Origin: Phlebopus portentosus
Lineage: Eukaryota; Basidiomycota; Agaricomycetes; Boletales; Boletinellaceae
Length of the DNA stretch: 64,000 nt
Direction of reading: 5' to 3'
NCBI GenBank assembly: GCA_037892935.1
Contig: JAYXKI010000003.1
Coordinates: 2,728,001-2,792,000, forward strand
Below the pieces are notes generated by a model. It saw only the letters and a list, made by a program, of their open reading frames with translations, ran no database searches and was not told the DNA's origin. Position numbers and translations under genes: made by a program. The number at the start of each line of letters is the position of its first letter. Within the stretch, counting starts at the first letter, position 1. Positions 1-64,000 of the stretch are shown one piece after another.

Positions 1-549
1 AGCACATGGAAGAAGTCTCTCGTGGGAGGATTGGCGTTAAGGATTAACATGTGATAGGAATGGAGATCGATAGAAGCCTGGGGAAGGCTTCTTCGGAACG
101 GAGACAGATTAGGGCCTGCCTAATAGGGAAGGAAGTAGTCAGTGGTGCTACCAGGAGTTTTGGTAGCGCCACCAGAATTGTCAGTGGTACCACCGACTTG
201 AGACAGTGGTGGTGAAACCAGCTGAAACATGTTGTCCTAACCAATGGCGAGGCATGGTCGGTAGTAATTGGTAGTCGGTAGTATTCAGTAGAAACTTTAT
301 TTAAGGCGCCAGCTGAGCGGGGCGTTGTCCCTCAGCGAAATTATTTTGTACTTTCAATCATAACTGTACCCCTTTGATTGAACCTCTGCTCTACTGCTGG
401 GTCAAGCTTGAGCCTATAGCTCGCTTCTTAGTAGTACATCCAACCTTCGCTACTCTACTCTCCAATTATACATTGTCAGAAGGAGGAAGCAGGGACTTGT
501 TCCGGTACGCTCGGACTGACCACCTCGTCCGAAAACGCTGGTCCTAACA
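1..549 (+). mobile_element. 3' part of a Gypsy-A LTR, running off the window
   Basis: This stretch matches the last third of the 1,605-bp LTRs at 40823-42427 and 52004-53608, including the shared end in CCTAACA at 549. It also holds the AT-rich TTTATTTAAGG box near 297-307, a possible TATA element. Its left part lies outside the window, so it could be a solo LTR or the right end of a full element. It interrupts a Copia leader at 549/550; CAAAG at 550-554 would be one copy of the target duplication. Confidence 0.9.
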
Positions 550-1066
550 CAAAGATCCTTCAATAAGTCAGCGAGTTCTTGACCGATTTGTCTGAAACTT
601 TGCGACAGAGGACGAGGAAATAGGCCAAATAGACGTGCCAAATTTCGTGAGAAACGGATCAGCGGTTCACCCGAGATAGGCAATGCAACTTTGAAAATAG
701 CCAAAAGTGATAGGGCTATAGCGGTGTCAAATCGCAACGGATCAAACTGAAACTCGACAGGACAGTAGGCCTATATAGGCCGAGTAAACGTGCCAAAGGG
801 CGTCAAAAACGGCTGGACGGTTGTGGAGCAATCAAGTGGCGGAGATTTGGGGAGATTTGGCACTAATAAAGGCCAAAGAAGAAGGCAGAGGGCTCTGGGA
901 CTGTGGAAACTGCACAGAAGGGTGCAGAAGATGATGGGAACACTAGGAACACACCAAAAGGCCAGTCCAGAACACCAAAAACTTCTCTGACAATAGCAAC
1001 AGCTCTCCAAACCCAAAAACTCAAAAATGCAATAGTGCAGACAGCTAGAGCTCAAGGCTCATAACC
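550..1066 (-). mobile_element. Copia-3 leader fragment
   Basis: This is minus-strand Copia 5' leader, homologous to about 21840-22358 of Copia-2 and, in reverse complement, to 12325-12840 of Copia-1. It abuts a Gypsy-A LTR on the left, and the gag-pol portion is not in the window. The primer-binding site complement GGCTCATAACC lies at 1056-1066, directly next to the LTR. Short open frames recur here in all copies but are not conserved gene products. Confidence 0.88.
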
Positions 1067-1318
1067 TGTTTGATCACACAAATCCAGCAAGGGACCACTG
1101 AGTCCAGTGGTGAGTACACTTGATGTATATTAGCAGTCTAATTACATACCTGAGTCCAGTGGTGAGTACACTTGATGTAGAGTACTCACCAATGGACTGT
1201 GCCGCTTTTACAAGAGATTACATAAGCATCACATGATCAAGAAAGCGGACATAAGGAAGAATATAAACAGAATAATAAACTACAAAATACTAAGAGTGTC
1301 AGAATCACACTTCTAACA
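1067..1318 (-). repeat. Copia-3 5' LTR (252 bp)
   Basis: The 252-bp LTR starts TGTT and ends CTAACA (plus-strand reading). It is homologous to 10089-10340 and to the Copia-1 LTRs in reverse complement. It retains both copies of the internal direct repeat TGAGTCCAGTGGTGAGTACA. Because the other half of the element is missing, no target duplication can be confirmed. Confidence 0.92.
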
Positions 1319-1854
1319 AAATGTTAATTGACTACTAGGTGACAGGCTGCACTGAGCAAGACTTATAAGAGAATAGCTGGCTACTCACTTCCTAACCTGC
1401 TCCATATGTTGCCCGTGTTACTTGACATGCTTCTTATGAGATGCCCTACCTCTCAGATAATTTTTTCATTTTGAAGTGATAGACAATAAGAGCACTTCTG
1501 CCAACTCTTCTAGTTCTTGAGAAATTAGCTGCTCACTAGGTAGACCTAGAGCTCTTAAGCTCACCTGCAAACCTAGTCTCAATGCACTCTCAGATTAGCA
1601 AGCAGGCTTTATAACTGATGCTTGCAGTGGTATGCTGCTCCTATTTCACTGGCTAGCACCAGCTGTCTTAGACTTAATAGAAGTACCTGCTGTCATCTCT
1701 ACCTGTAAAATAGTGCTCAGTGCTGGCCTGACTACAGAGGACTGGTGAGATTTAGGGCTGTGAATAGCTGGTGGAGTGCTATGGTATGTCCAGTACTACC
1801 TAGTGGAGATTTAGCAGTAACCCCCAACTCTTCAAGCTAGCTCATAGAGGGCCA
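1319..1854. other. Unassigned decayed sequence
   Basis: No open frame of note and no recognisable element. Repeated words such as CAGTGCTGG and AGCTGGTGGAG resemble the tandem repeat that follows, so it may be a diverged flank of that array. Confidence 0.4.
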
Positions 1855-2300
1855 AGGTGTAGCAGCACCACCCTAGCTAAGTAGCACAGGTTCAGGTTCA
1901 GCAGTACATAGTATGCCTTCCAACTAGCTTGTATAGGGCCAAGGTGTGCCAGTGCTGCCTCAGCTAAGTGGCATAAGTTCAGCAGTATGCAGCACACCTC
2001 CCAGGTGTCTAGCAGAGGACTGAGGTGTGGTGGCATCACCCTAGCTAAGTGGCATAGGTTCAGCAGTGTGCAGCATACCTCCTAGTTAGATTGTAGAGGG
2101 CTAAAGTGTGCTAGCACCACTCTAGCTAAGTAGCATAGGTTTAGCAGCATATAGCACATCTCTAAGATGGCTGGCAGAGGGCTGAAGTATGTCAGTGCTA
2201 CCCCAGCTAAACGGCATAGGTTCAGCAGTGCATAGTACACCTCCTAGATAGCTGGCATTGCTCTAGCTATACAGTACGGGCTCAGCAGCACTCAGCCTTT
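1855..2300. repeat. Diverged tandem repeat, period about 82 bp
   Basis: The phrase GG(T)TTCAGCAG recurs near 1890, 1978, 2057, 2138 and 2219, i.e. at 79-88 bp spacing. Each unit contains a CAGCTAAGTGGCATAGGTT-like block, a GCAGCACACCTCC block and a GGCAGAGGGCTGAAGTGTG block. About five units are visible. Reverse-complement units of the same family occur at 55640-55765. The short open frames here are by-products of the repeat. Confidence 0.8.
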
Positions 2301-2559
2301 TCAGCACCTCTGCTTGAGCAGGCTGCTAGCTATAATAAAATGAGAGTATTTGGAGATTACTTACCTACCAAAAGCAAGTGTAGCTGAGTCTAAACTAGAG
2401 CCTGGAGAGCAGCTATAGCTTAGAAAAGCAGGGGACTGGGGGTGGGGACTTGAATGCTGATTACAAAGGAGGAAGGAATGTGTATGCATCCACAGTCAAT
2501 GTGTCCGCAGTCAGATGCTATACAGCAGTATCACATATTAATTACTATATACATCTATT

Positions 2560-5500
2560 GCCAACTATGCCTGCTATTATGGTGATGGTCTACACAAGTT
2601 ACTTTAATGCTTCTACCATCATTGGCCTAGCTATTTCTAACCTCTTTTGCTAACCTTACTTCAAAGTCCTTCACTATTCTGAAGAATTCATCCTCTGTAC
2701 TCATAAGAGCATTAGAGGCAGCCTCCTCTATACAATTTACAACACATCTTAGTACACTCCTAATTAGTGGATAGTTTAATATAAACTCCCAAGTCTTTTG
2801 CTATGCATCTGTATTGTCTGGGTAGCACTCAGGTTGTAGCTAATTGATGTGTGCATTTATGATGAGTAGATATGTGAGGTCCTTATTTGTTACACCCTTG
2901 AGCGTAACTTTAGGCTTACTCAGCCCAACCCTCTCCTCTGCATCCAGTAGTGTATCTAAACTGCAGCATTTTATTAAAGAAGCAAGACATTTTGTGAGCA
3001 TAATGAGCAATGTATTGTGCAGAATGTTTGTACTTGTTCTACCAAGATAATACACTTGTAGCAGCTCCACGAGTGTTTTCTTCATAGATAAGAGAGAATA
3101 GAAGTGAGCTCCAATTACCGTTAAATGAACTAGCGTAACAACAAAGTGACTAGTTCTAGACTTCATTAAGCTGTAGTAAAGCGTGAGCTATGTTAAGGTG
3201 GGTTAGAGGGGGTTACTTACAAGGTATCTCCCCTTTCCAGCAGTACAGCATCACATGTTAGACATCTGTCATGTTCTTCTTGTCAGCTTACTAGAAATAG
3301 TCAAAAGTCACAAGGGATGAAGATTAGTTTTCTGCTGTTAATCATATGGAGTGCCATTGCCATCCCTGTGGTGTTGATATACTAATCTAACCAGGCTAAT
3401 CTTATGCTGGCCAGCAGCCAGAACTTGCTAAATTGCTTAGAAAGACAGGGGGTGAAGAATATATATAGCTTGCTGTCGCACATGAACAACTATCATGCAA
3501 AGAACTTTGATGTATTATCAAGAGGTCTGAAAGGGGTAAGATCAAAACAAATATTGTATGGAGGCGGGTAGTTATAGGGCTCACCTTTTAAAAATGTCTC
3601 CACTTAGAGGCATATCTAAAAAGTTCAGAGGGCGAAGGTAGCTAAGCTTATCTATCTTTAGCTCTGCCTAAGCTTAGCAGGCTTCGAAGGTCTCTTCTAA
3701 GACTTAGCACTCATTCTTCCTTCCTTTATACTTGTATTATATGCTGCTAGCTTATTTTCATACTCCACCCTGTCTTCTTCTATCTCTTCATGTCTTCCCT
3801 GTATACTTCTTTAACACCTCATCCCAGCTCTTTTCATCAGCTTCAGTAGTATGGGCAAAGTCATAGCAGTTTCTTCTCACTTGCTTGAATAAATTCTCCA
3901 CCACCTCTGTCTCTGTGCAGTCTTGATTTGTGTTAGTAGGTGACCCATAAGTATAGTAAAAAATGTAGGCACACTATTTGCAGAGATTGGCATCTCGGTA
4001 TTGAAGGCCTCCCTCATACCACACCTCACACAATCCTCAAATGCCTCTAGATCTCTTCCATGCTATTTAATAAGTATATGTCCACTTCTAAATGTACTGC
4101 GCTACTCAAGAATCTTTAATTTTTCCTATTGGTCTATTAAGTAAACTTGTACTATTGTGTACAGTGTAGTCTAATAGCTCATGTCTCTCATAAGAGACTT
4201 GATATGTCGGGCAAGAACTACTAAAAGAGAAAGATCAGTGTCAGAGGTGAGAAGTGGAGAGCAACTATGCATCTGACGTACTCTCTTGTCCTATAAATAA
4301 ACAGTGAAGCTTTCTTTCTCCTATTTGAGTCTATAGGTTTTTAACTTTGCTCCCTTTTTGGATGTCTTTTCTATTTGCTTGAATTTGATAACTGGGATAT
4401 TGTAAATAGATATAAATTCTAGTTTTTTCTTTTAAAAGTTAGCCTAATGAGGCGATAATGCAACTTGAGACTGTACTGACCTTAAAATGGCCCAGCTTTG
4501 TCACGCTAGATCTATAGCTTGTCTATATACATCAGGGACTGGCAGGCTTGCTGATACTTAGTAGCCAGTTTTATTTGATTCAATGAGCACCGCCAATGCT
4601 AGGGTGTGCTGGCCATTACAAGTCAACCCACTAATACTAGCTACGATCTCCTCTTTATAAATATTGGCATCATCTTACAATTCTGCAAATCTCTCCACAT
4701 CTGCTCTTCTCTCTTCATCTACGATCTTCTCACCCCTGCCTTCTTTCTCTTCATTGCTACTAGTATCATTATTGATAACTATCTTCATACTCTTGTGTTT
4801 TTTATGCTCTGCCTTCCTTTGTCAGCTGGTGGCTTTTGAACTCTCTTCTCTAGTCCTGATGCACTTAGAAGGGCAGAAGTTGTTATCCTATTGTTGTCCA
4901 CTATGCATTTGCTCAATGGCTCTAAGGGAGCCCCGACTGGAATCTGTGATCATGATGCTAGCTTTATGGGCTTTAGCCGATAAGGCTTTCTACTGTTATT
5001 TTACCTGTGAATATACATCGCATAGGACTCCATCAACTATAACTGAGCTATCACCTAGCAAGTTTATGCCTTTCATATCATTGACTAGGGTTTAACAGAT
5101 CACAGAAAGCAAGCATCAATGAAGGTACATCATCTCATTAGTAGTTTCTTTTAGCATCCTTTTCTATTTCTTAGGTGTCACCTTGCTGTCTCTGACTAGC
5201 ACTCTTGAGTTCTTGAACTTTGCATCCTTATTTAAACTACTATCACTTAAGCCATCATCAATTACAGAAGGGTGCTCTGGAACCACTAGAGAAATGCCAA
5301 GTGTAGGGTGAGAGGAAGCTCTGCTAGGAGGAGGGCTTTGTTCTTGGATGTAGGCTTGAGTGCCTGGAGCACTTGTGCTTTTTTCATTCTAGAGAGAGTC
5401 ACATTCTTTTTAAATAGTGAAAATACTAGCTTTATACACCTTTGCACCATAAAGAGTCATGCCAATCACTAGCTGTGACAGCATATACTCGATATGCATT

Positions 5501-6350
5501 CTTATCCTGTCTCTCTTAAGTCTCTGAGCAGTAGCAGTCTATACTTCAATGTTAGTGCAGAACTGATAGAATATATATAGATGTACCTAGGTGAGGGCGA
5601 ATAAAAGAATCCACTCATGAGAACTGCTAATGATAGAGCCACCCAAAAGGGTAATCGGCAATATCATTAATATAACATATAGTGGGTGAAGCAGTTGAAA
5701 GTCCCCCACAGTCTTCTTTTTCATGATATTCCTAGTGTCCTTCAAATTTGAGCTGTTGTATGTGTTATACTCTGTTCAGTCTGTCTTAGAAGGGAAAATA
5801 CACTTGAGTAGATCATATAGCCTTTTCATTGAGCTCTTCTTTGAACAGATCTGTTCACCTCTCTGCCAGTAGCATCAGTCTAAGCTCCATATATACATAA
5901 AATTAACTCACTAGTATCAAATTATATAAGCCAAGTGCAGCACAGCAGAAGTTAGTAAAGATCATGCTGGCTCTGGCACTACCCCAGGTCTTGTTCAGAG
6001 CCTGAATCAGAGATTGTGAAACCTCATCTATCTATCCAGGGCTATCACATTCTGGCCTAGCAGAGCTAGGGGTGCTATCATTATTACCAGAAGCCACATA
6101 AGCTTATGAATCTGCATCAACGTCCATCTTATCATTACCAAAGTCAGGCTGAGGTAGGGTTTGCACAGAAACATCTTTTAAGAGGGACAGTATCAGCTAG
6201 AAGCTGTAGTTAGATTCTACCAGAGGCTTTACAACATTCATAGAATCAGTGCCCTCAATGAACCCTGCCCTTACTTAATCAGAGATTATATTGCCTTTGC
6301 TCTAGGGAAAATGTATTAGTTATCATTGTACCTCTAGATGTATTCCATCA
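2560..6350 (-). pseudogene. Heavily decayed minus-strand coding relic of unrecognised family
   Basis: Read on the minus strand, this region gives long stretches of protein-like sequence interrupted by many stops and frame changes. Near 6150-5940 there is an MDVDADS start-like patch and a KTWGSARASMIF patch. Near 4740-4600 there is a charged, coiled stretch. SPLLTSDTDLSLL lies near 4250-4210. A 108-residue open piece at 2840-3166 includes SLDTLLDAEERVGLSKPK, and a KTWEFILNYPLIRSVLR patch lies near 2790-2740. The order and spacing suggest one large multi-domain gene, probably transposon-borne because such relics sit among repeats. I do not recognise the function. The plus-strand frames at 4606-5095 are shadows. 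Confidence 0.5.
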
Positions 6351-6589
6351 CCTCTTTGAACTCCTTACTGCCTTTTTCATAAGTGTTGTTACACCCCGCG
6401 TCTTATGTGCTCTGATGTGTCTGAGCTAAAACAGCAAAAACTCAAGTAAATAATGCTTTTCTCTATCAATTCTGCATGTTTCATGACCAGTTAACACTTG
6501 AAAAAAAGCACTAGCTCGTGCATGTAGATGTATATAAAAATATTTATAATTTGTTGTCTGTGTGTGTCAGAACAAAACAAACAACTTCA

Positions 6590-6880
6590 CCAAGCCTTGC
6601 TCCAAAGGATTATCTGGACTGCTCATAAAATTATTCCTCCTCATATAAGCCATAATAAATTTTTCTTCTAGTCTGTAAATTAAGTCTATATACATGACAG
6701 TGCTCTAACAAAGTTTTGTATCATTTTGTCCAGTATTTATGTAGGAAACATCAGACAATTTCATCAACCCTTGTTCCAGCGGGTTATCTGGACTGTTCAA
6801 AAAATCATTCCTCTTTACACAAGCCATCATAGTTTTTCTCTTGATCTGTAAATTAGGTCTATATACCTTGCAATACTCTG
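6590..6880. repeat. Imperfect direct repeat, about 175 bp apart
   Basis: TTATCTGGACTG, followed by a TCATTCCTC-like word and CTGTAAATTA(A/G)GTCTATATA, occurs near 6610-6690 and again near 6785-6865. The spacing is about 173-175 bp, so two diverged tandem copies are present. No gene is visible. Confidence 0.7.
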
Positions 6881-8261
6881 GTAAGCTTTTGATCTGTTTT
6901 GTGTAGTATTTGTGCAACAGTGCAAGTGTCTTTTGTCTCTACAGCATTCTCAGGAACTGTCATTCAAAGGCAACAAATTCCAAACTTGCTTATATCTGAA
7001 GAAATTATTATGGTATTCATTCCATATGCTCAATGTGGTGCTTCTATTTATGCAATCTACGAGAGACTGTGGCTCACTCCTACCTGCATCGATTTTCACA
7101 CCTTTCCGTCATATCTGGATCATCACAATACTTCTCTGCCACAGCCAGATAACATATCTAGTACGCATAAGCAGAACAAGAGGCAGTGAATGCTATACTG
7201 CCACAGGTGACAGTACAGGATCGACACAGTCCAGAGATACAGTCAGACAATAAATCCGGTGGACCCACCGTCAATTCCGCTCACGATCACAGACACCTGG
7301 CTGCACCTTGACCTACTTCTCTTTCCTTTCCCATTGCCACCACAGTAGGTCATCCCATATATCTAACCTTATCTCAGCTGTGCCATTATGAACTAAGAGG
7401 TGAGAAGCAGCAAGCCAGGTAAGTAGCACGTACCTTAGCATTTGCAACTGTATCATATTCACTTACCATTCAATGGTCAAGCAAGTGATGGTGCCAACGA
7501 TACCGCTATGTTCTGTGTGAACGCCGTGATCATTGTAATCAAACTTTCTCTAATAGAGCCTCTAAGTCAAATTGCTGCATATTCTATCAGCTGTAAATTG
7601 ATCTTCTATTTCCATAGGCCTCTCGGGCCCTTGTGCATGCTCTTCCCAGAATAGAATCCATAGCAAGTAAACCATTGCCATTATGATTGTCCACTTTCTC
7701 CATTCAATTTGCCAAGTAGGCCTTTGTCTGACAGAGATGCTCTTCCATGCTCCTAGAAAAGTTGGATGTTTTGAGGATAGGGACAGCTTACCAGGCTCCA
7801 CGCATCTTCATGCGATCTTGTATACAGGGATAGGAAGTCTGTATCAGCACCTATAGCAGAGAGATGAGATAGGAGAAGAGATATACCGACACTAATGAAG
7901 CAATAGGGGGCTACAGGGACCATAGAACAGCAACAAATATAGTGCAAGCAAAGCACTTGGATTGAGCTACACAGGAGCCAGCTCATAGTTGTCGTAGATG
8001 CACTCAGCTGCCCCCGTCTGCAATGAATGAAAAGGTGTATCTGGACCAGTCAAAGCTGCCTAAGCATATGCATCATCATAACTTCACCCAGGCTCCCACT
8101 AGCTAGAGATCATTCTATTTTGTTTCTATTGCTGCTGGGAATCTGTTCAGACTTACAGAAATAATCCATTTGAACCATCTCCAGAGCTGCCCACAGCGCG
8201 TGCAGGAGCCAAAAGATACACAATAGACATGGATGTAAACCAAAGAGGGGAGAAGTAGTTA
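6881..8261. other. Unassigned sequence with short open frames only
   Basis: Several frames of 70-113 codons occur on both strands (for example 6912-7253 plus and 7562-7801 minus), but none shows a recognisable domain and they overlap one another. A TGTTACACCCC word at 6386 and a CAGACA near 7245 could be ends of an old LTR, but no duplicate or target duplication supports this. Confidence 0.35.
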
Positions 8262-8284
8262 TAGCACGTGTGTCGTGCTATATG
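8262..8284. other. Perfect 9-bp hairpin upstream of the Tc1-type relic
   Basis: TATAGCACG and CGTGCTATA flank a 5-nt loop TGTGT. It lies about 25 bp before the first transposase-like codons. It could be part of a terminal inverted repeat, but no matching copy was seen past 9454. Confidence 0.55.
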
Positions 8285-8307
8285 AGTATGTGACACCCTT
8301 CTGCTTT

Positions 8308-9454
8308 TGGCATAACCACTATAGCCCACGGGAAGGCTCTCTCAAACGATGCCCGACAGATCATACAGAATCTGTTTGAGACCAAGGAGTTCAGCGCAAA
8401 TCATCTTTCCGCTCTGATGGGCATCCACCGCTGGACAATATTCTGCATCAACCAGCAGGTTCAGAAGACTGGCAGCATCGAGAGAGACATTCTGTGGACA
8501 GGAAGGCCAAGGATACTAGAATATCCAGATGTCCATGTGAGCCTCTAAGTGTATTGTCGCCTGCTGAGCTGCTCATTACGCTGTCAGTATCTACTCAGTG
8601 CTATCGACTTCTGTAGAGATCTGTTTCTTGATGAACTCAAGAATATGTTAGGTGGAGCGTCTGGTAAATTCATCTCGGATTTGATGGTATGGTGGACACT
8701 AGAGCACATGGGCTTCACAATAAAGAAGGTGCAGCCTTCTTTGGTGTAGAGAGATGTTCATATCTATCTGACCAGGTCCAGATTATGAAGAAAGTGCGAG
8801 AACGAAGCAAAACTATGCAAATTGAATACCGCCTTAGGATGGGCTCACAGTACACCCCTGAGCAACTCGTATTTGTTGACAAGAGTGCCTATGACTGTTG
8901 AACCTTCTTATGAAACAAGGCGTGGGCCTTGCGTGGCTATCACACTACTCAAAAACAGTTCTTTGCTAGGGGAAAAAGGTGCACTGCATTATGTTCTTAA
9001 AATTACACAAGCCGAAACTCAATTCGTATAGGTATTCGGTTCTTCCCGCCATCTCTCTGGATGGGATGCTTGAATGCATTATCGTGGAAGGCTCGTTCAA
9101 TGCAGACTCCTTTGCAGCATTTATTAATACCCTCCTAGACAGCATGCAGCCCTGGCTGGTGAGAAACTCAGTCATTATCATGGACAATTGCTCTATTTAC
9201 AAGTCCGATGATGTGCGCCAACTCATTGAATCCAGATGAGATGGTCTTCCTGCTGGATCATTGTGTGCAGGCTATTCATCATGCCATGTCTGTCTAGGGG
9301 CATGAAGCTTGAGTTCTTACTGGCATACTCTCCTGACTTCAATCCAATCGAGCTGGTGTTTTCATTGCTCAAATCTCAACTTCGGTGTGTTCCTCTGCCA
9401 GAGGGTGGAGGTGATGCTGCAGTCTATGCCAGGCTTTATGGAGAGGTTATGTAA
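8308..9454 (+). pseudogene. Tc1/mariner-type transposase relic (DDE)
   Basis: The plus strand reads as a broken Tc1/mariner-like transposase. An N-terminal helix-turn-helix region (ALSNDARQIIQNLF to about 8520) is followed by a DDE catalytic core split by stops and frame changes. Catalytic landmarks remain: the first Asp in FVDKSAYD near 8875, the second in VIIMDNCSIY near 9175, and the Glu in SPDFNPIELVFSLLK near 9335-9375. SVLPAISLDG near 9040 is also typical of fungal members. Between the second Asp and the Glu there is an extra segment (about 9235-9300), either an insertion or a decayed intron. At least three frame breaks make it inactive. Terminal inverted repeats could not be located. 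Confidence 0.85.
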
Positions 9455-10088
9455 ATTGGTGTAGCCAACTGCTGCACCTTCTATGAACACTGCGGATATG
9501 GCTGGTGTGTGGTCTTCATTCATTGGTTTCTGATTGATTGGGAGGGATAACTGATTTACATTCTATGCTATTACTGTGACTATAGGTGAATGTGGTTTAT
9601 ATAGATAAGCAACTATGTTCATCTATGAGCTAGATTGAATCAGTCTTGTTTCACATAGCAAATAGTTGATGACTTCTGAAGTGTAGTGTCAACTATACAA
9701 GATGTGAGAAGACATGGGGCAAAATGAGCTGTTGTAGTATTGTTGATCCCACTCTTGAGCTCATACAGATAGTATAATTGCCATATACACATAAGTTATC
9801 ACTTTGGTCACATAGTGTGATACAAGGAAGAACAGGCAAAGTCACTATACATATTGAAATGAATCACAAATGGAAGAGATATAACATGACACAATGAGGG
9901 AGGCAAGTGAGCGCATGAACTGAATGAACATCAAACAAAATAAAACCCATTTAGGCTAACCACATGCATCCGAACTCCATTCAGCACAAATTTTCAGCCT
10001 TCATAAGCTCGAAAATTCTCATCAATCCTTTCTGCTTCATCATAATGTCTGGGATGATGCCAGCTTCAGCTGTTTCACTTATAGTTTG
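9455..10088. other. Unassigned flank left of Copia-2
   Basis: No gene recognised. On the minus strand 10088-9970 reads as a short protein-like stretch (ISETAEAGIIPDIMMKQKG) that ends at the Copia LTR, so a host or transposon gene may have been interrupted here. The other side of the Copia (24119 onward) does not continue it. Confidence 0.4.
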
Positions 10089-10340
10089 TGTTAGATCACA
10101 CAAATCCAGCAAGGGACCACTGAGTCCAGTGGTGAGTACACTTGATGTATATTAGCAGTCTAACTACATACCTGAGTCCAGTAGTGAGTACACTTGATGT
10201 AGAGTACTCACCAATGGACTGTGCCGCTTTTACAGGAGATTACATAAGCATCACATGATCAAGAAAGCGGACATAAGGAAGAATATAAACAGAATAATAA
10301 ACTACAAAATACTAAGAGTGTCAGAATCACACTTCTAACA
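10089..10340 (-). repeat. Copia-2 3' LTR (252 bp)
   Basis: Reads TGTTAGATCACAC at the left and ends ACTTCTAACA at the right on the plus strand, the reverse complement of the Copia-1 LTR. The polypurine tract complement CTCCCCCCTGAT follows directly at 10341-10352. It keeps both copies of the internal direct repeat, with small differences from Copia-1. Confidence 0.95.
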
Positions 10341-10367
10341 CTCCCCCCTGATCTGACACTTCTTCCT

Positions 10368-12072
10368 TCAACATAATCCCAGCATCTTACACATCTCCTG
10401 CACCTTTACTCTGCTTAGTGCTTTGGTCATAATGTCTGCTGGCATGGTCTGAGTAGGCAAGTAATGCACTTTGATATGACCAGCCTCTACAACATCTCTC
10501 AACCAGTAGAAGCGCAGATCTAGGTGTTTCACGCATCCATGATGCTCAGGATTGTTTGCCACAGACAGAGCAGACTGGTTATCAATATACAGGGAAGAGG
10601 GTGCATCAAATTTGTAGCCAAACTCTGTAAAGAGATTTCTCAGCCACATAATCTCTTGTCCTGCACTAACAGCAGCAATGTATTCTGCTTCAGTGGTGGA
10701 TAGAGTCACAAAGGGCTGCAACTTGCTAGCCCAGCTGATAGCACCAGTTCCCATCTTGACAACCATCCCACTTGTGGACTGTCTGTTATCCTTATTTCCT
10801 CCATGGTCAGCATCACAGAAGGTAGTGAACAGCTCAGAGAACTTAGGATCAGGTGCATAAGTCAACCTGAAATCCTTTGTACTCTGCAAATAGCGACATA
10901 AATGCTTTGCTGCCTTCCAATAAGCTAGACCAGGATTAGAACTGAAGCGTCCCAAGACACCAACTGCATAGGCAATATCTGGCCTAGTAGCAATAGCTAA
11001 ATACATAAGTGCACCAACTAATTGCTTGTAGGACACCTGCTTCATGTATTCAGTTTCTGCAGGGGTCTTAGGAGCCATGTCCTTGCTGAGCTTCTGCTCA
11101 GGGAGAGGAGTAGTAACAGTGCCACAGTTGCTCATACTGAAGTGCTCTAGCACATCAATAATATACTGTCTCTGTGACAGACTGATAGAGTGCTTGGAGC
11201 GGTCTCTCTGAATATGGACTCCTAGCAGGAATGAGGTTGGGCCCAACTCATGCAGTTTAAAGTGCTTGGCCAGTTCATCTCTGACAGACTCATACTGCTG
11301 CTTAGACTTTACAGCAATGGTCATGTCATCAACATAGACTGAAATGATGATGCACACTTCATCTCTGCTGTACACCCAAATGCTGTAATCACAGCGCACT
11401 AACTTGAAGCCCATGCTCTTCATCACTGAATCAAGCTTCTTGTGCCATTGGTGGCCAGCCTGCTTAAGGCCATAAATTGACTTGATCAGCTTGAGAACAA
11501 ATTCAGGGCCAAAGTAGTCCTCAAATCCTTCAGGCTGGGTCATGTAGACATCATGCTCCATCTCACCATTGAGGAAAGCAGTAGAGATGTCAACACTATA
11601 CAGCTCAAGGTCTTCAAATGCAGCTATTGCCAGGATGGCTCTAAGTGCAGCCCACTTGGCTGTAGGGGCAAACACCTGAGAGAACTCAAGACCTGGTTGC
11701 TGTGAGAAGCCCTTGGCTACCAGCCTTGCCTTGTACCTGTCTATAGATCCATCTGCCTTGCGCTTGAGCTTGAACACCCATCTGCATCCAATGGGCTTTC
11801 TGCAAGAAGGTAGTCTGACTGGTTCAAATGTGCCATTCTCAATCAGACTAATAAATTCCTCCATGGCTGCTTTCTCCCAGAGGTCTGCATCAGGACGTCC
11901 TTTGATGTCCTTCCACTGATAGGGTTCAGAACTGATGTGTTGCACATCTTGTGCAGAAAACACATGCTCAGCGCAATTAGATGACTGGAATGCATATTCT
12001 AGAGCATCTTCATAAGACAGATAGATGTCCTCTAGTCCTGCATTAGCACCAAAATCCATTAGGCCAGCAAAC
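10368..12072 (-). pseudogene. Copia-2 pol, 3' part (reverse transcriptase and RNase H)
   Basis: Encodes the C-terminal 560 or so residues of a Copia polyprotein on the minus strand: the RVT_2 reverse transcriptase (VFKLKRKADGS, then VYVDDMTIAVKS) and the RNase H (FCDADHGG, LSTTEAEYIA). It is nearly identical to residues 950-1513 of the Copia-1 protein and ends with the same GLC-stop. The frame is open here, but the gene is cut at 12072 by Copia-1 and its upstream half (18332-21172) has stops. A starting Met at 12059 is only an internal residue. Confidence 0.95.
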
Positions 12073-12324
12073 TGTTAGAAGTGTGATTCTGACACTCTTA
12101 GTATTTTGTAGTTTATTGTTCTGTTTATATTCTTCCTTATGTCCGCTTTCTTGATCATGTGATGCTTATGTAATCTCCTGTAAAAGCGGCACAGTCCATT
12201 GGTGAGTACTCTACATCAAGTGTACTCACCACTGGACTCAGGTATGTAGTTAGACTGCTAATATACATCAAGTGTACTCACCACTGGACTCAGTGGTCCC
12301 TTGCTGGATTTGTGTGATCTAACA
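12073..12324 (+). repeat. Copia-1 5' LTR
   Basis: TGTTAGAAG...GATCTAACA, 252 bp. It contains a 9-bp inverted repeat (GGTGAGTAC / GTACTCACC) and two direct copies of a 27-29-bp block around ACATCAAGTGTACTCACCAC, about 52 bp apart. The U3 promoter is expected here, but no canonical TATA box is clear. Confidence 0.97.
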
Positions 12325-12338
12325 GGTTATGAGCCTTG
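12325..12338 (+). promoter_or_regulatory. Copia-1 primer-binding site, complementary to initiator tRNA-Met anticodon arm
   Basis: GGTTATGAGCC starts directly after the LTR. It is the reverse complement of GGCUCAUAACC, the anticodon stem-loop core of eukaryotic initiator tRNA-Met. Drosophila copia is known to prime from a half-tRNA cut in this region. A tRNA 3'-end match (starting TGG) is absent, so half-tRNA priming is inferred. The same 11-mer borders the LTRs of Copia-2 (22348-22358) and Copia-3. Confidence 0.82.
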
Positions 12339-13510
12339 AGCTCTAGCTGTCTGCACTGCCGCATTTTTGAGTTTTTGGGTTTGGAGAGCTGCTGCTGTTG
12401 TCAGAGAAGCTTTTGGTGTTTTGGACTGGCCTTTTGGTGTGTTCCTAGTGTTCCCATCATCCTCTGCACCCTTCTGTGCAGTTTCCACAGTCCCAGAGCC
12501 CTCTGCCTTCTTCTTTGGCCTTTATTAGTGCCAAATCTCCCCAAAACTCCGCCGCTTGATTGCTCCACAACCATCCAGCCGTTTTCGACGCCCTTTGGCA
12601 CGTTTACTCGGCCCATATAGGCCTACTGTCCTGCCGAGTTTCAGCCTGATCCGTTGCGATTTGACACCGCTATAGCCCTATCACTTTTGGCTATTTTCGA
12701 AGTTGCATTGCCTACCCCGGGTGAACCGCTGATCCGTTTCTCACGAAATTTGGCACGTCTATTCGGCCTATTTCTGCGTCCCCTGTCGCGAAGTTTCAGC
12801 CAAATCGGTCAAGAACTCGCCGACTTATTGAAGGATCTTTGTTTTGCACCCCATTTTGGCAACTTTCGATTTTCTCGGCAACCGCTGATCCGATCCGGAC
12901 GCCCTTTGGTGTGCATACGGCTCCCATACCTGTGCATACTTTCACCAAGTTTCAGCTTGAGCGGCCGCGGTTTAACTGCGCTGTGGGCTATTCTTGTGCC
13001 GACGGAAATCGTCGATTGCTGCCGATCCGCTGATCCGATCCGCGTGCTCTTTGCACCGTTCGATTTCGCTCGTCGTCCTCTATCTGCGTGCCAATTTGCG
13101 CACCGTTCCGCCCATCCATTCCCTCTCTGTGCTGCATTTTGTGTCTGGCAGCTCTGGTGTTAATTGGTGTGTGGCTCCATCACTGTTGTTGGATCAGCCT
13201 AGCCTACAGACTGTGAAGCTTGCCTGCCCGGCCTTAGTTCGCTGGTTGTAGTCACTCTTTGAGTGTCTACTTAAGCCTAGAGCCTCTCTCAGTTAGCGGT
13301 GCCTGCGGGGTCTTAGCAGACCAACAGACCAGCACTGTCTTGCGGCAAATCTGTGTATACTTCAGTGACTGTAGAAGACTGCACTGGTTGGCATTGATCT
13401 GTCACCTCCAGGCATAAATTTGTTAGCACTCTCTCCCTCATTGCTCTCTTACTGCTTATTTCTTCTAAGCATCATCTGTCCACTCTCATCCACACCTCAT
13501 TTCAACTATC
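12339..13510 (+). other. Copia-1 long 5' leader with degenerate internal repeats
   Basis: A leader of about 1.2 kb precedes gag. Three degenerate blocks occur near 12594, 12749 and 12905, about 155 bp apart. Each has CTTTGG(C/T)(A/G)(C/T)G(T/C) followed, about 50 bp on, by (G/A)AGTTTCAGC. Open frames of 94, 169 and 85 codons lie here but start far from typical context and match nothing I recognise. The leader is shared by all copies and could hold packaging or translation signals. Confidence 0.7.
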
Positions 13511-16500
13511 ATGTCTGATCCTGTCACCTCTGAGACGCTATCCACTATCACCAAGCTCAATGACAGCAATTACTCTGTCTGGAAGCATAATATGCGTGCT
13601 GCACTTCAAGTCAAGAAGTTGTGGCGCCTGACCTCTGGTCAGGAAGCTAAGCCTAGTGCTCCAGCAGAGGCTGTCCAGCTCTGGGAAGAGAAGGCTGAGC
13701 AAGCTGCAGGCCTGATCTATCAGAGAATTGAGCATAGCATGCAGGTTATGGTACAGGACTACATGGATGATCCAGTCAAGATGTGGACTGAGCTTCAGAA
13801 GATCAATGAGCAGGACAACCCAGCTGCGCGCTTTAATGCCTATGATGAGTTCTTCAACATCACCAAGAAGGAAGATGAGTCCCTCACTAATCTGGTGAGC
13901 AGGGTTGAGCTAGCACTGCACAAGATCAGAAGCACTCGTTCTAGCACCCTCAAACTTGAGGAGTTTGAGAATGAGCTTGCATGTGCATGTCTGATTCGTG
14001 CTCTTCCTGAGGACTATGCTTCCTTTCGCTCTGCAGTGCTCCTTATGAAGGAATTCAAGTGGAATAACCTTAAGGAGGCATTTGCTCAAGAGCAGCAGAA
14101 CCGTCAAGAGCGCATTCAGCTTCAGCCCCAGGCCATGTTCACATCCACTAGTAGTGCTGTAAAGCCTATCTCCTCTCAAGGTGTCACTTGCACCTTCTGT
14201 GGTATTCCTAAGCACACAGAGGAGAACTGCTATATGAAGCAGGCAGCTTCTAAGGATGCACATGTCAGGGCTAAGAAGAACAGGGAAGAGAAGAGGAGGA
14301 AGGGCAGGAAGGGCCAGAAGGCCCATGTTGCTCAACAAGATGAATCTGCTGAATCTGCTGAATTTGCTGGCAATGCAAGTGCTCTTGACTACACCAATCC
14401 CCATTCACCTTTTATCCCAGATGCAGGAACTGACTGGATTGCTGACACAGGTGCCACTTGCCACATGACTCCACATCGTCATTGGTTCACCAAATACTCA
14501 ACAAATCACACCCCTATTCGTTTAGCCAACAACCAAGTTATTTATTCAGTTGGCATTGGCACAGTGCGCTTTCAGCCTGTAGTTGGTGGCAAACCTGGAC
14601 AGTTACTTGAATTTGAGCGTGTACTTCATGTTCCTGATCTCAGAAACAATCTCCTCTCAGTCCTGTATTTGACTCGTTCCAAATCATATGTTGTCACCAT
14701 TCACCATAACAAGATGCTTTTTCATCGTCATGGAACAGTTCTTTTCACTGCAAACATCACCTCTTACAATGCAGCAACTCTCAATGGCCATATTGTCCCT
14801 ACCATTGCTTATGCTGCATTCACCAGCACCTGTCCACTTGATACTACACTTTGGCACAGGCGCTTTGCACATCTTAATCATGGTGATGTAAACAGGTTGA
14901 TGACTGAGGAGCTAGTCAAAGGAATGGTTGTCAAATCCAAGAGCACTCCAGATCCTATCTGTGAACCTTGCATTGCTGGCAAGCAGCACAGGTCTAATGT
15001 CTCCAAACTTGCATCTCACAGAGCTTCTGGTCTCCTCCAATTGGTTCACTCAGATGTTCATGGTCCATTGCCTGTCCAATCTAGACATGGCTTTAAATAT
15101 TGGATCACCTTCATTGATGATTACAGCCGCTACTGGGCTGTTCTCCCATTGAAGAAGAAGAGTGATGCATTTGCTGCCTTCAAGCAATTTAAGGCCTATG
15201 CAGAGAACCAGTTAGGAGTGAAGATCAAAGCCACTCGTGATGATAAAGGTGGAGAATATGTGTCTAAGGAATGGGACCAGTTCTGTATTACTGCAGGCAT
15301 CCACAGACAGCACACTATTAGAGATGAACCTCATCAGAATGGTGTTGCAGAGCGTGCTAACAGGACACTTGCAGAGGGCATTACTACTATGCTTAATGAA
15401 GCACACCTGCCCTCTAGCTTCTGGTGGGATGCAGTGGCAGCATTTGTACATGTACACAACCGCTCTCCCACCTCTGCTGTGTCTACCAGTACACCCTATG
15501 AGCTCTGGTTCCAGTCAAAGCCAGATGTCTCTCACTTGCGTGTATTTGGTAGCACCTCTTATGTGCTTGTGAAGAAAGATCAACACAAGCAGCTGCAGTC
15601 CCACACACAGAAATGTGTGTTCCTAGGCTATCCCTCTAACTATAAAGGCTGGTTGTTCTGGAATCCACTTACCAGGAAGGAAGTCATTAGTGACTCTGCT
15701 CAATTTGATGAGAGAGTCTTCCCTGGTACATCTAGAAACCCAGTTGACTTGAGGGTGAATATGCCTACACAGACAGAAGACCTGCCAGAACAGGGGGGAG
15801 TAGAGGATGCTATTGATGTTCTGCCAGCTCCTCCTCCACCACCTGCTCCTATGCATCCAGCAGATCCTCCTATGCCTACACCTACACCTACACCTAGTCC
15901 TCCACCTAATCCATCACCTAGTCCTCCTTCACACAGTCCCCTACATCATCCTCCTTCACCAGCCACTCATCCACTAAAGCGTGAACACACTACTTCACCA
16001 CTGCTATCTGAGCAGGCCTCAAAGAAACAAAGGCCTGCTTCTCCCTGGTGGCCAGATCCAATGTGGAGACCTATTAGACGTCATACCACTGGCTGGTGGG
16101 ATGTGGACTATGTTGGACAGCGCCTTCCCAGACGTGTGCCAGGCTCCCCTATTCCACCACAGCGCTTCAACTTCAACTCAGCAGAGCCAACTGTATCTGA
16201 CACTGCACCTGATACTGCTTCTGATACTGACTCTGCAGCTCAGCCAGATGTTGTAGAGCAGCCAGAGCAGGATGTTGAGATGGACAGTGACTCACCTGAT
16301 GAACTGGACATCATGTCAGAAGAGGAGTTGCAAGCTGAAGCACTGATGTTTGCTGGCCTAATGGATTTTGGTGCTAATGCAGGACTAGAGGACATCTATC
16401 TGTCTTATGAAGATGCTCTGGAATATGCATTCCAGTCATCTAATTGCGCTGAGCATGTGTTCTCTGCACAAGATGTGCAACACATCAGTCCTGAACCCTA

Positions 16501-18052
16501 TCAGTGGAAGGACATCAAAGGACGTCCTGATGCAGACCTCTGGGAGAAAGCAGCCATAGAGGAATTTATCAGTCTGATTGAGAATGGCACATTTGAACCA
16601 GTCAGACTACCTCCTGGCAGAAAGCCTATTGGATGCAGATGGGTGTTCAAGCTCAAGCGCAAGGCAGATGGATCTGTAGACAGGTACAAGGCAAGGCTGG
16701 TAGCCAAGGGCTTCTCTCAGCAACCAGGTCTTGAGTTCTCTCAGGTGTTTGCCCCTACAGCCAAGTGGGCTGCACTTAGAGCCATCCTGGCAATAGCTGC
16801 ATTTGAAGACCTTGAGCTGTATAGTGTTGACATCTCTACTGCTTTCCTCAATGGTGAGATGGAGCATGATGTCTACATGACCCAGCCTGAAGGATTTAAG
16901 GACTACTTTGGCCCTGGATTTGTTCTCAAGCTGATCAAGTCAATTTATGGCCTTAAGCAGGCTGGCCACCAATGGCACAAGAAGCTTGATTCAGTGATGA
17001 AGAGCATGGGCTTCAAGTTAGTGCGCTGTGATTACAGCATTTGGGTGTACAGCAGAGATGAAGTGCATATCATCATTCCAGTCTATGTTGATGACATGAC
17101 CATTGCTGTAAAGTCTAAGCAGCAGTATGAGTCTGTCAGAGATGAACTGGCCAAGCACTTTAAACTGCATGAGTTGGGCCCAACCTCATTCCTGCTAGGA
17201 GTCCATATTCAGAGAGACCGCTCCAAGCACTCTATCAGTCTGTCACAGAGACAGTATATTATTGATGTGCTAGAGCGCTTCAGCATGAGCAACTGTGGCA
17301 CTGTTACTACTCCTCTCCCTGAGCAGAAGCTCAGCAAGGACATGGCTTCTAAGACCTCTGCAGAAACTGAATACATGAAGCAGGTGCCCTACAAGCAATT
17401 AGTTGGTGCACTTATGTACTTAGCTATTGCTACTAGGCCAGATATTGCCTATGCAGTTGGTGTCTTGGGACGCTTCAGTTCTAATCCTGGTCCAGCTCAT
17501 TGGAAGGCAGCAAAGCATCTATGTCGCTATTTGCAGGGTACAAAGGATTTCAGGTTGACTTATGCACCTGATCCTAAGTCCTCTGAGCTGTTCACTGCCT
17601 TCTGTGATGCTGACCATGGAGGAAATGAGGATAACAGACGGTCCACAAGTGGGATGGTTGTCAAGATGGGAACTGGTGCTATCAGCTGGGCTAGCAAGTT
17701 GCAGCCCTTTGTGACTCTATCCACCACTGAAGCAGAATACATTGCTGCTGTTAGTGCAGGACAAGAGATTATGTGGCTGAGAAATCTCTTTACAGAGTTT
17801 GGCTACAAGTTTGATGCACCCTCTTCCCTGTATATTGATAACCAGTCTGCTCTGTCTGTGGCAAACAATCCTGAGCATCATGGACGCATGAAACACCTAG
17901 ATCTGCGCTTCTACTGGTTGAGAGATGTTGTAGAGGCTGGTCATATCAAAGTGCATTACTTGCCCACCCAGACCATGCCAGCAGACATTATGACCAAAGC
18001 ACTAAGCAGAGTAAAGGTGCAGGAGATGTGTAAGATGCTGGGATTATGTTAA
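13511..18052 (+). CDS. Copia Gag-Pol polyprotein (1,513 aa)
   Basis: One intact frame encodes all proteins needed for Ty1/Copia retrotransposition, in the Copia order. The Gag region is residues 1-225, with a zinc knuckle CX2CX4HX4C at about 227-240 (CTFCGIPKH). The aspartic protease DTG is near 312-314. A GAG-pre-integrase HHCC region follows (LWHRRFAHL, CEPC). The integrase core starts with Asp in HSDVHG near 512 and includes DDKGGEY and the Glu in QNGVAERANRT. A proline- and serine-rich linker lies near 770-830. Reverse transcriptase has YVDDM near 1192, and RNase H has DADHGG and STTEAEY. The start ATG at 13511 is the first in frame, in a good context (ATCATGT). Gag and pol share one frame, so no frameshift is required. 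No stop or frame break was seen, so it is probably active. Confidence 0.98.
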   Translation: MSDPVTSETLSTITKLNDSNYSVWKHNMRAALQVKKLWRLTSGQEAKPSAPAEAVQLWEEKAEQAAGLIYQRIEHSMQVMVQDYMDDPVKMWTELQKINEQDNPAARFNAYDEFFNITKKEDESLTNLVSRVELALHKIRSTRSSTLKLEEFENELACACLIRALPEDYASFRSAVLLMKEFKWNNLKEAFAQEQQNRQERIQLQPQAMFTSTSSAVKPISSQGVTCTFCGIPKHTEENCYMKQAASKDAHVRAKKNREEKRRKGRKGQKAHVAQQDESAESAEFAGNASALDYTNPHSPFIPDAGTDWIADTGATCHMTPHRHWFTKYSTNHTPIRLANNQVIYSVGIGTVRFQPVVGGKPGQLLEFERVLHVPDLRNNLLSVLYLTRSKSYVVTIHHNKMLFHRHGTVLFTANITSYNAATLNGHIVPTIAYAAFTSTCPLDTTLWHRRFAHLNHGDVNRLMTEELVKGMVVKSKSTPDPICEPCIAGKQHRSNVSKLASHRASGLLQLVHSDVHGPLPVQSRHGFKYWITFIDDYSRYWAVLPLKKKSDAFAAFKQFKAYAENQLGVKIKATRDDKGGEYVSKEWDQFCITAGIHRQHTIRDEPHQNGVAERANRTLAEGITTMLNEAHLPSSFWWDAVAAFVHVHNRSPTSAVSTSTPYELWFQSKPDVSHLRVFGSTSYVLVKKDQHKQLQSHTQKCVFLGYPSNYKGWLFWNPLTRKEVISDSAQFDERVFPGTSRNPVDLRVNMPTQTEDLPEQGGVEDAIDVLPAPPPPPAPMHPADPPMPTPTPTPSPPPNPSPSPPSHSPLHHPPSPATHPLKREHTTSPLLSEQASKKQRPASPWWPDPMWRPIRRHTTGWWDVDYVGQRLPRRVPGSPIPPQRFNFNSAEPTVSDTAPDTASDTDSAAQPDVVEQPEQDVEMDSDSPDELDIMSEEELQAEALMFAGLMDFGANAGLEDIYLSYEDALEYAFQSSNCAEHVFSAQDVQHISPEPYQWKDIKGRPDADLWEKAAIEEFISLIENGTFEPVRLPPGRKPIGCRWVFKLKRKADGSVDRYKARLVAKGFSQQPGLEFSQVFAPTAKWAALRAILAIAAFEDLELYSVDISTAFLNGEMEHDVYMTQPEGFKDYFGPGFVLKLIKSIYGLKQAGHQWHKKLDSVMKSMGFKLVRCDYSIWVYSRDEVHIIIPVYVDDMTIAVKSKQQYESVRDELAKHFKLHELGPTSFLLGVHIQRDRSKHSISLSQRQYIIDVLERFSMSNCGTVTTPLPEQKLSKDMASKTSAETEYMKQVPYKQLVGALMYLAIATRPDIAYAVGVLGRFSSNPGPAHWKAAKHLCRYLQGTKDFRLTYAPDPKSSELFTAFCDADHGGNEDNRRSTSGMVVKMGTGAISWASKLQPFVTLSTTEAEYIAAVSAGQEIMWLRNLFTEFGYKFDAPSSLYIDNQSALSVANNPEHHGRMKHLDLRFYWLRDVVEAGHIKVHYLPTQTMPADIMTKALSRVKVQEMCKMLGLC

Positions 18053-18068
18053 AGGAAGAAGTGTCAGA

Positions 18069-18079
18069 TCAGGGGGGAG
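18069..18079 (+). promoter_or_regulatory. Copia-1 polypurine tract
   Basis: TCAGGGGGGAG immediately precedes the 3' LTR, the expected site for plus-strand DNA priming. The same tract in reverse complement flanks the Copia-2 3' LTR at 10341-10352. Confidence 0.9.
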
Positions 18080-18331
18080 TGTTAGAAGTGTGATTCTGAC
18101 ACTCTTAGTATTTTGTAGTTTATTGTTCTGTTTATATTCTTCCTTATGTCCGCTTTCTTGATCATGTGATGCTTATGTAATCTCCTGTAAAAGCGGCACA
18201 GTCCATTGGTGAGTACTCTACATCAAGTGTACTCACCACTGGACTCAGGTATGTAGTTAGACTGCTAATATACATCAAGTGTACTCACCACTGGACTCAG
18301 TGGTCCCTTGCTGGATTTGTGTGATCTAACA
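18080..18331 (+). repeat. Copia-1 3' LTR
   Basis: 252 bp, identical by eye to 12073-12324. It is followed by the target duplication CAAAC at 18332-18336. Confidence 0.97.
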
Positions 18332-21172
18332 CAAACATCAGTGCTTCAGCTTGCAACTCCTCTTCTGACATGATGTCCAGTTCATCAGGTGAGTCACTGT
18401 CCATCCCAATATCCTGCTCTGGCTGCTCTACAATATCTGGCTGAGCTGCAGAGTCAGTATCAGAAGCAGTGTCAGGTGCAGTGTCAGATACAGTTGGCTC
18501 TGCTGAGTTGAAGTTGAAGCGCTATGGTGGAGTAGGGGAGCCTGGCACATGTCTGGGAAGGCGCTGTCCAACATAGTCCACATCCCACCAGCCAGTGGTA
18601 TGACGTCTAATAGGTCTTCACATTAGATCTGGCCACCAGGGAGAAGCAGGCCTTTATTTCTTTGAGGCCTGCTCAGATAGCAGTGGTGAAGTAGTATGTT
18701 CACGCTTTGGTGGATGAGTGGCTGGTAAAGGAGGATGATGTGGGGGACTGTGTGAAGGAGGACTAGGTGATGAATTAGGTGGAGGACTAGGTGTAGGTGT
18801 AGGTGTAGGCATAGGAGGATCTGCTGGATGCAAGGAGCAGGTGGTGGAGGAGGAGCTGGCAGAACATCAATAGCATCCTCTACTCCCCCCTGTTCTAGCA
18901 GGTCTTCTGTCTGTGTAGGCATATTCACCCTCAAGTCAACTGGGTTTCTAGATGTACCAGGGAAGACTCTCTCATCAAATTGAGCAGAGTCACTAATGAC
19001 TTCCTTCCTGGTAAGTGGATTCCAGAACAACCAGCCTTTATAGTTAGAGGGGTAGCCTAGAAATACACATTTCTATGTGTGGGACTGCAGCTGCTTGTGT
19101 TGATCTTTCTTCACAAGCACATAAGAGGTGCATCCAAATACATGCAAGTGAGAGACATCTGGCTTTGACTGGAACCAGAGCTCATAGGGTGTACTGGCAG
19201 ACACAGCAGAGGTGGGAGAGCGGTTGTGTACATGTACAAATGCTGCCACTGCATCCCACCAGAAGCTAGAGGGCAGGTGTGCTTCATTAAGCATAGTAGT
19301 AATGCCCTCTGCAAGTGTCCTGTTAGCACGCTCTGCAACACCATTCTGATGAGGTTCATCTCTAATAGTGTGCTGTCTGTGGATGCTTGCAGTAATACAA
19401 AACTGGTCCCATTCCTTAGACACATATTCTCCACCTTTATCATCACGAGTGACTTTGATCTTTACTCCTAACTGGTTCTCTGCATAGGCCTTAAATTGCT
19501 TGAAGGCAGCAAATGCATCACTCTTCTTCTTCAATGGGAGAACAGCCCAGTAGCAGCTATAATCATCAATGAAGGTGATCCAGTATTTAAAGCTGTGTCT
19601 AGATTGGACAGGCAATGGACCATGAACATCAGAGTGAACCAATTGGAGGAGACCAGAAGCTCTGTGAGATGCAAGTTTGGAGACATTAGACCTGTGCTGC
19701 TTGCCAGCAATGCAAGGTTCACAGATAGGATCTGAAGTGCTCTTAGATTTGACAACCATTCCTTTGACTAGCTCCTCAGTCATCAACCTGTTTACATCAC
19801 CATGATTGAGATGTGCAAAGCGCCTGTGCCAAAGTGTAGTGTCAAGTGGACAGGTGCTGGTGAATGCAGCATAAGCAATGGTAGGGACAATATGGCCATT
19901 GAGAGTTGCTGCATTGTAAGAGGTGATGTTTGCAGTGAAAAGAACTGTTCCATGACGATGGAAAAGCATCTTGTTATGGTGAATGGTGACAACATATGAT
20001 TTGAAACGAGTCAAATACAGGACTGAGAGGAGATTGTTTCTGAGATCAGGAACATGAAGTACATGCTCAAATTCAAGTAACTGTCCAGGTTTGCCACCAA
20101 CTACAAGCTGAAAGCACACTGTGCCAATGCCAACTGAATAAATAACTTGGTTGTTGGCTAAACGAATAGGGGTGTGATTTGTTAAGTATTTGGTGAACCA
20201 ATGACAATGTGGAGTCATGTGGCAAGTGGCACCTGTGTCAGCAATCCAGTCAGTTCCTGCATCTGGGATAAGAGGTGAATGGGGATTGGTGTAGTTAAGA
20301 GCACTTGCATTGCCAGCAAATTCAGCATATTCAGCAGATTCATCTTGTTGAGCAACATGGGCCTTCTGGCCCTTCCTGTCCTTCCTCCTCTTCTCTTCCC
20401 TGTTCCTCTTAGCCCTGACATGTGCATCCTTAGAAGCTGCCTACTTCATATAGCAGTTCTCCTCTGTGTGCTTAGGAATACCACAGAAGGTGCAAGTGAC
20501 ACCTTGAGAGGAGATGGGCTTTGCAGCACTACTAGTGGATGTGAACATAGCCTGGAGCTGAAGCTGAATGCGCTCTTGACAGTTCTGCTGCTCTTGGGCA
20601 AATGCCTCCTTAAGGTTATTCCACTTGAATTCCTTTATAAGGAGCACTGCAGAGCGAAAGGAAGCATAGTCCTCAGGAAGAGCACGAATCAGACATGCAC
20701 ATGCAAGCTCATTCTCAAACTCCTCAAGTTTGAGGGTGCTAGAACGAGTGCTTCTGATCTTGTGCAGTGCTAGCTCAACCCTGCTCACCAGATTAGTGAG
20801 GGACTCATCTTCCTTCTTGGTGATGTTGAAGAACTCATCATAGGCATTAAAGCGTGCAGCTGAGTTGTCCTGCTCATTGATCTTCTGAAGCTCAGTCCAC
20901 ATCTTGACTGGATCATCCATGTAGTCCTGCACCATAACCTGCATGCTATGCTCAAGTCTCTAATAGATTAGGCCTGCAGCTTGCTCAGCCTTCTCTTCCC
21001 AGAGCTGGACAGCCTCTGCTGGAGCACTAGGCTTAGCTTCCTGACCAGAGGTCAGGCACCACAACTTCTTGACTTGAAGTACAGCATGCATATCATGCTT
21101 CCAGACAGAGTAATTGCTGTCATTGAGCTTGGTGATAGTGGATAGCGTCTCAGAGGTGACAGGATCAGACAT
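18332..21172 (-). pseudogene. Copia-2 gag-pol, 5' part, with several stops
   Basis: Minus-strand gag, protease and integrase of Copia-2, collinear with residues 1-950 of the Copia-1 protein. It starts at an ATG ending at 21172 (MSDPVTSETL). In-frame TAG codons stand where Copia-1 has CAG: in gag after residue 70 (about 20957), after the zinc knuckle (about 20440), in the integrase tail (about 19072) and near 18523. A 1-nt indel near 18830 shifts the linker frame. The stops are all C-to-T on the coding strand, mostly in CpA context. The gene is cut at 18332 by Copia-1. Confidence 0.95.
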
Positions 21173-22358
21173 GATAGTTGAAATGAGGTGTGGATGAGAG
21201 TGGACAGATGATGCTTAGAAGAAATAAGCAGTAAGGGAGCAATGAGGGAGAGAGCGCTAACAAATTTATGCCTGGAGGTGACAGATCAATGCCAACCAGT
21301 GCAGTCTTCTACAGTCACTGAAGTATACACAGATTTGCTGCAAGACAGTGCTGGTCTGTTGGTCTGCTAAGACCCCACAGGCACCGCTAACTGAGAGAGG
21401 CTCTAGGCTTAAGTAGACACTCAAAGAGTGACTACAACCAGTGAACTAAGGCCAGGCAGGCAAGCTTCACAGTCTGTAGGCTAGGCTGATCCAACAACAG
21501 TGATGGAGCCACACACCAATTAACACCAGAGCTGCCAGACACAAAATGCAGTGCAGAGAGGGAGCGGCTGGGCGGAACAGTGCGCAAATTGGCACGCAGA
21601 TAGAGAACGACAAGCAGAATCGAACGGTGCAAAGAGCACGCGGATCGGATCAGCGGATCGGCAGAAATCAACAATTTCCGTCGGCACAAGAATAGCCCAC
21701 AGCGCAGTTAAACCGCGGCCGCTCAAGCTGAAACTTGACGGAAGTATGCACAGGTATGGGAGCCGTATGCACACCAAAGGGCGTTCGGATCGAATCAGCG
21801 GTTGTCGAGAAAATCGAAAGTTGCCAAAATGGGGTGTAAAACAAAGATCCTTCAATAAGTCAGCGAGTTCTTGACCGATTTGGCTGAAACTTCGCGACAG
21901 GGGATGTGAAAGTAGGCCAAATAGACGTGCCAAATTTCGTGAGAAACGGATCAGTGGTCCACCCGGGATAGGCAATGCAACTTCGAAAATAGCCAAAAGT
22001 GATAGGGCTATAGCGGTGTCAAATTGCAACGGATCGAGCTGAAACTCGGCAGGACAGTAGACCTATATGGGCCGAGTAAACGTGCCAAAGGGCGTCGAAA
22101 ACGGCTGGACAGTTGTGGAGCAATCAAGCGGCGGAGTTTTGGGGAGATTTGGCACTAATAAAGGCCAAAGAAGAAGGCAGAGGGCTCTGGGACTGTGGAA
22201 ACTGCACAGAAGGGTGCAGAAGATGATGGGAACACTAGGAACACACCAAAAGGCCAGTCCAGAACACCAAAAGCTTCTCTGACAACAGCAGCAGCTCTCC
22301 AAACCCAAAAACTCAAAAATGCGGCAGTGCAGACAGCTAGAGCTCAAGGCTCATAACC
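21173..22358 (-). other. Copia-2 leader and primer-binding site
   Basis: Reverse complement of the Copia-1 leader with scattered transitions. The primer-binding site complement GGCTCATAACC is at 22348-22358, directly next to the LTR. The same degenerate repeats of about 155 bp are present. No gene. Confidence 0.9.
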
Positions 22359-22425
22359 TGTTAGATCACACAAATCCAGCAAGGGACCACTGAGTCCAGT
22401 GGTGAGTACACTTGATGTAGAGTAC

Positions 22426-23980
22426 TGTTAGAGGTGTAGGTCCAGGGTTACACCGGTTTCGATCCTTTTGCCTAAGCAGCAATATGTTGTGCAGAGGTGA
22501 TCTATCTACCCACATTTAGCTGTACCACACGGTCCCCTTACTGTCCTTCTTAGTTGCAGTCCTAGTAAGGGATGCTTTCAGAGACAAGGTAGAGTAAGAG
22601 CAGATTGGGATTTCCAAGAGGCGTAGTAGTACAAAGCACACAGTGAGTCGTGTTAGGACACTATCACCAGTGTGTTAAGAGGATCGAAAGATGGGGGAAA
22701 GAGGGCCTACTTCTAACGCTATTTATGCTTTCTAGATAATCCATTTTCCGTCCTATTTCTTACTCATCTTCTCTCCACTTTATTCCACCATGCTCCACTT
22801 CTCTCCACCATTACATCACTTCTTTTGTCATTCTGCTCCACCGAGCGCCACTTTGCTCCAATGTATCTCCACTATGACGGAATTCTGTGGGGTTGCTGAC
22901 TGAGACAATAGAGGTGCTGCTCCAGTATGGAAAGCTCCACTGTCAGTGCTCCACTATGACGTCAATTCCATCACCAGGTGGGATTGTAGCTCTTAGTGCA
23001 ATGTAGGCAGCTTGATATGTAACTCTTCGCTGTTTGTCTTGTGGTCCGAAGGGTGTAAGCACAACTCGCACATCGGTATTGAGATGTCGGGTTGGTGTAG
23101 AGTATGGTCCAATGCATACCATGAACTGTATGAGTTCTGCTGGGGGATGCAGTTGCGTTCGAGTGACTAGCCATGCTTTGCCTGGGAGTCTAACATCGCG
23201 AATGTATTGCCATATCCTTCGTTGGAGTGCCAGTTGTAGTTGCTTGGTGTCCAGGTTTGCATTCCTTAGTAAATAAAGGTTCGCTTGTACTGTAGAGGCT
23301 GGACATGAGTTGTGCAGCTCTGGCTTGTACCATCCTAGTATCCTCTAAGTTATTGGGTCTGCAGCTCGAGGGGTTCGAGTTGTAACAATGAGTTCCTCAT
23401 GTTGCTTGGGTATTATAGGATTTGGTAGATTGGCATGTAACGCTTCTTGCGTGTGACGTTGGATTTCAATCTGGCAGTCACGCGTTTCGCTTGTAGCATG
23501 ACATACTGTGAAGTATATCTCGTAAAGGACTATGTATGCTCGGGCACAAGTCTGACAGTGCTGGAATGCCAGTGATGTCTCCATTGGGATTGGATTAGCC
23601 TTTAGACTTTAGGTGTTAGGCTTTAGTAGTCGCGTTCTAGACTTCTCGGCTTCTAGTAGTTTTGATCGCTTCTTGACTTCTTTTGATCAGGTCGGATCGG
23701 GAGTTTGGTCGGCGATGTTAAGGTGATGGTCGGCAGTAGTAAATCAGCGGTGGTAATTACCGGTCGGCAGTGTTAAGTAGTCCGCGGGGTTACGTACTTG
23801 TGGCGTGCTTCTTAGGCGCTCATATATTGCCGCTGATGCCCGTGACTGTTGCCTTAGTCGCGTTAACAGTAGTTTGGCTCTGGTGACTGCTAGACTGTTA
23901 CTAAACGCGTTTGGAATGCTGATCCTGTTGATCTGCTGATCGTGTCGATCTTGATGTGAGTTTTTGAGCGGATCCTTTCA
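22426..23980. mobile_element. 1,555-bp solo LTR inserted in the Copia-2 LTR
   Basis: The insertion begins TGTTAGAGG and ends CCTTTCA, and is flanked by the 5-bp duplication AGTAC (22421-22425 and 23981-23985). The TG...CA ends, length and target duplication fit a solo LTR, probably of a Gypsy family other than Gypsy-A. No internal region, primer-binding site or polypurine tract is present. It carries a minus-strand open frame (22943-23584), which suggests its transcription sense is minus. The target lies inside the 9-bp palindrome of the Copia LTR. Confidence 0.85.
22943..23584 (-). pseudogene. ORF inside the solo LTR, one in-frame stop
   Basis: A minus-strand frame from an ATG ending at 23584 (METSLAFQHC) to TGA at 22943-22945 covers 213 codons, with a single internal TAG at 23345-23347. 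The N-terminal part has a C-X2-C pair (HCQTCARAY). The second half reads LQLALQRRIWQYIRDVR, then HPPAELIQFMVCIGPYS. It begins about 396 bp into the LTR when read in minus sense, close to the offset of the comparable part (SLVCTNCYLAYQ, then YALKVGVRAWINQHR) of the Gypsy-A LTR ORF. Homology is suggested by this layout but not proven by eye. The function is unknown. Confidence 0.55.
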
Positions 23981-24649
23981 AGTACTCACCAATGGACTGT
24001 GCCGCTTTTACAGAAGATTACATAAGCATCACATGATCAAGAAAGCGGACATAAGGAAGAATATAAACAGAACAATAAACTACAAAATACTAAGAGTGTC
24101 AGAATCACACTTCTAACAGTTCATTCATCACCATGGAAGCTGGCATTGTACAGAGGAGTGATGGAAAGATTGAGACAAAAGCCTGCATAAAATTGGTCAG
24201 AGTTCAGACATGAACATATAGGTTGGGTATGCACTCAAATAGGGCATTAGTTGGACCTGGAGACACACTATAGACATTTTGTGCAACGATGGCTGTCGGT
24301 TAAAGATGACATAACCACATTGATACTGAAGAAAGACATCCATATGCTTATTGTACCAAAGATCTATACGCTTTCTGATATCTTGAATCACATATTGCAC
24401 TTGAGGGTATTCTCTCGATCCATTCTGCACAAGCTCTTATAAATACGTGATATTGTATGGAGTCACTGTCAAACAATTTTAAATCACACATCAATCAAGA
24501 TTCTCTTCCTACTAACCTCTTTCTTGGTATGTGAGAGGCATGATGATGCTCTTTGATGTGGCAACTTTGTCCAGTTCCAGATTTGGGTCTCTGGTGATGA
24601 CAGTATGTGCCAAAAAATCAATACATTTCCTTATCAAGTTATCATGTAG

Positions 24650-25425
24650 ACATCTGTGACAGCCTCATCTGGGTTGCCAGACCTGCATAGCGCCTTGCTG
24701 TTGAAGGAGTCAGAAAAGAGCTTGACAATATAGAGGATACGGGTGGAACCTTCAACAAGGACCATCTCGTGTACATTAGACTTATCGACCTTGGAGTCCC
24801 AGAGAACCTTCTCAACAGGCTCAAGTATAGACCGGAAGAGATCTTGGCATAACTTCTCGAATTGTCACGGGTGATCAAGGTGTAAAAGTTGATACCCTCA
24901 TAGAGTGAATCAATTTTGATGGTCATCTGCACTGCCGACAACAGTGTATGCTTCACATACTTGCAAGTGGTACAGAGTCGGTAAAGAGCACAAGGGTTCA
25001 ACACAAGATTCAATGAAAGATCTAAGAAAATCAGTGTCAATACCATGATCGTACACCATTGGAATGACTTAAATTATATACCCTTCTTATTCTTGTGCTT
25101 GAACTCCTGAATGAAGTGGTTTACGAGGTAATTGTCAAAGTTCTCATCACCCAAGTGACTATTGCCAGCAGTCACCTTGACTTTGAAGATACCCTCCTTA
25201 ATGGTCAAGAGTGACACATTAAAGGTACCTTCACCAAGGTCAAAAATAAGGACATTGCACTTGCCTTGGAGCTTCTTGTCAAGACCATACACGATAGCAG
25301 CCACCGTGGGTTCATTGATGAGTCGGAAGAAGTTGAGGCCAGAGATGACACTAGTGTCACCTGACGTTGCGAGTTGTTAAAGTAAGTAGGAACAGTGATG
25401 ATGGCCTCAGTGATGGTGCTGTAAA
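24650..25425 (-). pseudogene. HSP70 pseudogene (left arm)
   Basis: Minus-strand sequence matches HSP70-type chaperone ATPase and interdomain segments. A TVTNAVITVPAYF-like start is read as [13 protein letters not shown] near 25400. It is followed by [34 protein letters not shown] and [13 protein letters not shown] (25304-25080). After a break come [15 protein letters not shown] and [17 protein letters not shown] in shifted frames (about 24950-24800), then NPDEAV. The canonical GGGTF is changed to GEGTF. Several frameshifts and missing ends make it non-functional. TTTTACAG before the first segment resembles a retained splice acceptor. Confidence 0.88.
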
Positions 25426-25879
25426 ACAGTCATGAATGAGGAGGATGAAGCAGGGATGGAGATGATTTGTAGGTGCTGAGGGTGAAAAGAGTGGCATGAC
25501 AGTAGTGGCAAGAGACAAAGAGGACAACATGTCAAAATAAATCTAAGCCCGTCAAATACTGGCACTGGCTCATGTAGATCTGTGTAGATTTACATAGTTC
25601 TATTATGCAAATCTAGTCTAGTTCTTATATATCAACTCTCAAAACCTAATCAAACACCATGTCAGCTAGATGAAACTATACAGACATTTATGTTAGGTGA
25701 TCTACACAGAAATACATATATTTGTGTACCTAATGTACCTTGTTCTACATAAATTTTCTATGTGATGTAAGACAGATTTTTGTGTAGATTTCCTTATCTT
25801 GGGTACATTCAGCTATACAGGCATGTGTTAAGGACCTCCAATATACAGTGATTGATTGCTATTCATAACTATGTACTAA

Positions 25880-26420
25880 TATTAATATAGAATATCATCT
25901 ATATGCATTTATATATTACTATATATTACTATTCATATATTGACTATGTATTACTAATCTCTATCCAGTAATATAGACAGTCTACCACTATAAACAACTA
26001 TATACTTCTTTAAACTATGGACTATAACTATTTATTAGGATCTATACAGAGATATCAGACAATATAATACTATTGATTACTATTTATATCTATATAGTAT
26101 ATGTTACTATAGGATATCATCTATATGCATCTATATATTACTATATTACTATATATAACTAATTATATATTGACTATATATTACTAACCTCTATTGCTAT
26201 CTAAATACTGTTATGAATTGCTCACCACTATAAACAGCTATATACTTCTTTGAACTATTACCTATAACTGTCTACCAGGCCCTATACAGAGGTATCAAAC
26301 TATGTGATACTATTAATTGCTATTCATATCTATATACTATGTATTACTATAGAATACTATCTATATGTATCTATATATTACTATATATTACTATAGTATA
26401 CTATGTACTACTATGAACTA
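25880..26420. repeat. AT-rich tandem repeat, period about 230 bp (left arm)
   Basis: The words ATATCATCTATATGCAT, ACCACTATAAACA(A/G)CTATATA and CTATACAGAG(A/G)TATCA recur two to three times, about 225-237 bp apart. The rest is TATATTACTA-rich. Mirror copies lie at 34910-35460 in the right arm. No gene is present. Confidence 0.8.
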
Positions 26421-26476
26421 CTATGGTGTTATAACTCACTATCCATTAATAACTCAAATGGACTGATTTCCTGATG

Positions 26477-27090
26477 TAGGTTTGTGTGCTAGCTAGGGCC
26501 TCAGCATCTACTAGTGAGCTGGGCTGAGCATAAGGTTCTAGTTGTATGCACTATTCTAGATAGTATCTTCCCAGCTCACCAGTGGATGCTGAGGCCCTAG
26601 CTAGCACATAAATCTAGTCTATTATATCCAAAATGAATTTTTATGCATCAATCTGGCCTGTAAGAATTTTTCCTGGAGCTTGGGAGGCTAGGGGTAAATG
26701 ATGAGTTTTGAGTAATTCAGGCATGCCTCAAAACAGTACATTCTGGTGCACAATTCAACTCAAACTCAGTCTGTAAATTCATATTATAATCATATTATCA
26801 TTCTGGACAGCTTTGGGGAGGTGCTGGACCAGCATGGAGCACAGAAAAAAATGCACATGCAAGGAAGAGGCAAAAAACAATATTTTTGCCATTTTGGGGT
26901 CAAATCTTTATCTATTCTCTCAATCTTTGTTTCTAAATGAAAGCCCTTTCGAAAATATGAATTTAGCAACTTAGATGATGTGAAACTGTTGAGTTTTGGG
27001 TGAGATATGATTTTATTTGTGTTTTGAGGCTCTTGTGACATGAAAAGTGATGAAATCACATGATTGCCAACAATTTTGCAACTAGCTGTA
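26477..27090 (+). mobile_element. Truncated foldback element (FB1)
   Basis: Contains a short remnant of the left arm, the loop region and a full right arm ending CAACTAGCTG followed by TA. It is homologous to the complete element at 27832-28915. Its left arm is cut at the edge of the AT-rich repeat. Open frames at 26746-27059 are on repeat DNA and not genes. Confidence 0.82.
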
Positions 27091-27209
27091 AGTATCTAGT
27101 GCATCCCCAGATACTCTTGCCTGCCTGGACCACACTTTCTTTATTATACTACTCTTATTATCTATATTATACTCTTTGAAAGGATCTGCTCAAAATCTTA
27201 CATCAAGAT

Positions 27210-27800
27210 TACAGCTAGTTGCAAAATTGTTGACAATCATGTGATTTTACCACTTTTCATGTCACAAGTGCCTCAAAACACAGATAAAATCATATCTCAC
27301 CCAAAACTCAATGGTTTCACATCATCTAAGTTGCTAAATTCATATTTTCAAAAGGGCTTTTATTTAGAAATAAAGATTGAGAAAATAGAGCAAAAAATGA
27401 CCCCAAAATAGTGAAAATAATTTTTTTGCCTCTTCTTTGCATGTGCATTTTTTTTTGTACTTCCTGCTAGTCCAGCACCTCCCCAAAGCTGTCCAAAATG
27501 ATAACATGATTATACTATGAATTTACAATCTGAACTTGAGTTGAATTGTATACCAGAATGTACTGCTTTAAGGTATGCCTAAATCACTCAAAACTTATCA
27601 TTTCCTCCTAGCCTTCTAAGCTCCAGAAAAAAATCTTACAGGTCAGATTCATACATGTAAATTCATTTCAGATATAATAGACTAGGTTTATATATTAGCT
27701 AGGGCCTCAGCTTGCACTGGTGAGCTGAGAAGATGCTGTCTAGAATGGTACATACAACTAGAACTACTTGTTCAGCACAGCTCCCTAGTGGATTCTATAG
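27210..27800 (-). mobile_element. Truncated foldback element (FB2)
   Basis: Starts TACAGCTAGTTGCAAAATTG and runs through an arm of about 516 bp into the loop region. It then breaks off near 27800 before a second arm develops. It is diverged from FB3 by scattered substitutions. Confidence 0.8.
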
Positions 27801-27831
27801 AAACAGGTGGTGCTCAAAGCTCATGTATTTA

Positions 27832-28915
27832 CAGCTAGTTGCAAAATTGTTGGCAATCATGTGATTTCATCACTTTTCATGTCATAAGAGCCTCAAAACA
27901 CAAATTAAATCATATCTCACCCAAAACTCAACAGTTTTATATCATCTAAGTTGCTAAATCCATCTTTTCGAAAGGGCTTTCATTTTAAAACAAAGGTTGA
28001 GAGAATAGATAAAAATGTGACCCCCAAATAGTAAAAATATCATTTTTTACCTCTTCCTTGCATGTGCATTTTTTTCTGCACTCCATGCTGGTTCAGCACC
28101 TCTCCAAAGCTGTTCAGAATGATAATATAATTATAATATGAATTTACAGACTGAGTTTGAGTTAAACTGTGTACTAGAATGTACTGCTTTGAGGCATGCC
28201 TGAATTACTCAAAACTCATCATTTACCCCTAGCCTCCTAAGCTCCAGGAAAAATTCTTACAGGCCAGATTGATGCATAAAAATTTATTTTGGATATAATA
28301 GACTAGATTTGTGTACTAGCTAGGGCCTCAGCATCCACTGGTGAGCTAGGAAGATACTATCTAGAATAGTGCATACAACTAGAACCTTATGCTCAGCCCA
28401 GCTCACCAGTGGATGCTGAGGCCCTAGCTAGTACACAAATCTAGTCTATTATATCCAAAATGAATTTTTATGCATCAATCTGGCCTGTAAGAATTTTTCC
28501 TGGAGCTTGGGAGGCTAGGGGTAAATGATGAGTTTTGAGTAATTCAGGCATGCCTCAAAGCAGTACATTCTGGTGCACAATTCAACTCAAACTCAGTCTG
28601 TAAATTCATATTATAATCATATTATCATTCTGGACAGCTTTGGGGAGGTGCTGAACCAGCATAGAGCACAGAAAAAAATGTACATGCAAGGAAAAGGTAA
28701 AAAATAATATTTTTACTATTTGGGGGTCACATTTTTACCTATTCTTTCAATCTTTGTTTCTGAATGAAAGCCCTTTCGAAAATATGAATTTAGCAACTTA
28801 GATGATGTGAAACTGTTGAGTTTTGGGTGAGATATGATTTTATTTGTGTTTTGAGGCTCTTGTAATATGAAAAGTGATGAAATCACATGATTGCTAACAA
28901 TTTTGCAACTAGCTG
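27832..28915. mobile_element. Complete foldback element (FB3) with 516-bp arms
   Basis: Two arms, 27832-28347 and 28400-28915, are inverted copies of each other around a 52-bp loop. The ends are CAGCTAGTTGC...GCAACTAGCTG, flanked by TA on both sides (27830-27831 and 28916-28917). This fits a non-autonomous element of the Tc1/mariner target type (TA). No coding capacity is present; the frames inside are repeat by-products. Confidence 0.88.
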
Positions 28916-30847
28916 TAAGTGGAGACTGGCAACCCCGAAGGTTGATGCATGCCTTCCCATGGGTCATACCACGTTGTGCCGGAGCATCGATCACTTGAAT
29001 CCTTATCGCACTTCACAGTTTTGTCTTTCAATAGCTATACATTGTTCACAACACTTAAATTGTCATTTTTAAAATGTTTGTCATATGCAAATTATCTCAA
29101 AGAATCAGATTCCGTATTTTAGAAAGAATTCTGTAAAAAATTGGAAAAGATATGGTGGAATCTTAAGTATTTCTCAAAAACTAGGAATGATTGAAAAAAA
29201 AAAATTTAATACGATTTTCGAAAATCATGCAAAAATAGACCTTGTTCATTCAAACAAGTGAAATTGTAAATGTGGAAGTCTTGAAGCTCAAGGATTTCAT
29301 GAGAGTTTTTGTGTATGCCGGGGGTCAGAATAAGGAAAATAACAAGCACGTGATTTATAGAACCAATGTTGAACTTCTTGAGATTCTGTTCCCATTATCA
29401 AGAAGCAACCATTCTGGGTAAAGTTCTGATAGCATCACGTATGTAATTGATTACTAAGTGCATACAGGACATTTACATATTTTTATTGCAGATGGTGTTT
29501 ATAAAGAAAAGCGAAAAAAGGCAGCTCTTAGCTCAACACGCCTGATCTGTGAGGCTGTCGAACCTACAGGCAGAAAAGGAAAATGTTCAACCTGATAAAT
29601 TAACGAGGTCGACATCTGCAATAATCAACAGTTTAACCAATGAGGTGGAGAAAAAGAATGAGGAACTCACCAAAACTCTTCAAAAGAGCATCGAGCACAC
29701 AATAAACATTGACAGAATGCAAGCAGAGCTTGAGGATCTGAGGGAGAAGAATTCATCAATGAAAGATGAGCTTGAAAAATCTCAGAAGGCACTTACCGAG
29801 ATCACAAACCAGTTGCGCACCTCTCAAGATCAAACCTCAGCTTCTCTCGAGGACCTTCGTTACCGTCGGACCATTATCAGGCATTTACAAGAATCAAAAT
29901 CAATCCTTACAAAGAAGATCAAGCTGTTAGAAACACGGTCGACACAGAAGAAACCAGAGCTCACCAAAGCAGAGGCTGAAAATCGAGTTCTGACTGCCCA
30001 GCTCAGTTCTTATTCACATCAACTCTTGTGCATGACCATGGAGCTATCTAAACACGAATTCAAGTGTGTTATTGCCAATGAACAATATCAAAGCTTGCAG
30101 AACAATCTTAATGCTCTGTGCAAGAAGAGTCAGCAAAGAGACGAGTACTATGGGCAAAAGATCAACAACTTACGAGCACGGCTTCTAGGAAAGCAGAAGA
30201 AACACAAAGCTGTTCAAGTTCAGCTTTTCCGAGCTCAAAAACAAATATATCAGCTCAATTCTTTCAAACAAAATGCATTCTAGATGGTCCAGAATACCCA
30301 TAAAGGCTATTATAGTACTTGCCTTTGTGGTATCATATGCCGGCTTTGTGCTCATAGTGTCTCAATGGGGAAGTGTGGAACTGTCATCTCAGAGTTCATG
30401 AGATTTCACTGTACGTCTCTGGGGATCAGCTCATCTAAAACAAAGATATGAATCCCGAGTGCATGCACTGTTTCAAGAATTATTGGTGAGGCCAATATTG
30501 CCTCGAAGCTCCAACTTGGATGGGACCTGAAATGAACAGAAGGTTTGTCCATGATATTGAAGGCTTTGAGAAAGAAAAACTGACTCACAATCCATTCAGG
30601 ATTTACAACAGGTGGCGATGGAACTACGAACAAGAGTCAAAATTTTGATTCACTTCACTTTAATATCCGGATCCCAGACAATAACTCACCATTAGCTGTT
30701 TCAGAACCTTCGATCATTCGTAGGGTATGCTTTGCAGAAGTGCGACTGGAAGGTAATCATTGAGCTGAGACTCAGATAAGGGGGATGTCGGAGCTCTGGA
30801 AGACATGATTGAATTATTCAATTAGAGTCCTCTGGCTATACAAGACG

Positions 30848-30902
30848 GTGAGACTATACTCAGCTAGGATCTAAGCATAGATGCTAACTCGAGTCTTCAC
30901 AG
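30848..30902 (+). other. Introner-like intron A (55 nt)
   Basis: Begins GTGAGACTATACTCAG and ends CTTCACAG, with a GCTAACTCGAGTC branch-site-like block. Splicing it restores a continuous frame (phase 1) between IQDG and PESES. The first 26 nt are identical to introns B and C. Confidence 0.85.
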
Positions 30903-31539
30903 GTCCAGAAAGTGAGTCCTTCAATATCTAGAAGCTTGCTTCAAAGTATCATGGATCACATAGGGATCATGCTGAAGATCAAAAAGCAAAACATCAGTTA
31001 CTTGCATCATGGAAGGAGGAAATGACTCACCTGGCACTTAGGTCTCACCGCTTTTTTTTGCTAACTCAAGAGAAGAGGGATGCATTCGTTCTTGAAGCAA
31101 AGAAGAAAATGATCGAGGATCTGGAAGGCGAATCAGTCTGGAGTTCATTAACTGCTAAAGAACACAATAAAAAAAGACTTATCTCTTATTAATAAACTGG
31201 TCGAAGAACTTGCGAGGGAGGCCATGAAGAAACTTCCAGAGCATGAAAGGCGCAAAATGAGCCTTTTCGTTTGGGCTGGTTGTGGAATGCACAAGAAACT
31301 CAATTCTATGAAAGGGGGCGATTCAGCAATGCGAGAAGAATGGAAAAATCATGGGATCTCACCTCGAATTCTTGCTAATAAGGATAATGCGGCCATCTTG
31401 GAATTAGCTGAGGAGGATAATGATGTGGAACAGGAGAAAACAGCAGCTGAGAAGCATGCCACTGAGGTGTCAAAAGCCAGTGGAGTGAAGCTCAGCTCCC
31501 TGATGGGAATGCTGTTGAACGACAAAGATGACAAGAAAG

Positions 31540-31606
31540 GTGAGACTATACTCAGCTAGGATCTATGTACAGTACTCACTCGAGTCTCGCATGTTTACAC
31601 ATGCAG
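31540..31606 (+). other. Introner-like intron B (67 nt)
   Basis: Begins GTGAGACTATACTCAG and ends CACATGCAG, with ACTCACTCGAGTC at the branch-site position. It lies between NKDDKKG and the segment before FPDTSNTWY (phase 1). Confidence 0.87.
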
Positions 31607-31959
31607 GATGGCACCATATTTTTTGAGATTGGGCCGAGAAGCACCTGAAAATAATGTTCACCTTTCCAGACACATCGAACACCTGGTACTCGTCATATCT
31701 GGATGCCGCCGCTGAGATTCTTGCACATCTCAGCTCGTACCTTGAGTTTATGGATTCAATTCGCTATTCTAAAGTCAGACTGGCATTCAATCATCTTGAA
31801 GAAAATGTTTACTATAGATTGCAGGACGCAGCTACTCTCACTGAACTTGCCTATCTTGCACTGTACCGTGAGGCTATTTCAGTGGATTATATCGCATCTA
31901 TTCATGGCAAATCTATTGAAGAAGTGAATGCTCTGGGACTTGGATCAAGGTTGGAGCAG

Positions 31960-32024
31960 GTGAGACTATACTCAGCTAGGATCTATTGTATAGGTGCTAA
32001 CTTGAGTCTTGCATATTTACTCAG
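31960..32024 (+). other. Introner-like intron C (65 nt)
   Basis: Begins GTGAGACTATACTCAG and ends TTTACTCAG, with GCTAACTTGAGTC at the branch-site position. It joins RLEQ to VKRYLQ in phase 0. The flanking exons are unrelated to those of introns A and B. Confidence 0.88.
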
Positions 32025-32879
32025 GTCAAGCGCTACTTGCAGATGCTGCTTGACTCGCCGCAGATTATTCTTTCGTCTCAGGCTCAGCCTGAGAAGGCCA
32101 CCCTGGATGGAAATAAGACCTGGAATTGCCCCGATGCAATCGAAGCCATTCAAAACCTTATTACCGAAGGGAGACTGCTAAAGCTGGAGGCCCTTTTCAG
32201 AGCATTTTTGATGGGAGCATTGTCTACCTGGGAGCGATTCTCATCAGAATTCAGTGATGATAGTATAATATCAGCACTTACCGAAGAAGAAAAGGAGCTG
32301 GCATGGATTCCAGCAACAAATAATGCAAATGAGGGAGCACTTGGCTCCTACAGGGTTTTTCAACGAAAAAATCCATATAGATCTTTGAAACTATTCAATT
32401 CGCTATTCAGATACCGCCGGAATAACACTGAAGAATTTATAGAGACTGTACTTACCGATGAAGAACACCTTAAATTCTTGCAAGCATAGGTGCGTGCTGA
32501 GGATGCAAAGAGATTGGATAGGAAGAGGCGGCATGAGGTCACTGCAGAGAGGGATCAGGAATAAGTTGCTAAGAAAATCAAGTGCAACTTACAGATGCAG
32601 AAGAAGATGGAACACGAAGCACGAATTGAATCAGCCAGCCTGGAGCTGGACAGCTTGAATGCTGAGCAAATGACTCTCCCTGAGATCAAACTTCAGCTTG
32701 CGAAATTCAGGAAAATTTACAGAAATGACATACCTGCTGACAAGACAATGTCAAAGAAAGCTAAAAAAACAAGCCGTTTTGCTTGTTTTGATTGACAGAT
32801 ATAACTCTGAACATTCACCTGAACCTGATGAGAAGAACAAGTAGCAAATCTAGTTTGGTATTCGGGATTTACGCTTCAC

Positions 32880-33430
32880 GCTCATTGCCATTGCTTCGAG
32901 CTCTTGCCTATTGTAAGGCCTTGTTCTCCATACAAACTTGCTGGCGGATGATGACCTTTCGTTATCGTATCATTGCAGTCTATGACAAATGTGTCCATAT
33001 CTCTGTACAATGGTGAAACCTCGTAACTCTCACCTTGCATCCACTTGTAGATAAAGAAGACACCACCAGGATACACTATATGCACGGTGAACCAGGTCGC
33101 CTCATGTCGCAATACTAGTCCTGAGGGTGTTTATGCACATAGAACCGGTGTAATAAATTTAGTATTGTACTGCACAATTGACATAACATGAAATCTAATG
33201 GCATGCGCACCTTGGCCAAATGCCTACATTCTGAATAGCAGTCGCCACCCTCAAAAATCTTGAGGTATGTATCTAGATTAACTTAAAGAATAACATTTGT
33301 CATAGAATCTTTGTAGTAGTTTATCTGTGCTCATTTTCGGGGAAAGACATGGCAATGGGCTGTTGGATCATTTGGTAATTCCAAACATTTTTGGCATCCT
33401 GGAGGCTTAGAAGTCTTCTTTGAAGCTTAA
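32880..33430 (-). pseudogene. Convergent minus-strand coding relic in the DNA transposon
   Basis: Minus-strand reading gives protein-like pieces: PPGCQKC...HCHVF (about 33415-33345, a possible Cys/His cluster), YLKIFEGGDCYSECRHLAK (about 33265-33210) and WFTVHIVYPGGVFFIYKW (about 33100-33050). The pieces are separated by stops and perhaps introns. It faces the main transposon gene and may be the element's second product. I do not recognise the family. Confidence 0.45.
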
Positions 33431-33649
33431 ATATATAATTTACATGCGTCACAATGTGCCCCACAAGTCTTCATTACAGATCACACCAGATCTTCAGGGA
33501 TAAACTTCAGGACAACGTGCTAGCATATGTAAAACCAAGGTGAAACATTTTGATCGACACTAATTACTACACAAGGTAGGTATTCAAACTTCGACTGAAA
33601 AAAAATGGGCACGCGGGGACCTTCAGGGTTGCCAGTCCCTACTGTAAGT

Positions 33650-34733
33650 ACTGACTAAAAAATTTAGGTGCAGAATAGACCGCTTTCATTTGATAGCAGC
33701 AATGCCCTGTAAAAGAAAGTGAAGTAGCTTCCAAGCCCTCCATATTGGAAGAAAGTAGAAGTAGAAGTCCCTGGAGCCAAGACTTAACACCCTTTGAAGC
33801 TGTTTTATCAAGATACTTTATGGTACTTTAAATACCTCTTTGGAAACCTAGTTTTTAATGGAAAGATGGAGTTTGTGCCCCTAAAAGTCTGGCAGGGGGA
33901 TAGGGCAAAGTGGCTGTACTCAGAGATGATAACTGATGACCTAGTCTGGGATGTGCAGGTCTGTTATTACAACCTCTTCTTAAGTGCTCACATACTGAAG
34001 CATTGCAAAGTCAAAGGTTTTGCCTAGTGAAATACTGAGACTTGTTATCCTAGCCTCTGACAAGACTCACCTCACAAACTTCTAAGACAATAAGAAGTGC
34101 TATGCCATATATCTTACCTGTGGAAATATCTATAAGGGTCTACATAGAAAAGTCACTTCGTGAAGTTAGATGTTGATAGGTCAAATCCCCATTGCAAAGT
34201 TTATGGAGAATAAGGAAGTAGCAGAAATGCTTGCAGCTTGGCTGTACCACTGATGTATGAATATCATCCTGGAGAATATAAAGAGATGCTTGCACACTCC
34301 CAAGCTTATTGTCAACCTAGCTAGTGATAGATGATTAGTCAGGACAATAGCTGCTGTACTGTAAGCTGATCTACCTGAAATGCACACAATTGCCTGCACT
34401 TCACAAAGGGTGTTACCTGTTTCAACTGCTGAGCAAACTGAATTTAAAGATAAAGAACAACATAAGCTACAAAAGGGCCAGAGTACGCTCAAGGAGATTG
34501 ACTCACTCCTCAGTTACACTAGTCCAGCTTCATTTACTTTTAGAAGATTGTAAAGGAGAAGGCCTCAATAGAGTTTAAGAGCCTTTCTGAAGAGACTAGA
34601 AGTTTGCAGACTCCATTATTGTCCTGGCTCCTAATGCTCTACATTAATGGCACAAATTTTTTGCTGACCACCCTCTCAAGTGGGCAGTCTCTCTTCTAGG
34701 AAAGGAGTATGATAAGCAGTTATCAGCCCTTCA
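33650..34733 (+). pseudogene. Plavaka-like (CACTA superfamily) transposase relic
   Basis: A plus-strand piece at 33794-34027 reads LFYQDTLWYFKYLFGNLVF...KVWQGDRAKWLYSEM, resembling the central part of fungal Plavaka transposases. Further on, HQWHKFFADHPLKWAVSLLG (34650-34710) resembles their downstream segment. Many stops and frame changes intervene. Its 3' end is cut by a Gypsy LTR fragment at 34734. No target duplication or inverted repeat was found. The family assignment rests on motif memory and is moderate. Confidence 0.6.
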
Positions 34734-34852
34734 TATTACGAAAATTGTAGATACCCAATGCAGCATGGACTCAGATGCTTTACACACTGAATTATGCAGC
34801 CTAATCAAGAGCATTTTGATAGGCTCCAGAGACAGAATAGTAGAGGCGAGTC
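34734..34852 (+). repeat. Diverged Gypsy-A LTR start fragment
   Basis: About 119 bp match the first 120 bp of the Gypsy-A LTR (TTACGAAAATTGT(A/G)GATA, GAATTATGCAGCCTAATC, GACAGAATAGT(A/G)GAG) with many transitions. It ends where the AT-rich repeat terminus CATCAGGAAATCAGTC begins, so it is an old truncated copy. Confidence 0.8.
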
Positions 34853-37209
34853 CCACATCAGGAAATCAGTCTATTTGAGTTATTAATGGATAGTGAGTTA
34901 TAACACCATAGTAGTTCATAGTAGTGCATAGTATACTATAGTAATATATAGTAATATATAGATACATATAGTATTCTATAGTAATACATAGTATATAGAT
35001 ATGAATAGCAATTAATAGTATTACATAGTTTGATACCTCTGTATAGGGCCTGGTAGACAGTTATAGGTAATAGTTCAAAGAAGTATATAGCTGTTTATAG
35101 TGGTGAGCAATTCATAACAGTATTTAGATAGCAATAGAGGTTAGTAATATATAGTCAATATATGATTAGTTATATATAGTAATATAGTAATATATAGATG
35201 CATATAGATGATATCCTATAGTAACATATACTACATAGATATAAATAGTAATCGATAGTATTATATTGTCTGATATCTCTGTATAGATCCTAATAAATAG
35301 TTATAGTCCATAGTTTAAAGAAGTATATAGTTGTTTATAGTGGTAAACTGTCTATATTACTGGATAGAGATTAGTAATACATAGTCAATATATGACTCGT
35401 AATATATAGTAATATATAAATGCATATAGATGATATTCTATATCAATATTAGTACATAGTTATGAATAGCAATCAATCACTGTATATTGGAGGTCCTTAA
35501 CACATGCCTGTATAGCTGAATGTACCCAAGATAAGGAAATCTACACAAAAATCTGTCTTATATCACACAGAAAATTTGTGTAGAACAAGGTACATTAGGT
35601 ACACAAATATATGCATTTCTGTGTAGATCACCTAATATAAATGTCTGTATAGTTTCGTCTAGCTGACATGGTGTTTGATTAGGTTTTGAGAGTTGATATA
35701 CAAGAACTGGACTAGATTTGCATAATAGAACTATGTAAATCTATACAGATCTACATGAGCCAGTGCCAGTATTTGACGGGCTTAGATTTATTTTGACATG
35801 TTGTCCTCTTTGTCTCTTGCCACCACTGTCATGCCACTCTTTTCACCCTCAGCACCTACAAATCATCTCCATCCCTGCTTCATCCTCCTCATTCATGACT
35901 GTTTTACAGCACCGTCACTGAGGCCATCATCACTGTTCCTGCTTACTTTAACAACTTGCAACGTCAGGCGATACTAGTGTCATCTCTGGCCTCAACTTCT
36001 TCCGACTCATCAATGAACTCACAGTGGCTGCTATCGTGTATGGTCTTGACAAGAAGCTCCAAGGCAAGTGCAATGTCCTTATTTTTGACCTTGGTGAAGG
36101 TACCTTTAATGTGTCACTCTTGACCATTGAGGAGGGTATCTTCAAAGTCAAGGTGACTGCTGGCAATAGTCACTTGGGTGATGAGAACTTTGACAATTAC
36201 CTCGTAAACCACTTCATTCAGGAGTTCAAGCACAAGAATAAGAAGGGTATATAATTTAAGTCATTCTAATAGTGTACGATCATGGTATTGACACTGATTT
36301 TCTTAAATCTTTCATTGAATCTTGTGTTGAACCCTTGTGCTCTTTACCGACTCTGTACCACTTGCAAGTATGTGAAGCATACACTGTTGTCGGCAGTGCA
36401 GATGACCATCAAAATTGATTCACTCTATGAGGGTATCAACTTTTACACCTTGATCACCCGTGACAATTCGAGAAGTTATGCCAAGATCTCTTCCGGTCTA
36501 TACTTGAGCCTGTTGAGAAGGTTCTCTGGGACTCCAAGGTCAATAAGTCTAATGTACATGAGATGGTCCTTGTTGAAGGTTCTACCCATATCCTCTGTAT
36601 TGTCAAGCTCTTTTCTGACTCCTTTAACAGCAAGGCACTATGCAGGTCTGGCAACCCAGATGAGGCTGTCATGGATGTCTACATGATAACTTGATGGGGA
36701 AATGTATTGATTTTTTGGCACATACTGTCATCACCAGAGACCCAAATCTGGAACTGGACAAAGTTGCTACACCAAAGAGCATCATCATGCCTCTCACATA
36801 CCAAGAAAGAGGTTAGTAGGAAGAGAATCTTGGTTGATGTGTGATTTAAAATTGTTTGACAGTGACTCCGTACAATATCACGTACTTATAAGAGCTTGTG
36901 CAGAATGGATCGAGAGAATACCCTCAAGTGCAATATGTGATTCAAGATATCGGAAAGCGTATAGATCTTTGGTACAATAAGCATATGGATGTCTTTCTTC
37001 AGTATCAACGTGGTTATGTCATCTTTAACCAACAGCTATCGTTGCACAAAATGTCTATAGTGTGTCTCCAGGTCCAACTAGTGCCCTATTTGAGTGCATA
37101 CCCAACCTATATGTTCATGTCTGAACTCTGACCAATTTTATGCAGGCTTTCGTCTCAATCTTTCCATCACTCCTCTGTACAATGCCGGCTTCCATGGTGA
37201 TGAATGAAC
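34853..37209. repeat. Right arm of the large inverted repeat
   Basis: Inverted copy of 24119-26476, beginning CATCAGGAAATCAGTC and matching up to GATGAATGAAC near 37209, where the left arm is cut by Copia-2. It contains three AT-rich tandem units (34910-35460), an HSP70 relic and an unidentified 77-codon piece (36898-37131) that is also present in the left arm. Confidence 0.93.
35910..36690 (+). pseudogene. HSP70 pseudogene (right arm)
   Basis: Plus-strand counterpart of the left-arm relic. It carries [27 protein letters not shown] and [11 protein letters not shown] (36030-36250), then [15 protein letters not shown] and [17 protein letters not shown] across frame shifts (36400-36530) and NPDEAV near 36655. 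Both arms share the GEGTF change and the same breaks, so the decay began before or was copied with the duplication. Confidence 0.88.
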
Positions 37210-37344
37210 ATGCAGTATGTCATATTGCTTCCGCTTTGTGTTATTGTCTCTGATCTCTGTATAGCATTCCCCAGAGCGAGGAGACTGGGGCCAAACTCAG
37301 TCAAATAGTATGGGTCCCCAGGCAGATCATTTCACTCTAAGCAA

Positions 37345-37760
37345 ACAAGATTGTTGGCTGCTATCCTCAAGGGTGACACCTTGGAGAAGACCCAAGACCC
37401 CTTCTTGCTTGATGTCGCTCCTCTGTCACTTGGTATCGAGACCACTGGCAGTGTTATGACTGTATTTATCAAGCATAATATGACTGTCCCAATGAAGAAG
37501 TCAGAGATCTTCTTGACATATGCTGACAATGATTCAAGGAGCTGTGCCAGGATCTCTTCCATTCCACGCTTGAGCCTATTGAGAAGATTATCTGGAACTC
37601 CAAGATAGACAATTCCAATGTACACAAGATCATCCTCGATGATGGTTCCACCTGTATACTCTGAATTTTCAAGTTCATGCCTGACTTCTTCAATGGCAAG
37701 GAGCCACGCAAGTCTATCAACCCAGATGAGGCTATTGTGTACGGTGCCACCATCTGCTAA
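37345..37760 (+). pseudogene. Second HSP70 fragment, outside the inverted repeat
   Basis: Encodes [14 protein letters not shown] and [15 protein letters not shown] (the start of the substrate-binding domain, 37360-37450). It then goes back to the earlier-domain segment [16 protein letters not shown] (37545-37590) and ends with [11 protein letters not shown] (37720-37750). The segment order is scrambled relative to a normal HSP70, implying a tandem or rearranged source. It diverges from the arm copies. Not functional. Confidence 0.83.
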
Positions 37761-38422
37761 GCTTGCATGTATTTTGATAATTTCTAATCAAATATAATTA
37801 TAAATTGGTCTGAAAGCAGAAAACAAAATTTCTAAATGTTGAGGCAGCAGAGCCTGTTAACAAAGCAGAGAGTAAATGTATGCAGGCCTACATATAGAGA
37901 TGTAGGTCATGTATGCATATCTATATGTATGTACAACCTATTTCATCTAGACGGTCCGTGCTAAACCAGTGCTGGTTATACATTCACAATTTAATACAGA
38001 TTTTGTGTAGATGATGTACAAAGCTAGTGTAGTCACAGGTTACATGACCTACCCAAATACACACCTCCTAAGAGTAAGAGCAACGGATGCATATGCATCC
38101 GAGTTTTTGAAGACTTTCCCACAATCACATGATAGAGTTAAATAACACCTTAAATATAGTACAGTACTTTCTGGTTATGCTGACCTTCTGAGCTTGCTTT
38201 GTTTACATCAGGCAGCTTTAGAAAGTGCTATAATGATATAAATTTAGGTTCAATTTTATCAAGATTTGTTTGTTATCATTAGGACTTGTGAACATGGGGA
38301 GCATCAATCTTGTCTTTTTTTTTCGGTCTTACCCTTTTGTTGCATGTGACAAAGTTGACTTTGCAACTCGCAACTCACACAAGTCACATCCCTCCTTCCC
38401 CATCCTCACCTCCTTACTGCCC
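37761..38422. other. Unassigned intergenic sequence
   Basis: No recognisable gene. GGATGCATATGCATCC near 38080 is a perfect palindrome (GGATGCATATGCATCC, 16 bp). Short frames at 38270-38497 lack domains. Confidence 0.45.
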
Positions 38423-40817
38423 TCAACCAGCAACATCACCTTGCACATGCTTGACTTGCCAGTAGGCTGGCAGTTTCAGGCTCACACCCTTCATTGATGC
38501 TGACCACAGGTATGAGATTTCATTGATGCCTTGCTGTAGGGTGTTGGGAGATAACTTCTTGTTGTTATGGAGGACGGTGTAGTGAACTGCACGAGCAATA
38601 CCTTGCATGCCTGCATGAGCCTGCAAAGAGAAATTGTAGTCGTAAATGCTCGTCATGCCCTGGTCTATGCTTGTTCCCACCATAGAGCACGAGGTCTTGT
38701 CAGTCGTCATAATATGCAGGATGCATCTGATAAACTTCAGTGACTTCATGGAGACTCGGGCATTTGCCAGAGATTGCTCTCGAGCTGTACGCAATGGTTT
38801 CATAATTCAGCAAGACAACGGACCAATAGCTATCAAGTCTCACAAATGATGTACATGTTTTCATATCCTTTCACTCTATCTCATGTATGACGTACCTACA
38901 TTTGATCGAGCTTTGGAGATCCAGCAGCTTATAAACTGTGAGTCCTCAACCTTGCCGTCAAGTTGTTGTCTGGATCTTTATGCCTGCAAAAGCTCTGCTG
39001 TTTCTAAAGGAGTTCTGTGATGATCAAAGAGGAAAGGCTGAATCACCTAACAAATTAGAGATGCATGTATACCGTTGTCTCAGCCTCATCCATGACCAGC
39101 ACGAACAAAATGACAGACCTTCACCACATATCGCCGCCAACCTAGCCTTCCAGCTTATATTCCATTTCCGCAGTGAAGTCCAGGCTGCCATAGTCCGATC
39201 ATGAAGACTTCGAAGCTCAGAGTCAATGGGGCTGCCATGCAAACATTTGCCAAACTAGCGACCACCACTGATGGTCGTCAACATCATCGACACTTGTTTG
39301 ACGGGCAGCCTCAGGAATATGCAAGTTCCAGTGTTTTTGTACAGCAACTCAAGAAACTGTATAGGGGCATTTCGAACTTAGGATCATCTGCGGCTGGGGT
39401 AGAACCAAGTCTGATGACCTTTGCTACAAGTGATGTAAGTCAACTTTGGTTTGTATTTCTTCAGTTCACCAAATGCTTCATTCAGCTGCTTGATCTCAGT
39501 GGCTATTACCCGCGCGTGCTGGCCGTCTGAAATACTGGCACGGAATATAAGGATCCATTCAGGGAACAAGCCCATGCTTTGACGGTAGTTCTTTAAGCAT
39601 TCCAGAATCATACCACGTAAGTTTTCAACTGTCTATGAATAGCTGCATCAGGCACCTGCATAATAGCATAAAAACAAGAGCTCACCTCTTCTTTTACTCT
39701 CTGAAGGGAGACACTTGCATGGCACTGGGGTGAAGTTCACGTCGCATGACACCACAACCACTGCGATACCAGGTGTGCCCTTGACCGCATTCCCACCTGG
39801 CTTAATCACATCGAACCCGACCACCATCATATTTGCCAGCCGTTTCAGAGAAGCAGGCTCTAGCCAATGGTTGACCCCACCGAGCTTTGTGTTAACCTTG
39901 AGCGCGAGATTTGGCAGATACTGATCGTGGCCCTCCTTGTCGAGCATGTTCTCGATGAGGCCAATCATGGACTGGAAGTCCTGGCTGACGTCAAAGTACC
40001 GGTGGAGTCCCGCATAGATGTGCTTATTTTCATTTGACATGAGGGCAAGAACCATTTGGGGCCTGCCTGGCAGTGATTCAAACAACCTTGATACTTTGTC
40101 CACATCCTTATCGTGGTATGGATCCTCTCGACTCAGACGGCGGAGCTGCAGGACCTGCATAATGAAGTCCGAGTTAACATTCATTCTACGTGTGTAACAT
40201 TTTCTGATCAGAGCCTTCACCACCTCACGCACCTGCACCTCGAGCGAGCTGTTGGACTCTTCTATATTCCCATCCTTTAAGACTACAACTGCAAGGCATT
40301 TAAGCTCTGCAAGCCTCACGAACTGAATGCCATGCGCCGTCCAAGATCCATTGACAATTTGTGCACGGCCTGAAGGATAAATCACCAATGGTGCGGGGAG
40401 AACGCGAGCCATGACAACAGCCATATTTGTCGAGATTTTAATTCTAAAGCTGGCCATCGGAGGTGTGCCCTCCTCAAAGCCTAGGAGACGGAGACCCTTG
40501 ATAGTGATTGTCTGTGCATAACCGGCTGGCGTCTTGTTGTTTGCAGCACACAGGGCTGTGCTCTCCCCAGACTTCAGCTCACCCATGAAAAGGGTCCCTG
40601 GTATAATCTTGCACAGCTCGGCTGGTACAAAAACGTCCTTGCCCTCTTTCCTGACATTCACTATGGGCAGGTCATCTGCATGGCGGAGTGTGATGTAGAA
40701 CTCTGTGCGATAGTCAGCACAATTTCTATTCGATCCACAGATGACTTACTTTTCTGGAAATATTCCTCTACTGTGATATTGCTAAATTTTTCACTCTGGA
40801 TCTTTGTCCGTCTCACC
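38423..40817 (-). pseudogene. AGO: Argonaute, PAZ-MID-PIWI part (3' side of the Gypsy insertion)
   Basis: Argonaute proteins bind small guide RNAs and silence complementary transcripts. From the insertion point, the exon 40817-40750 reads VRRTKIQSEKFSNITVEEYF (start of PAZ). After a 47-nt intron (40703-40749), the exon 40702-39686 carries the rest of PAZ (LPIVNV, PAELCKIIPG), MID, and the PIWI start with LALKVNTKLGG and VVGFDVIKPGG. A 57-nt intron (39629-39685) leads to 39628-39400 (LFPEWILIFRASISDGQ, HQTWFYPS). A stretch of about 600 bp without clear coding follows, then the last exon (to 38423) with LQAHAGMQG and VHYTVLHNN. The first PIWI Asp (GFD) and the final His are kept. The middle catalytic Asp, normally in an RDG(V/I)S motif, is Ala (RASIS), so slicing is doubtful even before disruption. 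It is cut from its 5' part by Gypsy-A. Confidence 0.9.
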
Positions 40818-40822
40818 GTACC

Positions 40823-42427
40823 TGTTACGAAAATTGTGGATATACAATGCGGCGTGGTATCAGACACTATACACACCGAATTATGCAGCCTAATCGAGAG
40901 CATTTCGAAAGGCTTCAAGGACAGAATAGTGGAGACGATTCTCGCCCACTAGTACAGCAAGGACCTGGGGAGGTCGCTGTGGAAGATATTCAAGAGGAAC
41001 CCGATCGACGATATTACGAGGACAAACGCGACGAAAGGGAGGACCCATACGATTTACAGCAAGGACTAGCTGGAATGCACATTAGACATACTCCTCCACC
41101 CGAGCGAAGCTACGTGCAGATGGAAGAACGGAACATCGCGAGATACGTGGAACTCCTGCAGAAGAGACGATATCGACATAGTGCAACCAGATGCTTTGTT
41201 CATGAAAGCCTGGTTTGTACAAACTGCTATTTGGCATACCAAAGGAGTTGGGTTCTTTCGGAATGGCTCCTCAAGAACTTTGTGGAGCACTTAGTAACTA
41301 GGGAAGGGGCCGATGTCAAGATTCGGCATAAACCTGGACCCTCGGAACAAACATTTGACCAACCATTGCCGAACCGTGGAATGAGCGCATACGATCATGA
41401 GGTATCTGTATGGCTCAACGACAGGGATATCTATGCACTGAAGGTTGGCGTGAGAGCTTGGATCAATCAGCATCGTCACCAGACCTTGTGTCGAAACACT
41501 GCAGTGGAAGTCGATTGGCCAATCTACTACAGTGCGCCATCGGACGTCGAAAGTCTTATCGAAGAAGCAACGGATCGAATGCTAGAAGCATGGGAACGAT
41601 CGGAAGAAGGGGTTATTACAGTCGATGAATGGCGCGGGACGAATCACCTGGGACGAAGATACAGGTTAACGTCGGGAACCGGACTACTATTCTCCGACAT
41701 TGATATCGCGGCTAGGCACAGAAGAGTGTCTGCTAAATTTACACAGCTGCCAAGATTAATCTCCGAAGATTGGCAGGGGTTGCCAATCCCAAATCCCGAG
41801 ATAACAGTCAGCCCCATGATGGAAGACTAACGGCAGAAGCTCGGCTGGAGTAACGGAGCGCCTGCGAAGCGAGATCGCGGCACATGAAAGAAGTCTCCCG
41901 TGGGAGGATTGACGTTAAGGATTAACATGTGATAGGAACAGAGATCGATAGAAGCCTGGGGAAAGCTTCTTCGGATCGAAGGTAGAGAGGGGCCTGCCTA
42001 ATGGGGAAGGAAGTAGTCGGTGGTGCAACCAGGAGTTTCGGTAGCACCACCAGAGTTGTCAGTGGTACTACAGACTCATGAAAGTAGTGGTGATACCAGC
42101 TGAAACATATTGTCCTAACCAATGGCGAGGCATGGTCGGTAGTATTTGGTAGTCGGTAGTATTCAGTAGAAACTTTATTTAAGGTGCCAGCTGAGCGGGG
42201 TGTTGTCTCTCAGCAAAATTATTTTGTACTCTCAATCATAACTGTACCCCTTTGATTGAACCTCTGCTCTACTGCTGAGTTAAGCTTGAGCCTATAGCTC
42301 GCTTCTTAGTAGTACATCTAACCTTCGCTACTCTACTCTCCAATTATACATTGTCAGAAGGAGGAAGCAGGGACTTGTTCCGGTACGCTTGGACTAACCA
42401 CCTCGTCCAAAAACGCCGGTCCTAACA
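40823..42427 (+). repeat. Gypsy-A 5' LTR (1,605 bp)
   Basis: TGTTACG...CCTAACA. The 5' 60% is taken up by a 327-codon ORF. A TATA-like ACTTTATTTAAGG lies near 42171-42184, about 240 bp before the LTR end, so the promoter and start site probably lie downstream of that ORF. A promoter for the LTR ORF itself is not evident. Confidence 0.96.
40847..41830 (+). CDS. LTR-internal ORF, 327 aa, unknown function
   Basis: An intact frame lies entirely inside the 5' LTR, starting at ATG 40847 (24 bp into the LTR) and ending TAA at 41828-41830. The N-terminal third is charged and rich in Asp, Glu and Arg. A central segment contains a Cys pair (LVCTNCYLAYQRSW, near residues 125-138). A helical segment follows (YALKVGVRAWINQHR), then IYYSAPSDVESLIEEATDRM. 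No signal peptide or membrane segment is visible, and I do not recognise a domain. The 3' LTR copy is the same except for a TGA at 52778. Because it is in the LTR, a full element carries two copies. It could also be expressed from the 3' LTR of another element or be fortuitous, but the low apparent synonymous-only decay is unknown. Confidence 0.65.
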   Translation: MRRGIRHYTHRIMQPNREHFERLQGQNSGDDSRPLVQQGPGEVAVEDIQEEPDRRYYEDKRDEREDPYDLQQGLAGMHIRHTPPPERSYVQMEERNIARYVELLQKRRYRHSATRCFVHESLVCTNCYLAYQRSWVLSEWLLKNFVEHLVTREGADVKIRHKPGPSEQTFDQPLPNRGMSAYDHEVSVWLNDRDIYALKVGVRAWINQHRHQTLCRNTAVEVDWPIYYSAPSDVESLIEEATDRMLEAWERSEEGVITVDEWRGTNHLGRRYRLTSGTGLLFSDIDIAARHRRVSAKFTQLPRLISEDWQGLPIPNPEITVSPMMED

Positions 42428-42496
42428 TTATAATTTTGCTCCAATCCTGGGATAAACAATCTTGCTGTTTCATAGTGCAATACCCACTATCGATCA

Positions 42497-42550
42497 GTAA
42501 GTATTGCTCTGCCCTGGGAGGGTTTCTTCTGTGCCTGTTAATACAATTAG
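42497..42550 (+). other. Candidate intron just after the Gypsy-A 5' LTR
   Basis: GTAAGTATTG...CTGTTAATACAATTAG has a strong donor, a branch-like TGTTAAT about 15 nt from the end, a polypyrimidine-containing interior and an acceptor TTAG. At 54 nt its length matches host introns. Splicing here would make a leader intron of the element's transcript. Confidence 0.5.
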
Positions 42551-42564
42551 CTGATCACCGATAA

Positions 42565-43482
42565 GCATATCGTCGACGGCTAAAGCAGGCTTACACACTC
42601 CATCGGAGTTTTGTTAGAGCGCTCCATACATTCGAAGAAGAAGTCAATTCGGCGTTTCGCGCGATAAACTTCTATCGAGGTAAGAAGCACTCAAACACCC
42701 CTATCCTAGAACCCTACCGGTCGGTTATACTATCCGCCCTGGAGCTTCGAATCACTGCCGAAAGACACGAAAGAGTTGGGAGGAAGTTCTTGCTTGTACA
42801 CGCGGACAACCTATTGAACAGACACAGTTTCAATTGGGAGGCACTCAGAGGTCCGACGCCGGTTGAAGAAGAACTACTCGCTCTGTGTCAGGAATATAAA
42901 GCGTTCGAATACACCCTACTCGAACATTCTCATTTCCTCCATCAAGTCCTTTTACAAGTCTATCAAGGCAACTATACTACTGCGAAACAACTATGTCACC
43001 GATGGAACTGTGGCAAGTTGGTTGGTCTAGTCTCTGGTTTACACTCTGCATCGTCTGGTTTTCTTCCATGGTATACATCATTGCTCAACAACTCTGAGGT
43101 CGAATCATCCTTCTTCGAGGCTTTGGAACGCTATGGACGTGGATGGAATGGCAAGACAACAAAAGAGGTTCCCCATTCCGTCGTGCCGGTCGGAGATTTC
43201 TACTCCAAACTCAACGACTGGCAGTTCCTCAACCCAGACCTGGAGAACGTATGGAATCCGCTCTGGCACGCATCAGCGAACGACTCGACAGTCTACACGG
43301 ACGCTTGGACCGAATGGTCAGTACTGACGGGCAACCCAACCAAGTTGTCTCCGCCCTGCGACACGCCGTCATCGACCTCGACAATCGACTTACTAGCATT
43401 GATCGGTCCCTCAGAACTCTCACAGCTACTGTCGCTCGACTCTACGACATGGGCTCTCAATACTCCGAGAACCTTACCGTAG
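42565..43482 (+). CDS. Gypsy-A upstream ORF1 (no ATG start), unknown function
   Basis: An open frame without stops from 42565 to a TGA/TAG-terminated end near 43482. Frame 1 is nearly open back to the LTR, with only a TAA at 42562. It reads like real protein: FEEEVNSAFRAINFYRG, ALELRITAERHERVG, VEEELLALCQEYKAFEY. No ATG is near the beginning, so it may be reached by splicing or readthrough, or continue into ORF2 by a minus-1 change near 43250. I recognise no domain. Confidence 0.45.
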   Translation, partial: AYRRRLKQAYTLHRSFVRALHTFEEEVNSAFRAINFYRGKKHSNTPILEPYRSVILSALELRITAERHERVGRKFLLVHADNLLNRHSFNWEALRGPTPVEEELLALCQEYKAFEYTLLEHSHFLHQVLLQVYQGNYTTAKQLCHRWNCGKLVGLVSGLHSASSGFLPWYTSLLNNSEVESSFFEALERYGRGWNGKTTKEVPHSVVPVGDFYSKLNDWQFLNPDLENVWNPLWHASANDSTVYTDAWTEWSVLTGNPTKLSPPCDTPSSTSTIDLLALIGPSELSQLLSLDSTTWALNTPRTLP

Positions 43483-44900
43483 AAGGACAGACACTGGGGG
43501 AGTTTCTGGCGCATATTCAGGGACACGTCGGGGATGCGATTGCTGAGGCAGTCATCACCAATCTCAGGCGAGAAGGCGAACAGCGGGACGTACGGATCAA
43601 CTACGCGTTCGGTATTCTTCAGGCTCGTATTCTGGGAGCGGTAACAATGGCCATTCAGGGCAGTCAATCAGCCCTTGCTCAACAAGTGGTCAACTCCCAG
43701 CAAGAGATTATTCAGCTGACTGGTACGGACTTCCTGCAGTTACATACGCAGGCTAGCTACCTGGTCGAACAGGTCGAGGCTATTCGAGCCCGGATCAGCA
43801 ATGCCGAGGAAGAACTCGCGGCCCAGTACTCGATCACGGAAGGCATCCGTCGGATCCAACAAACGATTAGGCTTCGTCAATCCTACCTGACGCAGCGAGC
43901 TAGGCGAGGAGGGGCAAGGTTGAGCCCTGACTCCCCGCTGCAAGGTAGAGGCCTAGGTCTAGCTAGCCGCTTCGAAAGCGTGAGCTCAGACTCTGACGAC
44001 GACCAGATGCCCGGCCTGATCCCAGCAAGAGAACGCTTTGTGGATCAGATGGTCGAGATCATTTGCCAGAGCAGGGAACCAGAAGGAACGGACACTCAAA
44101 CAGGACAACTGTCGTCGCAGTTGCGACAGCAGGCTGTAGAAGTTGGAAGGAGCTATGTCGCTGAGGTAGTTGCGGAAGGAGGGCTGGTAGCGCCTACTGC
44201 GCTCGCCCAAGAGGAACAGGAAGTCGAAAGAAGCATCGAAGTTGAAGAAGATCTCCCGGACTACGTCTCCACAGAAACGCAACCCGGAAGCCTGGACCAG
44301 CAAGCAGAAGAACTGCTGAGGGAGGTGATTCCTGAGTCGCCACAGCCCTGGCCATCCAACGACGGATGGGGACCACCTCCCGATGCTGGGGAAGCATGGG
44401 AGGTGGACAACACGGCGGAAACGGGTTATGGCACGGGAATCCGGGAGCTCATGTGGAACGAGCAAGGAGAGCTCGTCGAGGGAGCCATCCAACGGCTGGG
44501 ATGGAACAACCACTACGTCGAAAGGAACCACCTCCAGTACCCGCACCAGGACTCGCCACCAGGATCGCCTACTCCAAGTGCTCTTGAGCTTGAGGAGAGA
44601 GAAGCAAGGCTCCAGGCGGTCAGTGAGTACTCCCCAGACTCTGATTATATCTATGATCCTATCATTCGTCCTAACAGCTGCCCTATACCATTGGACTCTC
44701 TCGACATACGAGAGGGACCACCGAGGCAGGGGGTAGCAAACATGGCGAGGGTAGTTTGGGTGCAAGGTAACGACGTAGAAGAGCCAACCAGCGAGGATCA
44801 AGAGTACTTCGATGCGAATGACGACTGGGAGACAGAAGAGGAAAGCGAGAAACACGAAAGCGGCGAGGAACGATACGAAGCTCGGGAAGAAAGGAGATAG
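43143..44900 (+). CDS. Gypsy-A upstream ORF2, coiled-coil acidic protein (up to 585 aa)
   Basis: An intact frame from ATG 43143 to TAG 44900. Convincing protein begins near ATG 43256 (MESALARISERLDSLHGRL), a coiled coil that continues to about residue 260, with SNAEEELAAQYS and QTIRLRQSYL. The rest is acidic, Pro-, Glu- and Ser-rich and low complexity. It sits between the LTR and gag, where canonical Ty3/Gypsy elements have no gene. It lies about 200 bp before gag in another frame. GTAAGG at 44970 and CATCTAG at 45086-45092 could bound an intron joining this ORF's transcript to gag. The role is unknown; a structural or RNA-binding accessory product is a guess. Confidence 0.6.
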   Translation: MEWQDNKRGSPFRRAGRRFLLQTQRLAVPQPRPGERMESALARISERLDSLHGRLDRMVSTDGQPNQVVSALRHAVIDLDNRLTSIDRSLRTLTATVARLYDMGSQYSENLTVEGQTLGEFLAHIQGHVGDAIAEAVITNLRREGEQRDVRINYAFGILQARILGAVTMAIQGSQSALAQQVVNSQQEIIQLTGTDFLQLHTQASYLVEQVEAIRARISNAEEELAAQYSITEGIRRIQQTIRLRQSYLTQRARRGGARLSPDSPLQGRGLGLASRFESVSSDSDDDQMPGLIPARERFVDQMVEIICQSREPEGTDTQTGQLSSQLRQQAVEVGRSYVAEVVAEGGLVAPTALAQEEQEVERSIEVEEDLPDYVSTETQPGSLDQQAEELLREVIPESPQPWPSNDGWGPPPDAGEAWEVDNTAETGYGTGIRELMWNEQGELVEGAIQRLGWNNHYVERNHLQYPHQDSPPGSPTPSALELEEREARLQAVSEYSPDSDYIYDPIIRPNSCPIPLDSLDIREGPPRQGVANMARVVWVQGNDVEEPTSEDQEYFDANDDWETEEESEKHESGEERYEAREERR

Positions 44901-45097
44901 GCCCTGGTTTAGAGCTGGGAGCTTGCCAGGAGGAAGGAAGACGCCCAAGAACCGACCGGGGAGGAAGGGTAAGGTGGCTAGTTGGAAAGCGGAGGTGGTA
45001 CTCGCTGGATAACTTAGCTACTAAACCATGTATTATTGTAATGCGCTGAATGAAGGTGATACTCATAAAAATGTTGGTTGAATTCATCTAGGTCATC

Positions 45098-46120
45098 ATG
45101 TCAAACAAAGATATCATGAAGTATCCCTTGTTTAAGGGAAACCCTTATGAGTCGCTTGAGAACTTCCAGAATCAAATGATCAGCCGGTTGAATGAAAAAC
45201 ATCCGAGCGACCCAGCCAAGAGGGTTAAGATTATTTTGGAATGTCTGCGAGGTCAAGCTCAGACTTGGGTTAATGGCAAATGGGCCGTGAATAGAAATCA
45301 ATTAGTCTCCACCTACAAGCGAGATGCGGATGGCAAGCTTGTTATGGACAAGAAGGGTGGATGGGACGACGAGGACGATCTATGGAACGAATTAGCGCTC
45401 AACCACAATGGCATTTTTGGACTTCAAGAAGAAGCCGAGCGAAACATTAGGACGATTTATCAGGAACGGGCGCGGGTGAAGCAGTATAACAGGGCCTTTG
45501 ACGACATTAGGATGAGGCTGCCGAAGCACTATGACCATCAGGCACTGATTTACGAGTACAAGAGAGGACTCAATCAAACAATCCTAAAAGCCCTGCTTAT
45601 GAATACAGACCACCCAGAATGGGACCTGAACCAATGGAAGGAGAACGCTAGTAATCTGGAGGCCAGTCTGATGGCTGCCAAGGTGATAGGCAGCAATAGG
45701 AAGTACACCCCTATGTTTAAAGATGGTCAGGCGGTATCGTACACGCCAGTACCCCCAGAAGCTCGCCGTCCAGCCGAGTTTCTGGGTGAGCCTATGGACA
45801 TCGACATGTCTAGGCGCTTTACTAGGGGGTCCCGAGGAGATGCCGGGATATGCTGGGCATGCAGCAAAACAGGTCACTTTGCACGGGACTGCAATAACGT
45901 AGGGCGAGACACACAGGGAAGCCGTGGACACCGAACCAACTACAAGAGACGGGTGCAGAAGAGACGATCTGGCAAGACTGGCCGCTTCCTAAAACGCCAG
46001 GAAGTTGGGATTAGCAGCGATTCTGAGATGGAAGAACTACTGGACAAGAGAACGAAGTTACCAAGGCGTAAGGAACGGGCTTCGCATGCCCTCGAGGAAG
46101 ATTCCGAGGAGGATTTTTGA
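45098..46120 (+). CDS. Gypsy-A Gag (340 aa)
   Basis: Forms the particle that packages element RNA. It starts at ATG 45098 (MSNKDIMKYPLFKGNPYESL), typical of Ty3/Gypsy retrotrans_gag domains. It has a capsid-like region (QTWVNGKWAVN, then AERNIRTIYQERARVKQYNRAF) and a CCHC zinc knuckle at residues about 251-264 (CWACSKTGHFARDC), followed by a basic tail. It ends TGA at 46118-46120. Pol lies in the minus-1 frame across the end. No internal stop. Confidence 0.93.
   Translation: MSNKDIMKYPLFKGNPYESLENFQNQMISRLNEKHPSDPAKRVKIILECLRGQAQTWVNGKWAVNRNQLVSTYKRDADGKLVMDKKGGWDDEDDLWNELALNHNGIFGLQEEAERNIRTIYQERARVKQYNRAFDDIRMRLPKHYDHQALIYEYKRGLNQTILKALLMNTDHPEWDLNQWKENASNLEASLMAAKVIGSNRKYTPMFKDGQAVSYTPVPPEARRPAEFLGEPMDIDMSRRFTRGSRGDAGICWACSKTGHFARDCNNVGRDTQGSRGHRTNYKRRVQKRRSGKTGRFLKRQEVGISSDSEMEELLDKRTKLPRRKERASHALEEDSEEDF
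46111..46120 (+). promoter_or_regulatory. Candidate minus-1 frameshift site at the gag-pol junction
   Basis: GGATTTTTGA places a T5 run right before the gag stop TGA. A TTT codon slipping back one base re-pairs with TTT and moves ribosomes into the pol frame, which is open through this point. Frame arithmetic (gag frame 2, pol frame 1) fits minus-1. No downstream stem was verified. Confidence 0.6.
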
Positions 46121-49100
46121 AGGGCCGCCAGTCGACATCAGACACTGGCGAAGGCTCAAAGGACACACAAGAGATAAAGCGCCGATGGACTATTGCTAGA
46201 CCAAACTCCAACCATCCTACTATACCCATTGACGTCATTCAGGGACAGAAAAAGGTTAATCTCTCGGCTATGATTGACTCCGGATCTGCGATCACTACTA
46301 TTAGCCCCACAGTTGTACAGAGCCTAGGGCTGAGAACAGTGCCTGCAGAAGGTAATTATACCATCCGGAATGCCGATGGATCGATTAATCATGGTGGATG
46401 GACTCGGAACATCAGAGCAATAGTGGACACAGGGATTACAAGAGGTTTAATGGACATCGTGGTGGTGGATACACACGAAGACAAGTTTCTCATAGGGAAT
46501 GATTGGCTTGAACAGCATAGACCAACCATCGACTGGACAAAGGGGATTCTTCGCAAAGGCGGAAAGGAAATTGCTTTTAATAGGACGGCACGATTGCGTT
46601 CCATACAGCTAATCCTAGCCCCCAGGAAGCTCCGAAAACGCAGAAGATGGCGAAGAATTCCAGATTACATCCCACCCGAGTGGGATGCCGATGACGAAAA
46701 AGAGGAAGCTTGGGAAACTAGGGTCTATTACCACAGCGATATCAAAACAGGACAAGAAACTGAGAAGGAAGAAGAAGAACTTACAATCATACCACCGGAC
46801 AAAGGGAAAGAAAAGGAAGCGGCAGCACCGCTTGTCACGTTCGATGAAGTCATGCACAAGCCGCCAGAACTCTCCTTCGCTAAGCAAGAAGGAAGATGGA
46901 AATTCTTTTAGTTCGGGGACAAGTGCCGAATAACGAAGGACAAACAAAACTGGCACAACTTTAACAGTCTCGAGGATGCGGATGGTGCAGTATACCGCAC
47001 CATGGTCAGAGAAATGGACAAGGGCGCCAAACATAATGAACTCCTCGATGAATATGGCGGCATGTATACAGCGCGTCTTCAGCTGATGACGATTCAGGGA
47101 GGCCTGGGAACAACGACCTCACCAACAACATCTGAAGACCAAGCAAGAGTGCGGGAAGAAATACAGGCACAAATGACAATCGATGCAGAAGGATCTGACA
47201 CGAGTAGAAGGAAGAAGCCTAGTGTACCACCTAAAGGAGGAAAGCCTGGACACTACGCACCTGATCCTCTCAAGATGCGTCGACAGAAGAGCGGAGGAAG
47301 TGATACTGATTCGAACCCTGTCATAAGGAGTATTAGGGTGGAGTGGACTCCTCCATCCGTGCACGAGGGCCAAAATGACTCAACCCTGGCAGTGCAGAAG
47401 CAGTCGGTAAGCTTCACCACACGAAGCAGAGGTACAAGCAGGGGTACTTCGGGTCGGGAGCGCCGTAGAACTAAGGCTACGAAGCGTACTAGGTTCGGCC
47501 ACCTAGCGAGATCTCCTCCTATGAGAGACCGAGGAGTGACTAGACATGAGACGCCGTTCAAGGGTAGGCTAGTGTCTAGGAAAGTGGTCCACCCCAAAGG
47601 GAGGGTAGTCCCACTCAAATGGCACAGGGCCAAAGTTAGTACGCCGCAATCATCAAGTAGGCTAGCTTCGGGAGCTCAAGTGCGCCCGCGAAGACCACGG
47701 TTTAAGGACCAAATGCAGGGCCCTGCTCCGACAGGGAAAACAAATGGTAAAGGTAACAGGTTCATTTCGAATTATGCTGCGATGGAGCAGGGACTCTCGC
47801 AGGGGCAGAAGAGGCGCCGATGGCGCACACCTGTTGACTCGGTTATGCAGCTGCCCAAAGTGGAAGAAAAAGTGCTAGAGAGAAGAGCTGGATCTGAGAT
47901 GGAGTTCAAGGGTATCCTAGGATCGCACAAGCCCGCTACCTCGATGGAAGTGGAGGACGCCTCTCGAAGAGGAAGGCCACCCAAGCCTCCTCACTGGATC
48001 CGCCGCCTAGAGCATCGACAAGTCGCATCTCGGAGAGAACGCCTTCTCAAGTATAACAGCATAGCTCAAAAATATGCGCAGGAGAAAGCACTCGATGAAA
48101 GGATGGCAGACTCTGCTGGCGACAAATCTCTCGAAGAAATTCTTCCGAAGCAAATATGGGAGTTCAGGGATAGGTTCGACAAGGATGCTGCTAAACGGCT
48201 ACCTAAGTCGGGACAATGGGACATGAAGATCGAGCTCCTACCAGGGGCAGAGCTCCCGAAACCTGGACCCGTATATCCACTCGCTCCTGCTGAAAAGCGA
48301 GCGGTAGAAGAATGGATTCGCGAAGATCTGAAGAAGAGATGGATTCGTATTGTAGGAAACCGAGTACCAGCGGAAGAAAAGGCGAACACTTGCGCACCAG
48401 TATTTGTCATAGCCAAGAAGACAATAGGGAAGGATGGCAAGCCGGAGTACAGAATTGTTATCGACTATAGAGGGCTAAATGCAGTGGTTATTCCAGACCA
48501 CCAACCAATGCCTCTGTTACATATGCTCCCGGATGATCTTGCACATGCCAAATAGTTCTCTACGCTGGATTTGCGAAGTGGGTATAACAACATCCGAATA
48601 CACCCTAGGCATGAGAAGTATGCCGCCTTCAGGACTCACATGGGAGTATACCAGCCTATGGTAATGCAGTTTGGATTAATGAATGCACCTGCGGTATTCC
48701 AACGTGCAATGAACGAGCTCTTTCAGGACATGATTGGGCAGGGCATACTCATTTATTTGGACGACATTATAGTCTATGCGGAAACGGAACAGGAACATTG
48801 GGACCTGTTAACAGAGGTATTGCACAGGTTAAGGGAAGCAGACTTCTTCTGCAAACCAGAGAAGTGCTACTTCGGAAAGAAGGAACTCGACTATTTAGGA
48901 TTTGTGGTCAACCAGTCGGGCATGCAGATGGATCCCTACAAGGTAAAAGCAGTTCAAGAATGGCCAGATTTGTCAAGCAAGCGGGACATTCGAAAGTTTA
49001 TCGGTTTCGCGAACTTCTACCGAAAATTTATCGAGGGCTTCGCCAAGATCGCTAGGCCACTAACGGAACTAATGTCTGGCAAGAAGACATTTACCTGGGG

Positions 49101-51402
49101 AGAACGACAACAAGAGAGCTTTAGGAAACTTAAAGAAGCTTTTACCACTGCACCAATGCTAGTACGACCGGATCACGAAAAGCAGTTTGTGCTGGAAACC
49201 GACGCATCAAACTTTGCGATGGGAGCCGTGCTCTCGCAGCTCGGGGACGATGAAATTTTGCATCCCATTGGATATTGGTCGAACACCTATCAAGATGCCG
49301 AGAATAACTATCCAGTAATGGACAAGGAATTACTAGCAATTGTCAAAGCCTTGAGCAACTGGAGGCACCACTTGGAAGGAGCTAGACATGAGATTCGAGT
49401 GGTTAGCGACCAAGCGAACCTTCGATATTTCATGGGAGCTAGGAAGCTAAGTGGCCGCCAAGCAAGATGGGCGACATTTCTCAGCAGATTTCGATTTCGA
49501 ATCGAGTATCGACCTGAAACCAAGAATTCACGAGCGGACGCATTATCAAGAAGGCCAGACTATGAACAGGGCCAAGAGGACCAGCCAGAACAAGTCCTAC
49601 TTCCTCCGCAATTGTTTAGAACATCGGACCTGCCCATGCGCACAGTACGGGTATTTGAGCTTACAGGAGGTCCAGAACTGGGAGAGAAGATACGAGATGC
49701 CTATGAACGATCCAAAGAGCCAGAAATTGGAACGTTCAAAGAAGGATATTGGTGGAAGGATGATAAATTGGTTATCCCGCCAGATGAAGAAGTTAAGAAG
49801 GAAATTGTACGACAGTGCCATGACGCACCGGCATCAGGACACCCGGGGTTACAAAAGACTATAGACAAACTAGAAAGAAGAGTTTGGTGGCCGAAGATGA
49901 GGGAATGGGTCGAAGAATATGTGCGCACATGCGACGTGTGCCAGAGGACGAAAGCATGACGAGGAAAGACGCAACCACCGCTGCAACCTTTGCAGATAGC
50001 GACAAGGCCCTACGACGAGATTACCATGGACTATGTCACCGGACTTCCAACGACGAGCAAAGGAAACAATGCGATACTAGTGGTGGTAGACAGGTTCTCT
50101 AAAATGGGAACTTTTATACCTACTACAGTAAATGCAAACTCGAAGACTACTGCGGACTTGATGATCAATTATGTCTACAGCAAGGTCGGAACTCCGAAGA
50201 CAGTAATCAGTGACAGGGGACCTCAATTCGCTAGCCGGTTTACAGAACAGGTGAACCAGGCCCTCGGGATCGAAACAAAGCTTAGTACGGCGTATCATCC
50301 GCAAACAGACGGTCAAACGGAGCGAGTAAATCAAGAAATGGAACAGCTATTATGTTGCTATTCCAGCTTGCAGCAGGACGATTGGGACGAACATCTGCCC
50401 ATGGCAGAATTCACCTATAATAGTCGCTCTCACTCCAGTACAGGCAAGACACTGTTTGAATTGGTGTATGGATTCCAGCCGGAATTAGGATTCAAGCTTC
50501 CGATCCGAGGAACACAAGACTATGTGGCTATGCGAAAGAAGAATCAAGAAGAAGCAACGAAGGCGTTGGAGAAGGCACGAGATGCGATGAAGAGATTTGC
50601 AGACAGACACCGAGGCCCGATGCCGTCATTTGAAGTTGGCGATAAAGTTATGTTAGATGGTCGGAATCTAACCTTGCTAGTTCCTACAAGGAAGCTAGGG
50701 GATAGAAACCTGGGACCTTATCAAGTTATTGCGAGGCATGGGCTAGTCAACTACGAGTTGGACCTCCCGAAGGAATTGAGGATCCACCTGGTGTTCTACG
50801 CAGGACTATTGATTCCCTATCGAGAAAGGAAAGATCCGGCACAGAGAACAAGACCACCACCAGAAGTCATCGCTGGAGAAACCGAGTATGAGGTCGAAGC
50901 GATCCGGGACATGAGGAAAAGGCACAGAAAATGGGAATATCAGGTTAAATGGCTCGGCTACCCGGAGGAAGAGAATACCTGGGAACCTGTGGAAGGGCTG
51001 CGCAATGCCCCAGAGAAATTGCGGGAGTATCACGAGAGGAATCGTTGGCCGGACACAATAGATCTTCCCTCTAGAAAGAAGATCGCGGATATTATAGACT
51101 CTACGCAGAGAGTAATCGACATCAAGAAGGAAGATGACGAGTTCCTGAGGACGGCACTAGGAGAGTCCGTAGCTCAGAGGGTAATTAGGAGAAGAAGATA
51201 CCAGAGCAAGACAGGTATCAAGCAGCGAGATTTCGGTTATCCGGAATGGCACAAGCGTCATTGGAGAGCCGCAAAAAGGCCATTCACTCGAAACAAAGCG
51301 CTGCCAGTTCGCAGATGGGATCTGCCAGAAGAGAAAGGGAATCCTTTATACAAGGATTGGTTTTGGGCTGACTCCTCGGATAGTGAGTGCAGCGATGCGT
51401 AG
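46117..51402 (+). pseudogene. Gypsy-A Pol: PR-RT-RH-IN-chromodomain with three stops
   Basis: One frame runs from the gag overlap to TAG 51402, interrupted only by TAG 46909-46911, TAG 48553-48555 and TGA 49957-49959. Domains in order: aspartic protease (MIDSGSAITTIS, about 46270); a basic low-complexity spacer (47200-47990); reverse transcriptase (VIDYRGLNAV, then YLDDIIVYAE at 48757); RNase H (ETDASNFAMGAV, 49198); H2C2 zinc region (HPGLQKTI...CDVCQR, 49840-49945); integrase core D, D, E (MDYVTGLP, ISDRGPQF, QTDGQTERVN); and a C-terminal chromodomain (YEVEAIRDM...YQVKWLGYPEEENTWEP, 50888-51000). The chromodomain marks it as a chromovirus clade element. Each stop is explained by one C-to-T or G-to-A change. 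Confidence 0.96.
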
Positions 51403-51407
51403 GAAAG

Positions 51408-51660
51408 CATATTTGACCTGAACAAGTCATTAAACTATTCCAAGCATACTGGGACGTACCTTGTAAGTTGGGACCGACACTAATCGGGGTCATATTTGAC
51501 CTGAACAAGTCATTAAACTATTCCAAGCGTACTGGGACATACCTTGTAAGTTGGGACCGACACTAATCGAGGTCATATTTGACCTGAATAAGTCATTAAA
51601 CTATTCCTAGCATGAGGGGAAGCATCTAGTATGTTGGAAAGCCGACACTCAGCGAGGCTT
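51408..51660 (+). repeat. 83-bp tandem repeat in the Gypsy-A 3' region
   Basis: CATATTTGACCTGAA(C/T)AAGTCATTAAACTATTCC recurs at 51408, 51491 and 51574. The first two units are nearly identical (83-bp period); the third diverges after about 50 bp. It lies just after the pol stop, outside any ORF. Confidence 0.9.
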
Positions 51661-51679
51661 CGAATTATTGAGCAAGTAT

Positions 51680-51820
51680 CACGTGACTGCCGCCTTTCTC
51701 TGAGGAGAGGTTGAGCGTCAATCACGTGATTGCTGCCCTCTCATCCAAAACAGGAAGTGTTTAAGTCACATGACTGCCGCACTTTTGTCCGGATGGGTTG
51801 TGCGTCAGGTCACATGATCA
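51680..51820 (+). repeat. Cluster of TCACGTGA-like palindromes
   Basis: TCACGTGACTGCCGCC, TCACGTGATTGCTGCC, TCACATGACTGCCGCA and TCACATGATCA occur at irregular spacing (about 35-52 bp). They look like diverged copies of one short unit carrying an E-box palindrome. This could bind bHLH factors, but that is only inference. Confidence 0.6.
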
Positions 51821-51990
51821 ATAACGGGATGAGGACTCTGGATGTACAGTGCTACAGTTGTTCCAGACAAGAGGAATGAGACACTAGTACACAAGAAGGG
51901 GTCTGGTCTAGGAAGCAACGATACGAAACAGCAAGACTATGGCTACCACAATTAAGGGATCCACACTCTCCTTGCAGTCCGAAGTGGATC

Positions 51991-52003
51991 TTAAGGGGAG
52001 GAA
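51991..52003 (+). promoter_or_regulatory. Gypsy-A polypurine tract
   Basis: AAGGGGAGGAA lies directly before TGTTACA, the start of the 3' LTR. Confidence 0.88.
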
Positions 52004-53608
52004 TGTTACAAAAATTGTGGATATACAATGCGGCGTGGTATCAGACACTATACACACCGAATTATGCAGCCTAATCGAGAGCATTTCGAAAGGCTTCAAG
52101 GACAGAATAGTGGAGACGATTCTCGCCTACTAGTACAGCAAGGACCTGGGGAGGTCGCTGTGGAAGATATTCAAGAGGAACCCGATCGACGATATTACGA
52201 GGACGAACGCGACAAAAGGGAGGACCCATACGATTTACAGCAAGGACTAGCTGGAATGCACATTAGACATACTCCTCCACCTGAGCGAAGCTACGTGCAG
52301 ATGGAAGAACGGAACATCGCGAGATACGTGGAACTCCTGCAGAAGAGACGATATCGACATAGTGCAACCAGACGCTTTGTTCATGAAAGCCTGGTTTGTA
52401 CAAACTGCTATTTGGCATACCAAAGGAGTTGGGTTCTTTCGGAATGGCTCCTCAAGAACTTTGTGGAGCACTTAGTAACTAGGGAAGGGGCCGATGTCAA
52501 GATTCGGCATAAACCTGGACCCTCGGAACAAACATTTGACCAACCATTGCCGAACCGTGGAATGAGCGCATACGATCATGAGGTATCTGTATGGCTCGAC
52601 GACAGGGATATCTATGCACTGAAGGTTGGCGTGAGAGCTTGGATCAATCAGCATCGTCACCAGACCTTGTGTCGAAACACTGCAGTGGAAGTCGATTGGC
52701 CAATCTACTACAGTGCGCCATCGGACGTCGAAAGTCTTATCGAAGAAGCAACGGATCGAATGCTAGAAGCATGGGAATGATCGGAAGAAGGGGTTATTAC
52801 AGTCGATGAATGGCGCGGGATGAATCACCTGGGACGAAGATACAGGTTAACGTCGGGAACCGGACTACTATTCTCCGACATTGATATCGCGGCTAGGCAC
52901 AGAAGAGTGTCTGCTAAATTTACACAGCCGCCAAGGTTAATCTCCAAAGATCGGCAGGGGTTGCCGATCCCAAATCCCGAGATAACAGTCAGCCCCATGA
53001 TGGAAGACTAACGGCAGAAGCTCGGCCGGAGTAACGGAGCACCTGCGAAGCGAGATCGCGGCACATGGAAGAAGTCTCCCGTGGGAGGATTGACGTTAAG
53101 GATTAACATGTGATAGGAACAGAGATCGATAGAAGCCTGGGAAAAGCTTCTTCGGATCGAAGGTAGAGAGGGGCCTGCCTAATAGGGAAGGAAGTAGTCG
53201 GTGGTGCAACCAGGAGTTTCGGTAGCACCACCAGAGTTGTCAGTGGTACTACAGACTCATGAAAGTAGTGGTGATACCAGCTGAAACATATTGTCCTAAC
53301 CAATGGCGAGGCATGGTCGGTAGTATTTGGTAGTCGGTAGTATTCAGTAGAAACTTTATTTAAGGTGCCAGCTGAGCGGGGTGTTGTCTCTCAGCAAAAT
53401 TATTTTGTACTCTCAATCATAACTGTACCCCTTTGATTGAACCTCTGCTCTACTGCTGAGTTAAGCTTGAGCCTATAGCTCGCTTCTTAGTAGTACATCT
53501 AACCTTCGCTACTCTACTCTCCAATTATACATTGTCAGAAGGAGGAAGCAGGGACTTGTTCCGGTACGCTTGGACTAACCACCTCGTCCAAAAACGCCGG
53601 TCCTAACA
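52004..53608 (+). repeat. Gypsy-A 3' LTR (1,605 bp)
   Basis: Same length as the 5' LTR, with transitions such as TTACG to TTACA near the start. It is followed by GTACC (53609-53613), the second copy of the target duplication. Confidence 0.96.
52028..53011 (+). pseudogene. LTR-internal ORF, 3' LTR copy, one stop
   Basis: Same frame as 40847-41830 but with TGA at 52778-52780 where the 5' copy has CGA, a CpG-type change. The remainder continues in frame to TAA at 53009-53011 (ending SPMMED). Other differences are single substitutions. Confidence 0.8.
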
Positions 53609-54318
53609 GTACCAGGTCCAATCACCTTCACGGTGTTGTGCCTATCATACCTGAGATAACTTGTAACTACCCTCATATTACTGAAGAATTTCTGAGGTAT
53701 GGCACTGCGAGATTGCTGCATGAACTCGCACAGCGCATCGGCCATGCTTCGCGGGACGTGGAATGCGCTCATGCATGTATTCACGCTGACCATGAGAGAC
53801 TTGTAAACTGGACGGACGGAAGCAAAGAAGCCGTTGACAACCTTGATGCTAGGGCAAGTAGGCACGCCCATATCTGCATTGGGGTCGAAATAGTATGCAT
53901 CCTTGGTGAGTGCGCGAAAACCAGTGTGAGCGGCATGCGCCATAATGATCAGGTTGAAGGCTGAGACGATAGGTGCAGGATCATAGTTGGGATTCTCACC
54001 ACGTAGGTACCTGTTGAAGAAAGAAGTTAGTATCACTATTAGATTACAGTCAAAGGGCAAGCCTTACCCAGCGAGGTCCACTGATTTAAGAGGATTAGGT
54101 CTGACAAGTGTGACAAAGTATGGGATATCATGCGTGCATGTGCCCAGTTCCTCGGATGATGGGGCCAGTGCCGTCACCGTGACCTGAAAGTTTTTTGGCA
54201 GCAGCAGCTTTGCGACAAGGCAACCAACACCATCATGCGCGATGCCCTGCACGTTCTGCAACAGTTCCTGAGACTGAGCAAATTTGGCAACAATGTGCCT
54301 GCGCAAGTCGACGGCCTC
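53609..54318 (-). pseudogene. AGO: Argonaute, N-domain and linker part (5' side of the Gypsy insertion)
   Basis: Minus-strand exons continue the gene at 38423-40817. Exon 54318-54068 encodes the end of the N domain (FQVTVTALAPSSEEL, PYFVTLVRPNPLKSVDLAG). A 57-nt intron (54011-54067; GTAAGG...CAACAG) joins it in frame to exon 54010-53609 (YLRGENPNYDPAPIVSAFN), which continues with linker 1 (VVNGFFASVRPVYKSLMVSV, ALCEFMQQS). The exon runs into the Gypsy-A target site at GPGT and resumes as VRRTK beyond 40818. Upstream of 54318 the coding stops and a decayed partial copy of the gene's own linker region begins, so the true N-terminus and promoter are missing. It probably was already incomplete or rearranged at its 5' end. 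Confidence 0.9.
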
Positions 54319-55415
54319 CTAGGTATGGCACTGCAAGATTACTGCATAAACTCACGCTGAAATGTGTCCACTGGCTCTGAAGGCCAACTGACAGTCTGAA
54401 GGTCTGAGTTTGACCTCTGGGGGTCAACCAGATGTGTACAATGTAAGAGGGAGTGTCTGAAATGTGAGGAGTGTATGCTGGTGTCGAGGGGAATGGCTTA
54501 GAGAAGGGGGAAACAAAATACAAAAGGGTGCCGTGTCAGAAGTGTAAACTGAGCCACCTACTCTGAGGTCGAAAACTAGCTAGCTAAGTCGATGATGTAA
54601 AATAAGAGATCAAAAGAACTCGTCGACACGATCCTAACAGATCAAGAATCACAATGAACGGATAAGAAATGAGGGAGATACAGACTGAACAAGATATCGG
54701 AAAACTATCGTAAAATCGGAACTTGGTGAAATGAAGCGGAACTCTGCGGAACTCGTGGGTGAAAATACTCGAAGATGAAGAATGATGAGACGAATCGAAC
54801 GAATGCTGAATCAAGGTGATCGGTGGAGAACTGATGGAGATATAGCAAAATCGACGATCTGCTGGGCTGGAGTATATGCACAACTGGTGCAACTATCGGA
54901 ACTGGACTGGAACTTGAGGGAACGGACTAAGATGAAGCTGGGAGACTAGGGAACTTGACTGGAGATGATATGAGTCAAAACTGGGGCGTTCTGGGGCTCC
55001 CCCTTTTCATTAGAGCAGCACAGGAGGCTTATATACAGCAGTGAGCCACCTATACAACAAAGGCTCGAAACATGATTCAGGGAGATAAATAAGGAAAGAA
55101 ACCAAATAAAATGTAAATATGGACATCCAACCAAGTCATCTGCATCACAGCCTGTCGCCTGAAAGGGGTAGACAATAGAGAGTGAGGCTGGATGGAGGGG
55201 AACAGAAGGCTGCTGAACCGTAAATGCACAACCTACTGATCCACACTACAGATCCTTCCACATATGGTCAAGGTCAATTGTTCTGATGATTGGCATATCA
55301 GATCGTCCAAATAGAGTAGATCCGAGCTCAAATCCGCAGGTATCTCTACAGCGCAGTGCATTGGCCATGCTGTGTGGGACATGGAATGCACTCATGCACA
55401 TCTTCAGGCTGGTGC
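54319..55415 (-). pseudogene. Decayed partial duplicate of Argonaute linker exon, split by about 1 kb
   Basis: 54319-54353 matches 53695-53729 and 55352-55413 matches 53733-53794 of the Argonaute linker exon, with changes mainly C-to-T/G-to-A at CpG. The intervening 1 kb (54354-55351) is not Argonaute. It contains two GAGCCACCTA words and TGTCAGAAGTG at about 54534, possibly part of an old LTR or foreign insertion, but no element ends or target duplication could be fixed. The duplicate lies directly beside the gene, as a head-to-tail partial copy. Confidence 0.7.
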
Positions 55416-55639
55416 TGAATGGACCTGTAAGGTAATTGGCTCCTTATGTTGAGCCACCAAATTGTGGATGCGTACGCATCCACATTCTGGACCATCTCTC
55501 ACCTTGCAGATTGCAATGACTTCAGGCCACTTCATTACCTTTTCTTTTAATTGTTGTTCTGGCTGTTGGGAGGTCTGTGGTTCTTGGACACCTTTGTCCC
55601 TATTGCAGTGGGCAGCCCAGGTGTAGAGGCAGTATGTTG

Positions 55640-55765
55640 AGTGCTGCTGAACCTGTGCACTTAGCCAGGGCAGCACCTATTATACTGTGGCTGTTTGCCA
55701 GCCAGCTGGAGGTGTGCTATGCGCTGCTGAACCTGTGCCACTTAGCTGGGGCGGTGCTAGTGCAC
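55640..55765 (-). repeat. Two inverted units of the 82-bp repeat family
   Basis: GCTGCTGAACCTGTGC(A/C)ACTTAG occurs at about 55647 and 55724, the reverse complement of the array unit at 1855-2300. The two units are 77-80 bp apart and diverged. The open frame at 55577-55891 is a by-product. Confidence 0.75.
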
Positions 55766-55839
55766 TCTGACCTTGTGTTAACCAGTTTGGGCCTTGAAGC
55801 CAGTGCAAGTTCCTTTGTCCTGTCAACAGTATCTAGTGT

Positions 55840-56458
55840 TAACACTTTTGACCATTTATTATCTCCAACAAGTAGCATTGGTCTATATTAGTATAGGTGT
55901 ATATGAGTGTATGCCTAGCTCACATAGATTCTGTAGTAAGCTGTACATGTAATTAGTTACATGCTTGTATAGGTCTGTAAGTAGTATACTATTGATATAT
56001 TTAAGTTTAATAAAAATTAAATATGTTCTCCGATATGCTCATGGTCTCTAATAAGTGCTATCTATGATAATATATGACTGTCTATATCTTTAATATGCTA
56101 TGGCAATATATCACCTATAAGAACTATCAACTATAAGTATCTAGTATCAGCTATAAACTCATACTAATTACTATAAGGCACTATGCACTATGCGCTAGTA
56201 GCATTATAAATCTGTATCAATTGCTACAGGTTGCTATATATTATGCACTATTCATCTCTTTCTAGTACTATGAATAAATATTAACTATAGCATCTATACA
56301 CTGTTACAGCCCTCTCTATAGTAGGGGGTCACGATAAATCACTATGGACTACTAACCTACTATAGGCTGCTATATAGCAGCCTATAGTAGTGAGTAGCTA
56401 TGAGTAGCTATGGGTAGCTATGGGTAGCAGTGGATAATTTGGACTATTTTCCTGATGA
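55840..56458. repeat. AT-rich repeat of the inverted-repeat family
   Basis: TATATAGTATCA-type AT-rich sequence ends with GGACTATTTTCCTGATG at 56441-56457, the same terminus as at 26458-26471 and, inverted, at 34853-34870. TATAGCAGCCTATAGTAG-like short palindromes are present. No gene. Confidence 0.7.
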
Positions 56459-56685
56459 AGGAAGAGGCAAAAAATAATATTTTTGCCATTTTGGGGTCAA
56501 ATCTTTACCTATTCTCTCAATCTTTGTTTTTAAATGAAAGCCCTTTCGAAAAGATGAATTTAGCAACTTAGATGATGTGAAACCATTGAGTTTTGGGTGA
56601 GATATGATTTTATTTGTGTTTTGAGGCTCTTGTGACATGAAAAGTGATGAAATCACATGATTGCCAACAATTTTGCAACTAGCTG
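56459..56685 (+). mobile_element. Foldback element fragment (FB4)
   Basis: Right-arm end of the FB family (AGGAAGAGGCAAAAAATAAT to CAACTAGCTG, then TA). The left arm and loop are missing, cut at the AT-rich repeat terminus. A 70-codon minus frame here is repeat DNA. Confidence 0.82.
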
Positions 56686-56687
56686 TA

Positions 56688-57101
56688 TATCTAGATAGTT
56701 TGTATAGTGAGGTTTAGAATTATATTTAGGAAGAAACATCAATTGTCTGAGAAGAGAGAGGCTGATACTCTAAGCTAGCATGAAGTGCTACAGTATGTCT
56801 AGTATCACAGTAGTCCTGGCATCATGCAACATAAACTTCACTCAGTTCTGTGCAAGCATATCTTTTTAGGGCTAAAAAGAAAAGGTGAACTCTTGTTTTT
56901 ATACTGTTATGCAGGTGTTACAGCTATTCATAAACTATTAAAAAACATGCAGCACAATTCTGGAAGGAATGCTTGAAAGCCTCCTTAAGGTTTTTTAATG
57001 CTGGTATACATTCAGTGACTGATTTTTTACCCTTCACATGATCCTTTTGTATACACATATAACTACAAAAACCCTCATGTAAACCTACATTTCTTTTCAC
57101 T
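56688..57101. other. 3' flank of URB1
   Basis: About 400 bp with no recognised gene. It likely contains the URB1 3' untranslated region and terminator. No AATAAA is visible on the minus strand near 57100, and no repeat was recognised. Confidence 0.5.
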
Positions 57102-60100
57102 TTAACCAACCGGATCACGAGATATTTTCCCACGTAGTCCCGCTCTGCCGAGTTTCAACGCCTGTGTTCTCGCCCACTCGCCCAGAGGGGACTTCACATC
57201 TCCGGCCAATGCTCTCCAGAGCAAGAGACGGCTTGTCAGTTGATCCCATGCAGGACCATCCGCACCGTTTCTCAGCGACACGCTCCACATGTTCTCCACT
57301 GCCCGTCCCCAGGTCTCGAGATTATTCTGGAACACTGGCTGATGCAGCCCAACATTTGGATGCGGCGGAAGCAACTGACGTTTGGTGTTTTCAGTGCAAG
57401 GCGTGCACACAGACGTTGGAACGTCATGAGAGTCCTCGAACGCACGGAGCCGTTCAAGACCGAGACCCATCGCGTCCCTTAATGCGTCACCGGATAGTCT
57501 TTCATTATTCAGCCTCAACAGAACACGGGAGATCAGGCGCAACAAACCAATGTCTTCAACAAACAAGTCAGCTTGGTACAGTCGACTCGGGGTCAAAGAC
57601 AAACCTGAATCAGGTGTCAGGCGCATCAGACACCTGACCAGACTATTCTGCAATCCACTATTCGTTACTTGACCAAGTTGATTCTGGTCGGCGACCAGAG
57701 AAATATTTTCCAAGATTTTTACCCAGGCGATACTTTCATCGTGTTTCATCGTCAAAAGCTGCATTTCAATCCAGTGAATCAATGAGGATCGATAAACGAG
57801 GGCGTTTGTAGCGCGTGTGTGATATGTTAGATTGGCTAAGACCTTCATGATTGGTCAGTAACCGACGACGACGCGGGTGGTTTATTGCCTTACTTCTAAT
57901 ATAGAATGGCGCAACGTTCCGTCAACGTGTGAGCCCTGGAACATACTGGCAAGTAGATCCCATGTATGGCGACGTTTCACGATGCTCCAATCATCGCTAT
58001 TCAATATACTATCTGCTAAGAAGCGGACAATCCAGCCCCGTTCCTTCCTCCAATTGTCGGTGCTGCTATAAAGCATACCGTAAAGAAGTGGAACGTCTCC
58101 GTGGTCCATCCGTGGTCGTTGCAGGAGAAAACGTGCCGAGATCGGATAAATAAAAGTTGAAGGGTAGAAGATGCCTCGAAGCGCGTGAGAAAAGAATAAC
58201 GTTGTCAACGATGGAAGGCGTGGCGGGATTTCATTTGCCTGGTCTGACGGAGCGCGCATGAGATCACAAATGAGGTCGAGCAGATGAACAACATGTGCTT
58301 TCTCCTGCATATCCGCTGCCTATTTTGCGACCTTAGTCATGAAAAAGAGAATAATTCGATGGTAGGTACTGACCTTCATTAGTTTATATAGGGTCCCTAG
58401 CTGTAGGAGAGCAACTTTGCGAACGTTGTCATCTATCGAAGATAGGCATCGTATGACAAGGGATACCACATTTGTACGGAAAAGCGATACCCATGAAAGG
58501 GCAAACCGAGGAGGACATTCAGCCAACATCGAAGAGAAAAGCAGAAGAATGAAGATCGGATCGTAGAATTGACTGTCCTCTGGGCGAGATTCTACAACCT
58601 CGTCTCGGACGTTAAGACTTCGCCTGTCAGGGAAGGACAAACATGTGCGAAGTATGCGATTAGCATCTAAACTCGAGACAGAATCTAGAATTGTCCCTTG
58701 AACGGTAGTCTTCGAATGCGGCCACTGAGCAAAGACAGATGCTACGGGCATCCTGCGTTGCTCTTCGAAGAAAGAAAGAATAGCGAGGACTTGACGGTCG
58801 GATGTAGCCAACGAACCCGAATACAACTGTGCCAGAGATTGGACGTGTGATGGCTGGCACGCATTGTTTGGGTAGGTGAAGAAAAGCGCATATAATACTG
58901 ACGCGATTGCCTCCTTCTCGGTGCATGACGGGTCAGATGATGCTAACCTGAGAAAGTCTCTATGCTGCAGGATACTCTGGAGGTGCTTGTTAACCGTTAC
59001 AGGCTGACGGAATAATTAGAGAGAAAAGCATCCAGTATATAGCATGACTATCCATACCTTCAGAGTCGTCTTTTTCAACAGAGCTTCTACGAGGTGCATC
59101 GAGTATGTGTGACCGACGTGATGACGGATAGCTGCCGCGATGACCGGCTCAGCGTAATGGGAAGCAATGCCTCTACTAAGCCATATGGCGTTGGCTGTTC
59201 GTGTCTGCCGTGAGAACACAATTCGACGAGGACGCAGTTCACTCACTGATTGCGTAAAGATAATGCTCGATTAGATCGATGCTCTTCTTTATTTCTGATA
59301 GATGTCGTACGGCCCATTGCAGTGAATGGGTGATAATGGCATCTACAGTAAGCAACGTGCTCTCCGGACAGATATCTAAAAGTGGCTGAACTAAGCATAG
59401 CGTTGCGGAATGCAATCTGGAAGGTGGTAACAAGGCTATGCTCCTGGTGAGCTCTTCAAGGAACTTGCTTCTGAGCGTCGGGAAATGCTTGATCATCTGC
59501 ACTAGACAATACCCGTACAAGGTCTCTCCTGCGGTATCTGAGCAAAGCTTTCCAGTTAGAGAGAGGAAGAGTGTCATCACGAATGACCGCGTATCGCCTT
59601 CCAACAGTTCATTGGCGTCGGCAGTGTCAAGGATGGCAACTATGGCGGGAGCAAGTTTGTTAAGGGTCGGTTTGGCATCCAAGGTACCAGAGCTCAGCCA
59701 CAACCAGAAAGAATGACGGGCAACCGGGGAACGATAAATAAATGAAGCAACGGCATTGGACTGATATACGCTCCAGTCGGTTCCACAGAGCAAAGAGGCT
59801 ATCGAGGTGTCCTCTGGCGGTACCAAGAGTCGGGATGCCCAGAAAATCTCTGCGTCACCCACAGGCTTTCGTAGCATAGTGTCTTCTGTCTCTGGCTGCA
59901 CTCCGCCGCATCCAAACAGGAGACCCATATCAACCGAGTACAAGATTACCTTATCAAGGACAACGCTCTTTGAAAGAATCTTGCGCAAGGAAAGAAACGA
60001 GGCCATGCGCTTCCTCAGCCACCGAGTAAGATGACTGTTGCCGGCGCATTCCGAAAGGCGTGTGAGCAAGGCCTCAGCAAACAAAGGAAGCTCAGCTTTT

Positions 60101-63100
60101 GCCACGGTGTCATGCTCGACGTCACGAATTTCAAGAGTTTGAAGAGTTTGAAGGAGTTGATCAGTGATTGCGAGTAATCCATCTTGTGACATGTACTTCA
60201 TCCAAATACAAGATCCAGAAAGCTACTAAAACTTAGTTATTGGCACGATTTGGCGAATATACGGATTACTCACGTAACTCCACGATGCATATTCTAAGCT
60301 ATTGTTCGTAACCATGACCCAATGGTCACAAATAGGAGACACAAGAAGACGATCCGAGTCGGAGCTTGCATCAAGCATAGTGCCTAACAGCTGATCTAAT
60401 GCTAGAGACACTGTTCAGCCCTTAGTTACACCATTATATCTTCCGAATAAAGACATACCCGGAATAATATAACGAGACAAGTCTTGGTCGCATGCAAGCA
60501 GCCTCAAGCTCTGCCTTTCAAACAAAGCAAAGCTCTTAAGTGCAGTAAATTGCTGAGCAGGAAGCTCGAGCTTGGCACCCTCCAGAAGCACATTCAGCAC
60601 CTCAAGAACATGAACGGTGCTGCCTTGACATCTCTGATCATATAGACGATGGGTCATGAGACCGAGGAGGCTCCTGTATTGGTAGAATGTATGGTGACCT
60701 TTTCCTTTTCGCAGAGCTGTCCGAAGAATGGAGATTAACCGTGCACCTGGCTGTGAATCCAAATCTAAGTGTAACAGTATCCAGTCTAGCGGGACCCTGA
60801 GGATTACTGAGTTTTAGTCAAGCTCTGTGCATACAGGCACTTACCGGCTCGAAATGTCTTCATCAGTAAGAGCCCACAAGGACCCAGATCCCGGAGCTAG
60901 ATGGAGACAGAAGCTCGATAAGGCCGGAGCATAGAGGCGCTTGATCACGCATGCTACGCGATTAACAACGGCCGGAGAAAGAGGATGATCAAGAAAGCGT
61001 GTGCGATCTACTAATTCGTAGGCCAGAGACACCGCTATCTCTCCTTCCGCTTCTCAAACAATCAGACGTCAAGGTAATAAAAAGATGCGAGTGGTCTCAC
61101 CATTCTCAAGTTGACCGGCTCGTGCAATGAGATCGAGCTCAGCCGATGGAGCATTCGTGTCAGTGGTTTGAGATGTAGGCTGCGGCATCAATGAGCACCA
61201 TGCAAGACAATTGTCCAAGATGTTGCATTCGCCACGCAGTGCTGCTGCAATACTTGGAAATTCCGCAAATGCTCCGCCGCCTGTCACAGCCATCCTGAGG
61301 TTCCTTGTAATGTCGTGAAGGACTCTCACGTGAGGTTGTTTACCGACCAGCCCGACGATTACCTTCCTTGTGAATGTTGTCAAGGAGAGCGCGTCAGACG
61401 CTTCTAGTGTTTTGGACTGCATTCTCGCGTGTAGCTGCTGCAGAACGGTGACAAGCACAGGGCTAATGCTCGACGATGAGCTCGAGTCACTTGACGATGT
61501 TGTGAGGGAGTCCAGCTCCTCAAGGTAGCGGTGCGGCGTCTTAAAACAGCGCAGCATGCACGCCTCAAGGAAGGACATGGTACACTGCCGCTCATCGCTA
61601 AGACGCACACCGTCGAATGTATATGCGTCGGCATTTCGTACTGTTGCGGGCAATGCATCCAGCCATATGTGCAATTCCTCTGGATCATGCTGAAATAGAA
61701 GACTGTCCCGCAATGCCTGGACGAGAAGTGTTGAGACGGCTTGGCGAACTGGCACATGGTTCGTTTTTAAGTAAATATCGAGTAGGATATATAGATTCGA
61801 TGGACCCGAAGTAACTGCAATAAATGTATCAGACCTGAATGCTGCGTAGGACTTGTTTCGTATTCACCTGCTTTTGCGTGCCAAACGAACTGGTCGCTTT
61901 CCGTCAACATGCAAAGGACATGTAGCTGCTGCAATCTCTTCAGTCCCCGAATTTCCTCAACGTCAGGTACGCTATTGTCGTCAAAACAAGCGATAGTCCG
62001 TAAAGACTTAGCCACATCGTATCTCACCTCCGCTATAAGCGATGGCATACAGCGGTGATAAAGCAACAGAATCCTCTGCGAAAGCTCTGCTAGCATAGCG
62101 GACCTGACGGTGGGTTCTGAAATAGCTTGTTGAGCGGTCGAAAACGCGATCACCACGTTTACCTCGGGCACTCGTTTCCGAATCTCACGGTCAATCTCAA
62201 TAAGACGCCGAGCCCATTGACCTTCCACCTCATCCTCTTCTAGGGCCAACTTGACAACACGAAACGCATCTTGCACCGATTCGTATTTGCCAAGGCATTG
62301 GGCGAGCAGAAGTCCCGCGGTATGTTGCAACAGCGCGTGAGATGATTGGAGGGCTTTTGTTAGATGCGTCTTGAGAATGGTTGACGGAAAGATGTTGTTT
62401 AAGACGACGGGGAGAGAAGGCGGCACAGGTTGGTAAGTCGATTGTGTCTTGCTCAGCCTCGTAGGCAGATGGAAACTTTCAGTGGGAACCGGTAAAGACA
62501 CTATGGCACCATAAAAGGCCATACTTGCGAGCCATTTGGATGAAAGGCGAGGCTCCAATGTCGGGCTCAGGAACTGCAAGTACCCAGCAGCAAGCTCCGG
62601 ACAGGCACTCAGAATTTTCAGGGCCAATTCCTGCTGGCGTGCATCATCGCCGACTTTGAGCATCTTGAGAACGTTTGCCAAGATCTTGTTATGTATCCTC
62701 TCTCCTCTAGCGGAACTTTCACGTTCATCATCTGGCCGAGGGTACCACCCATTATCGGCAAAACATATCCCTACTCCTCTGTGCGTGCATGTTGCGAGTA
62801 AAAAGTGATGAACAACGTCGGCTGGGACATTCTTCGAGCTTGTGTCCTCTTGAGAAGAGCAATCGTAAAGCTTAAGTAACTGAGGCAAGCTGTAAGCAGA
62901 AAGTCTGAAGAATTGAAACGGTCGAACTTACGTGCTGCATAACTTTTTCTCCGAACAAGGTGACTTTCAATGTCTTCCGGAGTTTCTGGTCTTGCCAGAT
63001 ATTCGTCCAAAGAATTTCGAGAATATAGTGCACGACAGGATACGCGTCATTTTCGAGTCCTTTGAATATAGATATAAATATATCTCGATATTGCTCCAAA

Positions 63101-63900
63101 AACATGGCTTTTATGTGCGAGGACGAAGACAAGAAGGAACAGATGAATTGCAAGCAAAGGGTACGAATGTCCGGCTTGGCGAGCACGTTTTGACTCGCAG
63201 CCTTATCTCTTCTGCGCATATGAAGAAGTTTCTGAAAGATCTATGAAATGTTAAGTAGGTCCTTGAACACCGGATCCTGAGGCTCACCTTCACGTCCCAC
63301 GGAAACGTCTCCAACAGACACTTTTGTTCCTTTCCGCCTGCAAAATTTGACACAGCATTCAATAGTTTCAAAGATGCGAAGCACAGTTCTAGATGTCCAC
63401 CGGAGAGATGTGAATTTAGCTTTCGAAGCCAACGAGGAGTAAGCAAATTCTTGACAATTGGATGACCAAGAGATTGATACACAAAATATTGAGTCGTAAG
63501 GGTCAAGAGAGAGGCCAAAATCGACAAGCAAACCGCCTCCACTGTCGGCTACAATGACGCGCGGTGAGAACCAAGCGCAGAGAGAGATAGTTTCTGAGGG
63601 ACATACCCGCTGCCGTTTCTCAAGTAGTGCAAATATGTCCTCTGCCCCAGACGAAAGCTCCAGCCATTCCCTCACGAGTACCAAACGCGCGTCTTGCAGA
63701 GACAATGATGACTCTTCAAAATTTAAGGAGATTTGATCTCTCAGTGCCTTTAAGGCTGCAGAGACATCAGCAACGCGACAGATGATTGTCAAAGAATGTC
63801 CGCTCACGGTCAATCGGTACGTCCTGTCTGCTGGAACGGAAAAAGTTGTGAATGTCACGACCGGTAGCCAGACGCGGTCCGCTTGGTGCCATTTTTCTAT
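57102..63900 (-). CDS. URB1: URB1/NPA1, nucleolar pre-ribosomal-associated protein 1
   Basis: URB1 (Npa1) is a large nucleolar protein needed for early 60S ribosomal subunit assembly, acting with helicases and box C/D snoRNPs. The minus strand gives about 2,060 codons over 13 exons in this window: 63900-63607, 63548-63288, 63240-62932, 62879-61867, 61814-61101, 61052-60845, 60796-60459, 60410-60274, 60226-59247, 59204-59058, 59003-58374, 58315-57894 and 57842-57102. All twelve introns are 42-58 nt with GT-AG ends, and the junctions I checked keep frame. Diagnostic N-terminal signatures are KPDIRTLCLQFICSFL, FKGLENDAYPVVHYIL, and HHFLLATCTHRGVGICFADNGWYPR near 62800-62730. The C-terminal region (LANLTYHTRATNALVYRSSLIHW) matches the family's end domain. 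Yeast Npa1 is about 1,760 residues, so this is a full-length-class protein. The start is unresolved: the ATG at 63892 is out of frame with exon 1, whose frame is open back to 63900, so a short first exon may lie beyond the window. No stop interrupts the exons; it is likely functional. Confidence 0.93.
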
Positions 63901-64000
63901 TTATTGAACTGTCTGTCCACAGCAGAAGCGCAGACTCGGTTTGTGTGTAGCGGTGCCCAGTCCAGGGTGACTCGAAAGTCGCGTAAATAAATTTCTCTAG
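63901..64000. other. Upstream region of URB1
   Basis: Likely promoter or 5' leader of URB1. No clear TATA box, and no second gene begins within these 100 bp. Confidence 0.4.

Follow-up and report, generated by a model that had tools for sequence, protein, structure and literature searches.

The window, i.e. the whole stretch of 64,000 nucleotides that was analysed, carries on its + strand a hAT-like DNA transposon with three introns (28920..33641), which is marked by imperfect terminal inverted repeats between 7-bp direct repeats and by the Hermes-like fold of a relative of its protein. The left inverted repeat (28920..28953, + strand) starts with TGGAGACTGGCAACC and pairs with the right one (33608..33641, - strand), the arms being 36 nt long and complementary at 78%. 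The direct repeats, CTGTAAG at 28913..28919 and at 33642..33648, give a target-site duplication of 7 bp, or of 8 bp if the next, shared terminal T is counted, the hAT criterion being 8 bp; no evident target-site duplication was seen at the loci L013 and L014. The element is like the hAT transposons, represented by Hermes, in its transposase fold, terminal inverted repeats and short duplication, but the protein of its family, here called family A, gave no Pfam match above the cut-off.

The transposase gene is interrupted on the + strand by intron 1 of 55 nt (position A1, 30848..30902), intron 2 of 67 nt (A2, 31540..31606) and intron 3 of 65 nt (A3, 31960..32024). All three are GT-AG introns; the claim of the earlier note that their first 26 nt are identical was confirmed in the letters, and the phases that it had given, 1, 1 and 0, agree with the reading frames of a cleaner copy, L012. 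In the window copy, the exon between introns 1 and 2 (30903..31539, +) contains a frame change, the L012 exon matching it as two pieces in different frames (71 and 78% identity); the exon between introns 2 and 3 (31607..31959, +) is 83% identical to that of L012, and the exon downstream of intron 3 (32025..32768, +) has stop codons. The segment 29418-29491 had been taken for an ordinary intron, but its 5' end is GT in the window and GC in L012 and L013, which makes its status as an intron uncertain. The 16-mer GTGAGACTATACTCAG matched the window three times at a tolerance of three mismatches, each time exactly; at the same tolerance its shuffled versions had a mean of 0.81 matches and 4 of 100 reached three, so that the 16-mer count alone is weak evidence, while the 26 common bases are strong.

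An Rfam search of the window introns returned nothing at E 1. The fullest copies of the sequence in the genome are two loci, L022 and L024, which lie about 115 kb apart on contig C5 with different flanks, and are identical over 327 bp (L022 locus at L022:3471-3707). No enclosing transposon gene was seen at either, and a TATA box, TATATAA, begins 36 nt upstream of both. The Rfam model Plant_U3 (RF01847) aligned to these loci over model positions 1-221 with 32.6 bits, below the gathering score of 80, and an E of 3.1e-7 (9.2e-6 genome-wide); among its six matches genome-wide, L022 and L024 are the best two, ranks three to five are taken by copies of a single transposon intron (E 0.22), and the sixth has an E of 7.3. 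Below the cut-off, the model also hits 3 of 14 control genomes. Neither L022 nor L024 is listed by RF01846, the fungal U3 model, whose one match lies elsewhere with 18.4 bits against 95. In the alignment of both loci, boxes A' (TACTC), A (AGGATCT), C' (GATGA) and D (TGTCTGA) follow one another in order, with a poorer fit of boxes B and C. The available text of PMC5832005 gives box A as GYATCW, the bases in L022 and L024 being GGATCT, and records U3 in all 147 fungal genomes that it surveyed. Our assignment of L022 and L024 to U3 rests on the full-length alignment with ordered boxes A', A, C' and D, together with the absence of any stronger candidate for this RNA, which is universal in the surveyed fungi.

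Aligned to the U3 gene L022, intron 1 contains U3 nt 1 to about 48 (30851..30896, +), intron 2 nt 1 to about 65 (31543..31604, +) and intron 3 nt 1 to about 61 (31963..32020, +). We tabled 22 introns, with one row per lineage and position and near-identical copies dropped; kept out of this table were L017 at A2, which is cut by a deletion and has the first block base changed, L034, the sister of L018 at A3, and the relic at A3 of L025. In all 22, the stretch that resembles U3 begins at its nt 1 to 3 and extends to nt 48-65, i.e. the fragments have no promoter and are truncated on the 3' side. On the evidence of these alignments, the intron sequence is almost certainly derived from the 5' end of the U3 snoRNA. 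An inverted repeat in the core had been considered as the terminal repeat of a self-spreading DNA introner, and this was rejected, as the repeat is the U3 hairpin M1.

Across the searched genome (38.4 Mb, 23 contigs), the 26-mer had 48 matches with up to three mismatches and its backwards-read control none; a second core 16-mer, ATACTCAGCTAGGATC, had at least 71 with up to two mismatches, 54 of them exact, and its backwards control 12. We fetched 37 loci around the 56 matches with no or one mismatch, the other 15 having two. Of these 56, the U3 genes account for two and a chance match for one (L047, where a 16-mer with one mismatch is found and the similarity ends there); the remaining 53 are fragments at intron positions. 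By position, 9 fragments stand at A1, 14 at A2, 20 at A3, one in sense and two in antisense at B1, and 7 at B2, i.e. 43 at the three positions of family A, the window's included, and 10 at the two positions of a second family, B. When the U3 locus (321 bases) was searched against the genome with BLAST, 45 places were returned, the two genes and 43 fragments, all of the latter from the 5' part of U3 (query 24-96 of 321) and none from the 3' part; this list does not include 10 of the 53 fragments, namely L017 and nine shortened copies. The core 21-mer and 19-mer had no match in viral_contigs and genome_contigs.

Family B matched Pfam Transposase_21 with an E of 2e-4 and 21.1 bits, under the cut-off of 28.6, and is therefore called only tnp2-like; its type is presumably the one named tnp2/Plavaka. 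Position B1 is occupied by U3 inserts of both orientations, and at B1 and B2 other copies of the family hold unrelated introns. Five positions, one of them with two orientations, make at least five and probably six placements; multiplication of the transposons themselves accounts for the remaining copies. That the introns travel with the DNA transposon, as had been proposed, is supported; other copies of the window's element carry the same three introns. Nine loci (L028, L030-L033, L035, L036, L038 and L039) have in common an almost identical unit, 4.5 kb long or more, whose only matched parts were the final transposase exon and U3 intron 3, as in a shortened derivative that multiplied.

Within the introns, the part corresponding to boxes A'/A is a 17-nt block, TATACTCAGCTAGGATC, located on the + strand at 30855..30871 in intron 1, 31547..31563 in intron 2 and 31967..31983 in intron 3. 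Of the 374 cells that the block makes up in the 22 tabled introns, 1 departs from U3, a count that is biased because the loci were found by a 16-mer overlapping it; the other parts differ in 63 of 286 cells (loop), 16 of 286 (3' side of M1) and 168 of 352 (M2). The family A protein search is free of this bias, and all of its 62 matches fall in core-bearing loci or in intronless relatives. Between family A copies, the difference at fourfold sites is 0.40-0.85 for exon 3; for exon 4 it is 0.36-0.62, or 0.23-0.67 when the frame-shifted row L028 is included. For three chosen pairs of introns, the probability that none of the 17 bases has changed is 3.9e-7, 7.2e-8 and 2.8e-5, with independent sites assumed. 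In three copy pairs of family B, the U3 block is identical at 17 of 17 bases, and nt 7-28 of the ordinary intron at the other position at 12, 14 or 17 of 22. The block is kept in 16 of 17 tabled introns of family A, the exception being A3 of L025, a decayed U3 relic for which 1 of 2000 shuffles was as good, the figures for six other introns being 152 to 1168 of 2000. There, 7 of the 17 bases have changed and position 2 is intact in the same copies, and the relic shows the appearance of lost constraint. Judging from these comparisons, the block is reasonably likely to be held by selection.

Such selection could have a reason at the DNA level that is unrelated to U3, e.g. a site for the transposase or for a transcription factor, U3 being the raw material. 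The block is kept in the antisense copy as well, and the transposon has another conserved palindromic block: a non-coding stretch of 33 nt at 29431-29463 of the window, which encloses the palindrome GTAATNNATTAC, is 94% alike from copy to copy, compared with 72-76% for its surroundings. This stretch occurs at 5 places genome-wide, an Rfam search of the 29418 region returned nothing, and it looks like a regulatory site; as a second non-coding block is conserved to this degree, constraint alone does not indicate a U3 function. However, the U3 block is found in hAT-like and tnp2-like elements, whose transposases should bind different sites, and the lower M1 stem has also kept most of its pairs, with a 5' strand of M1 that hardly varies and a pair at the branch-site base that is broken in 9 of the 22 introns. 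A purely DNA-level reason is, in our view, doubtful.

Our best guess is that the block still acts as RNA, via base pairing or the binding of U3 partners. According to the available text of PMC5832005, the beginning of the 18S rRNA base-pairs with the 5' half of U3's first hairpin (box A' and a portion of box A included), and this is the half of the hairpin that is kept in the introns. A search for the 18S in the assembly gave no match; with an assumed 18S end, pairing was predicted at -14.8 kcal/mol for U3 and -17.6 kcal/mol for the intron, 21 and 9 of 500 shuffles, respectively, being as good, which is a slight advantage over shuffled sequences. An RNA partner, a DNA site and protection from homology-dependent silencing are all candidates for the role of the block. 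As a tentative idea, which we would not expect to hold, each of the two transposons may have domesticated part of U3 as an intron independently of the other, the reason being that it works as a U3 mimic in RNA and pairs with pre-18S rRNA or with U3 partners, such that the splicing or the location of the transposase RNA would track ribosome production, or such that small-RNA silencing would also strike an essential host RNA.

The earlier note had read the introns as introner-like elements. The part of this that stands is that near-identical introns appear to have been gained at unrelated positions; the part that does not is a self-spreading family, as the sequence is the 5' end of U3 and all 53 classified fragments lie within two transposon families, with no spread through host genes of the kind known from introners. 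It could nevertheless be argued that U3 was captured a single time and that the resulting mobile intron copied itself from intron to intron, e.g. by reverse splicing. One sequence at five positions fits such a true introner, and so does U3 nt 4, which is T in both U3 genes and C in all 22 introns. On the other hand, the 5' and 3' boundaries vary between positions, an antisense and a sense insert at one position are left unexplained by reverse splicing, and neither the U3 BLAST nor the classified fragments contain a host-gene copy, which makes the single capture unlikely.

The likeness of the introns might also arise in the absence of selection, through repeated overwriting (gene conversion) by U3 cDNA or by other copies, or through repeated fresh insertion. 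The finding that U3 introns of family B stand at the places of unrelated introns in other copies is compatible with this. Overwriting, however, would renew the whole fragment, yet M2 and the loop differ and the block does not; moreover, introns at the same position have differences of their own in common, which suggests descent, and none has the T of the present-day U3 genes. Repeated renewal therefore seems quite improbable as the source of the likeness. A related question had been raised in the earlier note, where homologous copies carrying the same three introns, by gene conversion of one ancient intron, were named as the finding that would speak against introners. Other copies do carry them, but the same sequence in a second family and in both orientations argues against one ancient gene-converted intron as a full account.

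The direction of change at A1, A2 and A3 is indicated by intronless relatives of family A, of which six were fetched for their long open frames; two near-identical pairs among them reduce these to four lineages. Position A2 is readable in five of the six and A3 in all six, and the exon is continuous in each, with no intron. In the protein search, the two exons adjoin directly at A3 in 12 relatives, the six fetched ones included. The A1 site is crossed by a continuous frame in L018, L025 and L026, and likewise in L019 but for one upstream stop codon. A midpoint-rooted tree of 66 rows groups all six rows with U3 introns into a single clade with a support of 100/99, which also includes proteins of S. 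baumii and S. weigelae, known as proteins alone. The S. baumii protein P0002, the closest in this tree to the window's copy, skips positions 2 and 3 exactly as if spliced, and is also without part of an exon; when 65 proteins were searched for motifs of a read-through intron, none was found. From the reading frames and P0002, we infer that the segments are removed by splicing. The introns likewise appear to have been gained at A1, A2 and A3 rather than lost from the relatives, which upholds the claim of near-identical introns gained at unrelated positions. The opposite, ancestral introns that were lost from the intronless relatives, would accord with the general bias of fungi towards intron loss described in the available part of PMC8476143, but is highly improbable given that the U3-intron copies form a single clade among intronless rows and that A1 is absent from the L018 and L025 branch within these copies.

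To return to capture from U3, it can be hypothesized that a fragment of the RNA, complete at its 5' end and truncated at its 3' end, most likely as cDNA, was captured in the transposase genes of two unrelated DNA transposons, in at least five and probably six events. The complete 5' end, the lack of a promoter and the cut 3' side point to an RNA template, and the capture was probably RNA-mediated, as far as such ends can tell. The flanks of the U3 inserts, inspected by eye, have only AGGT-like sequence in common, which is splice-site sequence too. U3 would bring a ready branch site, GCTAAC, and the target would supply or evolve GT and AG. As GCTAAC agrees with RCTRAY, the consensus for fungal branch sites in the available text of PMC5832005, an inserted U3 5' domain would already be close to an intron; in 9 of the 22 introns, the site reads CTTAC or CTCAC and departs from this consensus. 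The insert would then be removed by splicing, the introns would be carried along as the transposons multiplied, and the box A'/A block would now be under purifying selection inside the transposon introns. We give this whole account, from capture of the U3 5' domain through splicing and spread with the transposons to purifying selection on the block, a probability of roughly 0.75.

Neither introner-like elements nor retroposed fragments of U3 are new. U3 pseudogenes were reportedly the subject of Bernstein 1983. Introner-like elements, as presented in the available text of PMC4457414 and PMC9860276, are alike in being near-identical introns gained at several unrelated positions, some of them at sites of regular introns in other species, as in family B; they differ in that the source here is the U3 snoRNA, with few captures, seen in two transposon families and in no host genes. 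The fungal group named for introners in the available text of PMC9860276 is the Pezizomycotina, with 'basidio' absent from that text and the present host being close to Sanghuangporus, and the words snRNA and snoRNA are absent from the main texts of PMC9860276 and PMC4457414, as far as these are available. In the mammalian U3-LINE-1 chimeras, according to the accessible portions of PMC13174262 and PMC4476161, U3 fragments are recurrently truncated, and the 3'-side truncation, the reuse by reverse transcription and the mostly sense orientation resemble our case; the fungal fragments, in contrast, are intron-like and lie in genes of DNA transposons. The introns within fungal U3 genes treated in PMC5832005, again in its available text, also bring together hairpin M1 and the spliceosome, but the arrangement is reversed, with U3 inside an intron here; L022 and L024 align to the U3 model with no intron in M1. 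Intron-encoded snoRNAs, for which we refer to the available part of PMC3511168, share with our introns the snoRNA sequence in introns and the mobility of snoRNAs, but here the U3 sequence is limited to the 5' domain and has neither box C nor box D, and no complete snoRNA could be released.

In the open-access literature, to which the search extended and which excludes subscription papers, we found no report of spliceosomal introns derived from U3 or from a snoRNA. The origin of new introns is a long-standing question, and the source is seldom recognisable. Here it is visible, and is a structural RNA with a branch site in its own sequence. Other abundant small RNAs would be a class of donors to look for, and the gain is traceable in transposase genes. 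If the block is functional, it would be a case of mobile elements reusing an RNA of ribosome assembly.

Two further features of the window were observed. At 39651-40742 on the - strand lies a piece of an Argonaute gene with matches to PAZ, ArgoL2 and Piwi, the nearest named relatives of which are three Sanghuangporus proteins from three species (77-81% identity); RNA silencing probably exists in the host. Two almost identical open frames, oppositely oriented, flank the transposon at 25074-25376 (-) and 35952-36254 (+), and we take them to resemble a piece of HSP70.
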